A stretch of 64,000 bases of DNA from Isoptericola sp. AK164 (GTDB lineage Bacteria; Actinomycetota; Actinomycetes; Actinomycetales; Cellulomonadaceae): assembly GCF_029643425.1 (NCBI RefSeq), contig NZ_CP119106.1, forward strand, positions 806,001-870,000, given 5' to 3'. Of this stretch, positions 1-64,000 are shown in pieces. The position numbers were made by a program, and so were the translations under genes. How positions within the stretch are numbered: the stretch's first letter is position 1; the number at the start of each line of letters is the position of its first letter. The notes beneath the pieces were generated by a model. It saw only the letters and a program-made list of their open reading frames with translations. It had not been told where the DNA came from and searched no databases.

Positions 1-186
1 ACGGGGCAGCGGCGTCCGGACCTGGACGTCGTGCACGCCGTGCACGAGGGCTTCGCGGAGCTGCCGATCTTCGTCGGGCTGCGTCGTGACGACGCCGCCA
101 GCGAGCTGCCGCTGACCCCCCAGGTCCAGCGCGTGCGCTCCTTCACCGGGCTGCTGCACGAGGTGCTGGCGGTCGTCGGGGCGTGA
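1..186 (+). CDS. C-terminal fragment of an unidentified protein
   Basis: The reading frame is open from base 1 and ends at TGA 184-186, leaving 61 residues. They are rich in Leu, Val and Asp (for example VHAVHEGFAELPIFVGL). I recognise no family from this tail. It lies 80 bp upstream of guaB on the same strand, but guaB has its own promoter, so co-transcription is uncertain. High third-position GC and the uninterrupted frame to the window edge support coding. Confidence 0.6.
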   Translation, partial: TGQRRPDLDVVHAVHEGFAELPIFVGLRRDDAASELPLTPQVQRVRSFTGLLHEVLAVVGA

Positions 187-254
187 CCCGCCCGGTGGCC
201 GCGGGACCGGAAGGGTGTGACGGACGACGCTGACGGGGCCTCGTGCGCGCGCCG

Positions 255-1784
<1,530 letters not shown>

Positions 1785-1820
1785 CCCGCGTCCCGGGCGC
1801 GTCCCGCGCTCCGCGCCCGC

Positions 1821-1840
1821 GCCGCCGGTCAGCCGGCGGC
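1821..1840. terminator. Hairpin between guaB and the convergent exonuclease
   Basis: An 8-bp perfect stem (1821-1828 with 1833-1840) encloses the loop TCAG, which contains the complement of the exonuclease stop codon. It could end the guaB transcript. There is no U-tract, as with the other hairpins in this window. Confidence 0.4.
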
Positions 1841-2551
1841 GCGCGGCGTGGTCGGCCAGGTGGTCGACGCGCCCGGGCCGGGGAGCCCCTGGCGGTCCCG
1901 CCAGGCGTTGAAGCTCTCCGCCCAGGCACGGTGCGCGTCGCGCTGGGCCGAGTGCAGGGCGTCGAGCGCCACCGAGCGCAGCGCGGGGAACCGCAGCACC
2001 TGAGCGTCCAGCACGTCAAGCGTGGCCAGCACGTCGACGTCGGCGCTGTGCAGCTCGCCGTCGCCCACCACGCCGTACAGCTCGCACAGGTCGCCCAGGC
2101 GGCGCTTGCCGCGGCGGTAGCGGTCCTGCCAGCGGTCGATGACGAGCGGGTCCAGCACGGGGGAGACCGGCCGTCCGAGGCGCTCGGGCACCGTCGGCAG
2201 CCCGTGGCGCGCCAGCTCGGCGTCCAGCAGCGTCAGGTCGAACGAGGCGTTGTAGGCCACCACCGGGACGCCGTCGCGCAGGTGCGCGGTGAGGACCGCG
2301 GCGATCTCGTCGAGAGCGCCGGCCGGGGCCACGCCGTGCGCCCGCGCGTGCTCCGTCGTCACGCCGTGGATCGCCGCCGCCTCGGCGGGGATCTCCACCC
2401 CCGGGTCGATCAGCCAGGTGCGCACCTCCGTCGACGTCGCCGTGCGCACCACGACCGCCGCGGTCACGATGCGGTCGTCGTGCACGTCGACGCCGGTCGT
2501 CTCGGTGTCGAAACCGAGCAGCGGTCCGCCCGTCCAACCGGTGTCGTCCAT
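1829..2551 (-). CDS. DEDD-family 3'-5' exonuclease (DnaQ/epsilon-like)
   Basis: A 240-residue stand-alone RNase T/DnaQ exonuclease. The ExoI motif FDTETTGVD is near residue 14, ExoII lies in VVAYNASFDLTLLDAEL, and the ExoIII region is HSADVDVLATLDVL with His-x4-Asp, the DEDDh arrangement. Such proteins trim 3' ends of DNA or RNA; the substrate here is unknown. The frame stays open far upstream, but ATG 2551 is preceded by GAGAGGGG and starts just before the conserved GFDTETTG, so I chose it. It converges on guaB and diverges from guaB3, an arrangement seen in other actinobacteria. Confidence 0.85.
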   Translation of the reverse strand: MDDTGWTGGPLLGFDTETTGVDVHDDRIVTAAVVVRTATSTEVRTWLIDPGVEIPAEAAAIHGVTTEHARAHGVAPAGALDEIAAVLTAHLRDGVPVVAYNASFDLTLLDAELARHGLPTVPERLGRPVSPVLDPLVIDRWQDRYRRGKRRLGDLCELYGVVGDGELHSADVDVLATLDVLDAQVLRFPALRSVALDALHSAQRDAHRAWAESFNAWRDRQGLPGPGASTTWPTTPRAAG

Positions 2552-2628
2552 CTCGATCCCCTCTCGTGGCCTCTCGTCGGTGACGATGCCACGAGCCTCC
2601 GACAGGGACCGCGACCCGCGACGGCCGG

Positions 2629-2634
2629 TAGGCT
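2629..2634 (+). promoter_or_regulatory. -10 element of guaB3 (leaderless)
   Basis: TAGGCT ends seven bases before GTG 2642. No Shine-Dalgarno lies between them, so this gene is probably leaderless. Confidence 0.65.
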
Positions 2635-2641
2635 GGCCCGC

Positions 2642-3766
2642 GTGAGCAACGAGATCGAGATCGGACGTGGCAAGCGCGGGCGTCGCGCCTTCTCCTTCGA
2701 CGACGTGGCGGTGGTCCCCTCCCGCCGGACGCGCGACCCGAAGGACGTCTCCACCGGGTGGCAGATCGACGCCTACCACTTCGACCTGCCGATCATGGCG
2801 GCGCCGATGGACTCCGTCATGAGCCCCGCCACCGCGGTCGCCCTGGGCAACCACGGCGGCCTGGGGGTGCTCGACCTCGAGGGCCTGTGGACCCGCTACG
2901 AGTCCCCGGAGCCGCTGCTCGCGGAGATCCGCGCGCTGCCCGCCGACGAGGCGACGCGCCGCATGCAGGAGATCTACGCCGAGCCGATCCGGTCCGAGCT
3001 CATCACCCAGCGGCTCAAGGAGATCCGCGCCGCGGGCGTCACCGTGGCCGGCGCGCTGTCGCCGCAGCGCATCCAGGAGCACTACCAGACCGTCCTGGAC
3101 GCCGGGGTCGACCTGTTCGTCATCCGCGGCACGACGGTCTCGGCCGAGCACGTCTCGAGCAACGCCGAACCGCTCAACCTCAAGCGGTTCATCTACGAGC
3201 TGGACGTCCCCGTGGTCGTCGGCGGGGCGGCCTCCTACACCGCCGCGCTGCACCTGATGCGCACCGGGGCGGCCGGCGTGCTGGTCGGGTTCGGCGGCGG
3301 TGCCGCGCACACCACCCGCGTCGGGCTCGGGATCCACGCCCCGATGGCCACGGCGGTCTCCGACGTCGCCGCGGCCCGGCGCGACTACCTGGACGAGTCC
3401 GGCGGTCGCTACGTGCACGTCATCGCCGACGGCGGTGTGGGGCACTCCGGCGACATCGTCCGGGCGATCGCCTGCGGCGCCGACGCCGTCATGCTCGGCG
3501 CGGCCCTCGCCCGCGCCTCCGAGGCGCCCGGCCAGGGCTGGCACTGGGGTCCTGAGGCCCACCACTCCCAGCTCCCGCGCGGCGAGCGCGTGGAGGTCGG
3601 CACCGCCGGCACGCTGGAGGAGATCCTCTTCGGCCCGGGGCGCCGCGCCGACGGCACGACGAACCTCGTCGGCGCGCTGCGCCGCGCGATGGCCACCACG
3701 GGCTACTCGGACCTCAAGGAGTTCCAGCGCGTGGAGGTCGTGGTCTCGCCGTACCAGCCGCGGTGA
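2642..3766 (+). CDS. guaB3: GuaB3-family IMP dehydrogenase-related protein
   Basis: A 374-residue IMPDH/GMP reductase-family barrel without CBS domains, opening with EIEIGRGKRGRRAFSFDDVAVVPSRRT, the hallmark of actinobacterial GuaB3. Flavour-defining stretches are MAAPMDSVMSP, VIADGGVGHSGDI and the C-terminal GTTNLVGALRRAM. At the IMPDH active loop (GxGSxCTTR) this protein reads GGGAAHTTR, so the catalytic cysteine is replaced by His223. IMP oxidation by the usual thioimidate route therefore looks impossible. The gene is intact, so a different reaction or a regulatory role is likely; I cannot tell which. The GTG start follows a TAGGCT -10 box. Confidence 0.9.
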   Translation: MSNEIEIGRGKRGRRAFSFDDVAVVPSRRTRDPKDVSTGWQIDAYHFDLPIMAAPMDSVMSPATAVALGNHGGLGVLDLEGLWTRYESPEPLLAEIRALPADEATRRMQEIYAEPIRSELITQRLKEIRAAGVTVAGALSPQRIQEHYQTVLDAGVDLFVIRGTTVSAEHVSSNAEPLNLKRFIYELDVPVVVGGAASYTAALHLMRTGAAGVLVGFGGGAAHTTRVGLGIHAPMATAVSDVAAARRDYLDESGGRYVHVIADGGVGHSGDIVRAIACGADAVMLGAALARASEAPGQGWHWGPEAHHSQLPRGERVEVGTAGTLEEILFGPGRRADGTTNLVGALRRAMATTGYSDLKEFQRVEVVVSPYQPR

Positions 3767-3932
3767 GCGAGCCGACGGCGACCCGGTCGCCGGCCGCACG
3801 GGTTCCGCGTCGCGCGCACGAGGGCCGACTCCTGGTGCTCCGCACCGACGGCCGCACGCTCGACGGGACGGGCTGACGGCGAACGTCACGCGCTGCCGAC
3901 CTGGCCTTTACCGGCTCGTCACCCCCCGCACG

Positions 3933-3938
3933 TAGGCT
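3933..3938 (+). promoter_or_regulatory. -10 element of gabD2 (leaderless)
   Basis: TAGGCT ends seven bases before ATG 3946, the same spacing as upstream of guaB3. Confidence 0.65.
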
Positions 3939-3945
3939 GTCGCTC

Positions 3946-5568
3946 ATGGCAACCGCGCACGAGAGCGACGGCGCTCCGGTGGAACTCATCGACCCGGAGC
4001 TGCCCGCCTCCACCTACGTCCTCGAACCCGAGATCGTGGCCCCGCTGGTCCGGCGGGTCGTGACCTCGCACGACGGCGGGACGCACCGCAGCACGCTCCC
4101 CTTCACCGGCGCCCCGCTGGCGGCGATCCCGCTGTCCGGGCCGGGGGACGTCGTCGAGGCCACCCGCCGTGCCCGCGCGGCGCAGCACGACTGGGCCGCG
4201 CAGCCCGTCCGCGACCGCGCCCGCGTGCTCGACCGGCTCGGCGCCCTCGTGCTGGAGCGGCAGTCCGAGATCCTCGACCTGATCCAGATGGAGTCGGGCA
4301 AGTCCCGGCGCAACGCGTTCGAGGAGGTCGCCGACGTCGCGCAGACCTGCCGCCACTACGTCACGCGGGCCCGGCGCTACCTCGCCGACCGGCGCGAGCC
4401 GGGCGCCCTGTCGGTGCTGACCGGGGTGCGGGTGCACCGCCGGCCGGTCGGCGTCGTCGGCGTCATCGCCCCGTGGAACTTCCCGCTGACCCTCGCCCTG
4501 GCCGAGGCGATCCCCGCCCTGCTGGCCGGGAACGCCGTCGTCGTCAAACCGGACCCCCAGACCACGCTGTCGGCGCTGTGGGCGTCCGAGCTGCTCGCCG
4601 AGGCAGGGCTGCCGGACGACCTGTTCGCCGTCGTCGCCGGGGCCGGGGACGTGGGGGCCGCACTGATCGACCACGTCGACCACGTCGCGTTCACGGGCTC
4701 CACCGCCACCGGGCGGAAGGTCGCCGCCCGGGCGGGGGAGCGGCTCGTCGGCGCCACCCTCGAGCTCGGCGGCAAGAACCCGCTGTACGTCGCGGCCGAC
4801 GCCGACCTGGACCGCGCGGTGCCCGGGGTGCTGCGGGCGTGCTTCACGAACGCCGGCCAGCTGTGCATGTCGATCGAGCGACTCGTCCTGCACGAGCGGA
4901 TCGCCGACGAGTTCCTCGCGCGGTTCGTCCCGGCGGTGCGCGAGCTCACGCTCGGCGCCGGGCTGGACTACTCGGCCGACGTCGGCTCGCTGGTCTCCGC
5001 GGTCCAGCTCGAACGGGTCTCCGCGCACGTCGACGACGCCCTGGCCAAGGGGGCCCGGGCGCTGGTCGGCGGCGTGCACCGCAGCGACGTCGGGCCGTAC
5101 TTCTACGCCCCGACCGTGCTCGACGACGTCCCCGAGGACGCGGTCTGCCACCACGAGGAGACGTTCGGCCCGGTCGTGGCGGTCACGCGCGTGGGCGGGG
5201 ACGACGAGGCGCTGCGGGTCATGAACGACACGCACTTCGGCCTCAACGCCTCGATCTGGTCCCGTGACGTCCCGCGTGCCCGGCGGCTGGCCGCCAAGGT
5301 GGAGTCCGGCACGGTCGTGGTCAACGACGGGTACCTGCAGGCCTGGGGGTCCGCCGCCGCGCCGATGGGCGGCATGAAGGCGTCGGGGCTGGGGCGCCGG
5401 CACGGCCGGGAGGCCGTCGAGGCGGTCACCGAGGCGCAGAGCGTCGTCGCCCAGCGCGGTCACCACGTCGGGCTCTCGGTGGACTCGCTGTACGCGCTCG
5501 GCGGGGACGTGCCGAGCCGGGTGCTCACCGGTGCGCTGCGGGTGATGCGGCGGCTGCGGCTGCCCTGA
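3946..5568 (+). CDS. gabD2: Succinate-semialdehyde dehydrogenase, NADP+-type
   Basis: Aldehyde dehydrogenase of 540 residues, best fitting the actinobacterial GabD2 type that oxidises succinic semialdehyde to succinate (GABA shunt or alternative TCA route). Visible landmarks: GVIAPWNFPL, VKPDPQT, the GSTATGRKV NAD(P)-binding turn, catalytic Glu273 in LELGGKNP and catalytic Cys307 in GQLCMS, and the C-terminal MGGMKASGLGRRHG. The roughly 30-residue N-terminal extension is usual for GabD2. No aminotransferase partner is adjacent. Substrate is inferred from family, so another aldehyde is possible. It is transcribed alone and converges on the HD-domain gene. Confidence 0.85.
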   Translation: MATAHESDGAPVELIDPELPASTYVLEPEIVAPLVRRVVTSHDGGTHRSTLPFTGAPLAAIPLSGPGDVVEATRRARAAQHDWAAQPVRDRARVLDRLGALVLERQSEILDLIQMESGKSRRNAFEEVADVAQTCRHYVTRARRYLADRREPGALSVLTGVRVHRRPVGVVGVIAPWNFPLTLALAEAIPALLAGNAVVVKPDPQTTLSALWASELLAEAGLPDDLFAVVAGAGDVGAALIDHVDHVAFTGSTATGRKVAARAGERLVGATLELGGKNPLYVAADADLDRAVPGVLRACFTNAGQLCMSIERLVLHERIADEFLARFVPAVRELTLGAGLDYSADVGSLVSAVQLERVSAHVDDALAKGARALVGGVHRSDVGPYFYAPTVLDDVPEDAVCHHEETFGPVVAVTRVGGDDEALRVMNDTHFGLNASIWSRDVPRARRLAAKVESGTVVVNDGYLQAWGSAAAPMGGMKASGLGRRHGREAVEAVTEAQSVVAQRGHHVGLSVDSLYALGGDVPSRVLTGALRVMRRLRLP

Positions 5569-5583
5569 GGCGCCGTCCAGGGC

Positions 5584-5613
5584 CCGGCCGGCCGGGAGGC
5601 TCGGCCGGTCCGG
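5584..5613. terminator. Hairpin between convergent gabD2 and HD-domain gene
   Basis: A GC-only stem (5584-5594 with 5602-5613, one bulge) with a 7-base loop fills most of the 49-bp gap between two converging genes. It could terminate both. Confidence 0.45.
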
Positions 5614-5617
5614 GGCC

Positions 5618-6604
5618 TCACGCGGACAGCGTGGCGAGCTCGTCGCGCAGGTTCGCCCCGGCCCGATCGGCCCAGCGGCGTCGTCCCGGCTCCGTCCGGA
5701 ACAGCCCCGGTCCGGCGTGCAGGGCCAGGAGCTGCTCGAGCACGGCGGCGCGGCCGGCGCGGAAGTCGGCGTCGTCGACGTGGCCGTACTCGGCCCGCAC
5801 CTGGGCCGTGTAGCGGGCGTACCGCGCCGGGGAACCGCCGAGCACCGCCAGGTCCGCGTCGCTGACCAGGGCCCCGATCAGGTCGGCGGGGTCCGGGTCG
5901 TGGTCGGCGGTCACCAGGACCAGCCGGGCCACCTCCTCCACCTGCTCCGGGTCCGCGAGCCCGCGTCCGGGGGAGTCCGTGGCCGCGGGTCCGGGGAGGT
6001 CCGCCGCAGCGGCGTGGCACCGCGGCAGCAGCGTGCGGGCCAGCGCGGCGGAGAGCTCCTCGTCGGCCGGGGTCGCGCCGTCGTGCACCGCGTCGTGGAA
6101 CCACAGGGCGAGCGCCGCGCGTCGTGCTGCCGGGCCGCCCACCTCCGGGACCTCGGGGGCCAGCTCCTCGAGGGCGTCGAGGGTGTCGGCCAGGTGCAGA
6201 CGCGCGTGGTAGACCCGGTGCGGTTCGCCCCAGCGGTCGATCAGCTCCTCGCCGACCTCGACGGCGCCCGCCGGGAGGGTCCCGCCGTCGGCCGTCCACA
6301 GCCGCGCCCACCGGGCGCGCAGCGCGGCGGGCTTTGCCCGGGCCCGTTCCCGGCCGGGCACCCGCAGACCGGACGCGGCCAGCCGCCGGGTGAGCTCGCG
6401 ACCGGTGACGGGCACGGCCCCGGCCGCCACCAGGTCCTCGAACCGCTCGTCGGGCACGTCGTAGTGGTCGACGTCGAGGGCGCGGTCGGGGATGCCGGCC
6501 GCGCGGGCGAACGTCCGCAGCTCGTGCAGGGAGCGGTCCGAGACGAGGTGCGACCAGCGACGGCCGTGCGCCGGCCACGTCGGCGGGTCGACGAGCACCG
6601 TCAC
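5618..6604 (-). CDS. DUF4031 / HD-type phosphohydrolase fusion
   Basis: A 328-residue protein joining two domains. Residues 1 to about 80 match DUF4031 (VTVLVDPPTWPAHGRRWSHLVSD and DVDHYDVPDERF). From about residue 120 comes a predicted metal-dependent HD hydrolase domain with YHARLHLADTLDALE and ALWFHDAVHD. HD proteins of this class hydrolyse phosphoesters; the substrate is unknown. The GTG start at 6604 overlaps the stop of the upstream GntR gene in a GTGA quartet, so the two are co-translated. Expression together with the gluconate regulator is odd because neither domain has a known link to sugar acid metabolism. Confidence 0.75.
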   Translation of the reverse strand: MTVLVDPPTWPAHGRRWSHLVSDRSLHELRTFARAAGIPDRALDVDHYDVPDERFEDLVAAGAVPVTGRELTRRLAASGLRVPGRERARAKPAALRARWARLWTADGGTLPAGAVEVGEELIDRWGEPHRVYHARLHLADTLDALEELAPEVPEVGGPAARRAALALWFHDAVHDGATPADEELSAALARTLLPRCHAAAADLPGPAATDSPGRGLADPEQVEEVARLVLVTADHDPDPADLIGALVSDADLAVLGGSPARYARYTAQVRAEYGHVDDADFRAGRAAVLEQLLALHAGPGLFRTEPGRRRWADRAGANLRDELATLSA

Positions 6605-7308
6605 GACGAGGCCTCGTCCGGGGTGGCCTCCAGCGACCGACGCACCTCGCCCACGATCGCGGCCATGGCCGCCTCGGCTGCCGGGGCGTCCCCGGCGGCG
6701 ACCGCGCGGGCCACCGCCTCGTGCTGGTCGAGCGCCTCCGGGGCGGGGGAGGCCGGCATGAGGCCCAGGTGGGTGCGACCCGACAGGACCTCGGCGACGA
6801 CGCCTGCCAGGGCGCCGAACATCTCGTTGCCGCTGGTACGCAGCAGCAGCTCGTGCATCCGGATGTCGAGCGCGAGGAAGTCCTCGAGGTCGCCCCGGAC
6901 CCCGAGCACCCGCATGCGGGCCGCGAGGTCGACGAGCTCGGCGCGCTCGGCGTCGGAGGCGTGGCGTGCCGCACCGGCGGCCGCGAGCGGCTCGACGGCG
7001 TGGCGCAGCTCGGTGAGCGTGCGGAGCTGGGCGTCGCGCCCGGGGCCGGCCAGCCGCCAGCGGATCACCCGCGGGTCCAGGACGTTCCAGTCCTCCATGG
7101 GCAGCACGACGAGCCCGACCCGGCGGCGGGACCGGACGAGGCCGAGGCCCTCGAGCAGCCGCATCACCTCGCGGGCGACGGTGCGCGAGACGTCGTGCTC
7201 GACGCCGATCGACTCGAGCGTCAGGACCGCGCCGGCCGGGACGTCCCCGCTGGTGATGGACCGGCCGACGGCGTCGAGCACGGGGCTGTGCAGGGCGGCG
7301 GACGGCAT
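6601..7308 (-). CDS. gntR: GntR/FadR-type transcriptional regulator of gluconate genes
   Basis: A 235-residue regulator: N-terminal winged helix (ITSGDVPAGAVLTLESIGVEHDVSRTVAREVMRLLEGLGLV, about residues 18-60) and a C-terminal FCD ligand domain (about 90-220) of helical repeats with metal-type histidines (RMHELLLRTSGN). It is divergent from gluconate kinase and permease, and two TnGTnnnACnA-like palindromes sit in the 121-bp gap to the preferred gntK start, so repression of the gnt genes relieved by gluconate or a phosphorylated derivative is the simplest reading. The ATG follows a TAGGCT -10 box by six bases (leaderless). It overlaps the following HD gene by 4 bp. Confidence 0.88.
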   Translation of the reverse strand: MPSAALHSPVLDAVGRSITSGDVPAGAVLTLESIGVEHDVSRTVAREVMRLLEGLGLVRSRRRVGLVVLPMEDWNVLDPRVIRWRLAGPGRDAQLRTLTELRHAVEPLAAAGAARHASDAERAELVDLAARMRVLGVRGDLEDFLALDIRMHELLLRTSGNEMFGALAGVVAEVLSGRTHLGLMPASPAPEALDQHEAVARAVAAGDAPAAEAAMAAIVGEVRRSLEATPDEASS

Positions 7309-7314
7309 GGGGCG

Positions 7315-7320
7315 AGCCTA
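7315..7320 (-). promoter_or_regulatory. -10 element of gntR (leaderless)
   Basis: On the minus strand TAGGCT ends six bases before the gntR ATG. A -35-like TTGCCG (7337-7342) is 16 bp upstream and touches the edge of operator 1, which would allow autoregulation. Confidence 0.6.
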
Positions 7321-7341
7321 CCGACGTCCGCGCCACCGGCA

Positions 7342-7356
7342 ATTGGTGACACCAAT
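7342..7356. promoter_or_regulatory. GntR operator 1
   Basis: ATTGGTGACACCAAT is a perfect palindrome with 7-bp arms around one base. It contains TGGTGACACCA, an exact fit to the FadR-subfamily consensus TnGTnnnACnA. It lies between the divergent gntR and gntK genes. Confidence 0.75.
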
Positions 7357-7366
7357 GGGTTGTCAA

Positions 7367-7377
7367 AGGTGATACCT
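7367..7377. promoter_or_regulatory. GntR operator 2 (weaker)
   Basis: AGGTGATACCT keeps the core GTnnnAC of the same consensus. Its centre is 23 bp, about two helical turns, from that of operator 1, which suggests two dimers on the same face. It lies near the likely gntK promoter. Confidence 0.5.
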
Positions 7378-7429
7378 ATGAGGCATGCTCGTGGGACGCA
7401 TCCACCCCGACACGGAAGTCGATCCGATG

Positions 7430-7978
7430 GACACCGACGTCACCACCCCGGCGCACCGCCCGCCCGACCCCACCGCCGTCCCGCACGTCGTCGTCATGGG
7501 CGTCGCCGGCTCCGGCAAGACCACCGTCGCCACGCTCCTCGCCGCACGCCTCGGCGTCACCTACGCCGAGGCCGACCAGTTCCACCCCGCAGCGAACATC
7601 GCCAAGATGAGCGCCGGCACCCCGTTGACCGACGCCGACCGGGCCCCGTGGCTGGCCACGATCCGTGACTGGCTCAGCGCCGAGGCGGACGCGGGCCGGC
7701 CGGGTGTCGTCACCTGCTCGGCCCTCAAGCGGGCCTACCGCGACGTGCTGCGTGCCGCGCACGGCCAGGTGTTGTTCGTGCACCTGGACGGGCCGCCCGA
7801 GCTGCTCGCCGAACGGATGGAGGGCCGGACGGGGCACTTCATGCCGCGATCGCTCCTGCCGTCCCAGCTCGCCGCGCTCGAGTCCCTGGCCGACGACGAG
7901 CACGGCCTGACGCTCAGCATCACCGAGACGCCCGACACGATCGTCGACGCCGTCGCCGACCTGCTCGACCGCGGCTGA
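7430..7978 (+). CDS. gntK: Gluconokinase
   Basis: Phosphorylates gluconate to 6-phosphogluconate with ATP, feeding the pentose phosphate pathway. The P-loop is GVAGSGKTT, followed by EADQFHPAANIAKMSAGTPLTDADRAPWL, which is diagnostic of GntK, and TCSALKRAYRDVLR. I place the start at ATG 7430 (182 residues) because GGAAG lies eight bases upstream and the result matches the family length. An in-frame ATG at 7385 would add 15 residues and would put the start close to operator 2. The gene is followed 56 bp later by the permease and is very likely in one operon with it. Confidence 0.9.
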   Translation, partial: DTDVTTPAHRPPDPTAVPHVVVMGVAGSGKTTVATLLAARLGVTYAEADQFHPAANIAKMSAGTPLTDADRAPWLATIRDWLSAEADAGRPGVVTCSALKRAYRDVLRAAHGQVLFVHLDGPPELLAERMEGRTGHFMPRSLLPSQLAALESLADDEHGLTLSITETPDTIVDAVADLLDRG

Positions 7979-8034
7979 CGCGTCCACCACCGCACCACCC
8001 TCCCTTTCCCACCCCCGATGTCGACGAGGACACC

Positions 8035-9417
8035 ATGACCACCGACGACTGGACCCAGACCCTCACCGCCGGGCCGCTGCTCGGCATCGCCGCGGGCGCC
8101 GTCGCCCTGCTGCTCGTGCTCATCATCAAGGTCAGGCTGCACGCGTTCGTCGCGCTCGTCCTGGTCAGCCTGCTCACCGCCGTGGCCGCCGGACTGCCGG
8201 CCGGCGGCGTGATTGACGTGCTGCTCGACGGGTTCGGCTCGACGCTCGCCGCCGTCGCGCTGCTGGTCGGACTCGGCGCCATGCTGGGGCGTCTCGTCGA
8301 GACCAGCGGCGGCGCCACCGTCCTGACCGACGTGCTCATCGCCCGGTTCGGCGAGCGGCGCGCACCGCTCGCCCTCGGCGTCGCGTCCCTGATGTTCGGC
8401 TTCCCGATCTTCTTCGACGCGGGCCTCGTGGTCATGCTGCCCATCGTGTTCGCCGTCGCCCGCCGGCTCGGCGGGTCGCTGCTGCTCTACGGGCTGCCCG
8501 TCGCCGGTGCGTTCTCCGTCATGCACATCTACGTGCCGCCTCACCCCGGACCCGTCGCCGCCGCGGAGTTCCTCGGGGCGAACGTCGGGATCGTCCTGTT
8601 GGTCGGTCTGCTCGCGGCGATCCCCACCTGGTACCTCACCGCCTACCTGTTCGGACACTTCACGGGCCGACGCATCGAGCTGCCCGTGCCCCAGATCCTG
8701 GGCCGTGCCGACGAGGCCCAGATCGCGAACCCGCCGCGGTTCGCCACCGTCGTCACGGTCCTGCTGCTGCCCCTGGTGCTGATCTTCGCCAACACCGGCC
8801 TGGAGACCGCGGCGTCCGTCGGCTGGGTGGACGCGGACTCGACCGGTGTCGCGGTCGCCCGCCTGGTCGGGTCGACGCCGGTCGCGCTGCTGATCACGGT
8901 CCTCGTCGCCGCCTGGGCGCTCGGCCGCCGACGGGGGGTGGGCGGCACCGCCCTGGAGAAGACCCTCGACTCCGCCCTCGGCCCGGTCGCCTCGGTCATC
9001 CTCATCACCGGCGCCGGCGGGATGTTCGGCGGCGTGCTGCGGGCCAGCGGCATCGGGGACGCCCTCGCGGACGTCCTCGGCGACCTCGGGCTGCCGGTCA
9101 TCGTGGCCGGCTTCCTCATCGCCGCCGTGCTGCGCGTGGCGCAGGGCTCGGCGACCGTGGCGCTGACCACGGCCGCCGGCCTGATCGCGCCCGCCGTCGC
9201 GGCCGGGGGCTACGGCGCGGTCGAGCTCGCCGCCGTCGTCGTCGCCGTCGCGGCCGGGTCCGTCGTGCTCAGCCACGTCAACGACTCCGGCTTCTGGCTG
9301 GTGGGCCGGTTCTTCGACATGGACGTCCGCACCACGCTGCGCACGTGGACCGTCATGGAGACCGGGATCGGCGTGATGGGCTTCGCGATCGCCGGGATCG
9401 TGTTCGCCGTCGCCTGA
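8035..9417 (+). CDS. gntP: Gluconate:H+ symporter, GntP family
   Basis: A 460-residue integral membrane protein with about 12-14 hydrophobic segments, typical of GntP/GntT permeases. Family landmarks include the loop around FGFPIFFDAGLVVMLPIVF, the MHIYVPPHPGPVAAAE segment and the C-terminal SHVNDSGFWLVGRFFDMD. It would import gluconate for the adjacent kinase. ATG 8035 has a GAGGA element about five bases upstream. It is the last gene of the gnt operon and is followed by a strong hairpin. Confidence 0.92.
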   Translation: MTTDDWTQTLTAGPLLGIAAGAVALLLVLIIKVRLHAFVALVLVSLLTAVAAGLPAGGVIDVLLDGFGSTLAAVALLVGLGAMLGRLVETSGGATVLTDVLIARFGERRAPLALGVASLMFGFPIFFDAGLVVMLPIVFAVARRLGGSLLLYGLPVAGAFSVMHIYVPPHPGPVAAAEFLGANVGIVLLVGLLAAIPTWYLTAYLFGHFTGRRIELPVPQILGRADEAQIANPPRFATVVTVLLLPLVLIFANTGLETAASVGWVDADSTGVAVARLVGSTPVALLITVLVAAWALGRRRGVGGTALEKTLDSALGPVASVILITGAGGMFGGVLRASGIGDALADVLGDLGLPVIVAGFLIAAVLRVAQGSATVALTTAAGLIAPAVAAGGYGAVELAAVVVAVAAGSVVLSHVNDSGFWLVGRFFDMDVRTTLRTWTVMETGIGVMGFAIAGIVFAVA

Positions 9418-9530
9418 CCCGGAGGCGGAGCGGAGCGTGGGGGCCGAGGGACGAGGCGCGGCGTGGAGCGGAGGCGCAGGGTCGGGCGACCCGGGGCATG
9501 GCCTGAGCCGGATCCTGAGCCACGACACGG

Positions 9531-9567
9531 CGGAGCGTGGGTGCCCCGGACGGGCACCCACGCTCCG
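9531..9567. terminator. Bidirectional terminator hairpin between gntP and ackA
   Basis: A perfect 16-bp stem (9531-9546 with 9552-9567) with a 5-base loop lies between two converging genes. No U-run follows on either strand. Confidence 0.75.
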
Positions 9568-9605
9568 CGGAGTCGCGGGCCCTGGCGGGCCCGTCGGACC
9601 GGCCG

Positions 9606-10877
9606 TCAGCCGGTGGCGACCGCCGCCGACGGGTGCAGCCGGTCCACGGCCTCGACGCTCTGCCGGGCGATCGCCAGCTCCTCCATCGTCGGGATGACCA
9701 TGACCAGCGTCTTCGTCCAGTCGGGGGAGATGATGCGCTCCTCGCCCCGGGCGGCGTTGCGGTCGTCGTCGACGGCGATCCCCAGCGCCTCCAGGTCGGC
9801 GCAGACGGCGGCACGCACCACCGCGTCGTTCTCGCCCACGCCGGCGGTGAAGGCGATGACGTCGACCCGGCCCAGCAGCGCCGTGTAGGCGCCGACGTAC
9901 TTGCGCAGCCGGTGGACGTACACGTCGAGGGCCAGCGCGGCGTCCTCGTCGCCCTCCTCGACGAGCCGGTGCAGCTCGCGGAAGTCGTTGACGCCGGACA
10001 GGCCGAGCACGCCGGACCGCTTGTTCAGCAGCGTGTCGAGCTCGTCGATGTCCATCCCCGCGTTGCGGGCCAGGTGGAAGACCACCGCGGGGTCGATGTC
10101 CCCCGAGCGGGTGCCCATGACGAGCCCCTCGAGCGGCGTCAGACCCATGGACGTGTCGATCGGCACGCCGCCGCGCACCGCCGAGGCCGACGCGCCGTTG
10201 CCGAGGTGCAGCACGATGGTGTTGAGGTCCTCGACCCGCCGGCCCAGCACGCGGGCGACCTTGCCCGCCACGTACTGGTGGCTGGTGCCGTGGAACCCGT
10301 AGCGGCGCACGTCGTGCTCGCGCGCGACCTCGCGGTCGATGGCGTACGTGTACGCCTCCGCGGGCAGAGCCTGGAAGAACGCCGTGTCGAACACCGCCAC
10401 GTGCGGCACGTCGCCGAGCAGCTCGCGCGCGACGCGGATGCCCTGGACGTTCGCCGGGTTGTGCAGCGGGGCGAGCGGCACCAGCGACTCGATCCGGTCG
10501 ATGACGTCGTCGTCGACGACCACCGGGCCGGAGAACTCCGCCCCGCCGTGCACCACCCGGTGCCCGACGGCGTAGATCCCGGCCCCGTGCAGCGCCGGGC
10601 CGATCTCGTCGAACATCCCCAGGGCGAGCCGGAGCGCCGCGCCGTGGTCGGCGACCTCCAGCTCGCGGCGCGTCCTGTTCCCCGCGAAGGTGTGCGTCAC
10701 GATCCCGCTCGGCTCGCCGATGCGCTCGACGGTGCCGGCCGCGATCGCCTCGCCGCCCACCGGGTTGACCAGCTGGTACTTCAGCGACGACGAGCCCGAG
10801 TTGAGCACCAGCACCGAACCGTGCGCCCCGTACGCGCTGTAGGGGTTCGGTCGTTCCGAGGCGGGCAGGATGCTCAT
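9606..10877 (-). CDS. ackA: Acetate kinase
   Basis: Interconverts acetyl phosphate + ADP and acetate + ATP. The 423-residue protein has the ASKHA signature [16 protein letters not shown] near residue 22, HRVVHGG, FDTAFFQ and the nucleotide site [11 protein letters not shown]...[15 protein letters not shown] 10877 overlaps the pta stop in an ATGA quartet, so the two genes are translationally coupled. Together with pta and the phosphoketolase upstream it would harvest ATP from acetyl phosphate. Confidence 0.96.
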
Positions 10878-12988
10878 GCGGACTCTCCGTTCGAGGTCGA
10901 CTGGGCCTGGATCGCGGTGATCGCGACCGTGTTGACGATGTCGGCCACGAGCGCCCCGCGCGAGAGGTCGTTGACCGGCTTGTTCAGCCCCTGCAGGACC
11001 GGGCCGATCGCCACGGCCCCGGCGGAGCGCTGCACCGCCTTGTAGGTGTTGTTGCCGGTGTTCAGGTCCGGGAAGATGAACACGCTGGCCTTGCCGGCCA
11101 CCGCGGAGTCGGGCAGCTTGGAGGCCGCCACCGAGGCGTCCACCGCGGCGTCGTACTGGATCGGGCCCTCCACCGACATCTCCGGGTGGCGCTCGTGCAC
11201 CAGCTCGGTGGCGGTGCGGACCTTGTCCACGTCCGCGCCGGAACCCGACGTCCCCGTCGAGTACGACAGCATGGCCACCCGCGGGTCGACGCCGAACTGC
11301 GCCGCGGTGGCGGCGGAGGAGGCAGCGATGTCGGCGAGCTGCTCGGCCGTCGGGTCCGGGTTGACGGCGCAGTCGCCGTAGGCGAGCACGCGGTCGGGCA
11401 GGCACATGAGGAACACCGAGGACACGACCGACGTCCCGGGCTGCGTCTTGATGATCTCGAACGACGGCCGGATCGTGTGGGCCGTGGTGTGGGCCGCGCC
11501 GGACACCATGCCGTCGGCCAGGCCCAGGTGGACCATCATCGTGCCGAAGTAGGAGACGTCCGTGACGATCTCGCGGGCCCGCTCGAGGGTCATGCCCTTG
11601 TGGGCGCGCAGCTCCGCGTACTCGGCGGCGAACTGCTCCACGTGCTCCGGGTCGGTCGGCGAGATGACCTGCGCGGCGGAGATGTCCAGGCCCAGCTCGG
11701 TGGCCCGGCGTCGGATCGCGGCCTCGTCGCCCAGGATCACCAGGTCGGCGATGCCGCGCGCCAGCACCGTGGACGCGGCCCGCAGGATGCGGTCGTCGTC
11801 ACCCTCGGGCAGGACGACGCGGCGGCGGTCGCCCCGCGCCCGCTCGATGAGCTCGTGCTCGAACATCAGCGGCGTCACCACGGGGGTGCGCTCGACCTCG
11901 AGGCGCGCCAGGAGCTCGTCGGCGTCGACGCTCTGCTCGAACATCGCGCGGGCGAGGTCGTGCTTGCGCTGGGCCTCGGTGGACATGATGCCGCGCGTGC
12001 GCGAGGCCACGCGGGCCACCTCGTAGGTGTCCATCGCCGTGGCGATGATCGGCACGTGCGGCTGCAGCGCGGACGCCAGCTGACCGGAACGGCCGGTGGG
12101 GCGCAGCCCGCCGGTGAGGATGAGGCCGGCCAGGGACGGGAACCGGTCGGCCGCCTGCACGGCCAGCAGGCCGAGGACGACGTCGGTGCGGTCACCCGGT
12201 GTGATGACCACGGCGCCGTCGCTCAGGTGGCCGAGCATGTGCTCGAACGTCATCGCGCCGACGATGACCTCGGTGGCCTCGCGGGCCATGAGGTCGCGGT
12301 CGCCCAGCAGCAGCGTGCCGTCCACGGCGTCGGCGAGCTGGGCGATCGTCGGGGCGCCGAGGAACGGCTCCTCGCCGATCACCCAGGTCGGCAGGTGGTC
12401 GCCGGAGAAGTCCGCCCGGGTCGCGGCGTCGGCCGTGCGGACCGCTCCCTCGGCGCGGTTCACGACGACGCCCAGCGGCTGGGCGTGGTTGGCGCGCAGC
12501 TCGGCCAGGCTCAGGCGGGTCAGGGTGGTGACGTCCTCGATGCCGCGGTCGCGGCCGGAGACCACCAGCAGCACGGGGGAGTCGAGGTTCGCGGCCACGC
12601 GGGCGTTGAACGCGAGCTCCGTGGCGCCCGAGACGTCGGTGTAGTCGGTGCCGAGGACCACCACCGCGTCGCACTGCGCGGCGACCCGGTGGTAGCGGTC
12701 CACGATGCGCGACAGGGCGGCGTCCGGGTCGGCGTGGACCTCGTCGTAGGTGACCCCGACGGTCTCGGCGTAGCTGAGGTCGACGCCGTCGTGCGCGAGC
12801 ATGAGCTCCAGCACGTGGTCCCGCAGGGTGTTGCCGGACGCCGAGGGGCGTTCCGGCACCCGCGAGACGGCGCGGAAGACGCCGACGCGCTGGACCTGCC
12901 GGACCAGGAGGTCGAGCACCCCCAGCGCGACCGTGGACTTGCCGGTGTCCCCCTCGGGGGAGGCGATGTAGATGCTCCGAGTGCTCAC
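10874..12988 (-). CDS. pta: Phosphate acetyltransferase, long form
   Basis: Interconverts acetyl-CoA + Pi and acetyl phosphate. At 704 residues this is the long type: N-terminal P-loop/BioD-like domain ([18 protein letters not shown]), a central DRTGG-type regulatory domain, then the catalytic PTA_PTB domain from about residue 390 ([16 protein letters not shown]) to the end ([18 protein letters not shown]). GTG 12988 was chosen over the ATG 17 codons upstream because GAGGA precedes it and the sequence before STRSIY is not conserved-looking. First gene of the pta-ackA pair; it lies downstream of xfp but is separated from it by a strong hairpin. Confidence 0.95.
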
Positions 12989-13094
12989 TGCCTGCCTGTT
13001 CCTCTGCACGGGGCGGTGGTCATCCCCATTCCACCGCATCGGGACGCGCGCTGCACCGATTCAGGGCGTCAGGTGCGTCACGCCGGCGACGGTC

Positions 13095-13130
13095 CGGTGC
13101 GGCGGCGGGCACAGGCCCGCCGCCGCACCG
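13095..13130. terminator. Terminator hairpin after xfp
   Basis: A perfect 16-bp GC stem (13095-13110 with 13115-13130) with loop ACAG lies 17 bp beyond the phosphoketolase stop, on its transcribed side, and before pta. It should separate or attenuate xfp-to-pta read-through. Confidence 0.75.
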
Positions 13131-13146
13131 GGTCACGCGCCGTCGG

Positions 13147-15621
13147 TCACTCGTTGTCGCCGCCGGTGTCCTCCATGCCGGAGGCGCCCTCGCCGACCAC
13201 GCGGCGCGCACCCGGCCACACCCAGTCGCGCACCTCGGGGATGTCCTCGCCGTGGGAGCGGGTGTACTGGCGGGCCGCCAGGCGCTGGTCCACCATGCGC
13301 TGGCGCAGGCCCGCGACCTTCGAGCCGAGCCCGGGGACCCGGTCGATCACGTCGAGCACCAGGTGGTACCGGTCGATGTCGTTGAGCATCGCCATGTCGA
13401 AGGGCGTCGTGGTGGTGCCCTCCTCCTTGTACCCGCGCACGTGGATGTTCGGGTGGTTGCGCCGGCGGTAGGTGAGTCGGTGGATCAGCCACGGGTAGCC
13501 GTGGTAGTTGAAGATCACCGGCCGGTCCGGCGTGAACAGGCCGTCGAAGTCCTTGTCGGACATGCCGTGCGGGTGCTCCGTCTCGTCCTGGAGTCGCATG
13601 AGGTCCACGACGTTGACCACGCGGACCTTGAGGTCCGGCAGCTCGTTGCGCAGGATGTCCGCGGCCGCCAGCACCTCGAGCGTGGGGACGTCGCCGGCGC
13701 AGCCGAGCACCACGTCGGGGTCCTCGCCCGGCGTCTCGGTGCCGGCCCACTCCCAGATGCCCAGGCCCCGGGTGCAGTGCGCGATCGCGTCGTCCATCGA
13801 CAGGAACTGCGGGGCGGGCTGCTTGCCGGCCACCACCACGTTCACGTACTGCCGGCTGCGCAGGCAGTGGTCGTAGGTGCTCAGCAGCGTGTTGGCGTCC
13901 GGCGGCAGGTAGACCCGCACGATCTCGGCCTTCTTGTTGACCACGTGGTCGATGAACCCCGGGTCCTGGTGGCTGAAGCCGTTGTGGTCCTGGCGCCAGA
14001 CGTGGCTGGACAGCAGGTAGTTCAGGCTCGCGATGGGCCGCCGCCACGGGATGTGGTTGGTGACCTTGAGCCACTTGGCGTGCTGGTTGAACATCGAGTC
14101 GACGATGTGGATGAACGCCTCGTAGCTGGTGAACAGCCCGTGGCGCCCGGTGAGCAGGTAGCCCTCCAGCCAGCCCTGGCACTGGTGCTCGGACAGCATC
14201 TCCATGACCCGTCCGGCGCGCGCCATGTGCTCGTCGACGTCGGGGCCGTAGAAGTCGGCGTTCCACTGCTTGTCGGTCGTCTCGTACACGGCCTGCAGCC
14301 GGTTCGACGCCGTCTCGTCCGGACCGAAGATGCGGAAGTTGTCCGGGTTGCGGCGGACGACGTCGTTGAGCCAGGTGCCGAGCACGCGCGTGGACTCCGC
14401 CACGGCGCCGCCGGGCTCAGGGACGTCGACGGCGAAGTCCCGGAAGTCGGGCATCCGCAGGTCCTTGAGCAGCAGCCCGCCGTTGGCGTGCGCGTTGGCG
14501 CTCATGCGCAGCTCGCCGGTCGGGGCCTGGGCGGCGATCTCCTCGCGGAGCCGGCCGCTGTCGTCGAACAGCTCGCCCGGGCCGTAGGACTCCAGCCACT
14601 GGTGCAGCACCTCGAGGTGCTCGGGGGTGTCGCGGGCGCTGGCGAGCGGTACCTGGTGCGCGCGCCAGGAGTCCTCGGTCTTCTTCCCGTCGATCTCCGG
14701 CGGGCAGGTCCAGCCCTTCGGGGTGCGGAAGACGATCATCGGCCAGGCCGGGCGCTCGTCGTTGCCGGCGGCGGCGTCGGCCTTGATGCGGGCGATGTGG
14801 TCCATCACCTCGTCGAGGAGCTGGGCGAACCGGCGGTGCACGGCCGCGTGGTCCTCGCCGTCGAACCCGCCGGTGAAGAAGTACGGGGTGTGGCCGTAGC
14901 CGATCATCAGGTCGCGCAGCTCGTCGTCGCTGATGCGGCTGAGCACCGTCGGGTTGGCGATCTTGTAGCCGTTGAGGTGCAGGATCGGCAGCACGACGCC
15001 GTCGGTGCGCGCGTTGACGAACTTGTTGGAGTGCCAGCTCGTGGCCAGCGGGCCGGTCTCCGCCTCGCCGTCGCCGACCACGGCGGCGACGAGCAGGTCC
15101 GGGTTGTCGAAGGCGGCGCCGTAGGCGTGCGACAGGGCGTACCCGAGCTCGCCGCCCTCGTGGATCGACCCGGGCGTCTCCGGGGCGACGTGGCTGGGGA
15201 TCCCGCCGGGGAACGAGAACTGCCGGAAGAGCCGGCGCATGCCTTCGTCGTCGCGGGTGATGTCGGAGTACGTCTCGGAGTAGGTGCCCTCGAGGTACGA
15301 GGCGGCCACGAGGCCGGGACCGCCGTGGCCGGGACCGGTGACGTAGATGGTGGACTGCTCGCGCTCGCGGATCGCGCGGTTCAGGTGCGCGTACAGGAAG
15401 TTCAGCCCCGGCGTCGTGCCCCAGTGACCGAGGAGGCGGGGCTTGACGTGGTCACGCGTCAGCGTCTCGCGCAGGAGGGGGTTGTCGAGCAGGTAGATCT
15501 GGCCGACCGAGAGATAGTTGGCCGCTCGCCACCACTGGTCGATGCGCTCGACGTCGGTGTCCGACAGTTCGGCGACTCCGGTCTCCGCCCAGGTCGTGGT
15601 GGTCGTGGTCGTCGTGCTCAT
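13147..15621 (-). CDS. xfp: Xylulose-5-phosphate/fructose-6-phosphate phosphoketolase
   Basis: Thiamine diphosphate enzyme splitting xylulose-5-P (and usually fructose-6-P) with phosphate into acetyl phosphate plus glyceraldehyde-3-P or erythrose-4-P. The 824-residue length is typical. Seen: [20 protein letters not shown], the ThDP motif [23 protein letters not shown], and the C-terminal XFP domain with [20 protein letters not shown] 15621 is preceded by GGAGGAGC; the N-terminus carries a run of eight threonines. Its product is the substrate of AckA and Pta encoded just downstream. Which sugar phosphate is preferred cannot be read from sequence. Confidence 0.96.
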
Positions 15622-15716
15622 CTGCCGCTCCTCCGCTGGGGATGTCAGGGCTCGTGCTGGTGACCTCATTCCATCGCACCCGGGGCCGAAGTGCAGGGGG
15701 AGAACGAGGCGTCGGC

Positions 15717-15734
15717 CGTGACCGTTTCGTCACG
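15717..15734. promoter_or_regulatory. Inverted repeat upstream of xfp, regulator unknown
   Basis: CGTGAC-N6-GTCACG is a perfect 6-bp inverted repeat about 95 bp upstream of xfp, in the divergent xfp/SURF1 region. It resembles a CRP-like half-site pair, but the spacing between GTGA and TCAC is eight rather than six. A minus-strand TATGGT at 15763-15768 could be the xfp -10. Confidence 0.35.
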
Positions 15735-15798
15735 TCCGTCTGGTTGGTGACCCTGTGGTCTTACCATACCGGATTCTCGGTGCGGCGCGTGCCGCGGA

Positions 15799-15804
15799 TA
15801 CCGT
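15799..15804 (+). promoter_or_regulatory. -10 element of the SURF1 gene (leaderless)
   Basis: TACCGT ends six bases before GTG 15811, with no Shine-Dalgarno between. Confidence 0.45.
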
Positions 15805-15810
15805 GGTGCC

Positions 15811-16737
15811 GTGCCCGACGCCCTGCCCGCCCGACGATCGTTCTGGGCGGTCGCCCGCCAGCCACGCATGCTCGTCGTCCTGCTGCTCCTCCTGCTCGCC
15901 GCCGCCGTGTGCGGCCGCCTCGGCGTCTGGCAGATCGACCGCGCCTACGAACGCGCGAGCCTCGCCGCCGAGCAGGAGGCCGCCGAGCAGGCGGCGGCCG
16001 GACCGGCCTCGCTCGGGGAGCTGCTTCCTCCCCAGTCGGCGTTGCCCGGTGAGCTCGTCGGGCGCGAGGCCTGGGTCTCCGGCACCTACGAGCCCGACGG
16101 CCAGATGCTCGTGACCGGTCGTTCCCTCGACGGGGTCGAGGGCTACCTGGTGCTCACGCCGCTGCGGGTGTCCGACGACGGCACCGCGGGGGCGTCCTGG
16201 GCCGACCTGTCCGGGCCCCCGGTGCTGCCGGTGGTGCGCGGCTGGGTCGACTCGCCCGACCCGGGGGCCGAGGCGCTCGAGGTGCCCGCCGGCGAGGTGC
16301 GCGTGACCGGGTGGCTGCAGGCCTCGGAGTCGACCGCCCGCACCGGCGAGGTGCCCGCCAACGCCGACGGTCCGCCGCTGACGCAGGACATCGCGTCCTC
16401 GGCGCTGGCGAACACCTGGGACGGACCGATCTACGCGGCGTACGCCGTGCTGACGTCCTCCGACCCGGCGCAGCCGTCGGCCGCGTCGGGCGGCCCTGCG
16501 CCGCTGCCGCGGCCGGTGCTCGACGGCGGGACGGACGTGGACCTGCAGAACTTCTTCTACGCGCTGCAGTGGTGGGTCTTCGGGCTGTTCGCCGTGGCCC
16601 TGTGGGTGCGGCTCGTGCGCGACGAGATGGCCGGCGGGCGCCGTGAACGCCGCCGCGACAGGCGTCCGGGAGATCGTGAGGGGCGTCGCGACGACGACCC
16701 GATCGGCACCGGCATCGCCGGCCTGCCCTCCTCCTGA
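15811..16737 (+). CDS. SURF1-family cytochrome oxidase assembly protein
   Basis: A 308-residue membrane protein with one transmembrane helix near residues 19-40, a large extracytoplasmic domain and a second helix near 250-270, the SURF1 topology. Family landmarks: GVWQIDRAYER after TM1, an AWVSGTYEPDGQ strand, VVRGWVDSPD and the YALQWWVFGLFAVALW second helix. SURF1 helps haem a insertion into aa3-type oxidase. No cox genes are in the window. The C-terminus is a charged Arg/Asp tail. Start GTG 15811 follows a TACCGT -10-like box. Confidence 0.85.
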   Translation: MPDALPARRSFWAVARQPRMLVVLLLLLLAAAVCGRLGVWQIDRAYERASLAAEQEAAEQAAAGPASLGELLPPQSALPGELVGREAWVSGTYEPDGQMLVTGRSLDGVEGYLVLTPLRVSDDGTAGASWADLSGPPVLPVVRGWVDSPDPGAEALEVPAGEVRVTGWLQASESTARTGEVPANADGPPLTQDIASSALANTWDGPIYAAYAVLTSSDPAQPSAASGGPAPLPRPVLDGGTDVDLQNFFYALQWWVFGLFAVALWVRLVRDEMAGGRRERRRDRRPGDREGRRDDDPIGTGIAGLPSS

Positions 16738-16754
16738 CCCGCCTCCTCGCGCAT

Positions 16755-16811
16755 CGAGCGTGCTGGGTCTTTCCTCAACCGTCGCAGGTAGGGAAGAACC
16801 CAGCACGCCCG
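16755..16811. repeat. 57-bp palindromic repeat, copy A
   Basis: Imperfect palindrome of exactly 57 bp beginning CGAGCGTGCTGG and ending CCAGCACGCCCG, with the conserved inner block AGGTAGGGAAGA. It starts 18 bp after the SURF1 stop and ends 11 bp before the next gene. It agrees with copy B at about 46 of 57 positions. As RNA it would form a stem of about 20 bp and may terminate SURF1. Confidence 0.8.
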
Positions 16812-16821
16812 ATGAGGGCCT

Positions 16822-17883
16822 GTGGATGACGTCGGCGCGGGACCGCCGGCTCCTGCTCTGCTGGGCGCCATGCCTCGTCATGCCCGGTCCGTACCACCGC
16901 AGCTCCGCGCGCTCGCGCACCGGCAGGCCGGGCTGCTGTCGAGGGCGCAGTGCCTCGACGGCGGGATGACGTCTCGGCATGTGAGCCGTCGGCTGGAGTC
17001 CACGGAGTGGGAGCGGGTCGTCCGCGGGGTCTACGACGTGGGCGTGCCCGAACCGGCGTCGCTGTCGGAAAGGCTCGACCAGCGGCGTCGCCGCAGCGCT
17101 CTCGTCGGTCCGCTCTCGCAGCCGTCGGGCATGGCCGTCGGCCTCGGCGCGATCGTGCTCCAAGGGGTGCGCGGCACTCCCGTCGAGATCCCGTGGGAGG
17201 TCGCGGTCGCCCGGGCACAGCCCCGGCAGTCGGCGGGCCCCGTCCGTGTCCGCCGGATCCTGGTCTCAGAACCGGTGCAGGTCCAGGGCATCCCGTGCAT
17301 GCCGGTACCTCAGGCGCCGGGCCTCGCCGTCCCGAGCCTGAACCACATCGACGCCGTCGCGGTGATCGACTCGGCACGACGTCAGAGGCTCTTGTCCGAC
17401 GCCGAGCTGCAGTGGGCCCGCAGTACCACCGTCGGTCGTCGTGGTGCTCGGTTGAGCTGGAGCTGGTGGGTGGAGTCGGATGCCCGTGCCGAGTCGCCGG
17501 CCGAGTCGTGGGCACGGGTGTCGTGCGCCGACGCAGGCTTCCCGCCCGACGCCGTCCAGCTGTGGGCATGGGCCGGCGACCGCTGGTACCGGCTCGACCT
17601 CGCCTGGGTGCTGCCCGGCGGAGGCCTGCTCATCGTCGAGATCGACGGCCGGGACGTGCACGACCGGGTGGACGCTCTGTTCGCGGACCGCGAGCGACAG
17701 AACCGGCTGGTCACCACCCGGACCATCCTGCGGCGGTACACGGGGCGCGATGCCCGGACCGGAGTGGTGGCGACCGAGGTCTCGGTGCTCCTCCGCCGGC
17801 ACGGGTGGAGCCCCCGGCCGGTCGGTGACGACGTTGCCTACGACGTCGAGCGTGCCGGGTTCTTCCTCAGCCGGTGTAGGTAG
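16822..17883 (+). CDS. AbiEi-like N-domain / DUF559-type endonuclease-like protein
   Basis: A 353-residue protein. The N-terminal part (HRQAGLLSRAQCLDGGMTSRHVSRRLESTEWERVVRG, from about residue 32) resembles the helix-turn-helix domain of AbiEi antitoxins. The C-terminal part has the Vsr/DUF559 fold pattern: ESWAR, Asp259 in YRLDLAW, Glu273 and Asp275 in VEIDG, and the DRERQNRL helix, arranged like a PD-(D/E)XK nuclease although without the lysine. Function is unknown; genes of this kind are common as solitary multicopy genes in actinobacteria. The last codons and stop lie inside repeat copy B, and copy A lies just upstream. ATG 16870 is an alternative start. No AbiEii toxin is adjacent. Confidence 0.65.
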   Translation: MDDVGAGPPAPALLGAMPRHARSVPPQLRALAHRQAGLLSRAQCLDGGMTSRHVSRRLESTEWERVVRGVYDVGVPEPASLSERLDQRRRRSALVGPLSQPSGMAVGLGAIVLQGVRGTPVEIPWEVAVARAQPRQSAGPVRVRRILVSEPVQVQGIPCMPVPQAPGLAVPSLNHIDAVAVIDSARRQRLLSDAELQWARSTTVGRRGARLSWSWWVESDARAESPAESWARVSCADAGFPPDAVQLWAWAGDRWYRLDLAWVLPGGGLLIVEIDGRDVHDRVDALFADRERQNRLVTTRTILRRYTGRDARTGVVATEVSVLLRRHGWSPRPVGDDVAYDVERAGFFLSRCR

Positions 17884-17903
17884 GGAAGATCGCGGCACGC
17901 TCG
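17847..17903. repeat. 57-bp palindromic repeat, copy B
   Basis: Same 57-bp length as copies A and C, from CGAGCGTGCCGG to CCGGCACGCTCG-like ends (here CGCGGCACGCTCG), with inner AGGTAGGGAAGA. It overlaps the last 12 codons and the stop codon of the endonuclease-like gene, so repeat sequence encodes that C-terminus. It also separates this gene from the convergent ABC exporter. Confidence 0.8.
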
Positions 17904-17919
17904 ATCCGCGAACGGGGGG

Positions 17920-19707
17920 TCACTCGGCCTGCCAGGACCGCCACAGGCGGGCGTACTCGCCGTCGGCGGACACCAGCTCCTCGTGCGGCCCGATCTCGGT
18001 GATCCGCCCGCCGTCGACGACGGCCACCCGGTCGGCGTCGTGGGCGGTGTGCAGCCGGTGGGCGATCGCCACGACGGTGCGTCCCGTGAGCACCGCGTTC
18101 AGCGACCGCTCGAGGTGCCGGGCGGCCCGCGGGTCGAGCAGGGACGTGGCCTCGTCCAGCACCAGCGTGTGCGGGTCCAGCAGCACCAGCCGGGCCAGCG
18201 CCACCTGCTGGGCCTGCGCCGGGGAGAGCGGGTGCCCGCCGGAGCCGACCTCGGTCGACAGCCCGGCCGGCAGCGCGGAGGCCCACCCGCGGGCGTCGAC
18301 GGCCTCCAGCGCCTCCCACAGCGCCGCCTCGGACGCGCCCGTGTCGGCCAGCCGCAGGTTCTCCGCCAGCGTCCCGACGAACACGTGGTGCTCCTGGGTC
18401 ACCAGCGCCACCTGCCCGCGCAGGTCCTCCAGCGGCAGGTCGACCAGCGGCACGCCCCCGACGGTCACCGAGCCGCCCGTGGGCGGGTGGATGCCCGCGA
18501 GCATCCGCGCCAGCGTGGACTTGCCCGACCCGGACGGGCCGACCACTGCCAGCCGTTCCCCGGGGCGCAGGTCGACCGAGACGCCGTGCAGCACGTCGCG
18601 ACCCTCGCGGTAGGCGTACCGGACCTCGTGGGCGCGCACCTCGTCCGACGTCGGCACCTCGCCCGAGGCGACCCGGTCCGGACCGACCAGGCCGACGCCG
18701 ACCACGCGGGCCAGCGCCACCGCGGCGACCTGCAGCTCGTCCAGCCAGAACACGAGGTCGAACACCGGCCCGCCCATCTGGTGGGCGTAGAACGCGATGG
18801 TCGCGACGGCGCCGACGGTCGTCAGGTCCTGGGAGACCAGCCAGGCGCCCCAGACGATCGCCGCGATCGGGGCGACGGCCACGGCCGTGTCGAGCGCGGG
18901 GATCAGGCGCAGGCGCAGCCCGAGGGTGTAGTTCTCGGCGGCGAACGCCTCGGACAGGTCGCGGCGCAGCCGCCGCCGCAGCCGCGAGCCGAGCCACAGG
19001 GCGTCGGTGGTGCGCGCCCCCTCGACGGCCTCGGTGATGGTGCCGTTGACCGTCGCGTAGGCGGCGGACTCGCGCAGGTAACCCGGCGTCGCCCGGCGCA
19101 GGTACCAACGCACGGCCACGACGATGAGCGGGACGCCGACGAGCAGGCCGAGCGCCGTGAGGGGGTCGGTGAGGAACGACGCCACCAGCGTCAGCCCGAT
19201 CGTCACGACGCACACCAGCACGCGCGGCACGCCGAAGCGGACGGCGTGCTGCAGCTTGTTGATGTCGTTGGTGGTCCGGGCGACCAGGTCCCCGGTCCCG
19301 GCCTTCTCGACCGTCGACAGCGGGAGCCGCGTCACCCGGGCCATGAACTCCTCGCGCAGCTCGGCGAAGACCTGCTCGCCGAACACCATGGACAGCCGCT
19401 GGGCGTACCGCGTCACGACGGCCTGCACGACGACGGCGCACACGAGGACCAGCGCGATCTGGTCGACGCGCGCCAGGGTGGTGCCGGCGGCGACCTCGTC
19501 GATGAAGCGGCCCATGAGGAACGGTCCGGTGAGACCGGCGACGGCGGCGAGGGCGTGCAGGACGGCGATCACGCCCAGCCGGCCCCGGTGGCTGCGGAAG
19601 AGCCGACCGACGGTGCGCCGCACCTCGTGCCGGTCGGCGATCGGCAGCCGGCTCGACGGCTCCGACGGTGCCGGTCGGTCCGCCGGCGGCGTCGTGGTGG
19701 CGCTCAT
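17920..19707 (-). CDS. ABC exporter half-transporter B (catalytically intact NBD)
   Basis: A 595-residue TMD-NBD half-transporter, with an ABC_membrane domain of about six helices (residues 40-330) and an NBD (350-590). Walker A GPSGSGKS (390-397), Walker B TLVLDE (about 514-519) and the switch His550 in AIAHRL are intact. The signature is degenerate: LSPAQ (494-498) instead of LSGGQ. Its ATG overlaps the stop of the partner gene by 4 bp (ATGA). With that partner it should form a heterodimeric exporter having one working ATP site built from this Walker motif and the partner's signature. Substrate unknown. Confidence 0.88.
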   Translation of the reverse strand: MSATTTPPADRPAPSEPSSRLPIADRHEVRRTVGRLFRSHRGRLGVIAVLHALAAVAGLTGPFLMGRFIDEVAAGTTLARVDQIALVLVCAVVVQAVVTRYAQRLSMVFGEQVFAELREEFMARVTRLPLSTVEKAGTGDLVARTTNDINKLQHAVRFGVPRVLVCVVTIGLTLVASFLTDPLTALGLLVGVPLIVVAVRWYLRRATPGYLRESAAYATVNGTITEAVEGARTTDALWLGSRLRRRLRRDLSEAFAAENYTLGLRLRLIPALDTAVAVAPIAAIVWGAWLVSQDLTTVGAVATIAFYAHQMGGPVFDLVFWLDELQVAAVALARVVGVGLVGPDRVASGEVPTSDEVRAHEVRYAYREGRDVLHGVSVDLRPGERLAVVGPSGSGKSTLARMLAGIHPPTGGSVTVGGVPLVDLPLEDLRGQVALVTQEHHVFVGTLAENLRLADTGASEAALWEALEAVDARGWASALPAGLSTEVGSGGHPLSPAQAQQVALARLVLLDPHTLVLDEATSLLDPRAARHLERSLNAVLTGRTVVAIAHRLHTAHDADRVAVVDGGRITEIGPHEELVSADGEYARLWRSWQAE

Positions 19708-21476
19708 CGCGCGGCTCCTTCCAGCGTGGTCCCGGGGTCGGGCTCGGCCATGCTGCGCCCGACGACGGCGCGGTAGCGGGCGCCGTCGTCGTCGCGGCGG
19801 GCGAGCAGCTCGGCGTGGGTCCCGGTCGCGACGACGCGGCCCGCCGGCGAGAGCAGACGCACCCGGTCGACGTGGTCGAGCACCAGGGGGCTGGCGGTCA
19901 CGACCAGGGTGGTCCGGCCGCGCCGCACCGCGGCGACGCGTTCCGCGATCCGCGCCTCGGTGTGGGCGTCGACGGCGCTGGTGGGCTCGACGAGCACGAG
20001 GATCTCGGGGTCGGTGAGCAGCGCGCGGGCCAGCGCGACGCGCTGCCGCTGGCCGCCGGACAGGGACCGGCCCTTCTCGGGCAGCTCGCCGGTCAGGCCG
20101 CCGGGCACGGAGTCGAGCACGTCGCGGGCGTCGGCGGCGAGGATCGCCGCGGTGAGCTCCGCCTCGCCCGCGCGGCCGCGGGCGTCGAGCTGCTCGCCGA
20201 GGATGCCGGAGAACAGGTGCGGCGTGGCCTCGGAGACGACCACGCGGTGACGCAGCGCCTCCTTGTCGAGCGCGGCGAGCGGCACCCCGCCGAGGCTGAC
20301 GGGCGTGCCGGCCTCGGCGGCGTCGTCGAACCGTCCGAGGCGCGTGGCCACGGCGGCGGAGACGTCGGGGTCGGGGCACACGAGCGCCACGACCTCCCCG
20401 GGCGCCAGCACCAGCCCGGAGGCGTGGTCGACCAGGTCGCTGCCCGACGGCGGGTCGGCGGACGGCGTGGCGGCCTGCGGCGTCGCCTCGTCCACGCGCA
20501 GGACGCCGAGGATCTTGCGGGCCGACACCACGGCGTTCGTCGACGCCTGCAGCATCTGGGTGGCCATCTGCACGGGCCAGGCGAGGAACGCGGTGTACCC
20601 GTAGTAGGTCACGAGCTCGCCGGAGGTCAGCTCGCCGCGCACGACGGCGCGGGCGCCCAGCCAGAGCACCAGGGCGCCGAGCAGGCCGGGCAGCAGCACC
20701 TGCAGACCGTCGAGGACGGACTGGACCCCGGCGACCTGGACACCACGGCGGCGCACCTCCTGCGACTGGCGGGCGTAGCGACCGGAGAAGACCTCCTCGC
20801 CACCGATGCCGCGCAGGATCCGCAGCCCGGAGACCGTGTCGGAGCCGAGGGCCGTCAGCCGGCCGACCGACTCGCGGTGGGTCTGCTGGCGCCGCTGCAG
20901 CGGGCGCACGAGCAGCCCGAGCACGGCGGCCACGACGGGGATGCCGAGCGCCACCACGAGCCCCAGCGCCAGGTTCTGCCAGAGCAGGTAGCCCGCGGCG
21001 GCGGCGTAGGCGAGCACCCCGCCGACGAACCGCCCGGACATGGCGAACATGTCGCCGGCCCGCAGGGCGTCGTTGGCGACGGCGGCGACGACCTCGCCGG
21101 TGGGCAGCTTCTGCGTGACGGCGTGCCCGGAGCGGGTGGCCTTGGTGCCGACCAGCGTGGTGAAGGAGAAGGACGCCCGCAGCCAGTTCTCGACGTCGTA
21201 GGTGTGGCTGAACACGCCGGAGACGACGATCGCCACGGCCGCGACGAGCATCCAGCCGCACCACAGGAACAGCTCGCCGCCGAACCCGGAGGCGAGCCCG
21301 GAGTCGACCGCGCGTCCGAGCAGCAGCGGCGCGGACGCGGCGCCCAGGAGGGAGACGGTGCCCGCGGTGACGGCCTTGACGAGCACGTCGCGCTGACGCC
21401 ACGCCTGCCAGGTGAGCAGGCGCGCCGCGGAGGACAGCGGAGGCGTGCCCGGGTCGGGCAGGGGAAGGGGGCGCAC
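19704..21476 (-). CDS. ABC exporter half-transporter A (degenerate NBD, no P-loop)
   Basis: A 590-residue TMD-NBD half-transporter. The signature LSGGQ (472-476) and D-loop SAVD are present, but the Walker A region reads LVCPDPDVSAAV (about 365-376) with no GxxGxGKS. Walker B is ILVLVEPT, so the Mg-binding Asp is Val, and the switch His is replaced (TASP, Ser529). It should not bind or hydrolyse ATP at its own P-loop but can supply the signature to its partner downstream. The changes are complementary to those in the partner and the frame is intact, so this is an evolved asymmetric transporter, not a pseudogene. Confidence 0.88.
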   Translation of the reverse strand: MRPLPLPDPGTPPLSSAARLLTWQAWRQRDVLVKAVTAGTVSLLGAASAPLLLGRAVDSGLASGFGGELFLWCGWMLVAAVAIVVSGVFSHTYDVENWLRASFSFTTLVGTKATRSGHAVTQKLPTGEVVAAVANDALRAGDMFAMSGRFVGGVLAYAAAAGYLLWQNLALGLVVALGIPVVAAVLGLLVRPLQRRQQTHRESVGRLTALGSDTVSGLRILRGIGGEEVFSGRYARQSQEVRRRGVQVAGVQSVLDGLQVLLPGLLGALVLWLGARAVVRGELTSGELVTYYGYTAFLAWPVQMATQMLQASTNAVVSARKILGVLRVDEATPQAATPSADPPSGSDLVDHASGLVLAPGEVVALVCPDPDVSAAVATRLGRFDDAAEAGTPVSLGGVPLAALDKEALRHRVVVSEATPHLFSGILGEQLDARGRAGEAELTAAILAADARDVLDSVPGGLTGELPEKGRSLSGGQRQRVALARALLTDPEILVLVEPTSAVDAHTEARIAERVAAVRRGRTTLVVTASPLVLDHVDRVRLLSPAGRVVATGTHAELLARRDDDGARYRAVVGRSMAEPDPGTTLEGAAR

Positions 21477-21529
21477 GGTCGACCAGGGTAAGCGTCGCCG
21501 AGGACGTCCGGCACCGGTTTTTCCGCGCC

Positions 21530-21535
21530 TATCCT
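21530..21535 (+). promoter_or_regulatory. -10 element of the DUF3817 gene (leaderless)
   Basis: TATCCT ends six bases before GTG 21542, with no Shine-Dalgarno between. Confidence 0.6.
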
Positions 21536-21541
21536 GGTGCC

Positions 21542-21937
21542 GTGAGCACCGAGCAGAACGCCCCGACCGCGACGACCGAGCAGGCCGCGACCGCTATCCG
21601 CAAGGCGCGCGGCGCCCTGGCCCGCTACCGGGTGCTGGCGATCATCACCGGTGTGATGTTGCTCGTGCTCTGCGTCGAGATGGTCTTCAAGTACCTCGTG
21701 CCGGTGCAGGCCGTCATCGACTACATGGGCTGGGTCCCGTTCGCGCACGGGTGGATCTACGTCGTCTACCTGGTCACGGTGCTCGACCTGTGGGCCAAGA
21801 TGCGCTGGGGCTTCGGCCGGCTGACCACGATGGTGTTCGCGGGCGTCGTCCCGGTGATGTCGTTCGTCCTGGAGAAGCGGGTGCACGCCGACGCCGACGC
21901 CAAGCTCGCGGCGCTCGCGCAGCGGTACGGGGCGTGA
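21542..21937 (+). CDS. DUF3817 integral membrane protein
   Basis: A 131-residue protein with three hydrophobic helices (about 33-52, 60-85 and 98-112) and the DUF3817 features YRVLAIITGVMLLVLCVEMVFKY and PFAHGWIYVVYLVTVLDLWAKMRW. Function is unknown. GTG 21542 follows a TATCCT -10 box. The stop overlaps the GTG of the following E1-like gene (GTGA), which suggests coupling, though no functional link to sulfur transfer is known. Confidence 0.8.
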   Translation: MSTEQNAPTATTEQAATAIRKARGALARYRVLAIITGVMLLVLCVEMVFKYLVPVQAVIDYMGWVPFAHGWIYVVYLVTVLDLWAKMRWGFGRLTTMVFAGVVPVMSFVLEKRVHADADAKLAALAQRYGA

Positions 21938-23193
21938 CGGTGCACGACGGCGGCACGGAGGGCACCCCCGGGCGGCTCGCCCCGCTCGTCGAGCCGACCC
22001 GCGAGCTCACCGGCGCCGAGCTGGACCGGTACGCCCGGCACCTGGCGCTGCCCGGCATCGGCCCGGACGGCCAGCGGCGGCTCGCGGCCGCGCGCGTGCT
22101 GGTCGTCGGCGCCGGCGGGCTCGGCAGCCCGGCGCTGCTCTATCTCGCCGCGGCGGGCGTGGGCACGATCGGGATCGTCGACGACGACGCCGTGGACGTC
22201 ACCAACCTGCAGCGTCAGGTCCTGCACGGCCAGTCCGACCTGGGCCGGTCCAAGACCGTCTCGGCACGGGCGACGGTCGCGGAGGTCAACCCGCACGTCG
22301 AGGTGGTGGAGCACGTGCTGCGCCTCGCCCCGGACAACGTCCTGGACGTGCTGCGGGGGTACGACGTCGTGCTCGACGGCGCCGACAACTTCCCGACCCG
22401 CTACCTGGTCTCCGACGCGGCCGAGATCCTCGGCGTCCCGGTGGTGTGGGGGTCCATCGACCGGTTCGACGGCCAGGTCAGCGTCTTCTGGGGCGCCCCG
22501 CGGTACGTGACGGCCGACGGCGCCCGGAGCGTGCGCCGGGGCGTCACCTACCGGGACGTCTTCCCGGTGCCGCCGCCGCCCGGCGTCGTGCCGGACTGCG
22601 CCACCGGCGGCGTGCTCGGTGCGATGTGCGGCACCGTCGGCTCGGCGATGGCCACGGAGACCGTCAAGCTGGTCACCGGCGTCGGGGAGCCGCTGCACGG
22701 CCGCCTGGCCGTGCACGACGCGCTCGCCGCCGACTGGCGCGAGCTCGTCGTCCGCCCGGACCCCGGCCGGGAGCCGGTCACCGAGCTGCTGGCCGGCGAC
22801 GACGCCTACGCCGCGTTCTGCGGACTGGCCCCGGCCGTCCCGGGACCCGGCCGCACGGCGGTCCCGGGCGACCTGGAGGTCAGCGCCGCCGACGCCCGCA
22901 CCCTGCTCGCGGCCGACCGGCCCGCGGTCCTGGTGGACGTGCGCGAGGAGTGGGAGGCGCGGGTCCGCCCCGTGGACGGCGCCCGGCTCGTGCCCAGCGG
23001 GACGTTCCTGGGCACGGCCGCCGGCGGGCCCGACGACGTCGCGCGCGGCGCCCTGGACGCCCTGCCCACCGACCGGCCGGTGCTGCTGGTGTGCGCGGCC
23101 GGCCCCCGGTCGACCCGGGTCGCGCGGGTGGCCCGGGCGGAGGGCGTCGACGCGCGCTCCGTCGTCGGCGGGGTGCCGGCGCTGCTCGGCTGA
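21934..23193 (+). CDS. E1-like adenylyltransferase with rhodanese domain (ThiF/MoeB type)
   Basis: A 419-residue fusion. The N-terminal E1-like domain has the nucleotide loop VVGAGGLGSPALLYL (about residues 53-67), NLQRQVLHG, the DGADNFPTRYL segment and DCATGGVLGA. From about 310 comes a rhodanese domain with VLVDVREEWEA and the persulfide loop CAAGPRS. Such proteins adenylate the C-terminal Gly-Gly of ThiS or MoaD and load sulfur. Location beside thiG, thiS, thiO and thiE argues for ThiS as a partner, but a role in molybdopterin synthesis as well is possible. The canonical MoeB zinc CxxC pairs are not apparent. Confidence 0.85.
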   Translation: MTVHDGGTEGTPGRLAPLVEPTRELTGAELDRYARHLALPGIGPDGQRRLAAARVLVVGAGGLGSPALLYLAAAGVGTIGIVDDDAVDVTNLQRQVLHGQSDLGRSKTVSARATVAEVNPHVEVVEHVLRLAPDNVLDVLRGYDVVLDGADNFPTRYLVSDAAEILGVPVVWGSIDRFDGQVSVFWGAPRYVTADGARSVRRGVTYRDVFPVPPPPGVVPDCATGGVLGAMCGTVGSAMATETVKLVTGVGEPLHGRLAVHDALAADWRELVVRPDPGREPVTELLAGDDAYAAFCGLAPAVPGPGRTAVPGDLEVSAADARTLLAADRPAVLVDVREEWEARVRPVDGARLVPSGTFLGTAAGGPDDVARGALDALPTDRPVLLVCAAGPRSTRVARVARAEGVDARSVVGGVPALLG

Positions 23194-23200
23194 GCCGCCG

Positions 23201-24040
<840 letters not shown>

Positions 24041-24331
24041 TCAGCCGCCCTGGACGGCGGTGACGATCTCGACGCGGTCCCCGGCGCGGACGACGGCGGT
24101 CCGCCACGTGCCGTGCGGCACGACGACGTCGTCGACGGCGACGGCGACCCCGCGGGCCACCCCGTCGACGACGTGCCCGGGCACGAGGCGGGTCACCAGC
24201 TCGGTGACGGGCAGCTCGCCCGTCGGGCCGAGGTCGTACAGTTCGCCGTTCACCCGGGCGGTGCTCGCGGGTGCGGTGGGACCCGGCGCGGTAAGGGCGG
24301 CGGGGTCGACGTGCTGGTGGGCGGGGTTCAT
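24041..24331 (-). CDS. thiS: Sulfur carrier protein ThiS
   Basis: A 96-residue beta-grasp protein ending in the obligatory Gly-Gly (TAVQGG), which is adenylated and thiocarboxylated to donate sulfur to ThiG. The core (RVNGELYDL to the end) is about 70 residues. A 26-residue Pro/Ala-rich extension precedes it, unlike the usual 65-70 residue ThiS, and may be non-structural. ATG 24331 overlaps the thiO stop by 4 bp. Confidence 0.9.
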   Translation of the reverse strand: MNPAHQHVDPAALTAPGPTAPASTARVNGELYDLGPTGELPVTELVTRLVPGHVVDGVARGVAVAVDDVVVPHGTWRTAVVRAGDRVEIVTAVQGG

Positions 24332-25584
24332 CGGGGGGCTCCGTCGGGGGTGCGGGGGTCGGGTGCGCGGGGCGGGAACCGGCGGGGGTCCGTCGCCCGC
24401 AGGGCGGCGAGCACGGCCGGTGGGTCCGTCGTGGCGACGTCGACGGCGAACCAGGAGCGGGTCAGCCCGGCCACGACGACCTCCGCGGTCAGCGGCGCGA
24501 GCAGGATGCCGTTGCGGTAGTGGCCGGTGGCCAGGTGCAGTCCGGGCACGTGCGTCGCGCCCACCAGGGGCAGGTTGTCCGGCGTGGACGGCCGGGCCCG
24601 CGGGGTGGCCTCGACCAGTGCGGCCTCGTCGATCGCGGGCAGCAGGGCGCGCGCGTCGCGCAGGAGGGCGAACACGCCGCCGGCGGGTGCGCGACGGTCG
24701 TCGGGGTTCTCCTCGGAGGTCGCGCCGATCACCAGCTCGCAGTGCCCGGCCCACGGCCCCTCGGTCGCGGGCTCGCGTCCGACGACGTACACGGGCCGGC
24801 CCTGGACCAGACCGCGCACGACGTGGCGCGGTGCCAGCTCGGGGTCCGCCTGCAGCCGCAGCGTGAGGCCCTTGACCGGACGCACGGGGACCGCCACGCC
24901 GGGCACCTCCGCCAGCAGCGGGGCGGACGCCCACCCGGCGGCGACGACGGTCGAGCCGGCGCGGTGCCGGTCGCCGGTGTCGTCGACGGCCCCGACGACC
25001 CGGCCGTCCTGCTGCTCGAGCCGGACCGCGGCACGCGGCACGACGGCGCCGCGGGAGTGGGCGGCCACGACGCGCCAGAGCGCGGCGTGCACGGCCCGGG
25101 GGTCGACGGCGTGGTCGCCGGGGACCCAGGCGGCTCCGCGCACGCGCTGGCCGAGCAGCGGTTCGCGCCGGCGCGCCTCGGCGATCGTCAGCTCCTCGGA
25201 GTCCACCCCGTGCCGGCCGTGCAGGGCCAGGACCCGGCGCAGCAGGGCGACGTCGGTCTCGTCGTAGCCGAGCGTCAGCGTCCCGGACTCGCGCAGCCCC
25301 ACGCCGCGGCCGGCGGCGGCCTCCAGGTCGGCGGCGAACGGGAGCCAGCGTGCGGCCCCGGCCAGGTGCAGGTGCAGCGCGGCGTCCTCGGTGAACTCGG
25401 CCTCGGTGGCCGGCGCGAGCATGCCCGCGGCGGCGTGCGTGGACCCGTCGCCGGGGTCCGGGTCCAGGACGGTGACGCTCAGGCCGCCCTCGAGGGCCCG
25501 CCAGGCCACGGCCAGGCCGATGATGCCGCCGCCGACCACGACGAGGTCGCGGACGCCGTGCGGCGCCGACGAGTGACGGTCCAC
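24328..25584 (-). CDS. thiO: Glycine oxidase ThiO
   Basis: FAD-dependent amine oxidase making dehydroglycine for the thiazole ring in aerobes. The 418-residue protein has the FAD loop [21 protein letters not shown] at its N-terminus, [10 protein letters not shown], and the C-terminal [17 protein letters not shown] that closes the FAD site. The start is GTG 25584, whose Shine-Dalgarno (AGGGAG) belongs to the 3' strand of the TPP riboswitch. First gene of thiO-thiS-thiG. Confidence 0.93.
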
Positions 25585-25668
25585 GGTGCTCCCTTCGCTG
25601 GCATGATCCAGATCAGGTTCGACGGTCGGCGCCGTGCGCCCTCTCAGCCCCTGCGGGCTCCCGTGCTC
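25585..25668 (-). promoter_or_regulatory. TPP riboswitch (THI element) upstream of thiO
   Basis: On the minus strand the conserved THI blocks are clear: GGGAGCCC, CTGAGAGGG, then ACCGTCGAACCTGATCTGG and ATCATGCCAGCGAAGGGA. P1 can pair CACGG with CCGTG, and the second strand includes the thiO GTG codon. The GGGAG that closes the aptamer is also the Shine-Dalgarno, so TPP binding should occlude initiation directly. Confidence 0.93.
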
Positions 25669-25673
25669 CGGTC

Positions 25674-25679
25674 ACCCTA
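25674..25679 (-). promoter_or_regulatory. -10 element of the thiOSG transcript
   Basis: Minus-strand TAGGGT ends about six bases before the aptamer begins, so the RNA would start right at the riboswitch with no extra leader. Confidence 0.5.
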
Positions 25680-25698
25680 CTCGCCCGTCGACCGTCCC

Positions 25699-25704
25699 TA
25701 GACT
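25699..25704 (+). promoter_or_regulatory. -10 element of thiE
   Basis: TAGACT ends eight bases before ATG 25713, giving a leaderless or near-leaderless transcript. The divergent thiO promoter is only 20 bp away, so the two promoters overlap. Confidence 0.6.
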
Positions 25705-25712
25705 CGCTCACG

Positions 25713-26360
25713 ATGACGACTCCCGCTCCTCGCAGCCGCCTCGCCGACGCCCGCCTCTACCTGTGCACCGACGCCCGCGAGGACCGCGGCGACCTGGAGG
25801 ACTTCCTGCACGCCGCGCTGAGCGGCGGCGTCGACGCGGTCCAGCTGCGCGACAAGTCCCTCGACGTCGCCCGCGAGCTCGAGCTCCAGGCTCTGGTGGC
25901 GCGGGTCGCCGCCGAGCACGGCGCGCTGCGGGCGGTCAACGACCGTGCCGACGTGGCCCGGCTCACCGACGCTCCCGCGGTGCACATGGGCCAGGGCGAC
26001 CTGCCGGTGCCGGCCGTGCGCTCCCTGCTCGGTCCGGGGCCGGTCCTGGGGCGGTCCACGCACTCGGCGGCGCAGGCGGCCGCCGCGGAGGCCGACCCCG
26101 ACGTCGACTACTTCTGCGTCGGACCCCTGTGGACGACCCCGACCAAGCCCGGTCGGGCCGCCGTCGGGCTCGGCCTGCTGCGCGAGGTGGCCGCCACCGC
26201 GCCGACCACGCCGTGGTTCGCCATCGGGGGCATCGACGCCGACCGACTCGACGCCGTCGTCGAGGCCGGGGCGCGGCGGGTCGTGGTCGTGCGGGCGATC
26301 ACCGCTGCCCCCGACCCCGAGCGGGCCGCGCGCGAGCTGCGCGAGCGGCTCGGGGCGTGA
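25713..26360 (+). CDS. thiE: Thiamine-phosphate synthase
   Basis: Couples HMP-PP and thiazole phosphate to thiamine monophosphate. A 215-residue TIM barrel with [14 protein letters not shown] near residue 38, [20 protein letters not shown] and [16 protein letters not shown], plus [12 protein letters not shown] and the phosphate loop FAIGGID. It is divergent from thiO and lacks the riboswitch, so only the thiazole arm is directly TPP-controlled here. Confidence 0.95.
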
Positions 26361-26394
26361 CGGGTCGTGGCGGCAGCGGGCACGTGCCGGCGGA

Positions 26395-26400
26395 TAGGAT
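26395..26400 (+). promoter_or_regulatory. -10 element of guaA (leaderless)
   Basis: TAGGAT ends six bases before GTG 26407. Confidence 0.65.
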
Positions 26401-26406
26401 GAGGCG

Positions 26407-28026
26407 GTGACGTCTCCCGCCACCGCTCCCGCCACCGCATCCGCCCAGGCCGCGCCCCGCCCGGTCCTGGTCGTCGACTTCGGCGCCCAGTACGCCCAGC
26501 TCATCGCGCGCCGCGTGCGCGAGGCCAACGTCTACTCCGAGATCGTGCCGCACACGTGGACGCCGGAGCAGATGCTCGCCCGCGACCCCGCCGCGATCAT
26601 CCTCTCGGGCGGCCCGTCCTCCGTGTACGCCACGGGGGCGCCGTTCGTCGACGCCGAACTGTTCGACGCCGGGGTGCCCGTGCTGGGCATCTGCTACGGC
26701 TTCCAGGCCATGGCGCAGGCGCTCGGCGGCACGGTCGCCCAGACCGGTACCCGCGAGTACGGCGGCACCGAGGTGGAGGTGTGCGAGGCCGGGATGCTGC
26801 TCGCCGACACCCCCGTCACCCAGACCACGTGGATGAGCCACGGCGACTCCGTGCACGCGGCGCCCGAGGGCTTCGAGGTGCTCGCGACGTCGTCCGGGTC
26901 GCCGGTCGCCGCCTTCGAGGACCGCCGGCGCCGCCTGTACGGCGTGCAGTGGCACCCCGAGGTCAAGCACTCGGCCCACGGGCAGACGGTGCTGGAGCAC
27001 TTCCTCTACGAGGGCGCCGGCCTGGCGCCCGACTGGACGCCCGACAACGTCATCGCCGACCAGGTGGCCGCGATCCGCGCGCAGGTGGGCGACGCCCGGG
27101 TGGTCTGCGGTCTGTCCGGCGGCGTGGACTCCTCGGTCGCCGCGGCGCTGGTGCAGCGCGCGGTGGGGGACCAGCTCACCTGCGTGTTCGTCGACCACGG
27201 CCTCCTGCGCGAGGGCGAGGTGGAGCAGGTCGAGCGCGACTTCGTGGCCGCGACGGGCGTCAACCTGGTGGTGCGCGACGAGCGCAAGCGCTTCCTGGAG
27301 GCCCTGGAGGGTCACAGCGACCCGGAGACGAAGCGCAAGATCATCGGCCGCGAGTTCATCCGCGTCTTCGAGGACGCCGCCCGCGACATCGTCGCCGAGG
27401 GGCACGAGCACGCCGTGCACGGCGAGGGTTCCGAGGTGCGGTTCCTCGTGCAGGGCACCCTCTACCCCGACGTGGTCGAGTCGGGCGGCGGTGAGGGCGC
27501 GGCCAACATCAAGAGCCACCACAACGTGGGCGGCCTGCCCGACGACCTGCAGTTCGACCTGGTCGAGCCGCTGCGCACCCTGTTCAAGGACGAGGTGCGG
27601 GCCGTCGGCCGCGAGCTCGGCGTCCCGGAGCCGATCGTCGCCCGGCAGCCCTTCCCGGGGCCGGGCCTGGGCATCCGCATCATCGGCGAGGTGACGGCCG
27701 AGCGGCTCGAGATCCTGCGCCGGGCCGACGCCGTCGCCCGCGAGGAGCTGACGAAGGCCGGGCTCGACGGCGAGATCTGGCAGTGCCCGGTGGTGCTGCT
27801 GGCCGACGTGCGCTCGGTGGGCGTCCAGGGCGACGGCCGGACCTACGGGCACCCGGTCGTGCTGCGTCCCGTCTCCAGCGAGGACGCCATGACGGCCGAC
27901 TGGACGCGCATGCCGTACGACGTGCTGTCGACCATCTCCACGCGCATCACCAACGAGGTCAGCGAGGTGAACCGGGTGGTCCTCGACGTGACGAGCAAGC
28001 CCCCGGGCACCATCGAGTGGGAGTGA
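26407..28026 (+). CDS. guaA: GMP synthase (glutamine-hydrolysing)
   Basis: Amidates XMP to GMP. The 539-residue two-domain enzyme has a class I glutamine amidotransferase domain ([18 protein letters not shown], nucleophile Cys96 in GICYGFQAM, His in QWHPEV), an ATP pyrophosphatase domain (P-loop GLSGGVDSS) and the C-terminal dimerisation domain ending KPPGTIEWE. It completes the GMP branch started by guaB in this window. The GTG start follows TAGGAT. Its stop overlaps the next GTG. Confidence 0.97.
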
Positions 28027-28712
28027 CCGAGCAGCTCGCGACGGCCGTCCTGACCGAGTCCGACACGGTCGCCGCGACGCTGGGCGTCGTGCAGCGGGTG
28101 CTGGAGTACCTCGGCACCGTCGCCTTCGCGATCTCCGGTGCCTTCGCCGCCGGCCGCAAGCAGATGGACCTCGTCGGCGTCGTCGCGCTCGGCGCGACCG
28201 TGGCGGTGGGTGGCGGCACCCTGCGGGACCTCCTGCTCGGCGAGACGCCCGTCTTCTGGGTCACCGAGCCGACGTTCCTGCTCGTCGGCGCCGCGACGGC
28301 CCTGCTGGTGGTGCCGCTGGCGCGCACCCGGACGCTCGACGTGCTGCGACGGCTGCAGGTCATCGAGGTCTCCGACGCCGCCGGCATGGCCCTGTTCGTC
28401 GTCATCGGCACGAACGTGGCGCTGTCCGCCGGGGCGAGCGCGGTCTCGGCGGCGGTCGTCGGCGTGGTGGCCGGCGTCGGCGGTGGCGTGTTCCGCGACG
28501 TGCTGGCCAACGAGCTGCCCGAGGTGCTGAGCAACGCCCAGTTCTACGCCACCGCGGCGCTGCTCGGCGCGGCGGTGCACCTGGGTCTGCTGGAGCTCGA
28601 CGTCGACCCGGCGGTCGTGTTCTGGGTGCCGATCGCGGTGATCCTGACCGTGCGGCTGCTGGCGGTCCGTCTCGGCTGGGGCATGCCCACGTTCACCATC
28701 GCGGGTGAATGA
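28023..28712 (+). CDS. UPF0126/TRIC-type membrane channel protein
   Basis: A 229-residue protein with seven predicted helices in two repeated halves, each with a glycine-rich motif: [15 protein letters not shown] and [14 protein letters not shown]. These GGGxxRD repeats define the UPF0126 (TRIC-like) family, thought to be trimeric cation or small-molecule channels. GTG 28023 overlaps the guaA stop (GTGA), so it is coupled to guaA; the functional link is unknown. Confidence 0.85.
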
Positions 28713-28825
28713 CCGGCCGATCAGCCGTGTGACCTAGGGTTTCGCCGCGACGCGCGCGGGTCGGTCGCGGTACGTTGACGAGCAGGGGCATCAACCATCG
28801 CACGAGTGCTACGAGAGGCAGTCTC

Positions 28826-29314
28826 ATGTCCAGCTCTGTCACCGTCCGACCCGCCAAGGGTGTCCGCGGCATCGGGATCGTGTCCATCGTCGCCGGCATC
28901 GTCATGATCATCGCCGGCGTCGTCGTCTGGTTCATCGTCTCGTCGACCCTGTCCGACGAGCAGATCACCGTCTCGGAGGACGCCAGCATGGCGGCCGGCC
29001 AGGAGGTCGCCGGACCGTTCACCGCGTACGCCCAGGCCGACATCATCAACCAGCACGCGATGGAGGCCTCGGGCGGGATGACCTACGCCCAGCTCGACCG
29101 GGAGGACCCGACGCGTGACACCGTCATGAACGCGTCGTTCCTGCGGGCCTCGCTGTTCACGTCGGTCGTCGCCTTCGGCGTCTGCGCCCTGGTGATCGGC
29201 CTGGGCGTGATGTTCATCCTCGTCGGCTACGCGTTCAGTCGCCTGGGAGGCAGCTCCTCGGCGGCGGTCGTCTCCACCCCCACGGGTGGTCCCACGTCGA
29301 CCTCGACCGCCTGA
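28826..29314 (+). CDS. Actinobacterial two-helix membrane protein, function unknown
   Basis: A 162-residue protein with a helix at about residues 14-36, an extracytoplasmic stretch containing SEDASMAAGQEVAGPFTAYAQADIIN and MNASFLRASLFTS, and a second helix at about 112-135. The pattern is conserved among actinobacteria, but I cannot assign a function. ATG 28826 follows GAGAGGCAG; a longer version from ATG 28775 lacks such a site. A possible -10 TACGTT lies at 28771-28776. The C-terminus is a short Ser/Thr-rich tail. Confidence 0.75.
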   Translation: MSSSVTVRPAKGVRGIGIVSIVAGIVMIIAGVVVWFIVSSTLSDEQITVSEDASMAAGQEVAGPFTAYAQADIINQHAMEASGGMTYAQLDREDPTRDTVMNASFLRASLFTSVVAFGVCALVIGLGVMFILVGYAFSRLGGSSSAAVVSTPTGGPTSTSTA

Positions 29315-29340
29315 GCCCCGGGTCCCGGACCCGCTGAGCG

Positions 29341-29380
29341 ACGACGGGCCGGCACACCGCGCGGTGTGCCGGCCCGTCGT
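29341..29380. terminator. 40-bp perfect palindrome between convergent genes
   Basis: Two 20-bp arms (29341-29360 and 29361-29380) are exact reverse complements with no spacer. It lies between two converging genes and would act as a terminator in both directions. Confidence 0.75.
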
Positions 29381-29390
29381 GCGTCCGGAG

Positions 29391-29828
29391 TCAGGACGGG
29401 GTGCGGCGACGCCGTCGTGCGGCGCCGACGACCGAGCCGACCACGAGCACGAGTCCGGCGGCGCCGAGCAGGAGGATCGCGGCCAGCTGGGCGTCGACGC
29501 TCGCCCCTGCCGTCCGGGCGAGCAGCCCGACGGCGACGGCGATCACGACGACGCCCCACACGACGGTGCTGCCGCGCGGCCCCGTGCGCACCGTCGGCGC
29601 GCCGGGGACCGGGGCCGTGCCGGTCGACGTGCCGGTCGACGTGCCGGTCGACGTGCCGGTCGAGGCGCCGGCAGCCGGAGGGGCCGAGTCCGCCGTGGCG
29701 GGCGACCCCGCGTGCGGCGGGCCGTCGGCGGCCGTCGCTGCGACGTCCTGCGGGATCTCGACGGTCGGGTGGTCCTGCCGCGTGGTGTCGGGCTCGTCGC
29801 CCGGCGTGCGGTACGGCTCGGTGCTCAT
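29391..29828 (-). CDS. Small two-helix membrane protein with Ser/Thr/Gly repeat linker
   Basis: A 145-residue protein: a hydrophilic N-terminus beginning MSTEPYRTPGDEPD, a tandem (Gly-Thr-Ser-Thr) linker near residues 55-70, then two hydrophobic segments (about 90-107 and 112-135) and a basic RRRRR end. ATG 29828 overlaps the stop of the LiaF/PspC-like gene by 4 bp, so it belongs to that envelope-stress operon. I do not recognise a family. Confidence 0.65.
   Translation of the reverse strand: MSTEPYRTPGDEPDTTRQDHPTVEIPQDVAATAADGPPHAGSPATADSAPPAAGASTGTSTGTSTGTSTGTAPVPGAPTVRTGPRGSTVVWGVVVIAVAVGLLARTAGASVDAQLAAILLLGAAGLVLVVGSVVGAARRRRRTPS
29617..29664. repeat. 12-bp tandem repeat, four units
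   Basis: Four contiguous copies of GTGCCGGTCGAC (the last ends GAG) lie inside the coding sequence of the small membrane protein and encode a Thr/Ser/Gly linker. Being in multiples of three codons, copy-number change would keep the frame. Confidence 0.85.
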
Positions 29829-31321
29829 CGGTCCTCCTCGATGACGATCTCTCCGGCACGGGCGTCGACGTCGAGCAGCAGCACGGCGCCGCCCGCGGTG
29901 TCCACCTCGTCGGTCGTGTAGGTGGCGGGCCCGCCGCTGAAGCCGTCGACGGTGCGGTAGTCGCCCTCGACGTCCCAGACGAACCGGCCGGCGCTGACGT
30001 CGACCGACGCCGTCACGGCCGTGTCGGCCGGGATCTCGACGACCGTGCGTCCGGCGGTCATCTCGATGGGTACCTCGACGGGGGACCCGGGCACGACGTC
30101 GGTGAGGTCGAGCTCGGTGAGGTCCACCCGGGCCTCGCCGAACTGCACGCGGATCCCGTCCTCGGCCGCGGCCACGGACCGGGGCGTGACCACCCCGGAG
30201 CTCAGGGCGGTGCCGGACGAGGTCGTGACCTGCGCCCCGTCGTCCCACGGCCACTCGCCCCACCACGCGCTGCGGTCGGCGAAGGGCCACGTCAGCGCGG
30301 TCGCGACGATGCCGAGGACCGCGAAGGCGGTCAGCCAGCCGCCGCGCCGTCCGCGCAGGCCCGTGACGACCAGGGCCGCTCCCACGATGCCGACGGTGAT
30401 CCCCAGCCACAGCCCCCACACGGGGACCGTCAGCCCGGCGACGACGTCGGCCGCGAGCAGGGCGGCACCCACCAGCAGGGACAGCCCGACCACGACCCCC
30501 ACGGTCCCGGCGCCGGCCGGACGGACCACAGGCCGCGGAGCGGGAGGCGGCCCGGACCACGCGGGACCGGTCGGCCCGGCCGGACCCGTCGGACCCGTCG
30601 GGCCCGACGGGGCTCCGGCGGTGGGGACCGCCGGCGCCGGGCTGGTCGGTCCCGCCGGCGGCGCCGGCGCGTAGTGGACCCGGGGCGCGGGCTCGAACCC
30701 GGTGGACTCGGAGGCCGTCGGCGCGGACGCGGCGGTCGGCGCTCCGGGCGCTCCGGGCGCCCCCGGGGCCGCCGAGGGCCCGGGCGGTGCCACGGTCTCG
30801 GCGCGCTCCCGCTGCCGGGACCGGACCAGCCGGACGACCAGCCAGACGACGGCCACCCAGAAGGCGATCCAGAACAGCGCGGCGATCCACTCGGGGAACC
30901 CGCCCCACCAGGGCCAGATCCCGCCGCCCCAGCCGATGCCCAGCACGACCGCCAGCGCGCCGCCCAGGACGGCCACGTCGAACGTGCCGCGGATCGCCTC
31001 CTGCAGGTGGATCCGCCCGTCGGAGCGCTCGGGCAGCAGCAGCCAGGCGACGCCGTAGAGCACGAGCCCGGCCCCGGTGACGAAGAAGCTGAGGACGAGG
31101 AGTCCGCGCACCAACAGCGGGTCGAGGCCGAACCGGTCGGCCACGCCGGCGGCGACGCCGCCGACCCAGCGGTCCTCGGACCGGCTCACGCCCATCCGGC
31201 GCAACGAGTCGAAGAAGCCGTCGCCGGCGGGGCGCGGCGGCGGGGGAGCGGCTCCCGGACCGGGGTCGCCGGCGGGGCCGGTGCCGCCGTCCGGGGGTGG
31301 TGGGGTCTCGTTCGTGGTCAT
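29825..31321 (-). CDS. PspC/LiaF-like envelope-stress membrane protein
   Basis: A 498-residue protein with an N-terminal PspC domain (RSEDRWVGGVAAGVADRFGLDPLLVRGLLVLSFF), several helices including the LiaI/LiaF-like pair in the middle, a Gly-Pro-rich collagen-like linker (repeated GPT/GAP triplets, about residues 200-275), and a C-terminal beta-rich domain (VQFGEARVDLTELDL and VEVPIEMTAGRTVVEIP) like the cell-wall antibiotic response domain of LiaF. It is divergent from a PspC-domain histidine kinase and LuxR regulator and is probably their target or modulator. ATG 31321 was chosen as the start before the low-complexity N-terminus. Confidence 0.75.
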   Translation of the reverse strand: MTTNETPPPPDGGTGPAGDPGPGAAPPPPRPAGDGFFDSLRRMGVSRSEDRWVGGVAAGVADRFGLDPLLVRGLLVLSFFVTGAGLVLYGVAWLLLPERSDGRIHLQEAIRGTFDVAVLGGALAVVLGIGWGGGIWPWWGGFPEWIAALFWIAFWVAVVWLVVRLVRSRQRERAETVAPPGPSAAPGAPGAPGAPTAASAPTASESTGFEPAPRVHYAPAPPAGPTSPAPAVPTAGAPSGPTGPTGPAGPTGPAWSGPPPAPRPVVRPAGAGTVGVVVGLSLLVGAALLAADVVAGLTVPVWGLWLGITVGIVGAALVVTGLRGRRGGWLTAFAVLGIVATALTWPFADRSAWWGEWPWDDGAQVTTSSGTALSSGVVTPRSVAAAEDGIRVQFGEARVDLTELDLTDVVPGSPVEVPIEMTAGRTVVEIPADTAVTASVDVSAGRFVWDVEGDYRTVDGFSGGPATYTTDEVDTAGGAVLLLDVDARAGEIVIEEDR

Positions 31322-31445
31322 GTCTCCATGCTGCTCCCGCGCGGTGCGTCCGGGCATCGGGGGTGCCCCTGAACCAACCCTGATTCGGCCTGCCGCGACC
31401 CCGGATCCGGCGCGGGACGGCACCCTGACGTGCCACGATCAGGGA

Positions 31446-32744
31446 GTGACGTCCCCCGGCCCCGACCGCCTGCCGCTGCGCCGCCCCCGCCAGGGACGGT
31501 GGGTCGGCGGCGTGTGCGCCGGGGTCGCCGCGCACCTCGGAGCGCCCGTCTGGGTGGTCCGGCTCGTGATGGTCCTGCTGGCCCTGTCCGGCGGCACGGG
31601 TCTGGTGCTGTACGGCTTCTGGTGGGTCACGGTGCCGGCGGGCGACCCGCACGACGCCGCGGCGGCGGCCCGGCCCGCCGCCGTCGCGCGGCTGGCGCCC
31701 CGGCTGCGGCGCACGGGCACCGTCCAGGCGCTGTCGCGCCGCGACGTGCTGGTGGGCGTCCTGCTGCTCGGCGGCGCGCTGGTCCTGGTCGCCGTGCGTG
31801 CCGGCTGGGACCTGCCCTCGACCTGGCTCCCCCTGCTCATCGTGGGCGGCGGTGCGGTCCTGGCCTGGAGCCAGCTCGACGCCGTCCAGCGGGCCCGCGC
31901 GGGCGACGTGCCGACGTCGCGGTCCGGGATGCTGCTGCGACTGGCCGGCGGCCTCGTGCTGGTCACCGCGGGCGTGCTGCTGCTGTTCGTCCAGGGCACT
32001 CCGCCCGGTGAGCTGCTCACCGTCACGCTGGCCTCGCTGGCCGTGCTCGTGGGCGTGGCCCTGGTGCTGGCCCCGTGGTGGCTGCGCCTGGTCCGGGAGC
32101 TCGGGGACGAGCGGGCCGCGCGTGCGCGGGAGGCCGAACGGGCGGACATCGCCGCCCACCTGCACGACTCGGTGCTGCAGACGCTGTCCCTCATCCGCGC
32201 CCGGGCCCGAGACCCCGAGGAGGTGGCCCGGATGGCGCGGGCCCAGGAGCGCGAGCTGCGCGAGTGGCTGTACGACGACCGGCCCGCCGAGGGCACGTCG
32301 CTGGCCGCCGAGCTGCGCTCCCTGGTGGGGGAGGTCGAGGACGGCCGCGCCGCCGAGGTCGAGACCGTCGCCGTCGGCGACTGCCCGCCGACCGAGACCA
32401 CGACCGCGCTGCTGCAGGCCACCCGCGAGGCCCTGGTCAACGCCGTCGTGCACGGTGCCGCGCCCGTCACCGTCTACCTGGAGGTGACCGACGCCGCGGT
32501 CGAGGTGTTCGTGCGGGACCGGGGCGACGGGTTCGACGTGGACGACGTCGCGCCCGACCGGTTCGGCGTGCGCGAGTCGATCCTCGGCCGGGTCCGGCGC
32601 CGCGGCGGGACAGCCGAGGTGACCAGCCGGCCCGGCTGGGGCACCGAGGTGCACCTGCTCGTGCCGCGCACGGCCGACGCGCGCGCCACCCCGTCGCCCG
32701 ACTCGGCGTCGTCCGCCCCCGAGACCGAAGGAGCCCGGTCATGA
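31446..32744 (+). CDS. PspC-domain sensor histidine kinase (HisKA_3 type)
   Basis: A 432-residue kinase with an N-terminal PspC domain (GRWVGGVCAGVAAHLGAPVWVVRLVMV), further hydrophobic segments to about residue 215, then the HisKA_3 dimerisation motif ADIAAHLHDSVLQTLSLI with phospho-acceptor His240, and a HATPase domain with N-box REALVNAVVHG and G-box DRGDGFD. It probably senses envelope state through its membrane part. The stop overlaps the response regulator start (ATGA). It shares its PspC domain with the divergent LiaF-like protein. Confidence 0.88.
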   Translation: MTSPGPDRLPLRRPRQGRWVGGVCAGVAAHLGAPVWVVRLVMVLLALSGGTGLVLYGFWWVTVPAGDPHDAAAAARPAAVARLAPRLRRTGTVQALSRRDVLVGVLLLGGALVLVAVRAGWDLPSTWLPLLIVGGGAVLAWSQLDAVQRARAGDVPTSRSGMLLRLAGGLVLVTAGVLLLFVQGTPPGELLTVTLASLAVLVGVALVLAPWWLRLVRELGDERAARAREAERADIAAHLHDSVLQTLSLIRARARDPEEVARMARAQERELREWLYDDRPAEGTSLAAELRSLVGEVEDGRAAEVETVAVGDCPPTETTTALLQATREALVNAVVHGAAPVTVYLEVTDAAVEVFVRDRGDGFDVDDVAPDRFGVRESILGRVRRRGGTAEVTSRPGWGTEVHLLVPRTADARATPSPDSASSAPETEGARS

Positions 32745-33412
32745 CCAGCCCTGCCACGGAGACGCCGGTTCCGGTGGTCCTCGTCGACGACCACCACATG
32801 TTCCGCACCGGCGTGCGCGCGAGCCTCGACGGGCGGGTGCGCGTGGTCGGTGAGGCGGCGGACGTCGACGAGGCGGTCGCCGTCGTGCACGAGCACCGGC
32901 CCCCGGTGGTGCTGCTCGACGTCCATCTGCCCGGCGGCGACGGCGGCGGCGGTGCCGAGGTGGTGCGCCGCTGCGCCGACCTGCTCGCCGGGACGAGGTT
33001 CCTCGCGCTGTCGGTGTCCGACGCCGCCGAGGACGTCGTGGCGGTGATCCGCTCGGGGGCGCGGGGCTACGTCACCAAGAACATCTCGGCGTCCGACCTG
33101 TCGGCCGCCGTGGTGCGGGTGGCCGGCGGGGACGCCGTGTTCTCCCCACGGCTGGCCGGGTTCGTGCTCGACGCGTTCGGCACGGCGGCGGGCGACGTCG
33201 CGGTGGCCGACGACGAGCTCGACCGGCTCTCGAAGCGCGAGCAGCAGGTCATGCGGCTCATCGCCCGCGGCTACACCTATCGCGAGGTCGCGAGCGACCT
33301 GTTCATCTCCGTCAAGACCGTGGAGACCCACGTCTCGGCCGTGCTGCGCAAGCTGCAGCTGTCGAACCGCAACGAGCTCACCCGGTGGGCGGCGGCGCGG
33401 CGGCTGCTCTGA
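32741..33412 (+). CDS. LuxR/NarL-family response regulator
   Basis: A 223-residue regulator with a receiver domain (VVLVDDHHMFRTGVRASL, phospho-acceptor Asp60 in LLDVHLPGGDG, Lys in GYVTKNIS) and a C-terminal LuxR helix-turn-helix (LSKREQQVMRLIARGYTYREVASDLFISVKTVETHVS). It is co-translated with the PspC-domain kinase, so the pair forms one two-component system, and the divergent PspC/LiaF operon is the obvious first target. Confidence 0.92.
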   Translation: MTSPATETPVPVVLVDDHHMFRTGVRASLDGRVRVVGEAADVDEAVAVVHEHRPPVVLLDVHLPGGDGGGGAEVVRRCADLLAGTRFLALSVSDAAEDVVAVIRSGARGYVTKNISASDLSAAVVRVAGGDAVFSPRLAGFVLDAFGTAAGDVAVADDELDRLSKREQQVMRLIARGYTYREVASDLFISVKTVETHVSAVLRKLQLSNRNELTRWAAARRLL

Positions 33413-33442
33413 GCACCGGGGTGCGGCGGGGACGGCGGCTCC

Positions 33443-34210
33443 TCAGCGTGCGGCGCGGTACCGGTCGACCACGATCTCGACCAGCTCGGGGGGCGCCGGG
33501 GCGTCGGCCGGCAGCAGCGGCGGCGTCGTGAGGTCGCCACCGGCGCGCTCGGCCAGCGTCTGGAAGTAGCCCGGCGCGATGAGGTAGCTCGCGGTGACGA
33601 TCCGGGCGTCCGGGTGCTCGAGGCGGACGGACCCGACGACGTCGGCGAGCTGCGGGGTGGCGTTGGCGAGGTAGCCGACGCGGACCGGGTGCCCGGTGCG
33701 CTCGGCGAGCAGGATCCCGGTGCGCTCGCAGTCGGCGACCGCCCGGGCGTCGGACGAGCCGGCCGCGGCGAGGACGACGACGTCGCCCTCGGTCAGCCCC
33801 GCCTCGGCGAGCCGGCGCTCGAGCAGGTCCACCAGCCGGGTGTCGGGGCCCAGCGCCCCGGCGAGCGTGACGTGCTGACCGTCCGCGAGGGCTGCGTCGA
33901 CGTCCTCGCGCAGGTCGACGTGCACGTGGAAGCCGGCCGAGAGCAGCAGCGGCACGAGCACCGTGGAGGTCTCGCGCAGGTCGGCCAGGCACGTCGGGAC
34001 GTCGGGCTGCTGGACGTCCACGAAACCGGCCCGGACCGGGGCCTCGCCGTCCAGCCGGTCGGCCACGGCGTCGACGAGTCCGGCGACGGCGGACGCGCCG
34101 ACGTCCGAGGACGTGCCGTGGGAGATCGCGAGAAGCGTCGGGGCTGCCATGGTGGGCACGCTACGCGTCGGATCGTTCGTCCCGGTGTCGACCGTGTCAC
34201 CGCGTGTCAC
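33443..34210 (-). CDS. Sirohydrochlorin chelatase-like protein (CbiX/SirB family)
   Basis: A 255-residue two-repeat chelatase. The first half has LLAISHGTSSDVGASAVAGL and VPLLLSAGFHVHVDL, the metal-binding His and the family HGS-like motif; the second half repeats the fold (VVLAAAGSSDARAV, IVTASYLIAPGYF). It would insert iron into sirohydrochlorin to make sirohaem for the sulfite reductase of the same operon. GTG 34210 overlaps the cysG stop (GTGA). ATG 34150, immediately before AAPTLLAISHG, is an alternative that lacks a Shine-Dalgarno. Confidence 0.85.
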   Translation of the reverse strand: MTRGDTVDTGTNDPTRSVPTMAAPTLLAISHGTSSDVGASAVAGLVDAVADRLDGEAPVRAGFVDVQQPDVPTCLADLRETSTVLVPLLLSAGFHVHVDLREDVDAALADGQHVTLAGALGPDTRLVDLLERRLAEAGLTEGDVVVLAAAGSSDARAVADCERTGILLAERTGHPVRVGYLANATPQLADVVGSVRLEHPDARIVTASYLIAPGYFQTLAERAGGDLTTPPLLPADAPAPPELVEIVVDRYRAAR

Positions 34211-35454
34211 GACTCGCTCACACCCTCCGCGGCCGTGACGTGAGCCGCCCAGGCCGGCGACAGCCGGACGACGTCGCCGACGACGGTCACGGCGGGCGGG
34301 CGGACCTCGGCCGCGGCGGCCCGCTCGGCGATGTCGGCCAGCGTGCCGACGGTGGTCCGCTGGCGCGGTCCGAAGCCGTCCTCGACCACCGCGACGGGGG
34401 TGTCGGCCGGGCGGCCGGCCTCGACCAGCGCCCGGGTGGTCGTGGCGAGCCGGGTGACGCCCATGAGCAGCACCAGGGTGTGCTCCGGACCGCCGGGCAC
34501 GGAGGCGACGGCCTCGTGCGCGGTCAGCACGCTGAACCCGGCCGCCACCCCGCGGTGCGTCACCGGGATCCCGGCCGCGGCGGGGACGGAGACGGCCGAG
34601 GTCACGCCCGGCACCACCTCGACGTCGAGCCCGGCCGCGCGGCAGGCGGCGAGCTCCTCGCCGCCGCGCCCCAGCACGTACGGGTCGCCGCCCTTGAGGC
34701 GGACGACCTGCCGGCCGGCGAGGGCGTGCTCGACGAGCAGCTCGTTGATGCGCTCCTGCGGCACCGGGTGGTTCCCGGCGGTCTTGCCCACGTCGATCAC
34801 CTCGACGTCGTCGGCGAGCGTGGTCAGGACGCTGCGCGGGGCGAGCCGGTCGACGACGACGACGTCGGCGCTCGCCAGGAGGCGTCGGCCGCGTCCGGTG
34901 AGCAGCCCGGGGTCCCCGGGGCCGCCGCCGACCAGGGCCACCCGGCCGGGGCCCGGTGCGTCCGTCGGCCGGACGCGGCGCAGCGGCAGCTCCCCGGCGT
35001 CCAGGGCCGCCGCGACGCCGTCGCGCAGCCGGGCGGCACGGCGCGGGTCACGACCGGCGTGCACGGAGACGACGACGTCGCCCTCGGGCCCGGGCAGCCC
35101 GGCCGAGGCGGGGACCCAGGCCGTGGCGGCCGCGGCGTCGGCGGCGACGACGCAGAAGGTCTGCTGTGCCTCGGCGTCGGCCGCCACGGCCCGGTCGACG
35201 TCCCCGACGCCGGTGGCGGTGTGCACGACCCACGCGCCGTCCAGGTCGCCGGACCGGTAGGCGCGGGCCGCGTGCTCCACCGTCCCGGCGGCGGCCGCGG
35301 CGGCCAGCTCGTCGTCGAGGACGGGGGCCACCACCCGGACGCGCGCCCCGGCCTCGAGCAGGCCGCGGACGCGGCGGGCCGCGACCGGCCCGCCGCCGAC
35401 GACGACGACGAGCCGGTCGCGCACGCGCAGCCCCAGCGGGTACAGGTCACTCAT
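34207..35454 (-). CDS. cysG: Sirohaem synthase: precorrin-2 dehydrogenase + uroporphyrinogen-III methyltransferase
   Basis: A 415-residue bifunctional enzyme. The N-terminal NAD-binding domain (VVVVGGGPVAARRVRGLLEAGARV, residues 15-40) oxidises precorrin-2; the C-terminal SUMT domain starts near residue 165 (RVALVGGGPGDPGLLTGRG) with VVVDRLAP, VRLKGGDPYVLGRGGEE and VVPGVTSAVSVPAAAGIPVTHRG. Chelation may be carried out by the downstream CbiX. GAGGA lies eight bases before ATG 35454, which is 24 bp after cysH. Confidence 0.94.
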   Translation of the reverse strand: MSDLYPLGLRVRDRLVVVVGGGPVAARRVRGLLEAGARVRVVAPVLDDELAAAAAAGTVEHAARAYRSGDLDGAWVVHTATGVGDVDRAVAADAEAQQTFCVVAADAAAATAWVPASAGLPGPEGDVVVSVHAGRDPRRAARLRDGVAAALDAGELPLRRVRPTDAPGPGRVALVGGGPGDPGLLTGRGRRLLASADVVVVDRLAPRSVLTTLADDVEVIDVGKTAGNHPVPQERINELLVEHALAGRQVVRLKGGDPYVLGRGGEELAACRAAGLDVEVVPGVTSAVSVPAAAGIPVTHRGVAAGFSVLTAHEAVASVPGGPEHTLVLLMGVTRLATTTRALVEAGRPADTPVAVVEDGFGPRQRTTVGTLADIAERAAAAEVRPPAVTVVGDVVRLSPAWAAHVTAAEGVSES

Positions 35455-35478
35455 GGTCGGATCCTCGCGCAGGCCGGC

Positions 35479-36369
35479 TCAGATGTGCAGACCGCACTCG
35501 GACTTGTCCGCCCCGGCCCAGCGTCCGGCACGGGCGTCCTCGCCGGGACCGACGCGACGGGTGCACGGCTCGCAGCCGATCGACGGGTAGCCGTCGTTGA
35601 GCAGCGGGTTGACGGTCAGCCCGTGGCGCAGCGCGTAGCCGACCAGCTGGTCGTCGCTCCAGCCGGCGATCGGGTTGATCTTGACCAGGTTGTTCGACGC
35701 GTCCCACGAGACGAGCTCGGCGGTGGCGCGCGAGGCGGAGTCCGCCCGCCGGACGCCCGTGGCCCACGCCTCGTACCCGGACAGCACCCGGCGCATCGGC
35801 TCCACCTTGCGCATGCGGCAGCAGGCCTCGGGGTCGCGGGCGAACAGGTCCGGGCCGTAGGCGTCGTCCTGCTCGGCGACGCTGAGCAGCGGCCGCACGT
35901 CCACCACGGTGACGTCGAGGGAGTGCGCGACGGCGTCGCGCGTCCCGATCGTCTCCGCGAAGTGGTAGCCGGTCTCGCCGAACAGCACGTCCACCCAGGG
36001 GAGCTGGGCGCTGACCAGCGCGGCCAGCACGGAGTCCGTCATCGAGGACGCCACCGCGAGGGAGTCGCCGAACTCGGCCACCGCCCAGGCGATGACCTCC
36101 TCGGCGGTCGCCTCGTCCGCGGAGCCCGGTCCGGACCCGCCGAGCTCGCGGCGACCACGCTCGGCGATCTGCGACAGCTCGACGTCCGAGCGCCGGCGAC
36201 GCTCCCGACCGTCGACGCGGGCGTTGCGGCGGGCCCGGGACTTCTCCCGCTCGGCGGCGCGGCGGCGTGCTTCCGCGGCGGCGTCGGCGAGGGACGAGGC
36301 CCCGGCGGGAGCCGTGGAGGTGGCCGCCGAGGTGGGGCCGACCCCGAGGGAGACCGGTACGGCCGTCAC
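35479..36369 (-). CDS. cysH: Adenylylsulfate (APS) reductase, iron-sulfur type
   Basis: Reduces activated sulfate to sulfite. A 296-residue protein with VLFGETGYHFAET, the CC...CxxC cluster ligands (EACCRMRKVEP and IGCEPC) that mark [4Fe-4S] APS reductases, and the catalytic C-terminal ECGLHI. The N-terminus carries an extra Arg/Ala-rich stretch of about 65 residues before the core. GTG 36369 overlaps the sulfite reductase stop (GTGA). No sulfate adenylyltransferase gene is in this operon. Confidence 0.92.
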   Translation of the reverse strand: MTAVPVSLGVGPTSAATSTAPAGASSLADAAAEARRRAAEREKSRARRNARVDGRERRRRSDVELSQIAERGRRELGGSGPGSADEATAEEVIAWAVAEFGDSLAVASSMTDSVLAALVSAQLPWVDVLFGETGYHFAETIGTRDAVAHSLDVTVVDVRPLLSVAEQDDAYGPDLFARDPEACCRMRKVEPMRRVLSGYEAWATGVRRADSASRATAELVSWDASNNLVKINPIAGWSDDQLVGYALRHGLTVNPLLNDGYPSIGCEPCTRRVGPGEDARAGRWAGADKSECGLHI

Positions 36370-38093
36370 TGCAGCACCTCCTCGTCCGCCCGGTGGGCCC
36401 ACTCGGCGAACGACTCGCCGTCGCTGCGGTCCGCCGCGTAGCGGCGCACCACGCGCTCGACGTAGTCGGCGACCTCGGTGGCCGGGACCTTCAGGCCGCG
36501 CACCGTGCGGCCGAGACCGCCGGCGTCGTGACCCTGCCCCGCGAGGCTGCCGCCCAGGTGCACCTGGAAGCCCGCCATCTGCTCGCCGTCGACGGTGATG
36601 ATCTGGCCCTTGAGGCCGATGTCGGCGGTCTGGATGCGGGCGCAGGAGTTGGGGCAGCCGTTGACGTTGAGCGAGATCGGCCGGTCGAGCTGCTCGGCGT
36701 GCTCGTCCAGGCGCTGCTCCAGCTCGGCGATGACGCCGGCGGCGGTGTCCTTGGTGTCGACGATGGCGAGCTTGCAGAACTCGATGCCCGTGCACGCGAT
36801 GGTGTTGCGGCGGAACAACGAGGGCCGCGCCGTCAGGCCCAGCGGCTCGAGGCCGTCGACCAGCTCGTCGACCCGGTCGGCGGGCACGCCGAGGACCACG
36901 ACCTTCTGGTGGGCGGTCAGCCGGGCCGACCGGGCGCCGACGGACTCGACGAGGTCGGCCAGGCCGGTCAGCGTGCCGCCGCCGACACGGCCGACGACGG
37001 GGGCGGCGCCCACGTAGTAGTCGCCGTCCTTCTGCTCGTGGACGCCGACGTGGTCGCCCGGGCGGGTCGCCGGGGCCGGGGGCGGGCCGTCGGGCAGCGC
37101 GTACCCGAGGTACTCGGTCTCGAGAACTCCCCTGAACCGCTCGGCGCCCCAGTCCTTGAGCAGGAACTTCAGGCGAGCCTTGTTCCGCAGCCGGCGGTAC
37201 CCGTAGTCGCGGAAGATGCGGATGACGCCGTACCAGACGTCGGGTGCCTGCTCGGCGGTGACGAAGACGCCGAGGCGCTCGCCGAGGCGCGGGGCGGTGG
37301 ACAGCCCGCCGCCGACCCACAGGTCGAAGCCGGCGCCGAGCTCGGGGTGCTCCACGCCCACCAGGGAGATGTCGTTGATCTCGTGCACGACGTCGAGGCT
37401 CGGGTGGCCGGAGATGGCCGTCTTGAACTTGCGCGGCAGGTTCGCGAGCTCCGGGTCGCCGATGTGCCGCCGCTTGATCTCGTCGATGACGGGCGTGGCG
37501 TCGATGATCTCGTCGGTGGCGATCCCGGCGACGGGGCTGCCGAGGAAGGCGCGCGGGGAGTCGCCGCACGCCGTCGTCGTCTCCAGGCCGACCGTGTCGA
37601 GGCGGCGCCAGATCTCCGGCATGCTCTCGATCTCGATCCAGTGGTACTGGATGTTCTGCCGGTCGGTGATGTCCGCGGTGCCGCGGCCGAACTCGTCCGA
37701 GATCTCGCCGAGGACGCGCAGGGCGGCCGGCGTCAGCTCGGCGCCGTCGGTGCGCACGCGCAGCATGAAGTAGCGGTCCTCGAGCTCGTGCGGCTCGAGG
37801 GTGGCGGTGCGGCCGCCGTCGATGCCGGGCTTGCGCTGGGTGTACAGGCCCCACCAGCGGAAACGGCCGTGCAGGTCGTCGTCGGCGATGGAGTCGAAGC
37901 CGTCGCGCGCGTAGGTCGACTCGATGCGCTCGCGCACCTCGAGCGGCGGGCCGGCCTGCTTGAACTCCTCGTTGTGGTTCAGCGGGGTGGTGCCGTCGAT
38001 CTTCCACTGGCCGTTCGGCTTCGGGGCGCGGGCGGGCCGCGCCGGGCGACCGGCAGCGTTCGGCGGCGCGGGAGGGTTGGTCTGCGTCGTCAT
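36366..38093 (-). CDS. sir: Ferredoxin-dependent sulfite reductase
   Basis: A 575-residue sirohaem/[4Fe-4S] reductase making sulfide from sulfite. Two half-repeats are visible, with RYFMLRVRTDG and DITDRQNIQYHWI early, TTTACGDSPR, and the cluster/sirohaem cysteines in CTGIEFCKL and NGCPNSCARI. Gene context with cysH and sirohaem genes argues for sulfite rather than nitrite. It is the first enzyme gene of the operon, 129 bp downstream of the polycysteine leader ORF. GAGGA lies about 11 bases before ATG 38093 and could be masked by upstream RNA. Confidence 0.93.
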   Translation of the reverse strand: MTTQTNPPAPPNAAGRPARPARAPKPNGQWKIDGTTPLNHNEEFKQAGPPLEVRERIESTYARDGFDSIADDDLHGRFRWWGLYTQRKPGIDGGRTATLEPHELEDRYFMLRVRTDGAELTPAALRVLGEISDEFGRGTADITDRQNIQYHWIEIESMPEIWRRLDTVGLETTTACGDSPRAFLGSPVAGIATDEIIDATPVIDEIKRRHIGDPELANLPRKFKTAISGHPSLDVVHEINDISLVGVEHPELGAGFDLWVGGGLSTAPRLGERLGVFVTAEQAPDVWYGVIRIFRDYGYRRLRNKARLKFLLKDWGAERFRGVLETEYLGYALPDGPPPAPATRPGDHVGVHEQKDGDYYVGAAPVVGRVGGGTLTGLADLVESVGARSARLTAHQKVVVLGVPADRVDELVDGLEPLGLTARPSLFRRNTIACTGIEFCKLAIVDTKDTAAGVIAELEQRLDEHAEQLDRPISLNVNGCPNSCARIQTADIGLKGQIITVDGEQMAGFQVHLGGSLAGQGHDAGGLGRTVRGLKVPATEVADYVERVVRRYAADRSDGESFAEWAHRADEEVLQ

Positions 38094-38110
38094 CTGGGGG
38101 GAGTTCCTCG

Positions 38111-38164
38111 GGTCCTCGGGGCGGGACGCGCGACGACGGGGCTCAGCGGGGGTGGGCCGAGACC
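38111..38164 (-). promoter_or_regulatory. Possible Shine-Dalgarno-sequestering stem before sir
   Basis: In the minus-strand RNA the segment from 38164-38157 (GGUCUCGG) can pair with 38119-38111 (CCGAGGACC), leaving one bulged base. The second segment holds a GAGGA element just upstream of the sir start. The polycysteine leader ends about 60 bases before the stem, so its translation could shift the fold. Confidence 0.35.
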
Positions 38165-38222
38165 GACGGCGCGCGCCGGTGCTCAGGTCCGCAGGTGCGG
38201 AGGGGGCTGAGAGGGGGCGCGA

Positions 38223-38324
38223 TCAGCGACAGCAGCACTGACAGCTGCACATGCACATGTGCATCGGGCACGCCGGCATGGCACGACGGGTCGTCGTGCT
38301 GCGGAGGGGCGCGGCCGTGGTCAT
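38223..38324 (-). CDS. Polycysteine leader peptide of the sulfate assimilation operon
   Basis: A 33-residue leaderless ORF whose last 13 residues are MHMCMCSCQCCCR, with six cysteines, plus one Cys earlier. Minus-strand TAGATT at 38332-38337 ends seven bases before its ATG, so the transcript begins at the start codon. It lies directly upstream of sir-cysH-cysG-cbiX. Mycobacteria have leaderless polycysteine ORFs before the same kind of genes that attenuate expression according to cysteinyl-tRNA supply, and this has the same design. The peptide itself is probably non-functional. Confidence 0.85.
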   Translation of the reverse strand: MTTAAPLRSTTTRRAMPACPMHMCMCSCQCCCR

Positions 38325-38331
38325 GGCGACG

Positions 38332-38337
38332 AATCTA
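38332..38337 (-). promoter_or_regulatory. -10 element of the sulfate assimilation operon
   Basis: Minus-strand TAGATT sits seven bases before the ATG of the polycysteine ORF, making it leaderless. No other good -10 is visible between this point and sir. Confidence 0.65.
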
Positions 38338-38445
38338 ACCCGCGGTGACCATCTCGCGAAACCCCCGGTCCGCATCGTGGGATCCGGGTGACGCTGCGTG
38401 AGACGACGCACGGTCAGGATGGTCTTGCGGGAGCGCGCGCCTCGA

Positions 38446-38451
38446 TAGGCT
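38446..38451 (+). promoter_or_regulatory. -10 element of the 38459 gene (leaderless)
   Basis: TAGGCT ends seven bases before ATG 38459. Confidence 0.6.
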
Positions 38452-38458
38452 GCCTGCC

Positions 38459-38830
38459 ATGGAGTTCCTCTACAACATCTTCACGGTGCTGCACTTCGTC
38501 GGCTGGGCCATCGTCCTCGGCGGCTACCTCGCCTCGCTGCGCAGCCCGGGCCTGTACCGCGGCGTTTTCCACGGGGCGGCGACCGCGCTCGTCGCAGGCA
38601 TCCTGATGGTCGGCGTCGCGGAGATGGGCGGCCTGTGGGAAGACTTCGGGCCGTCGATGGCGAAGATCGGCGTCAAGCTGACGATCGCCCTGGTCATCAC
38701 GATCCTGGCCTTCGTCGCCAAGCGCCAGGGTCGCAAGGGCGACAACGGCACCGGAGCCGTCGCCCCGGCGCTGAAGCACTCGATCGGCGCGCTCGTGCTC
38801 GTCAACATCGTCGTCGCCGTCTTCTGGTGA
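38459..38830 (+). CDS. Small four-helix integral membrane protein
   Basis: A 123-residue protein with about four hydrophobic segments (5-25, 38-58, 70-87 and 103-122) and a basic loop AKRQGRKGDN between the last two. The first helix contains LHFVGWAIVLGGYLA, reminiscent of His-containing small membrane proteins related to haem or copper proteins, but I cannot name a family. It begins with ATG after a TAGGCT box and is followed 46 bp later by the DUF456 gene. Confidence 0.65.
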   Translation: MEFLYNIFTVLHFVGWAIVLGGYLASLRSPGLYRGVFHGAATALVAGILMVGVAEMGGLWEDFGPSMAKIGVKLTIALVITILAFVAKRQGRKGDNGTGAVAPALKHSIGALVLVNIVVAVFW

Positions 38831-38876
38831 CCTGCCGCCGACCGGCCGGTCCGTCGCACCGGCGCCCGGGGCGCGC

Positions 38877-39359
38877 GTGAGCGTCCTGGGCGAGGTCCTC
38901 GTCGGCCTCGCGATCGCCGTCGGGCTCGTCGGGATCGTCGTCCAGGTGCTGCCGGGCAACGCCCTGGTGGCGAGTGCTCTGCTCGTGTGGGCCTGGGCGA
39001 CCGGCGGCCCGACGGCGTGGACCTGCTTCGCCGTCGCCGCGCTGCTGATCGTCGCCGCCGAGACGGGCAACTGGCTCGTGGCGGGCCGCCACATGCGCCG
39101 CGCCGACGTGCCCTGGTCGACCCTCGCCGTCGGCGGCGTCGCCGGGATCGTCGGGTTCTTCGTCGTGCCCGTGGTCGGACTGTTCCTGTTCTTCACGCTC
39201 GCCGTGCTGCTCGTGGAGTACCTCCGGCGCCGGGACCGGGCCGCGGCGTGGCGGGCCACCGTGGCCGCCCTCCAGGCCACCGCGATCACCATCGGCATCC
39301 AGCTCGTGGGCGGGCTGCTGGCGACGGTGGTGTGGGTCGTCGGGCTCGTGCTGACCTGA
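38877..39359 (+). CDS. DUF456 integral membrane protein
   Basis: A 160-residue protein with five hydrophobic segments and the glycine-rich repeats of the DUF456 family (VGLVGIVVQVLPGNALVASALLVWAW and VGGVAGIVGFFVVPVVGLFL). Function is unknown. GTG 38877 lies 46 bp after the preceding membrane protein gene; a short operon is possible. Confidence 0.75.
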   Translation: MSVLGEVLVGLAIAVGLVGIVVQVLPGNALVASALLVWAWATGGPTAWTCFAVAALLIVAAETGNWLVAGRHMRRADVPWSTLAVGGVAGIVGFFVVPVVGLFLFFTLAVLLVEYLRRRDRAAAWRATVAALQATAITIGIQLVGGLLATVVWVVGLVLT

Positions 39360-39388
39360 CGCCGACCCGGCCGTGTGACGATGGCGGC

Positions 39389-39850
39389 GTGGAGATCCTC
39401 ACCCGTCACCTCGACGACCTCGAGCCGCGCACCGTCTTCGAGCTGTGCCGGCTGCGCCTGGACGTGTTCGTCGTCGAGCAGGACTGCGCGTACCCGGACC
39501 TCGACGAGCGCGACCTCGAACCGGCCACCCGGCACGTGGTGCTGCTCGACGCGGGGCGTGTGGTGGGCACGGCGCGCGTGCTCGACGACACCACCGAGCA
39601 GCGCGTCGGGCGGGTCGTGTGCCACCCGGACGTGCGGGGGACCGGGGCGTCCGGCGTCCTCATGCGCGCGGCGGTGGAGGCGGCCACGCAGGCCGCGCCC
39701 GGCCAGGACGTGGTGCTGGGGGCCCAGTCGCCGCTGGTCGGCTGGTACGCGACCTTCGGGTTCGCGCCGGACGGGCCGGAGTACCTCGAGGACGGCATCC
39801 CGCACACCCCGATGCGCCGTCCGGGCGTGCTCAGCCCGGCAGCTCCATGA
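39389..39850 (+). CDS. GNAT-family N-acetyltransferase (ElaA-like)
   Basis: A 153-residue acetyltransferase. It opens with ELCRLRLDVFVVEQDCAYPDLDERDL, typical of ElaA-type GNATs, then VVGTARVLDD, the acetyl-CoA loop RVVCHPDVRGTGASGVLMRA and GWYATFGFAPDGPEYLEDGIPHTPM. Acceptor substrate unknown. Start GTG 39389; GACGAT six bases before it may be a weak -10, as also seen before the perM start. The last 20 bp overlap the tail of the convergent VOC gene. Confidence 0.82.
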   Translation: MEILTRHLDDLEPRTVFELCRLRLDVFVVEQDCAYPDLDERDLEPATRHVVLLDAGRVVGTARVLDDTTEQRVGRVVCHPDVRGTGASGVLMRAAVEAATQAAPGQDVVLGAQSPLVGWYATFGFAPDGPEYLEDGIPHTPMRRPGVLSPAAP

Positions 39851-40280
39851 CGTCGAGGGTGTTGCCGTCGACGTCGCGCAGGACGAACATCGGTGGCACC
39901 CCGTCCCAGCGCAGCAGCTCGCCGACGTCGGCACCTGCCGCGGTGAGCGTCGCGTGGTCGGCGACGGCGTCCGTGCTGACGAGCCGGATGCCGGTGTCGG
40001 TCCCGGGCCGCCGGCCGCCCTGCGGGCCGACCAGCGCGATCGAGGTCGTCGCGCCCGGCGGGGCCACCTCGGTCCAGCGCGTCCCCGGGCGGAGCTCCTC
40101 GTCGAAGAGCACCTCGCAGTCGAGCGTGCCGGCGTAGAAGTCCAGCGCCCGGTCGTGATCGGCCACCGGGACGGCCACGGTGTGGACCCCGGTCAGGTGT
40201 GTCGTCGTGTCTCCGCCTCCGTCTCCCCGCGCCCTGTGCGCGACGTCGAGGGGTGGACGACGGGGACCCGCCGGACTCAT
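39831..40280 (-). CDS. VOC-superfamily (glyoxalase/bleomycin-resistance) protein
   Basis: A 149-residue protein. The conserved core is one vicinal oxygen chelate unit: VHTVAVPVADHDRALDFYAGTLDCEVLFDEE, then GATTSIALVG and VLRDVDGNTLDVME. The His and Glu positions fit metal ligands. The true start is uncertain: ATG 40280 gives about 30 unconserved residues before THLTGVHTV, and no better ATG or GTG exists before the core. Function unknown; it overlaps the GNAT gene tail by 20 bp. Confidence 0.7.
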   Translation of the reverse strand: MSPAGPRRPPLDVAHRARGDGGGDTTTHLTGVHTVAVPVADHDRALDFYAGTLDCEVLFDEELRPGTRWTEVAPPGATTSIALVGPQGGRRPGTDTGIRLVSTDAVADHATLTAAGADVGELLRWDGVPPMFVLRDVDGNTLDVMELPG

Positions 40281-40316
40281 CGGTGCCGGGGCCCGAGACC
40301 CCGTGCCCGGTGGTCC

Positions 40317-41996
40317 TCAGGGCAGGTCGAGGTCGAGCCGCCCCGACGGTGACGGGTCCGGCGAGACCGCGGGGACCCGCTGGACGTCGACCGGCGTCAC
40401 GGCCACCTCGACGGCGTAGCTGCCGTCGAGCGCGTCGTCGAGGGACGTCTGCAGGTCGGTGAGGTCCGGCAGGTCGTCCGGCGAGCCCGACAGCTGCACC
40501 GTCGCGGTGCCGTCGGTGATCGCGACCGACGTCAGCGTGAGCCGGGAGTCGTCGGGCAGCCACTCGTCGACCGCGGACTGGGCGGCGCGCTGGTCGGCCG
40601 ACGTGCTGAGCAGGCCGTCGGTGGTCAGCAGCAGCGGCAGCAGGATCACCAGCGCCGCGGTGACGAACGGCGCCATGGTCAGCAGGATCTTGCGGCCGCC
40701 GCGGCGTAGCCGGCGCGGGTCGGCGACCCCGGTGAGCACGAAGACGACGGCGGCCGCGAGGACGATGGAGACGAAGTTCGTCGAGAACAGCAGCAGGGCG
40801 CCCAGCGCGTCGCGCAGGCGCCCGTCGGACAGCGCCACGCCGACCACCGACAGCGGCGGGACCAGCGCGACCGCGATCGCCACGCCTCCCAGGGACGCCG
40901 CGACCCGGCGGTCCACGGTGGCGAACGCCCCGGCGGCACCGGCCGCGAGCGCGACCAGCATGTCCAGCAGCGTCGGGTCCACGCGCGAGGTGATCTGGCT
41001 GTTGCTGTCGAAGGGCACGACGATCGGCACCCAGGACGCGATGACGAACGCGATGAGGATCGCGACCGCGGTCCCGGCCAGGATCAGTGCGAAGGAACGA
41101 ACGGCGCGGAAGGCCCAGCCGCTGACCAGTGCCGCCGCGAGCCCGAGGATCGGGGTCATCAGCGGGGCCACGAGCATGGCGCCGATGACGACGGCGGTGG
41201 AGTCCTGCAGCACCGCCAGCGTGGCGATGCAGACGCTGAGGACGAGCATCGTCCACCAGGCGATCTGCTTGGCGGTCATCTCGGGGCGCTCGAGGTAGAG
41301 CTGGTCGGCGAGCTTCGTCCGCCCCGCGGCACCCACGTCCACGTGCTCGACCCACGTCCAGAGGATCTCGGTGAAGGAGGGGTAGAGCCCCTCGGGCGCG
41401 GGGAGGCGGCCGGCGGCGACGCGGTAGCCGTAGGCGAGCGTGATCGTGCCGCCGAAGACCGCGACGAGACCGACGGCCGCGGCGATCCAGTCGATGTAGG
41501 CACCGGGGACGGCCAGGATCAGGACCGAGAAGGCGAGGCCGACACCGCCGCTGGCGAGCCGCGGTGCGCGCTTCTGCTTCGTCCGGCTGAACGCCGCGAG
41601 GAGCAGGTTGAGCAGGCTGCGGAAGAGCAGGTACAGCGCGCCGAGCAGGATCGTGAAGGCCAGGGCGGCCGTCGCCGAGAACAGGAACACCAGCGCGAGC
41701 AGGAGCGAGGCGAGGCCCCGCACGGCCGCGGTCACCCGTCCGGCGGCGCTGACGTGGCCGCGCCGGATCGTGGTCCACAGGTCGTTGAGACCGGAGGTCA
41801 GCAGCCCGATCCCGACGACGGTCTCGGTCAGGCCGTGGGACAGGGCCGGGACCAGCACGAGGACGAGGCCGACGGCGAGGGCCACCGCCCCGCCCACGGT
41901 GGAGGGGTTCACCAGCCGACGGGGGTGGGCCAGCAGGTCCTGCAGGCTCGTCTGCGCCGCGGCGTGGTCGGTGCCGCTGGTCACGGGACTGTCCAT
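40317..41996 (-). CDS. HdeD-like (DUF308) / DUF389 membrane protein fusion
   Basis: A 559-residue protein with about 14 hydrophobic segments. Residues 30-200 look like two to three HdeD/DUF308 repeats (VVGIGLLTSGLNDLWTTIRRG); residues 255-450 match DUF389 (AWWTMLVLSVCIATLAVLQDSTAVVIGAMLVAPLMTPILGLAAAL), followed by a soluble C-terminal domain of about 100 residues. DUF389 proteins have no established function. It has its own promoter: minus-strand TAGGGT ends six bases before ATG 41996. Confidence 0.78.
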   Translation of the reverse strand: MDSPVTSGTDHAAAQTSLQDLLAHPRRLVNPSTVGGAVALAVGLVLVLVPALSHGLTETVVGIGLLTSGLNDLWTTIRRGHVSAAGRVTAAVRGLASLLLALVFLFSATAALAFTILLGALYLLFRSLLNLLLAAFSRTKQKRAPRLASGGVGLAFSVLILAVPGAYIDWIAAAVGLVAVFGGTITLAYGYRVAAGRLPAPEGLYPSFTEILWTWVEHVDVGAAGRTKLADQLYLERPEMTAKQIAWWTMLVLSVCIATLAVLQDSTAVVIGAMLVAPLMTPILGLAAALVSGWAFRAVRSFALILAGTAVAILIAFVIASWVPIVVPFDSNSQITSRVDPTLLDMLVALAAGAAGAFATVDRRVAASLGGVAIAVALVPPLSVVGVALSDGRLRDALGALLLFSTNFVSIVLAAAVVFVLTGVADPRRLRRGGRKILLTMAPFVTAALVILLPLLLTTDGLLSTSADQRAAQSAVDEWLPDDSRLTLTSVAITDGTATVQLSGSPDDLPDLTDLQTSLDDALDGSYAVEVAVTPVDVQRVPAVSPDPSPSGRLDLDLP

Positions 41997-42002
41997 GGGC
42001 AG

Positions 42003-42008
42003 ACCCTA
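42003..42008 (-). promoter_or_regulatory. -10 element of the DUF389 gene (leaderless)
   Basis: Minus-strand TAGGGT ends six bases before ATG 41996. Confidence 0.6.
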
Positions 42009-42055
42009 GCGACGGTGCGCCGCGCTGGCTCGCCGTCGGTGTCGGTCGGACGGCC

Positions 42056-42061
42056 TAGGCT
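42056..42061 (+). promoter_or_regulatory. -10 element of pcrA
   Basis: TAGGCT ends nine bases before ATG 42071, giving a leaderless or near-leaderless transcript. Confidence 0.55.
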
Positions 42062-42070
42062 TGTGCCGCC

Positions 42071-44755
42071 ATGACTTCGCTCTTCGACAGCCTCTCGCTC
42101 CCCGGACTGGATCCGGCACCCGCCGGCGACACCGCGCGCCTGCCCACGACCGCCCCGCGCTGGGACGACGACGGGGCGCCGGACCGGGTCACCGCGCCGA
42201 CGACGGAGCCCCACGCGCCCGAGGGGGCCGGCGGCGAGGCGGGCGAGGAGCTGCTGCAGGGCCTCAACGAGCCGCAGCGGGACGCCGTCGTGCACGCGGG
42301 GTCGCCCCTGCTCATCGTGGCCGGTGCCGGGTCGGGCAAGACGCGGGTGCTGACCCATCGCATCGCCCACCTGCTGGCGACCCGGCGGGCCTGGCCGGGG
42401 CAGATCCTGGCGATCACCTTCACCAACAAGGCAGCCGCCGAGATGCGCGAACGCGTCGAGCAGCTCGTCGGTCCGGCGGCCCGGCGGATGTGGGTGTCCA
42501 CCTTCCACTCGGCCTGCGTGCGCATCCTGCGCCGCGAGGCCGCGACGCTCGGCCTGCGCTCGAGCTTCTCGATCTACGACGCGGCCGACTCCCAGCGGCT
42601 CATCACCCTGGTGTGCCGCGAGCTCGACCTGGACGTCAAGAAGTACCCGCCGCGCTCCCTGGCCCGCAAGATCAGCGACCTGAAGAACGAGCTCATCGAC
42701 CCGGACGCCTACGCCCAGCAGGCCGGTGCCGACGCGACGGAGGAGGGATGGCGCGAGCGGGCGCTGGCCGGCGGCGGCATCGCCGACTCCTCGGTCCCGG
42801 CGTTCGACACCGTGCTCGCCGACGTCTACCGCCGCTACCAGGCGCGCCTGGCCCAGGCCAACGCCCTGGACTTCGACGACATCATCATGACGACCGTCAA
42901 CCTGCTGCAGGCGTTCCCGAACGTGGCCGAGCACTACCGACGCCGCTTCCGGCACGTCCTGGTCGACGAGTACCAGGACACCAACCACGCGCAGTACGTC
43001 CTGGTCCGCGAGCTCGTCGGCGTCCCGGCGAGGAGTGAGCTTGCGAGCCCCGCAGGCGGGGCGCCCGAAGGATCCGGCGGTCCGGACGGGGCGGAGCAGG
43101 GCCTGGACCCGGCCGAGCTGACCGTCGTGGGCGACGCCGACCAGTCGATCTACGCCTTCCGGGGCGCCACGATCCGCAACATCGTCGAGTTCGAGCAGGA
43201 CTACCCGGACGCGACCACGATCCTGCTGGAGCAGAACTACCGCTCGACCCAGAGCATCCTGTCGGCCGCGAACGCGGTCATCGCCCGCAACACCGGCCGG
43301 CGCCCGAAGCGCCTGTGGACCGACGCCGGCGACGGGGCGAAGATCGTCGGCTACGTCGGCGACGACGAGCACCACGAGGCGCGGTTCGTCGCCGAGGAGA
43401 TCGACCGGCTCGGGGACAGCACCGGGGTGCGTCCGGGGGACGTGGCGATCTTCTACCGCACCAACGCCCAGTCGCGGGCGCTGGAGGAGGTCCTGATCCG
43501 CGTCGGCCTGCCGTACAAGGTGGTCGGCGGGACGCGGTTCTACGAGCGCCGCGAGGTCAAGGACGCCGTCGCCTACCTGCGGTCGCTGGCCAACCCGGAC
43601 GACGACGTCTCGCTGCGCCGGGTCCTCAACGTGCCCAAGCGCGGTCTCGGCGACAAGGCCGAGTCCCTGGTGGCCGGCTTCGCCGCCGCCGAGCGGATCT
43701 CGTTCGGCGCCGCCCTGCAGCGCGTCGACGAGATCCCCGCGATGACCACGCGCACGCTCAAGCCGTTGCGGACCTTCGCGGCGATGATGGCCGAGCTGCA
43801 GGCGATGGTCGACGACGGCTCGACCCCGGCGGAGATCCTGGGCGCGGTCCTCGACCGCACCGGGTACCTCGCCGAGCTGCGCGCCAGCGACGACCCGCAG
43901 GACGCCACGCGGGTGGAGAACCTCGCCGAGCTGCACGCCGTGGCCGCCGAGTTCACGGAGATGGACCCCGAGGGCGACCTGGCGGACTTCCTGGAGCGGG
44001 TGTCGCTGGTGGCCGACGCCGACCAGATCCCGGACGAGGACGTCGCCGACGGCGGGGCGGAGCACACCCACGACGACGAGCCCGCCGAGGACCCGGGCGT
44101 CGTGACGCTGATGACGCTGCACACCGCCAAGGGCCTGGAGTTCCCGGTGGTGTTCCTCACCGGCATGGAGGACGGCACCTTCCCGCACATGCGGTCGCTG
44201 CACGACGACGCCGAGCTCGCCGAGGAGCGCCGCCTGGCCTACGTGGGCATCACCCGGGCCCGGGAGCGGCTCTACCTGTCGCGGGCCGGGACCCGGTCGG
44301 CGTTCGGCATGGCCAACGAGTTCCCCCCGAGCCGCTTCCTCGACGAGATCCCGACCGAGCTGGTCGACTGGCGCCGCGCGGAGTCCGCGACCCAGACGCT
44401 GCGGCGCGGTGGGTCGAGCTGGGGCGGCGGTGCCTACGGTGCCGGCCGCGCGCCCCGCGCCGGGTCCGGCGTCGGACGTCGGGAGGGCGCGTCGCGTCCG
44501 ACCACCGGCGGCGCCTCCGGGCCGATCGGCCGGACGGGCACGGGATCCGGTCCCCGGTTCGGGTCGGCGACGCCCCGCCAGGACGCCGACATCCCGTCGC
44601 TGTCGGTGGGCGACAAGGTCTCCCACGACGCCTACGGGGTCGGCACCGTCGTGGGTCTGGAGGGTGCGGGCCAGAACGCGGTGGCGAAGATCGACTTCGG
44701 CGCGGACGGCACGAAGCGGCTGCTGCTGCGGTTCAGCCCGGTCACCAAGCTCTGA
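42071..44755 (+). CDS. pcrA: DNA helicase PcrA/UvrD
   Basis: An 894-residue SF1A helicase acting in repair and replication restart. Motifs in order: Q-motif LNEPQRDAVVH, Walker A GAGSGKT, TFTNKAAAEMR, Walker B VDEYQDTNHAQY, motif III VVGDADQSIYAFRGA, QNYRS, VTLMTLHTAKGLEFPVVFL and VGITRARERLYL. The C-terminal Tudor-like RNA polymerase-binding segment is present (IPSLSVGDKVSHDAYGVGTVV). A Gly/Ser/Pro-rich insertion of about 25 residues lies between motifs II and III (43027-43110). Its N-terminal 60 residues are disordered-looking and acidic. Confidence 0.95.
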   Translation: MTSLFDSLSLPGLDPAPAGDTARLPTTAPRWDDDGAPDRVTAPTTEPHAPEGAGGEAGEELLQGLNEPQRDAVVHAGSPLLIVAGAGSGKTRVLTHRIAHLLATRRAWPGQILAITFTNKAAAEMRERVEQLVGPAARRMWVSTFHSACVRILRREAATLGLRSSFSIYDAADSQRLITLVCRELDLDVKKYPPRSLARKISDLKNELIDPDAYAQQAGADATEEGWRERALAGGGIADSSVPAFDTVLADVYRRYQARLAQANALDFDDIIMTTVNLLQAFPNVAEHYRRRFRHVLVDEYQDTNHAQYVLVRELVGVPARSELASPAGGAPEGSGGPDGAEQGLDPAELTVVGDADQSIYAFRGATIRNIVEFEQDYPDATTILLEQNYRSTQSILSAANAVIARNTGRRPKRLWTDAGDGAKIVGYVGDDEHHEARFVAEEIDRLGDSTGVRPGDVAIFYRTNAQSRALEEVLIRVGLPYKVVGGTRFYERREVKDAVAYLRSLANPDDDVSLRRVLNVPKRGLGDKAESLVAGFAAAERISFGAALQRVDEIPAMTTRTLKPLRTFAAMMAELQAMVDDGSTPAEILGAVLDRTGYLAELRASDDPQDATRVENLAELHAVAAEFTEMDPEGDLADFLERVSLVADADQIPDEDVADGGAEHTHDDEPAEDPGVVTLMTLHTAKGLEFPVVFLTGMEDGTFPHMRSLHDDAELAEERRLAYVGITRARERLYLSRAGTRSAFGMANEFPPSRFLDEIPTELVDWRRAESATQTLRRGGSSWGGGAYGAGRAPRAGSGVGRREGASRPTTGGASGPIGRTGTGSGPRFGSATPRQDADIPSLSVGDKVSHDAYGVGTVVGLEGAGQNAVAKIDFGADGTKRLLLRFSPVTKL

Positions 44756-44904
44756 GCCCGGCCGGGGCGGGACGGACATGGCCCGCGATGCCATGACGAA
44801 CCGGACAGCGATTCCCTCGTCCGTCTGTGGAATCGGTCACGTCCAGGGGGCAGAATGCCGTGAGGGTGCCGCGGCCTGACGGCCGCGCACTACTCTGGAA
44901 CGCG

Positions 44905-44926
44905 GATGTCTTGACGTCGAGACATC
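44905..44926. promoter_or_regulatory. 22-bp near-perfect palindrome upstream of sucC
   Basis: Ten of eleven base pairs match around the centre at 44915/44916 (core CTTGACGTCGAG, flanked by GATGT and ACATC). It lies 56 bp before the sucC start and just after a candidate -10 TACTCT (44891-44896), a good place for a repressor. The protein that binds it is unknown. Confidence 0.6.
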
Positions 44927-44981
44927 TCTCCGGCCGGCCTCTGCCGACCCAGGGGCACAACCGATGGAAGGACGCAGCAGG

Positions 44982-46166
44982 GTGGACCTGTTCGAATACC
45001 AGGCTCGCGACATCTTCGAGAAGCACGGCGTGCCCGTGCTCGGGGGCGTCGTCGCGACGACGCCCGAGGAGGCTCGCGCAGGCGCTGAGGAACTCATGGG
45101 CGGCACCGGCAGCTCTGTCGTAGTGGTGAAGGCCCAGGTCAAGATCGGCGGCCGCGGCAAGGCCGGCGGCGTGAAGCTGGCGCGCTCCCCCGAGGAGGCC
45201 GCGCAGAAGGCCGAGGAGATCCTCGGCATGGACATCAAGGGCCACACGGTCCACCGCGTCATGATCGCCGCCGGTGCGCAGATCGCCGAGGAGTACTACT
45301 TCTCGGTGCTCCTGGACCGCGCCAACCGCAACTACCTCGCCATGTGCTCCGTCGAGGGCGGCGTGGAGATCGAGGAGCTCGCCGTCGAGCGGCCCGAGGC
45401 GCTGGCCCGCGTCGCCGTCGACCCGGCCGTGGGCATCGACGCCGCCAAGGCCGCCGAGATCGTCGAGGCCGCCGGCTTCGCCGCCGACGTCAAGGACAAG
45501 GTCGCCGCGGCGATCCAGCAGCTGTGGACCGTGTTCTCCGAGGAGGACGCGACCCTCGTCGAGGTCAACCCGCTGGTCAAGACGGAGCAGGGCGACATCA
45601 TCGCCCTGGACGGCAAGGTCACCCTCGACGCCAACGCCGACTTCCGGCACCCGGACCACGCCGAGCTCGAGGACTCCGCCACGACGGACCCGCTGGAGGC
45701 GAAGGCCAAGGAGCACGACCTCAACTACGTCAAGCTCGACGGCGAGGTCGGCATCATCGGCAACGGCGCGGGTCTGGTCATGTCGACCCTCGACGTCGTC
45801 GCCTACGCCGGCGAGGCGCACGGCGGCGTCAAGCCCGCGAACTTCCTCGACATCGGCGGCGGCGCCAACGCGCAGGTCATGGCGGCCGGCCTCGACGTCA
45901 TCCTGCACGACGACCAGGTCAAGTCGGTCTTCGTCAACGTCTTCGGCGGCATCACCGCCTGCGACGAGGTCGCCAAGGGCATCGTCGGCGCGCTCGAGAT
46001 CCTCGGCGACGAGGCGTCCAAGCCGCTCGTCGTCCGTCTCGACGGCAACAACGTCGAGAAGGGGCGCGCGATCCTCACCGAGGCGAACCACCCCCTCGTG
46101 ACCCTTGCCGAGACCATGGACGGCGGCGCTGAGACGGCAGCAGCCAAGGCCGCCGCGACCGCCTGA
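44982..46166 (+). CDS. sucC: Succinyl-CoA synthetase beta subunit (ADP-forming)
   Basis: TCA-cycle ligase subunit of 394 residues. It begins [19 protein letters not shown], the standard SucC N-terminus, so GTG 44982 with GAAGGA nine bases upstream is preferred over ATG 44964. The ATP-grasp domain contains [20 protein letters not shown] and EVNPLV, and the C-terminal CoA-ligase domain contains [10 protein letters not shown] and [11 protein letters not shown]. It is followed 27 bp later by sucD. Confidence 0.96.
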
Positions 46167-46193
46167 GACGCCGGAAAGCGAAGACTCACTGAC

Positions 46194-47087
46194 ATGTCGA
46201 TCTACCTGAACTCCGACTCCAAGATCATCGTCCAGGGCATCACCGGCGGCATGGGTGCCAAGCACACCGCCCTGATGCTCTCCTCCGGCGCGAACATCGT
46301 CGGCGGCGTCAACGCCCGCAAGGCCGGCCAGACCGTCGAGCACGCCGACGCCGACGGCAACCCCGTCACCCTGCCGGTCTTCGGCTCGGTGAAGGAGGCC
46401 ATGGCCGAGACCGGCGCGAACGTCTCCGTCGTGTTCGTCCCGCCGGCGTTCACCAAGGACGCGTCCATCGAGGCCATCGACGCCGGCATCGGTCTGCTCG
46501 TGGTCATCACCGAGGGCGTGCCCGTCCAGGACACCGCCGAGGTGTTCGCCTACCTGGAGGGCAAGGAGACCCGGATGATCGGGCCGAACTGCCCCGGCAT
46601 CATCACCCCGGGCGAGTCGCTGGCCGGCATCACCCCGCACACCATCACCGGCTCCGGCCCGATCGGCCTGGTCTCGAAGTCCGGCACGCTGACGTACCAG
46701 ATGATGTACGAGCTGCGGGACCTGGGCTTCTCCACCGCCATCGGCATCGGCGGCGACCCGGTCATCGGCACCACGCACATCGACGCCCTCGAGGCGTTCG
46801 AGAACGACCCCGCTACCGAGGCGATCGTCATGATCGGCGAGATCGGCGGCGACGCCGAGGAGCGGGCCGCGGCCTACATCGCCGAGCACGTGACGAAGCC
46901 GGTCGTCGGCTACGTCGCGGGCTTCACCGCCCCGGAGGGCAAGACGATGGGCCACGCCGGCGCCATCGTCTCCGGCTCCTCCGGCACCGCGCAGGCCAAG
47001 AAGGAGGCCCTCGAGGCCGTCGGCGTCAAGGTCGGCAAGACGCCGTCCGAGACCGCCCGCCTCATGCGCGAGGTCCTGCAGGGCTGA
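46194..47087 (+). CDS. sucD: Succinyl-CoA synthetase alpha subunit
   Basis: A 297-residue subunit carrying the phosphohistidine, in [22 protein letters not shown]. The CoA-binding N-terminus has [27 protein letters not shown] and [14 protein letters not shown] are diagnostic. It is the second gene of sucCD and is followed by a hairpin. Confidence 0.97.
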
Positions 47088-47100
47088 CCAGCCCGTCCGC

Positions 47101-47145
47101 ACGACGCCCGCCCCGCCCGGTCGCCCCGGGCCGGGCGGGCGTCGT
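47101..47145. terminator. Terminator hairpin after sucD
   Basis: A 13-bp perfect stem (47101-47113 with 47133-47145) encloses a GC-rich region that can form further pairs. It starts 14 bp after the sucD stop and precedes the separately started perM gene. Confidence 0.65.
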
Positions 47146-47199
47146 CGTCCCCGGCGTGGGAGCGGCGGGACGACGGCGTCCCCGGGCGACGATGGGCCG

Positions 47200-48486
47200 G
47201 TGAGCACCACCGCCAGCAGCCGCCCCGCCGCCGTCGTCGAGCCCGACCGGCCCCGCTCCGTCCGGGCCCGCTTCGCGCTGGCCTCGTCCGGCGTGTGGGC
47301 CGCGCTGCAGGCCGTCGGGCTGTCCTACGCCGTCGTCGCGCTGCTCGCGGTCGCGGCCGTCCTGGACGCCCCGAGCGCCTCCGGGTCCGACGGCGGGCTC
47401 GGCGCCGGTGTCGCCGCGGCCACCGGGCTGTGGCTGCTCGGGCACGGCGTGCCGCTCGCGGTGGCCGGCGCGACGGTGACCGTCGTCCCCCTCGGGCTCA
47501 CGGCCCTGGCGGTGTTCACGGCGCACGTCACCGCGAAGCGATCCGCGGTGCCGACCCTGGCCGCCTGGATCGGCGGCACCGTCACCTACGCCGCGACCCT
47601 GGTGGTCGCCACGGTGCTGCTCGCTCTCGGCACGCCCGGGTCCCTGTCCGTCACCGACCTCGCGCTCCAGGTGCTCGCCGCCGCGCTCGGGGGCCTCGTG
47701 GTCGGCGGCGGGGGATCCGCCCTCGGCATGTTCTCCGCCCCGGACGGGCCGTTGCTGGCCGGGCTCACCCCCCGGCTGGACCCCTACCTGCCGGACACCG
47801 CCCGCCTCGGGCTGCGGGCCGGGCTCGTCGGGGCGGCGCTGCTGACCGCGCTCGGCGGCCTGCTGACGACGGTCTGGGTCGTGCTCGGGCGCGGGACCGC
47901 CGCGGACGTCGCCGCCGGACTCGGCGGGAGCTGGTTCGCGGTGCTGGTGCTCCTGCTCACCCAGGCCGCGCTGGTCCCCAACCTGGTCGTCTGGTCGACG
48001 GCGTGGCTCGCCGGCCCGGGGTTCGCCGTCGGGACGGACAGCACCTTCTCGGCGGCCGCGACGGCCGCGGGCCCGCTGCCGGGGCTGCCGCTGCTGGGCG
48101 TGCTGCCCGGGCCGGTCTGGTCGTCGCCGGTCGCGCAGTGGTCACCCGTGCTCGTCGTGGCCTGCGGTGCGGCCGCCGGGTGGTTCGCCTGGCGCCGGCT
48201 GGAGCCGAGCCTGGTGCGGGTCCGCGACGTGGCCTGGATCCTGGTCGGCACGGGCGTCGCCGCCGGTGCGGTGACCGTCGCGCTGCAGGCGGTCGCCGGG
48301 GGTGCCGCGGGTGCGGACCGGCTCGCCGCGGTCGGCGCCGACGCCTGGGTGACGGGCGGTCTGGTCGCGGCCGAGATCGGCGGCGGGGCGGCCCTGGTGG
48401 TGCTCGGCGCCGCCGGTCGCGCGTGGCTGTCCGAGCGCGCGGCGTCCGCCGTCTCGGATGACGGGACCGCGTCGTCCGGCACGTAG
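47200..48486 (+). CDS. DUF6350 / PerM-like integral membrane protein
   Basis: A 428-residue protein with about ten transmembrane helices, Ala/Leu/Val/Gly-rich. The conserved gene order sucC-sucD-this-purN-purH is the same as that of PerM of mycobacteria, a membrane protein needed for persistence and linked to cell division; sequence homology is likely but based here mainly on position and topology. GTG 47200 follows GACGAT, a weak -10-like element, by six bases. Confidence 0.7.
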   Translation: MSTTASSRPAAVVEPDRPRSVRARFALASSGVWAALQAVGLSYAVVALLAVAAVLDAPSASGSDGGLGAGVAAATGLWLLGHGVPLAVAGATVTVVPLGLTALAVFTAHVTAKRSAVPTLAAWIGGTVTYAATLVVATVLLALGTPGSLSVTDLALQVLAAALGGLVVGGGGSALGMFSAPDGPLLAGLTPRLDPYLPDTARLGLRAGLVGAALLTALGGLLTTVWVVLGRGTAADVAAGLGGSWFAVLVLLLTQAALVPNLVVWSTAWLAGPGFAVGTDSTFSAAATAAGPLPGLPLLGVLPGPVWSSPVAQWSPVLVVACGAAAGWFAWRRLEPSLVRVRDVAWILVGTGVAAGAVTVALQAVAGGAAGADRLAAVGADAWVTGGLVAAEIGGGAALVVLGAAGRAWLSERAASAVSDDGTASSGT

Positions 48487-48489
48487 GGT
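48484..48489 (+). promoter_or_regulatory. -10 element of purN (leaderless)
   Basis: TAGGGT ends six bases before GTG 48496 and overlaps the stop codon of the preceding gene. Confidence 0.55.
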
Positions 48490-48495
48490 AGGCGC

Positions 48496-49137
48496 GTGCA
48501 GACACCGTCCGGCCACCCTGTTCCGCCCGCGTCCGGCGCACGTCTCGTCGTGCTCGCCTCGGGCGGTGGGTCGAACCTCGCCGCCCTGCTCGCGGCGCAC
48601 GAGGACGAGGCCTACGGTGCCCGGGTCGTCGGTGTCGTCTCCGACAAGCCGGCCGCCGGGGCACTGGACCTCGCCCGCGACGGGGGAGTGGCCAGCGTGG
48701 CGGTGTCTCCCGCCGACTTCCCCGACCGGGCCGCCTGGAACGCCGGGATCGGGGAGGCCGTCGAGGTCTTCCGGCCCGACTGGGTGGTGCTGGCCGGCTT
48801 CATGCGCATCCTCGCGCCGGACTTCCTGGCGCGCTTCCCGGGCCGCGTCGTCAACACCCACCCCGCGCTGCTGCCCGCGTTCCCCGGCGCCCACGGCGTG
48901 CGTGACGCCCTCGACTACGGGGTGAAGATGACCGGCTGCACGGTGCACGTCGTGGACGACGGCGTGGACACCGGCCCGATCATCGCCCAGGCGGCCGTGC
49001 CGGTCCTGGACGACGACACCGAGTCGGCGCTGCACGAGCGCATCAAGGTGGCCGAGCGGTCGCTGCTCGTGGAGACCGTCGGGCGCGTCGCGCGCGAGGG
49101 GCTGCGCGTCGAGGGCCGACGCGTGCACATCGGCTGA
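48496..49137 (+). CDS. purN: Phosphoribosylglycinamide formyltransferase
   Basis: Transfers formyl from 10-formyl-THF to GAR in purine synthesis. A 213-residue enzyme with RLVVLASGGGSNLAALLAAH, the catalytic NTHPALLPAFPGAHGVRDAL and GCTVHVVDDGVDTGPII. It is usually followed directly by purH; here four accessory genes (49156-52930) separate them. Confidence 0.95.
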   Translation: MQTPSGHPVPPASGARLVVLASGGGSNLAALLAAHEDEAYGARVVGVVSDKPAAGALDLARDGGVASVAVSPADFPDRAAWNAGIGEAVEVFRPDWVVLAGFMRILAPDFLARFPGRVVNTHPALLPAFPGAHGVRDALDYGVKMTGCTVHVVDDGVDTGPIIAQAAVPVLDDDTESALHERIKVAERSLLVETVGRVAREGLRVEGRRVHIG

Positions 49138-49155
49138 TCCCGCCTCGGCGGCCGG

Positions 49156-49713
49156 TCAGGCCTCGTCGCGGGGGCCGAGCGCCAGGAGGACCTGGTAGGC
49201 GTCCCGCGCACTCCCGGGCTCGTCACGGGCGGCGCCGACGGTGCGGCGGGCCCACTTCTCGTGGAGGGTGACGAGCTCGTCCTTCATCTGCCGGGCCTCG
49301 TCCGGGGTCAGGAAGACGTTGTTGACGACCAGGGTGCGTCGCCGCGACTCGTCGTCGGCGGGCTCGGCCTCGTTCGCCGCGGCGAAGAGCCGCTCGACCC
49401 AGTCGAGGGTCGGCCGCAGGATCTCCGCCGCCGTCCCGGGCGTCCCCGGTTCGACCTGGTAGCTCTCGGCGGCCGGTCGCCACACGCGGTCGCGCTTGTC
49501 GCGCGCGAGCTCGGGCGCCTCGACGACCATCCCGGCCTTCGCCAGCGTGCGCAGGTGGAAGCTGACGGAGTTGGCGGGCTCGCCGACGGACCGTGCCAGG
49601 TCCGCCGCTCGTCCGTGGCCCGCCGCGACGAGCTGCAGGAGGATCCGCTGGCGCAGGGGGTGGGCGATCGCCTTGAGCGCCTCCGGGGTCTGCACCAGGA
49701 ACGTCTCCTCCAT
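49156..49713 (-). CDS. ArsR-family helix-turn-helix regulator
   Basis: A 185-residue regulator with an N-terminal winged helix (LKAIAHPLRQRILLQLVAAGHGRAADLARSVGEPANSVSFHLRTLAKAGMV, residues 11-62) and a helical C-terminal part. No metal-binding cysteines are seen, so it is probably not a metal sensor. It is divergent from an MFS exporter and, with TGCGCAA repeats between, is the likely repressor of it. ATG 49713 follows a minus-strand TAGCAT -10 by seven bases; an in-frame ATG 16 codons upstream would place the start inside the operator region. Confidence 0.85.
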   Translation of the reverse strand: MEETFLVQTPEALKAIAHPLRQRILLQLVAAGHGRAADLARSVGEPANSVSFHLRTLAKAGMVVEAPELARDKRDRVWRPAAESYQVEPGTPGTAAEILRPTLDWVERLFAAANEAEPADDESRRRTLVVNNVFLTPDEARQMKDELVTLHEKWARRTVGAARDEPGSARDAYQVLLALGPRDEA

Positions 49714-49720
49714 GGCGGCG

Positions 49721-49726
49721 ATGCTA
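49721..49726 (-). promoter_or_regulatory. -10 element of the ArsR gene (leaderless)
   Basis: Minus-strand TAGCAT ends seven bases before ATG 49713. Confidence 0.6.
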
Positions 49727-49737
49727 GCAAGAGACAG

Positions 49738-49786
49738 TGCGCAAGACCTATTGCGCAACAACTAGTGCGCAACTAGTGTTGCGGAT
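49738..49786. repeat. 14-bp direct-repeat operator array between ArsR and MFS genes
   Basis: TGCGCAA occurs at 49738, 49752 and 49766, with a degenerate TGCGGAT at 49780, exactly 14 bp apart. The array covers the whole MFS promoter from -35 (TTGCGC, 49751-49756) to the start codon. The middle copy is also a perfect 8-bp palindrome (TTGCGCAA). Confidence 0.7.
49774..49779 (+). promoter_or_regulatory. -10 element of the MFS gene (leaderless)
   Basis: TAGTGT ends seven bases before ATG 49787; the -35 TTGCGC (49751-49756) is 17 bp upstream. Both lie inside the repeat array. Confidence 0.7.
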
Positions 49787-51070
49787 ATGACGGCCACCTC
49801 CACCGCCCCGACCACCGACCCGGCAGCGGGGCAGCGGTCGCGCAGCCTGCTGCGCAACCGCTCCTACCTGCTGATGATGTCGGGACTCACCGCCCAGGCG
49901 TTCGGTGCCGGCGTCGCGGCGTTCGCGGTGCCGCTGCTCGCGTACGCGGTCACCGGCTCGGTCTGGCAGGCCGGGGTGGTGTCCGCCGTCGGGCACGTCG
50001 GCGCGTTGGTCGCCACGCTCCCGGCCGGCGTCGTGGCCGACCGGGTCGACCGGCGCCGGCTCGTCGTCGTGTCGGCGTCGCTGGCCGCGCTCGCCTGGTT
50101 CGGCGCCGCGCTCGCCGCGCTGGCCGGGGTCCTCGGCGCCGTGCACCTGGCGGGCGTCCTGCTCGTCTCGTCGGTGGCCGGGGCGTTCGTCGACCCGGCC
50201 GTTGCGGGCGCCTTCCGCTCCGTCGTCCCTGCGCAGCAGCTCTCGTCCGCCTACGCCGCGGTCCAGGGCAGGGACGCCGCAGCGTCCCTGGTCGCCGGCC
50301 CGCTCGGCGGCGTGCTCTACGGGATCGCGCACGCGGCGCCGCTGGTCGCCGGCGCCGTCGGGCACCTCGCCACCGCGGTGTGCACGTGGTTCGTGCGCGA
50401 GCCGCTCAACGCCGACACCGCCGAGGCGCGGCGGACCCGCCCGGCTGCCGCCCTGCGCGAGGGGCTGCGCTACGTGTGGTCGGTGCCCCTGTTCCGCATC
50501 TGCCTGGGGCTGTTCGCCGTGATCAACGTGGCGATCAACGCGCTCCTCCTGGCGATCACGCTCGACCTGACCGCGGATGGCACCCCCGCGGCGCAGATCG
50601 GCCTGCTGTCCGGGACGGCGGGGGCCTCGATGCTGGTGGGCGCGGTGATCGCCCCGGCGCTGGTCGCGCGGGTGCGCGTGGGCGTGGTGACGCCGGTCTC
50701 GCTCGCGATGGTGGCCGGGTCCGCCGTCGTCATGGCCACCACCCAGGAGTTCGTGGTCCTCGTCGCGGCCCTCGGCCTCGGCGTGCTCGGGGTGCCGGCG
50801 GCGAACGCCGGGCTGGCCGGGTACGCCGCCGCGATCACCCCGCCGCAGATGCAGGGCCGGTTCTCGTCGGTCATGGAGCTGTCCGGCGTGGTGGCGATGC
50901 CGCTGTCGCCCCTGGTGGGCGGGGGCCTGCTGGCCGCGGCCGGGCTGCCGACCACGCTCGTCGTCCTCGCCGCGGTGCTCGGCGCCGCGGTGGTCGCCGT
51001 GTGGTGCGCCCGGCCCGTGCGCCGGATCGGGCTGCCCGCGACCTGGGCGGACGACGCGATCGAGGCCTGA
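49787..51070 (+). CDS. MFS transporter (EntS-like MFS_3 exporter)
   Basis: A 427-residue protein with about 12 transmembrane helices. The N-terminal half has the MFS loop ADRVDRRRLVVVS after TM2, typical of MFS_3-type exporters, which pump drugs or siderophores. Specificity unknown. It is under a strong leaderless promoter filled with TGCGCAA repeats and divergent from the ArsR gene. Confidence 0.85.
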   Translation: MTATSTAPTTDPAAGQRSRSLLRNRSYLLMMSGLTAQAFGAGVAAFAVPLLAYAVTGSVWQAGVVSAVGHVGALVATLPAGVVADRVDRRRLVVVSASLAALAWFGAALAALAGVLGAVHLAGVLLVSSVAGAFVDPAVAGAFRSVVPAQQLSSAYAAVQGRDAAASLVAGPLGGVLYGIAHAAPLVAGAVGHLATAVCTWFVREPLNADTAEARRTRPAAALREGLRYVWSVPLFRICLGLFAVINVAINALLLAITLDLTADGTPAAQIGLLSGTAGASMLVGAVIAPALVARVRVGVVTPVSLAMVAGSAVVMATTQEFVVLVAALGLGVLGVPAANAGLAGYAAAITPPQMQGRFSSVMELSGVVAMPLSPLVGGGLLAAAGLPTTLVVLAAVLGAAVVAVWCARPVRRIGLPATWADDAIEA

Positions 51071-51106
51071 TCCGCCCCCGGGAACGCGTCCCGCACCCCC
51101 GCCCCT

Positions 51107-51172
51107 CCGTTGTGGGCATGAAATCTGCAGCTCCCCGACGTCGGGGAGCTGCAGATTTCATGCCCACAACGG
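51107..51172. terminator. 66-bp perfect palindrome between MFS and SDR genes
   Basis: Two 33-bp arms are exact reverse complements with no spacer (centre 51139/51140). The outer part includes GTTGTGGGCATGAAATCTGC, AT-richer than the surroundings. It lies between converging genes, so it can terminate both, and as DNA it could extrude as a cruciform. Confidence 0.8.
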
Positions 51173-51195
51173 GCGGTGGGTCTCCGGCGGTGGGC

Positions 51196-52278
51196 TCAGG
51201 CGGCGGACCAGCCCCCGTCGGAGGCCAGGATCTGGCCGTTGAGGTTCGTCGAGTCCGCGGACAGCAGGAACGTGATCGACGCCGCGAGCTGCTCCGGCAT
51301 CGCGATGTCGGCCATGATGCCCATCGCCGACTGGACGCGTCCCATGCCGAACTCGTCGACGTCCTGGGGGCTCATCCCGGTCGCCACGCCGCCCGGGGCG
51401 ACCGCGTTCACCCGGACGCCGGTGCCGGTGTACATGAATGCCGCGTTCTTCGTCAGGCCGACCACCGCGTGCTTGGAGGCGGTGTAGGCGGCGCCGGAGG
51501 CCGAGCCGCGCAGGCCGGCCTCGGAGGCGACGTTGACGACGCGGCCTTCGGCCGCGGCCAGCATCCCCGGCACGACGGCGCGCATCAGCTTCATCGTGCC
51601 GGTGACGTTGACGGCGAAGACCTTCTCCCACGTGGCGTCGTCCACGGTGTGCACCGCCGCGAAGCGGTCCATGATCCCCGCGACGTTCGCCAGGGCGTGG
51701 ATGCGGTCCCCGGCCGCCGCGACGACCCCGGCGATCGCGGCGTCGTCGGTGATGTCGGCGGTGACCGGCACGACCTCGGCGCCGGCGGGCAGGGAGTCGG
51801 CGAGCTCGGCCGCCAGCTCGTCCAGGCCGGCCTGCGTCATGTCGACGGCGATCACCCGGCCGCCCTCGCGCGCGACGCGGGAGGCGGTCGCCCGGCCGAT
51901 GCCGGAGGCCGCGCCGGTCACGACGACGGTCTGCCCGGAGAAGCGGCCGGGCGTGATCTCCTCGACGAACTCGGCGGGCTCCGGGGCCGCGGTGCCGGCG
52001 CTCTCGCTCGCGTCCTCGGTCGCGGCAGCGGTGTCCGTCGCGACGGGCGCCCCGCCCGCCGCCTTGGCCGCCCGGACCTGCTCGACGAGCTGCTCGGCGA
52101 CCTCGCGGGAGAACTTGCCCCGGGAGACCTTGATGAGCTTCTCGAAGCTCATGCGCTTGACGGGTGCCAGCGCCTTGGTGGACTGCCCCTGGGCGGCGAG
52201 CATCTCGGTGAGCGCCGCGTTGCCCTCCGGGTCGGCGAGCCACTCGCGCACGGTGTGCTGGAGCGTGAGGTCGGCCAT
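51196..52278 (-). CDS. Short-chain dehydrogenase with N-terminal helical domain
   Basis: A 360-residue protein. Residues about 115-360 form a complete SDR: TGAASGIGRATA cofactor loop, NVAG, catalytic Ser and YTASK (Tyr/Lys), ending with the NGQILASDGGWSAA of enoyl or 3-ketoacyl reductase-like SDRs. Residues 1-75 (MADLTLQHTVREWLADPEGNAALTE onward) form a separate helical module resembling the C-terminal module of some actinobacterial GH3 enzymes. An acidic Ala linker joins them. ATG 52278 has GGAGGG upstream. It is divergent from a TetR regulator with an operator palindrome between. Substrate unknown. Confidence 0.8.
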   Translation of the reverse strand: MADLTLQHTVREWLADPEGNAALTEMLAAQGQSTKALAPVKRMSFEKLIKVSRGKFSREVAEQLVEQVRAAKAAGGAPVATDTAAATEDASESAGTAAPEPAEFVEEITPGRFSGQTVVVTGAASGIGRATASRVAREGGRVIAVDMTQAGLDELAAELADSLPAGAEVVPVTADITDDAAIAGVVAAAGDRIHALANVAGIMDRFAAVHTVDDATWEKVFAVNVTGTMKLMRAVVPGMLAAAEGRVVNVASEAGLRGSASGAAYTASKHAVVGLTKNAAFMYTGTGVRVNAVAPGGVATGMSPQDVDEFGMGRVQSAMGIMADIAMPEQLAASITFLLSADSTNLNGQILASDGGWSAA

Positions 52279-52300
52279 GGTGATCCCTCCGAGTTCTTGA

Positions 52301-52318
52301 CCGGACAAGAGTGTCCGG
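52301..52318. promoter_or_regulatory. TetR-type operator between SDR and TetR genes
   Basis: CCGGACAAGAGTGTCCGG has perfect 7-bp arms around AGAG. It lies in the 64-bp divergent gap upstream of both genes and is the best candidate site for the TetR product. Confidence 0.65.
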
Positions 52319-52329
52319 ATGTCTCCGTC

Positions 52330-52335
52330 TAAAGT
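52330..52335 (+). promoter_or_regulatory. -10 element of the TetR gene (leaderless)
   Basis: TAAAGT ends seven bases before GTG 52343. That favours GTG 52343 over the ATG at 52319, which lies upstream of this -10. Confidence 0.55.
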
Positions 52336-52342
52336 AGCACCC

Positions 52343-52930
52343 GTGAGTACCTCGGTGGGTGAGAACGGGCGGCGGTCCAACCCTGGGCCGCGGGCCGCCG
52401 CTCGCAACCGGGCGGCTCTGCTCGCCGCGGCCCGCGAGATCTTCGCCGAGCACGGTGCTCACGCTCCGCTCAACGCCGTCGCGCGCCGCGCCGGGGTGGG
52501 GCAGGGGAGCCTCTACCGGCACTTCCCCGACCGGCTCACCCTCGTGCTCGCGCTGTTCGAGGAGCAGGTGAGCACGGTCGAGGAGCTGGCCGAGGACCCC
52601 GACGCCTCGCTGCTGGACCTGCTCGGGCTGGTGACCCGGCACGCCATCGACTCGGTGGTGAGCATCGACCTCGCGGCCAGCTCCCCCGAGGTCCGGCCCG
52701 ACCCCCGGCTGCTGGACCTGACCGAACGGCTCGCCGACCTCGTGCGCTCCCGTCTGGACGAGGCCCTCGCCCGCGGGCAGGTGCGGCCCGGCACCGACGT
52801 CGAGGACGTGCTGCTCGGCATCGAGATGGTCGCCTCCGCGCTCACGCGTCGACCCGCCCGGGAGCGCGAGGAGTACGCCGTCCGGGCGTGGCGCCTGCTC
52901 GGGTTCGACGTCGTCGCCGCGCCGCGCTGA
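52343..52930 (+). CDS. TetR-family transcriptional regulator
   Basis: A 195-residue regulator with the N-terminal HTH ([50 protein letters not shown]) and a helical C-terminal ligand domain. It is divergent from the SDR gene across a perfect operator palindrome, so SDR repression relieved by its substrate is likely. Start GTG 52343 follows TAAAGT; ATG 52319 is an alternative. Confidence 0.88.
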
Positions 52931-53000
52931 CCCTGCCGCGCCGACCCTGTCGCGCTGACCGCGGCGGCCGGCCGATTCCGTGGCTCCGGGGTGGCGCCGG

Positions 53001-53006
53001 TAGGAT
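53001..53006 (+). promoter_or_regulatory. -10 element of purH
   Basis: TAGGAT ends about seven bases before the riboswitch begins, so the transcript would start at the aptamer. This is one of the few promoters here with a long 5' leader (about 155 nt). Confidence 0.55.
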
Positions 53007-53012
53007 TGGCCC

Positions 53013-53131
53013 CGGCCGTGACTGGCGAAGGTGGAGCCACCACCGGGGAGCGGCCGACTCGATCCGACCCGGCAGCCCGCCGCACCGCGTTCGAGCCACA
53101 CCGTGCGCGCCGCCCGCCTGGGTGCCAGGGT
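53013..53131 (+). promoter_or_regulatory. ZTP riboswitch (pfl motif) upstream of purH
   Basis: The conserved blocks are present: GTGACTGGCG (53018-53027), GGTGGAGCCACCACCGGGGAGC (53030-53051), a variable linker, then CCCGCCTGGG (53113-53122) within a CCTGG/CCAGG hairpin. ZTP/ZMP riboswitches commonly control purH and folate genes, since ZMP is the PurH substrate. The purH Shine-Dalgarno (GAGGAG, 53152-53157) lies 20 bases downstream, so control of translation or termination is possible. Confidence 0.88.
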
Positions 53132-53166
53132 TTCCGCGAAGGTCCGACCCCGAGGAGACCACCCCG

Positions 53167-54801
53167 ATGTCCGGCATCCCCACGAACCCCGACCTCCGGC
53201 TCGCCGACGACGCGCGCCACCCGATCCGCCGCGCCCTGCTGAGCGTCTACGACAAGTCCGGCCTGGTCGAGCTCGCCACCGCGCTGCACGGCGCCGGCGT
53301 CGAGCTCGTCTCCACCGGCTCGACGGCGGCGCGGATCGCCGACGCCGGCGTCCCCGTCACGCGCGTCGAGGAGCTGACCGGCTTCCCCGAGTGCCTCGAG
53401 GGCCGGGTCAAGACCCTGCACCCGCGCGTGCACGCCGGCATCCTCGCCGACACCCGCAAGGCCGACCACCTCGACCAGCTCCGCGAGCTCGAGATCGACA
53501 CGTTCGACCTCGTCGTGGTGAACCTGTACCCGTTCGCCGAGACCGTCGCCTCCGGCGCCGCGCCGGACGCCGTCGTCGAGCAGATCGACATCGGCGGGCC
53601 CTCCATGGTGCGTGCCGCCGCGAAGAACCACCCGAGCGTCGCCGTCGTCGTCGACCCCGCCCGGTACGACGACGTCACCGCCGCCGCGCAGGCGGGCGGC
53701 TTCACGTTCGCCGAGCGCAAGCGCCTCGCCGCCGCCGCGTTCGCGCACACCGCCACCTACGACGTCGCCGTGTCGGCCTGGTTCGCGAGCGCGTACGCCC
53801 CGGACGAGGCGGCCGCGACCTCGGGCATGCCCGACGTGGTCGGTGCGACCTACGAGCGCTCCGACGTGCTGCGCTACGGCGAGAACCCGCACCAGGGCGC
53901 CGCGCTCTACACGCGCACGGACGGCGCGACCGGGCTGGCGCAGGCCACCCAGCTGCACGGCAAGGCGATGAGCTACAACAACTACGTCGACGCCGACGCC
54001 GCGTGGCGGGCCGCGCACGACCACACCGACCCGGCCGTGGCGATCATCAAGCACGCCAACCCGTGCGGCATCGCCGTCGGGGCCGACGTCGCCCAGGCCC
54101 ACGCCCGTGCGCACGCCACCGACCCGGTCTCCGCGTTCGGCGGGGTCATCGCCGCCAACCGCACGATCACGAAGGCGGCGGCCGAGCAGATCGCACCGGT
54201 GTTCACCGAGGTCGTCGTGGCCCCGGGCTTCGAGCCGGAGGCGCTCGAGGTGCTGCAGGCGAAGAAGAACATCCGCCTGCTCGTCGTCGACGGCGCCCCG
54301 GACGCGCCGGTCGAGACCCGGCCGGTCTCCGGCGGTCTGCTCGTCCAGGCGGTCGACCGGTTCCAGGCCGACGGCGACGACCCGGCGTCCTGGACGCTGG
54401 CCGCCGGCGAGCCGGCCGACGAGGCCACGCTCGCCGACCTCGCCTTCGCCTGGCGCGCCGTGCGGGCCGCGAAGTCGAACGCGATCCTGCTCGCCGCCGA
54501 CGGCGCCGCCGTGGGCATCGGCATGGGCCAGGTCAACCGCGTGGACTCCTGCCGGCTGTCGGTGGAGCGGGCCAACACCCTCGCCGACGCCGGGTCGGGT
54601 CCGGCCGAGCGCGCCCGCGGCGCCGTCGCGGCCTCGGACGCCTTCTTCCCGTTCGCCGACGGCCTGCAGGTGCTGCTCGACGCCGGCGTGCGCGCCGTCG
54701 TCCAGCCCGGCGGGTCGATCCGGGACACCGAGGTCGTCGAGGCGGCGCAGGCCGCCGGGATCACGATGTACCTGACCGGGACGCGCCACTTCGCGCACTG
54801 A
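53167..54801 (+). CDS. purH: Bifunctional AICAR transformylase / IMP cyclohydrolase
   Basis: Last two steps of IMP synthesis. The 544-residue protein has an N-terminal IMP cyclohydrolase (MGS-like) domain ([34 protein letters not shown]) and a transformylase domain with [12 protein letters not shown], the Lys/His motif [12 protein letters not shown] and the C-terminal [14 protein letters not shown]...TGTRHF. ATG 53167 has GAGGAG nine bases upstream. Preceded by a ZTP riboswitch; the 57-bp repeat copy C follows its stop. Confidence 0.97.
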
Positions 54802-54814
54802 CCCGTTCGCGCCA

Positions 54815-54871
54815 CGAGCGTGCCGGAAAGTTCTCTATCGGCTCCAGGTAGGGGAGATTCCGGCACGCTCG
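54815..54871. repeat. 57-bp palindromic repeat, copy C
   Basis: Begins CGAGCGTGCCGGAA and ends TTCCGGCACGCTCG, perfect for 14 bp, with the conserved inner block AGGTAGGGGAGA. Its length is again exactly 57 bp. It starts 14 bp after the purH stop and separates purH from a convergent gene, 37 kb from copies A and B. Confidence 0.8.
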
Positions 54872-54884
54872 TCGCGCGAGACGG

Positions 54885-56201
54885 TCAGGTGACGACGGTG
54901 GTGCGCAGCTTGACCGCGGGGTCCCCGGCCCGCTCGAGATCCATCCGGAGCGGGCCGGGGCGGTTCATCGCCCGCCGGACCGCGCCGACCTCCTTGGGCG
55001 CGTCGACGAGCAGCACGGCGCGGACGACGGCGACCCCGTCGCCCGCGTCGTGCCCGGCGGCGGTGTCCTCCGGGCCGCCCACGGTCGGCGCCGTCCAGAA
55101 CGCCGCCCACGACCCCGTGCCGGGGGTGCCGCGCCACGCCGTCGGCGCCCCCTCGGGCAGCCCGAAGAGGGCCAGGTCGTGACCGAGCTGGCGCGAGAAC
55201 ACGTAGGGCGCCTGCGGCGGCTCGGCCGGCAGGCCCAGCATCGCCCGGGCCGTCGCGTCCGGGTCGTGCAGCGCCGCGGACCAGTGGCCCCCGGGCACGA
55301 CGCCGAGCTCGGGGTGCGGGCGGGAGGCCACGTCCCCGACGGCCCAGACGCCGTCCGCCCCGGGGACCGCACCGCCGGCGTCGACGAGCAGCCCGCCGGC
55401 GGGGTCGAAGACCATCTCCGGCAGGGTCCCGCGCAGCCAGGCCGTGGCCGGTCGGGCGCCGACGGCCACGAGGACGACGTCGGCGGGGACCTCCTCGCCG
55501 GAGGTGAGGGTGACGCCGTCGCGGCGGACCGCGGCCGCGGTGGCGTCGAGACGCAGGCGGGCGCCGGCCTCGGCGTACCAGGGCGCCAGGTGGGCGCCGA
55601 CGTCGGCGCCGAGCTGTCGCGCCAGCGGCGCGGGGCCGGCCTCGAGCACGGTGACCTCGGCGCCGGCCCCGGCCGCCACCCCGGCGACCTCCGCGCCGAT
55701 CCAGCCCGCCCCGACGATCACGAGCCGCGTGCCGGGCCGCAGGTCGGCGCGCAGCCGGTCGGCGTCGGCGGCGGTGTGCAGCACGTCGGCGTCCCAGCCG
55801 GGCGGCAGCACCGGTCGGGACCCGCAGGCCAGCACGACGGCGTCGGGGGCGAGGCGGTCGCCGGACCGCGTCGTGAGCGTCGGGCCCGGCTCGACGGCGA
55901 CGACCGGGTCGGCGAGGCGCACCTCGTCGGCGAGAGCGTCCAGGTCGACGCCGAGGTCGTCGCGCAGCCACAGCGGCTCGGTGCGCGACACGAGCTCCTT
56001 CGACAGCGGCGGCCGGTCGTAGGGCGGCAGCCCCTCCTCGCCGAGGACGGTCAGGTGCCCGTCGAAGCCGTGGGCACGCAGCGCCGCGGCCGTCTGCGCG
56101 CCGGCCAGCCCCGCGCCCACGACGACGACGGAGCGCGGCGGTCGCGGGTGCGGGTCGTCCCGGAGGGGGGCAGGGGCGGGGAGGTCGTTCGTCGCGGGCA
56201 C
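54885..56201 (-). CDS. FAD-dependent NAD(P)H oxidoreductase, ferredoxin-reductase type
   Basis: A 438-residue flavoprotein: FAD loop SVVVVGAGLAGAQTAAALRAHGF (residue 23 on), PPYDRPPLSKELV, NAD loop RLVIVGAGWIGAEVAGVAAGAGAEVTVLE, and GADGVWAVGDVASRPHPE, then a C-terminal reductase-type domain. It belongs to the rubredoxin/ferredoxin reductase family that feeds electrons to cytochrome P450s or dioxygenases, but no redox partner is adjacent. GTG 56201 follows a minus-strand TAGGTT -10. Confidence 0.87.
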   Translation of the reverse strand: MPATNDLPAPAPLRDDPHPRPPRSVVVVGAGLAGAQTAAALRAHGFDGHLTVLGEEGLPPYDRPPLSKELVSRTEPLWLRDDLGVDLDALADEVRLADPVVAVEPGPTLTTRSGDRLAPDAVVLACGSRPVLPPGWDADVLHTAADADRLRADLRPGTRLVIVGAGWIGAEVAGVAAGAGAEVTVLEAGPAPLARQLGADVGAHLAPWYAEAGARLRLDATAAAVRRDGVTLTSGEEVPADVVLVAVGARPATAWLRGTLPEMVFDPAGGLLVDAGGAVPGADGVWAVGDVASRPHPELGVVPGGHWSAALHDPDATARAMLGLPAEPPQAPYVFSRQLGHDLALFGLPEGAPTAWRGTPGTGSWAAFWTAPTVGGPEDTAAGHDAGDGVAVVRAVLLVDAPKEVGAVRRAMNRPGPLRMDLERAGDPAVKLRTTVVT

Positions 56202-56207
56202 CGGTCC

Positions 56208-56213
56208 AACCTA
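56208..56213 (-). promoter_or_regulatory. -10 element of the oxidoreductase gene (leaderless)
   Basis: Minus-strand TAGGTT ends six bases before GTG 56201. Confidence 0.55.
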
Positions 56214-56246
56214 ACCGCCGGGCGCTCCGGCGTGGGTCGCGCCAGG

Positions 56247-56252
56247 TAGTCT
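56247..56252 (+). promoter_or_regulatory. -10 element of the DUF3017 gene (leaderless)
   Basis: TAGTCT ends seven bases before GTG 56260, divergent from the oxidoreductase promoter 34 bp away. Confidence 0.55.
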
Positions 56253-56259
56253 CGACGCC

Positions 56260-56580
56260 GTGGTTCCCGACACCCCGCAGCCGTCCTGGCACTCCCTCGA
56301 CGCCGGCCCCCGGCAGCGCCGCGACGCGCCCAACCCGGTGCCGGCGATCCTGGTGGTGCTCGCCGGGATCCTGCTGGCCGTGCTGCTCGGTCTGCTCGTC
56401 GGTGCGCGCCTGGGCTCGTTGACGATCGCCGGGACCCTCGCGGTGGCCGGCACCTGGCGGGCGGTGGCGCCGGGCGGACCCGCCGGCCTGGCGATCCGCA
56501 GCCGCGGGTTCGACGTCTTCCTGTGCTGGGGGGCCGCGACCGTGATCGCCGTGCTGGCCCTGACGGCCCCGGGAGTCTGA
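56260..56580 (+). CDS. DUF3017 small membrane protein
   Basis: A 106-residue protein with three hydrophobic segments (about 28-46, 50-64 and 85-104) and the DUF3017 pattern around RLGSLTIAGTLAVAGTWRAVAP and RSRGFDVFLCW. In many actinobacteria it sits between purH and mdh, as here. Function unknown. Confidence 0.75.
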   Translation: MVPDTPQPSWHSLDAGPRQRRDAPNPVPAILVVLAGILLAVLLGLLVGARLGSLTIAGTLAVAGTWRAVAPGGPAGLAIRSRGFDVFLCWGAATVIAVLALTAPGV

Positions 56581-56592
56581 GACCCCGCGCAC

Positions 56593-56638
56593 ACGAACGC
56601 CGGGTGGCGGTCCCTGCGGACCAGCACCCGGCGTTCGT
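56593..56638. terminator. Terminator hairpin between DUF3017 and aquaporin genes
   Basis: A 14-bp perfect outer stem (56593-56606 with 56625-56638) contains an inner GGTCC/GGACC stem. It lies between converging genes. Confidence 0.7.
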
Positions 56639-56671
56639 CGGTTCCCGCCCCGTCGTGGCGGGGCGGCTCGA

Positions 56672-57682
56672 TCAGGTCGTCGTGGGCTTGTCGTCCTCGT
56701 CGGCCTGCGTCTCGGTCTCGGCCTCGGCGGAGTCCTCGGCCTCCTCGGCGCTGGCGGCGGAGTCCTCGGTCTCCTCGGCGACCACGGCGGCCGCGGTGGC
56801 GGAGGCCACGGCGGCGACGGTCGCCGCCTCGGCGGTCGCCGGGGCGGTGCCCGGCTGCTCGCCCCAGCCGTCGGCCGCCGTCGGCGCGGCCGGCAGCGGC
56901 GCGAAGGCCCGGGCGAACAGGGCCGCGAGGGCGGCGCCCACGAGCGGGGCCACGACGAACAGCCAGAGCTGGCTGCCGACGCTGCCCTCGCCCCAGGCGT
57001 CGGGCGAGACGACCGACGCGAGCGACCGGGCCGGGTTGAACCCGGTGTTGGTGACCAGCCAGGACACGATGTGCAGGGCGGTCAGGGTCAGCCCGATGAC
57101 CACCGCCGGGTAGGTGATCTTGGCCCGCTCGTTGGTCACGCCGAGGATCACACCGACGAAGATCGCGGCGATGAGGACCTCGACGATCGCGGCGGTCGCG
57201 AGGTCGAAGGTGGCCCCGCCCTGGGTGAGCGTGTTCATCGGGGAGTGGTCGCCGTAGCCGTTGGCGGTGGCGGCGAGCACCTCGCCGGACGACGCCGACC
57301 CGACGAGCGCGCCGTAGCCGTCGGGGATGATGAGGAGCATCAGCGCGCCGGCGGCCGCGCCGCCGACGAGCTGGGCGAGCCAGTAGGGCGCGAGGTCGAC
57401 CCACCGGGACCGGCCGGCCAGCGTCAGGCCGAAGGTCACCGCCGGGTTGAAGTGGCCGCCGGACAGGTGACCGACGGCCGCGATGGCGGCGATGAGGGCG
57501 ATCCCGCCGGCCAGGGCGACGGTCATGATCTGCCCGCCGTTGGCGACGTTGAACGTCGCCGTCCCGACGATCCCGAGGACCAGGACGAAGGTGCCGAAGG
57601 CCTCCGCCGCCATCCTGGTGAAGAGCCGGGGCGGTGGCGGCGTCGTCTCGACGTCGTGCGGTGTCACGGTCTGCGCGGCCAT
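56672..57682 (-). CDS. aqpZ: Aquaporin, AqpZ-like, with acidic C-terminal tail
   Basis: A 336-residue MIP-family channel. Six helices and the two NPA boxes are present (HFNPAVT, residues 77-83; GFNPARS, 214-220), and the channel looks water-selective (His and Arg filter positions in the usual segments). After the last helix, about residue 260, comes a Pro/Ala then Glu/Asp/Ala tail of about 65 residues with repeated AEDSAEAE-like blocks, absent from typical AqpZ (about 230-250 residues). ATG 57682 has AAAGGAC upstream. Confidence 0.9.
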   Translation of the reverse strand: MAAQTVTPHDVETTPPPPRLFTRMAAEAFGTFVLVLGIVGTATFNVANGGQIMTVALAGGIALIAAIAAVGHLSGGHFNPAVTFGLTLAGRSRWVDLAPYWLAQLVGGAAAGALMLLIIPDGYGALVGSASSGEVLAATANGYGDHSPMNTLTQGGATFDLATAAIVEVLIAAIFVGVILGVTNERAKITYPAVVIGLTLTALHIVSWLVTNTGFNPARSLASVVSPDAWGEGSVGSQLWLFVVAPLVGAALAALFARAFAPLPAAPTAADGWGEQPGTAPATAEAATVAAVASATAAAVVAEETEDSAASAEEAEDSAEAETETQADEDDKPTTT

Positions 57683-57759
57683 GGGTGTCCTTTGCTCGTC
57701 GGTGAAGTGTGCCGGCGCCCACCGGGGGACGCGGCGGCGATGCTGGCAGCGGTTCCTGA

Positions 57760-58875
<1,116 letters not shown>

Positions 58876-58936
58876 CCGGCACCGCCGGGGGCCCGGGGCC
58901 CGAGGAAAAGGAGTCGAGCGCCGTCGTCGGCCGCTC

Positions 58937-58942
58937 TAGCCT
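58937..58942 (+). promoter_or_regulatory. -10 element of the fused ABC exporter gene (leaderless)
   Basis: TAGCCT ends six bases before ATG 58949. Confidence 0.6.
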
Positions 58943-58948
58943 CGAAGC

Positions 58949-61900
58949 ATGATCGACGTCCCCGCGCCCCCGGCGCGCCCGCCGGCGGTCGCGGAGGACC
59001 CGGCGCGGCGGCTCGACTGGCGGCGCCTGCGGAGCCCCGTCGGCGCCGCGGCCCTCGTCGCGCTCGCGATCGGCACGGTCGGGACGGCGCTCGGCACGGT
59101 GGTCGCCGGCGGTCTCGCCCAGGACCCGACGGCGGCGGGTGTCGCGCTGCTCGCGCTGTGCCTGGTGGGCGGGGCCCTGCTCGACGCCGCCGGCCAGGTG
59201 GCCTGGGCCGGCGTCGTCGACCGCGCCGAGGGCCGCCTGCGCGGCGACCTGCTCAGTGCCGCCCTGCACCAGCCGCTCGGGGTCCTCACCGAGCAGGCTG
59301 TCGGGGAGATCCTCGACCGGGTCGACGACGACACCCACGCCGTCGGAGCGCTCGCGCGGCGTCAGCTCTGGGGCATGGGTCGCACCGTCGTCGGCGTCGT
59401 CCCGATCTGGGTGGTGGCGGGGGCGACCTGGTGGCCGGCCGCGGTGCTGTTCCCCCTGCTCGGCGCGGTGACCTGGTGGACGGTGCGGCCGCTGCTGGAC
59501 GAGATCGCCCGCCGCAAGGTCGTCGAGGAGCGCGCCTGGACCGACAACGCGGCGGTGCTCGAGGAGGGCGTCGCCGCGCGGGACGACCTGCGCACCGCCG
59601 GGGGCCAGGCGTTCGCGCTGCGCCGGCTGGCGGAGATGTCCGCGCGCGTGCACCGCACCCTGCTCGCGGTGGTGCGGGTCGAGACGCGGCTGCTGGCGCG
59701 CGTCGGCGTGCTGCTGCACGCCCTGCTGGCCGGAGTCGTCGTGGCCGGGGTGGCGCTCGCGGTGGACGGCGGCATGCCGGTCGACCGGCTGGTCACCCTG
59801 TTCCTGGCGACGTCCCTGTTCGTCGGGCAGGTGGACCGGCTGGCCCAGCACCTGCCGGACCTGCAGGAGGGGCTGGGCGCCGTGGTGCGGATCCGCCAGC
59901 TCCTGGACTCCGAGCCCGAGCCGTCCGGCGGCGAGCCGCTGCCCGACCGTCCGCTCGACATCGAGGTGCGCGGGCTGCACTTCGCCTACACCGAGGGCAC
60001 GTTCGCGCTGCGGGACGTGTCGCTGTCCGTGCCGGCCGGCCAGACCGTCGCGTTCGTGGGGCGGACCGGCTCCGGCAAGACGACGCTGGCCTCCCTGCTG
60101 TCCCGGGCGGTCGAGCCGCCACGCGGCACCGTCCTCCTCGGCGGTGTCGACGTGCGCGACGCCGACCTGGAGCGGCTGCGCGCGGGCGTCGGCGTGGTCA
60201 CGCAGCGCACCGAGATCCTCGCGGGCACGCTCGCGCAGAACATCACGCTGTTCGCCGACCTGCCGCGCGTCGACGTCACCGCCGCCGTGCGCGAGCTCGG
60301 GCTGGCCGACTGGGTGGCCGGGCTGCCCGACGGGCTGGACACGCTCCTCGGACCCGGCGGGACCTCGTTGTCGGCGGGGGAGGAGCAGCTCGTGGCCTTC
60401 GCCCGCCTGCTCGTGCGGGACGTGCACCTGGTCGTCCTGGACGAGGCGACCGCGCGCATGGACCCGCACACCGAGGCCCGGGTCGTCGCGGCCGCCGACC
60501 GGCTGCTCGCGGGCCGGACCGGTGTGATCGTCGCCCACCGGCTCGGGACCGTGCGGCGCGCGCACCGCGTCGTGGTGCTCGACCACGGCCGGGTGGTGCA
60601 GCAGGGGCTGCACGAGGACTCGGTCCACCGGGACGGCCCGTTCCGCGACCTGCTCGCGGCCGGCAGCGGTGCCGGCGACGACGCGCTCGTCGACGGCGCC
60701 CCTGCCGACGGCGGAGCCGTGGCGCCCGACGACCGCGTGGCCGGCGAGGGCGTGGCCGACGACGGCACGGTCCCCGGGCTGCGGTCGGGGGCCGTCGGGG
60801 GTCGGCGACGGGTCGGCGACGCGCCCGTGCTGACCGATCCCGGAGCCGGTCCCGGGCTGGCCCGCAGCGTGCTGCACGCCCTGGTCACGCGACCGCGCTG
60901 GGGTGCTGCGGGAGCGGTGCTGTTCCTGTTCAGCAGCCTGTTCGCGGCCCAGGGGGCGCTCGCGGGCTACCTGTGGGGCCGCGTCGTCGAGACGGTCGCG
61001 GCCGGTGGTTCGCCGAGCGCCCTGACCGCCGCCCTGGTGGTCATGCTGCTCGCCGCGCCGCTGTGCCTGGCGGTCGCGGTGCGGCTGTACCCGTCGTGGT
61101 GGATCGAGATGCTGCTGCGTGTGCGCGTCGGCGTGCTGGTGGGGCAGACCCGACGGCACCGGCTGCGCCGCTCGCCGGCGGGCGAGGTGGTCGCCCGCGC
61201 GCTCGACGGCGACCGGTTCGTGCTCTACGTCGACCGCTGGGTCGACCTGCTCAACGGTCTGGCCGTCGTCCTGGTCACCTGGGCCGTCAGCGGCTCGGCG
61301 CTGGCGGGTCTGGTGCTGCTCGCCGTCATGGCGGTGACGGCGGCGTGCGCGCTGGTGGGTCGTCCCGTGGCCGGCCGGACGGCGACGCGGTCCGCCGAGG
61401 CGCGGGCGGGGTTCGGCCGGGCCCTGGTCTCGGCCCTGGACGCGGCGCGCACCGTCAAGCTCGCGGCCCGCATCCCGGCGGTGCACCACCACCTGCGCCA
61501 GGTCGACGCCGGGCGCGTGGGGGCGGCCGTGCGCGAGCACCGGGTGCAGGCCGTCCTGGACGGTATCCCGACGGTCATGGTGCAGGCGGGCGTGGTGACC
61601 GCGTGGGCGCTGCTGCTCGCCGGGACGTGGGACCTCGCCACGACGCTGCTGGTCACCGCCGCCGTGAGCGGGTTCGCGTACTTCGGGGTCGTGGCGGGCG
61701 CGGTGATCACCGAGGCGCCGGGGACCCGCGCGTGGCTGCGCGCGACCCAGGCGTTCGCCGCCGGCGCGGACCTGACCCGGCTGCCGGACGGCGTCGACCT
61801 GGCCGCGGGCACCGCCCCGGCTCCCGCTCCGCCGGAGGCGTCGTCCGCGCCGTTCGCGCGGCTGGACCTCGAGGGCCTCGAGGCGGTGCACGACGACGGC

Positions 61901-62533
61901 ACGATCGGGGTGTCCGGCGTCCACCTGACCGTGGAGCGGGGCGAGCTCGTGCTGCTGCTCGGCCCGGTCGGGTCGGGCAAGTCGAGCCTGCTCGCCGCCG
62001 TGACCGGGCTGATGCGGCACCGGGGCGAGGTGCGGTGGAACGGTGAGCCGGTCCGGGACCCCGAGACCTTCCTGCGTCCGGCCCGGGTGGCCCACGTCGC
62101 GCAGGTGCCGCGGGTGCTGTCGGGGACCTTCGCGGAGAACGTGACGCTGGACCACCCGCGCGACGTCGTCGGACCCGTGGACGTCGCGCGGCTCGCGCCG
62201 GACGTGGCGGACGCCGGCGGTCCGGACGCGCTGGTGGGGCACCGTGGGGTGCGGCTCTCGGGCGGCCAGGTGCAGCGGCTCGCCCTGGCGCGGGCCCTGG
62301 CCACCGGCTCGGAGGTGCTGCTGGCCGACGACGTCTCCAGCGCCCTGGACGCGGCGACGGAGGTCGAGCTGTGGACGGCGCTGCGCGAGCAGGGGCTGAC
62401 GGTGATCGGCTCGACCTCGAAGCGCGCGGCGCTCGCCCGCGCCGACCGCGTCGTCGTGCTGCTGGAGGGACGCGTCGTCGAGGTGGGGCCGTGGGCCGGG
62501 CTGGAGCGTCGCTGGGGACACCTGGCCGGCTGA
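58949..62533 (+). CDS. Fused full-length ABC exporter (TMD-NBD-TMD-NBD)
   Basis: A 1194-residue single-chain exporter. Half 1: TMD (about 20-310) and NBD1 with Walker A GRTGSGKTT (about 371-379), signature LSAGE (about 473), VLDEAT and switch His in VAHRL. Half 2 (after an Asp/Gly-rich linker, about 560-640): TMD and NBD2 with Walker A GPVGSGKSS (about 1005), signature LSGGQ (about 1102), but Walker B is LLADD (the catalytic Glu is Asp) and the switch His is replaced (STSKR). One composite site is therefore competent and the other degenerate. Substrate unknown; hydrolytic asymmetry resembles heterodimeric exporters. Confidence 0.88.
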   Translation: MIDVPAPPARPPAVAEDPARRLDWRRLRSPVGAAALVALAIGTVGTALGTVVAGGLAQDPTAAGVALLALCLVGGALLDAAGQVAWAGVVDRAEGRLRGDLLSAALHQPLGVLTEQAVGEILDRVDDDTHAVGALARRQLWGMGRTVVGVVPIWVVAGATWWPAAVLFPLLGAVTWWTVRPLLDEIARRKVVEERAWTDNAAVLEEGVAARDDLRTAGGQAFALRRLAEMSARVHRTLLAVVRVETRLLARVGVLLHALLAGVVVAGVALAVDGGMPVDRLVTLFLATSLFVGQVDRLAQHLPDLQEGLGAVVRIRQLLDSEPEPSGGEPLPDRPLDIEVRGLHFAYTEGTFALRDVSLSVPAGQTVAFVGRTGSGKTTLASLLSRAVEPPRGTVLLGGVDVRDADLERLRAGVGVVTQRTEILAGTLAQNITLFADLPRVDVTAAVRELGLADWVAGLPDGLDTLLGPGGTSLSAGEEQLVAFARLLVRDVHLVVLDEATARMDPHTEARVVAAADRLLAGRTGVIVAHRLGTVRRAHRVVVLDHGRVVQQGLHEDSVHRDGPFRDLLAAGSGAGDDALVDGAPADGGAVAPDDRVAGEGVADDGTVPGLRSGAVGGRRRVGDAPVLTDPGAGPGLARSVLHALVTRPRWGAAGAVLFLFSSLFAAQGALAGYLWGRVVETVAAGGSPSALTAALVVMLLAAPLCLAVAVRLYPSWWIEMLLRVRVGVLVGQTRRHRLRRSPAGEVVARALDGDRFVLYVDRWVDLLNGLAVVLVTWAVSGSALAGLVLLAVMAVTAACALVGRPVAGRTATRSAEARAGFGRALVSALDAARTVKLAARIPAVHHHLRQVDAGRVGAAVREHRVQAVLDGIPTVMVQAGVVTAWALLLAGTWDLATTLLVTAAVSGFAYFGVVAGAVITEAPGTRAWLRATQAFAAGADLTRLPDGVDLAAGTAPAPAPPEASSAPFARLDLEGLEAVHDDGTIGVSGVHLTVERGELVLLLGPVGSGKSSLLAAVTGLMRHRGEVRWNGEPVRDPETFLRPARVAHVAQVPRVLSGTFAENVTLDHPRDVVGPVDVARLAPDVADAGGPDALVGHRGVRLSGGQVQRLALARALATGSEVLLADDVSSALDAATEVELWTALREQGLTVIGSTSKRAALARADRVVVLLEGRVVEVGPWAGLERRWGHLAG

Positions 62534-62572
62534 CCTGCCTCGCCGCCCATGCTCGGCGGGCCCAGGGGTCTG

Positions 62573-62600
62573 ACCGTTGCTGCAAGGTTGCAGCAACGGT
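62573..62600. promoter_or_regulatory. Operator palindrome in the promoter of the GH13 gene
   Basis: Two perfect 13-bp arms (ACCGTTGCTGCAA and TTGCAGCAACGGT) flank GG. The arms cover exactly the -35 (TTGCTG, 62577-62582), the 17-bp spacer and the first base of the -10 (TACAGT), so the bound protein would block polymerase. The GCTGCAA/TTGCAGC shape fits LacI-family operators such as maltose repressors. Confidence 0.7.
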
Positions 62601-62605
62601 ACAGT
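62600..62605 (+). promoter_or_regulatory. -10 element of the GH13 gene
   Basis: TACAGT with the -35 TTGCTG at 62577-62582 and a 17-bp spacer. The 5' leader is about 40 nt and contains an AAGGAG Shine-Dalgarno. Confidence 0.65.
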
Positions 62606-62652
62606 CCTCCGCAGGTCGCGATCGACGCGCCCGGTCGACGAAGGAGTCCTCC

Positions 62653-64000
62653 ATGGCCCGTGCCACCCGCCCCCCTGCGCCACCACACGCGGTGCCACCT
62701 CACGCAGCACCACGACGCGCCGTCGCCTCGCTGGCGGCGCTCGCCGTGGCCGTCCCCGCCGTGGCCGGCGGGCTGGCGCTCGCGGGTGTTCCCGCGGCCA
62801 GCGCCGCCGACCGGTCCGTCGCTCTCGTCGGTGACCTGCAGTCCGAGCTGGGCTGCGGCGCCGACTGGGACCCGGCGTGCGACGCCACCGAGCTCGCGCC
62901 CGCCGGCGACGGCACCTACGCGGCCGAGTTCGACGTCCCCGCCGGCACCTACGAGTACAAGGTCGCGATCGACGACTCCTGGGACGAGGCCTACGGCCGC
63001 GACGGCGGCGGCGACAACGCCCCCCTCGTGCTCGGCGGCGACACCCGCCTGCGCGTCACCTACGACGACGCCACGCACCTGACCGCGCTGACCCCGCTCG
63101 GCCTCGCGGGGGAGTACGACGCCGCCACGGACGACGCGCTGGTCGCGCCACCGGCCCGCCAGGCCGGCGGCGACGAGCAGTTCTACTTCGTCATGACCGA
63201 CCGGTTCGCCAACGGCGACACCTCCAACGACACGGCCGGGCTCGGCGACGACCCGCTCGTGTCCGGGTTCGACCCGACGAACAAGGGCTTCTACCAGGGC
63301 GGCGACCTGGCCGGTCTGCACGAGAACCTCGACTACATCGAGGGGCTGGGCACGACGGCCATCTGGCTGACCCCGTCGTTCACGAACCGCCCCGTCCAGG
63401 GCAGCGGCGACGACGTCAGCGCCGGCTACCACGGGTACTGGATCACGGACTTCACGCAGATCGACCCGCACCTGGGCACCAACGCGGAGCTCGAGGCGCT
63501 CATCGCCGACGCCCACTCGCGCGGCATCAAGGTGTACTTCGACATCATCACCAACCACACGGCCGACGTCGTCGACTACGCCGAGGGCGAGTACTCCTAC
63601 ATCGACCAGGCCACCTCGCCGTACACCGACGCCGCCGGGAACACCTTCGACCCGGCCGACTACGCGGGCACGGGCGACTTCCCCGAGCTCGACGCCGCGA
63701 CGTCGTTCCCCTACACGCCGGTGGTCGCCGACGCCGACGCCGACCTCAAGGTGCCGGCCTGGCTCAACGACTCGACGCTGTACCACAACCGCGGCAACTC
63801 GACCTGGAGCGGGGAGTCCGTCACCTACGGCGACTTCGCCGGCCTGGACGACCTCATGACCGAGCACCCGACCGTGGTGAACGGGTTCGTCGAGGTCTAC
63901 CAGGACTGGGTCGACCTCGGCATCGACGGGTTCCGCATCGACACCGTCAAGCACGTCAACCGCGAGTTCTGGGACACCTGGACCACCGAGGTCCTCGACT
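62653..64000 (+). CDS. Secreted GH13 amylase/pullulanase-type enzyme, 5' part
   Basis: The frame runs off the window after 449 residues. Signal peptide: basic RR then a hydrophobic stretch ending in ASA, predicted cleavage after residue 51. Next comes a beta-rich module (RSVALVGDLQSELGCGADWDPACD, about 53-110) like the X25 domain of pullulanases. The GH13 barrel begins near 175 (FYFVMTDRFANGD), with region I DIITNHT (297 on) and region II GIDGFRIDTVKH holding nucleophile Asp430. The X25 module suggests a large pullulanase or amylopullulanase; an alpha-amylase cannot be excluded. AAGGAG lies seven bases before ATG. Confidence 0.88.
   Translation, partial: MARATRPPAPPHAVPPHAAPRRAVASLAALAVAVPAVAGGLALAGVPAASAADRSVALVGDLQSELGCGADWDPACDATELAPAGDGTYAAEFDVPAGTYEYKVAIDDSWDEAYGRDGGGDNAPLVLGGDTRLRVTYDDATHLTALTPLGLAGEYDAATDDALVAPPARQAGGDEQFYFVMTDRFANGDTSNDTAGLGDDPLVSGFDPTNKGFYQGGDLAGLHENLDYIEGLGTTAIWLTPSFTNRPVQGSGDDVSAGYHGYWITDFTQIDPHLGTNAELEALIADAHSRGIKVYFDIITNHTADVVDYAEGEYSYIDQATSPYTDAAGNTFDPADYAGTGDFPELDAATSFPYTPVVADADADLKVPAWLNDSTLYHNRGNSTWSGESVTYGDFAGLDDLMTEHPTVVNGFVEVYQDWVDLGIDGFRIDTVKHVNREFWDTWTTEVLD

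Follow-up and report, generated by a model that had tools for sequence, protein, structure and literature searches.

Known cysteine leader peptides and the Isoptericola locus

Cys leader peptides have been predicted for cys operons of Mycobacterium and Propionibacterium acnes and for cbs of Bifidobacterium longum; the passages of that work cited here describe no conserved hairpin that could serve as a terminator, and they leave the mechanism open (Seliverstov 2005, PMC1262725). Cys-rich leaderless ORFs were reported in mycobacteria (Shell 2015, PMC4633059), and cysteine availability is reported to regulate the downstream genes in M. smegmatis (Canestrari 2020, as cited in PMC9031893 and PMC13236596). 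Here, a Cys-rich ORF ahead of the sulfite reductase gene sir of Isoptericola, an actinobacterium from soil, was analyzed within a window of 64,000 nucleotides, which is the whole stretch of DNA under study. Like the leaders predicted in 2005, it is a short ORF with a run of Cys codons near its stop, located before cysteine genes and lacking a terminator; in contrast to those leaders, as far as the cited passages describe them, it is followed by a covarying helix beside the Shine-Dalgarno sequence. The uORFC-8-2 motif ahead of cysS in Rhodobacterales is similar in carrying two Cys codons in a uORF and in being proposed to act by ribosome-mediated attenuation, but it has an intrinsic terminator, uses predominantly UGC, and belongs to another phylum and another gene (PMC8632094).

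The closest described family is that of profile NF042936, the "Ms4527A family Cys-rich leader peptide," a mycobacterial sir leader. These leaders share with the window ORF the short length, the Cys run near the stop, the position directly ahead of sir, and a UGU codon at the last Cys (15/15). They differ in that the window peptide is without the RRHVD motif and in the RNA past their stop, which contains CAGCUGGC blocks (in several cases also GCCAGCUCCUU) rather than CGCGCC and GGCGCGCG. The window peptide did not match NF042936 (cut-off, 45 bits), no match was found in its own genome at an E value of 0.1, and a profile-profile comparison of the window peptide with the Ms4527A leaders gave only a weak match (probability 31%). 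Homology of the peptide to these leaders is unproven. Across the class, NF042936 matched in 166 of 246 genomes; the 14 matches above cut-off all fell in family f22, which, going by the name of the profile, we take to be the mycobacterial family. Leaders of the form (M/V)T...LVARRHVDFKRVCSCCCLP directly ahead of sir were likewise seen in this one family of the class (L044 to L059). A second profile, NF042934 ("putative leader peptide," RRHVDL type), is similar in that the LVTxRH of relatives resembles, by eye, its LVxRRH and in that the conserved Cys codon is UGU in nearly all leaders read. The window peptide had no match to this profile (cut-off, 27 bits) and its own genome had none at an E value of 1, while sub-cut-off matches appeared in 6 of 14 control genomes; homology to this type is likewise unproven.

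Since place, Cys cluster, UGU, and logic agree while the profiles miss, we file the window leader as a variant that works like the mycobacterial attenuators and not as a proven homologue. Its novelty is limited; the additions made here are the fixed UGU, the CGCGCC past the stop, and a covarying downstream helix that competes with Shine-Dalgarno pairing. An initial sequence-only reading of this DNA had presented the locus as a new extension of the attenuator beyond mycobacteria. This claim was too wide, because Cys leaders had already been predicted in P. acnes and B. longum (PMC1262725) and because matches to NF042936, mostly below cut-off, are spread across the class.

A predicted leaderless Cys-rich ORF precedes the sir operon

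The leader ORF occupies positions 38324 to 38223 of the minus strand and consists of 33 codons plus TGA, with the translation MTTAAPLRSTTTRRAMPACPMHMCMCSCQCCCR. Its peptide ends in CMCSCQCCCR; the Cys tract spans codons 24 to 32 (38229 to 38255, minus strand), and the last Cys codon, at 38231 to 38229, is UGU. A -10-like TAGATT is located on the minus strand at 38337 to 38332, 7 nt (38331 to 38325) ahead of the leader ATG, and a gap of 129 nt (38222 to 38094) separates the stop of the ORF from the sir ATG at 38093. The initial reading had described the ORF, the TAGATT box, and the distance to sir in these same terms, and its coordinates were exact. The box-to-ATG spacing, which is near-constant at 7 nt among the strict leaders defined below, suggests leaderless transcription of the ORF. 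A sigma-70 two-hexamer scan of 38050 to 38480 returned no promoter. The window peptide had no NCBIfam match up to an E value of 10 and no Pfam match, and the sole Rfam match in the window was a TPP riboswitch located elsewhere. No intrinsic terminator with a U run, as expected of a classical transcription attenuator, was found ahead of sir. In being a short ORF with Cys codons clustered near its stop and placed ahead of cysteine-pathway genes, the leader resembles the functional class of mycobacterial-type leaderless polycysteine attenuators.

Four co-directional genes with short or overlapping junctions follow on the minus strand: sir (sulfite reductase, 36366 to 38093; NIR_SIR domain), cysH (PAPS/APS reductase, 35479 to 36369; Pfam), cysG (sirohaem synthase, 34207 to 35454; Pfam TP_methylase and NAD_binding_7), and cbiX/sirB (chelatase, 33443 to 34210; Pfam). 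The GTG start of cysH overlaps the sir stop in a 4-nt GTGA, and the same overlap occurs at the cysG/cbiX junction when the longest frames are taken.

The leader recurs ahead of sir within the family

The sir gene and its upstream DNA were collected from 39 relatives and from 80 more loci of the family, giving 119 sir loci, of which 111 belong to the family and 8 to other families in the order. The family sample comprised 160 genomes with sir; one upstream region each was taken from 111 of these (31 + 80), and the other 49 were left out. A strict rule was applied, requiring 14 to 45 codons, at least three Cys in the last 16, and TANNNT 4 to 10 nt ahead of ATG or GTG. Such a strict, predicted leaderless Cys ORF was present in 69 of the 119 loci, compared with 1 of 2,360 dinucleotide shuffles (which exclude one locus whose upstream DNA was too short) and 0 of 119 antisense sequences. 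The spacing between the -10-like box and the start was 7 nt in 60 of the strict leaders, 6 nt in 7, and 8 nt in 2. Within Isoptericola, the Cys end was kept in 18/18 genomes compared and the entire ORF was visible in 17/18; the 18th is cut by the contig end, with the CCCR end still present. The initial reading had stated that disappearance of the Cys cluster from close relatives would count against it; no such disappearance was observed.

In a second group, to which the large genus g137 contributed 20 loci and g17 contributed 1, a Cys leader was present in 21/21 loci under a looser rule; this rule did not ask for a -10 box and was applied without a shuffle control. Three further g137 loci (L116, L117, and L121) have a leader unlike that of the 20 counted. 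No leader was scored by either rule in 21 family loci, among them L025, which is contig-cut but has the CCCR end, and L117, L123, and L130, which carry Cys-containing ORFs missing one criterion. Outside the family the distribution was patchy. Of the 8 loci from elsewhere in the order, 5 contained candidate leaders that were recognized by eye: ORFs with two Cys in L036 and L039, the RRHVDL type in L038 and L040, and an ORF rich in Cys in L043. A strict leader was present in 7 of 80 named sir loci, 78 of which had upstream DNA, namely Isoptericola, two Sanguibacter, two Cellulosimicrobium, Oerskovia, and one Actinomycetales bin. In 37 other named loci, including Arthrobacter, Terrabacter, and Intrasporangium, TANNNT lies 4 to 10 nt ahead of sir itself, a count that stands without a chance control.

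The search for a second Cys leader in the window's own genome yielded only candidate places. A peptide search of that genome gave weak other matches (best E value, 0.47), and the CCC-any-stop pattern occurred at 10 places, compared with 10 for a reversed control. One of these, L240, has an identical 15-nt tail; it was rejected as a leader, having no ATG or GTG in frame and lying inside a gene-like ORF of 307 amino acids. At four of the other places, a short candidate frame begins with GTG.

The last Cys codon is fixed as UGU

We examined codon choice in the Cys tract and found that the last Cys codon was UGU in 69/69 strict leaders, in 21/21 leaders of the second group, and in all of the Ms4527A-type leaders counted (15 of 16 loci fitted the motif pattern). 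By comparison, UGU accounted for 3 of the 205 Cys codons across the sir genes of 39 loci (UGC, 202 of 205; no composition filter) and for 0 of the 16 in five genes of the window. It accounted for 7 of 112 in a set of 38 gene-like window ORFs, which had been chosen by a filter for high third-position G+C, a bias toward TGC. In the 69 strict leaders the Cys codons revert toward TGC with distance from the stop: the second-from-end Cys codon was TGT in 51 and TGC in 18, and the third-from-end was TGT in 34 and TGC in 35. The remaining two-fold Y-ending codons of the same leaders comprised 138 ending in C and 2 ending in T. In two sets of other RRHVDL-type leaders, the last Cys codon was TGT in 11/12 and 34/38, and at the position aligned with the conserved Cys, picked after the sequences had been viewed, TGT was found in 12/12 and 36/37; these sets contain the 12 of 14 and 38 of 40 loci that fitted the pattern, and the counts stand without those genomes' own codon usage. 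In the cited literature on cysteine attenuation, the term "UGU codon" occurs for cysS of Rhodobacterales, where UGC dominates (PMC8632094).

Fixation of a synonymous codon points to decoding, and the decoding of the last Cys codon itself seems to be under selection. A constraint on RNA pairing or sequence, rather than slow decoding of UGU, could also fix the codon, and in Isoptericola and Cellulosimicrobium the region of the Cys end can pair downstream (GCUGA:UCAGC at the stop). However, UGU is fixed despite different surrounding and downstream RNA in Isoptericola, Sanguibacter, the second group, and the Ms4527A type, and we regard such a constraint as a doubtful explanation, if one with a real share of the probability. 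As a tentative generalization, for which we would claim slightly less than even confidence, actinobacterial cysteine attenuators may share a rule by which the decisive stop-proximal Cys codon is nearly always UGU. The sensor would be the speed at which the Cys tRNA reads UGU by wobble, and the waiting ribosome would cover the RNA just past the stop; the peptide, the body of the ORF, and the downstream RNA would be replaceable in each lineage.

The pattern of conservation bears on two further explanations in which cysteine sensing plays no part. The ORF could encode a functional Cys-rich small protein, a metal binder or a peptide precursor, with its position ahead of sir being secondary. Several of the Cys in MCMCSCQCCCR are arranged much as in metal-binding tails, and one relative has a sub-threshold RiPP match (E value, 0.27). 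However, besides the missing NCBIfam and Pfam matches of the window peptide, peptide bodies differ between genera, where the Cys end, the spacing, and the position ahead of sir are kept; the last 16 codons contain anywhere between 3 and 8 Cys, and the choice of UGU over its synonym is fixed, all of which makes a functional small protein a most improbable reading. Alternatively, the leaderless ORF could merely deliver ribosomes or shield the 5' end of the mRNA, with the Cys codons setting a constant low rate. Coupling has been considered for small leaderless ORFs (Shell 2015, PMC4633059), but the 129 nt from the end of the ORF to sir exceed a simple coupling distance, and the Cys cluster and UGU are retained as the remaining peptide varies. 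Coupling or protection as the only role is thus quite unlikely. A cysteine attenuator, whatever its mechanism, is in our judgment highly probable.

Conserved RNA elements lie between the leader and sir

The RNA from the ORF to the sir start was compared across loci; all elements are given on the minus strand. A hairpin within the ORF (38281 to 38299) had 4 of 6 pairs altered on both sides in 29 aligned leaders. Of 500 shuffles, 30 reached its number of pairs, and none reached its 20 cells or its covariation score. Element 1, CGCGCC, lies right after the stop (38216 to 38221) and is the proposed partner of element 2. It was found within the first 12 nt past the stop in 58 of 67 leaders, compared with 3.6% expected from shuffles; this count and the best-helix count given below used the 67 of 69 leaders with an intergenic length in range. 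Element 2, GGCGCGCG (38170 to 38177), forms a helix with element 3, CGCGCGUC (38125 to 38132), whose 3' end can by eye pair alternatively with the Shine-Dalgarno region. Element 4 is the tandem Shine-Dalgarno-like sequence GAGGACCCGAGGAAC (38103 to 38117).

Helix 2:3 showed compensatory change. Together with an inner stem it comprised 6 pairs, with 16 cells altered on both sides, compared with a shuffled mean of 1.8 cells and 0 of 500 shuffles as high, in an alignment of 38 rows (A5) that was fitted to the structure and includes one chance antisense row. One of the five shuffle measures for this alignment, further pair types, was equalled by 33 of 500 shuffles. A covariance model searched against 100 of the 119 loci found the helix ahead of sir in L126, L128, L129, and L087 (E values of at most 0.002) and in L020 at an E value of 0.065; L087 matched at 0.0017 though it is without a strict Cys leader. 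In a model-free search of 27 chosen loci, helix 2:3 ranked first in 15, among the top three in 19, and outside the first three in 8. The letters of the helix vary greatly, in Sanguibacter (L082) as in other genera; examples are GACCAGCGCG:CGCGCUGGUC, GGCACGCG:CGCGUGCC, and GGGCGCGCG:CGCGUGCCC. Measured against each locus's own shuffles, the best helix reached the 5% level in 23 of 67 loci.

The sequence-only reading had also claimed that a stem in the leader can pair with the Shine-Dalgarno region of sir. Such pairing was recovered: in the window, GGUC.UCGG can by eye pair with CCGAGGACC, and L009 has a perfect GGUCCUCGG:CCGAGGACC. By eye, the 3' part of element 3 overlaps the segment complementary to the Shine-Dalgarno region, and corresponding pairings are CCUCGUG:CACGAGG in L083, CCUUGAG:CUCGAGG in L074, CCUUGAU:AUCGAGG in L124, and GUCC:GGAC in Isoptericola; the GGUCCUC segment is absent from L014. 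Anatomically, these overlapping pairings correspond to a three-way switch (1:2, 2:3, and 3:4). What comparison between loci establishes, at the level of sequence, is an ORF at fixed spacing with a Cys cluster and a UGU, together with a conserved element 1 and compensatory changes in helix 2:3.

The same stretch of RNA bears on the possibility that the leader governs Rho-dependent termination in a C-rich stretch ahead of sir, where a stalled ribosome would shield or reshape the Rho loading region so that transcription continues. For the cys leaders of mycobacteria, a role of Rho has been put forward (Seliverstov 2005, PMC1262725); the post-stop stretch is partly C-rich, and an intrinsic terminator was not found. 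However, the conserved post-stop blocks, CGCGCC and helix 2:3, are G+C-rich, structured, and adjoin the Shine-Dalgarno sequence. Structured blocks just ahead of the Shine-Dalgarno sequence make control of translation the better fit, and we consider Rho-dependent termination unlikely.

A proposed RNA switch and its behavior in folding calculations

In the translation-control model, the transcript would begin at or next to the leader ATG, and a ribosome would load at the 5' end and read as far as the Cys run. If Cys-tRNA is in short supply, it would wait on the last Cys codons, chiefly on the invariant UGU. The front edge of a ribosome reaches some 15 nt beyond the P site, and that of the waiting ribosome would cover element 1. 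Element 2 would then pair with element 3, leaving the Shine-Dalgarno region (element 4) open, and sir would be translated. When cysteine is plentiful, the ribosome would complete the ORF and depart, 1:2 would form, and the 3' end of element 3 would pair with the Shine-Dalgarno region, with less translation of sir. In this scheme we infer the leaderless start, the stalling, the direction of the switch, and the alternative roles of pairings 1:2 and 3:4. Element 1 would likewise be covered by a ribosome standing at the stop codon, which counts against the exact switch.

By partition function, Shine-Dalgarno accessibility over 29 loci was flat, at 0.49 for the whole leader compared with 0.51 to 0.53 with ribosome edges, and in 16 more distant loci it was nearly flat (0.42 compared with 0.45 to 0.49). 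Masking of element 1 raised the probability of 2:3 only slightly: its mean for 17 loci went from 0.20 to 0.24, and the window itself gave 0.01 with or without the mask. Opening of the Shine-Dalgarno sequence at equilibrium by ribosome position alone was therefore rejected, as folding gave no such effect. In nascent RNA ending just past element 2, the pairing probability of 1:2 averaged 0.87 over 17 loci, with no shuffle control, and was 0.04 in one of them. When element 2 was removed, the Shine-Dalgarno core was largely paired (mean free, 0.29). A kinetic switch is a possibility.

The initial reading had held that a leaderless polycysteine leader controls sir-cysH-cysG-cbiX by cysteine supply and that stalling frees the sir start. 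The core of this is upheld, at the level of sequence, by conservation, fixed spacing, UGU, and the RNA elements. For the freeing of the start the anatomy fits, but equilibrium folding yields no clean switch; the pairing of the leader with the Shine-Dalgarno region stands, and its opening under a ribosome on the Cys tract was not borne out by partition-function folding. The main interpretation is probably right. Our best explanation, which we hold to be likely, has the ORF serving sir-cysH-cysG-cbiX as a leader peptide that responds to cysteine, with the 1:2/2:3/3:4 switch as its proposed route. Taken by itself, the RNA switch in exactly the form proposed is close to an even call, and we would not quite bet on it.

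An NdgR-like site upstream of the leader

A palindrome-like sequence, TCCCACGATGCGGAC, is located on the minus strand at 38368 to 38382, with its center lying about 51 nt before the point where transcription is predicted to begin. Counted by hand, 13 of its 15 positions agree with the 15-bp NdgR motif (PMC4340878). The genome holds two exact copies; the other lies 42 nt ahead of a leuB-like (isopropylmalate dehydrogenase) gene. TCCCANNATG[CT]GGAC occurred ahead of sir in 17/17 loci of the genus with upstream DNA. In Streptomyces coelicolor, NdgR binds ahead of leuB, cysG, and cysH/cysI genes (PMC4340878). Motif and context suggest a candidate NdgR-like site and with it a second, transcriptional layer of control.

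Implications for sulfur assimilation

Of the features described, the fixed UGU and the covarying helix most deserve to be followed up. A terminal UGU in a short leaderless ORF provides a search signature for more cysteine-controlled operons, and because the UGU is fixed and the RNA elements are lineage specific, single-codon changes offer a direct test of the mechanism. These findings suggest that cysteine supply, acting through a leader peptide, gates the assimilation of sulfur in one more actinobacterial family, where a single switch could span the genes for sulfite reductase, PAPS/APS reductase, and sirohaem.

The gene for sulfite reductase (sir) in relatives

In related genomes, a TANNNT box was found 4-10 nt ahead of sir itself at 37 of the 78 named loci with upstream DNA, a raw count that carries no chance control. 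Because a box in this position directly precedes the gene in Arthrobacter, Terrabacter, and other relatives (including L177, L182-L185, L188, and L192), sir appears to be leaderless in these organisms. At loci with the box directly before sir (e.g., in Arthrobacter and Terrabacter), the strict leader ORF (14-45 codons, at least three Cys in the last 16, a TANNNT box 4-10 nt before its ATG or GTG) was not found.

RNA elements

The covariance model of the helix between the leader stop and the sir Shine-Dalgarno matched before sir at L087 (E value, 0.0017), despite which no strict Cys leader was found at this locus. Weaker matches before sir at L085, L028, and L086 (E values, 0.15-0.21) did not exceed chance-row level, and a strict Cys leader was likewise not found there. 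A covarying hairpin lies inside the leader ORF (codons 9-15; 38281-38299, minus strand); a ribosome occupying the Cys tract would sit downstream of this hairpin. Elsewhere in the window, a TPP riboswitch at 25573-25674 (minus strand) scored above the gathering score.

Other leader peptides

Among RRHVDL-type leader peptides (NF042934) of other actinobacterial families, many of which carry a single Cys following the motif, this Cys is encoded by TGT in 12/12 and 36/37 leaders of two sets (L060-L073 and L246-L285, respectively). PMC8079986 describes the Streptomyces lividans metNIQ leader "metL" as a leaderless, methionine-dependent peptide with the C-terminal end RCMCRRMCAF. The peptide also contains three Cys; "metL" might be a cysteine leader. 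Paired matches resembling NF042936, the Ms4527A family of Cys-rich leader peptides, lie on opposite strands ~50 to 1,000 bases apart in five genomes (G065, G124, G183, G193, and G212), as if divergent Cys leaders served two operons from one region.

A predicted NdgR-like site, TCCCACGATGCGGAC, is located at 38368-38382 (minus strand) and precedes the predicted start of the leader by ~51 nt. Genome-wide, one further exact copy was found, at L245, 42 nt ahead of a leuB-like gene. These predicted sites suggest that sulfur assimilation and leucine synthesis may be under joint control.
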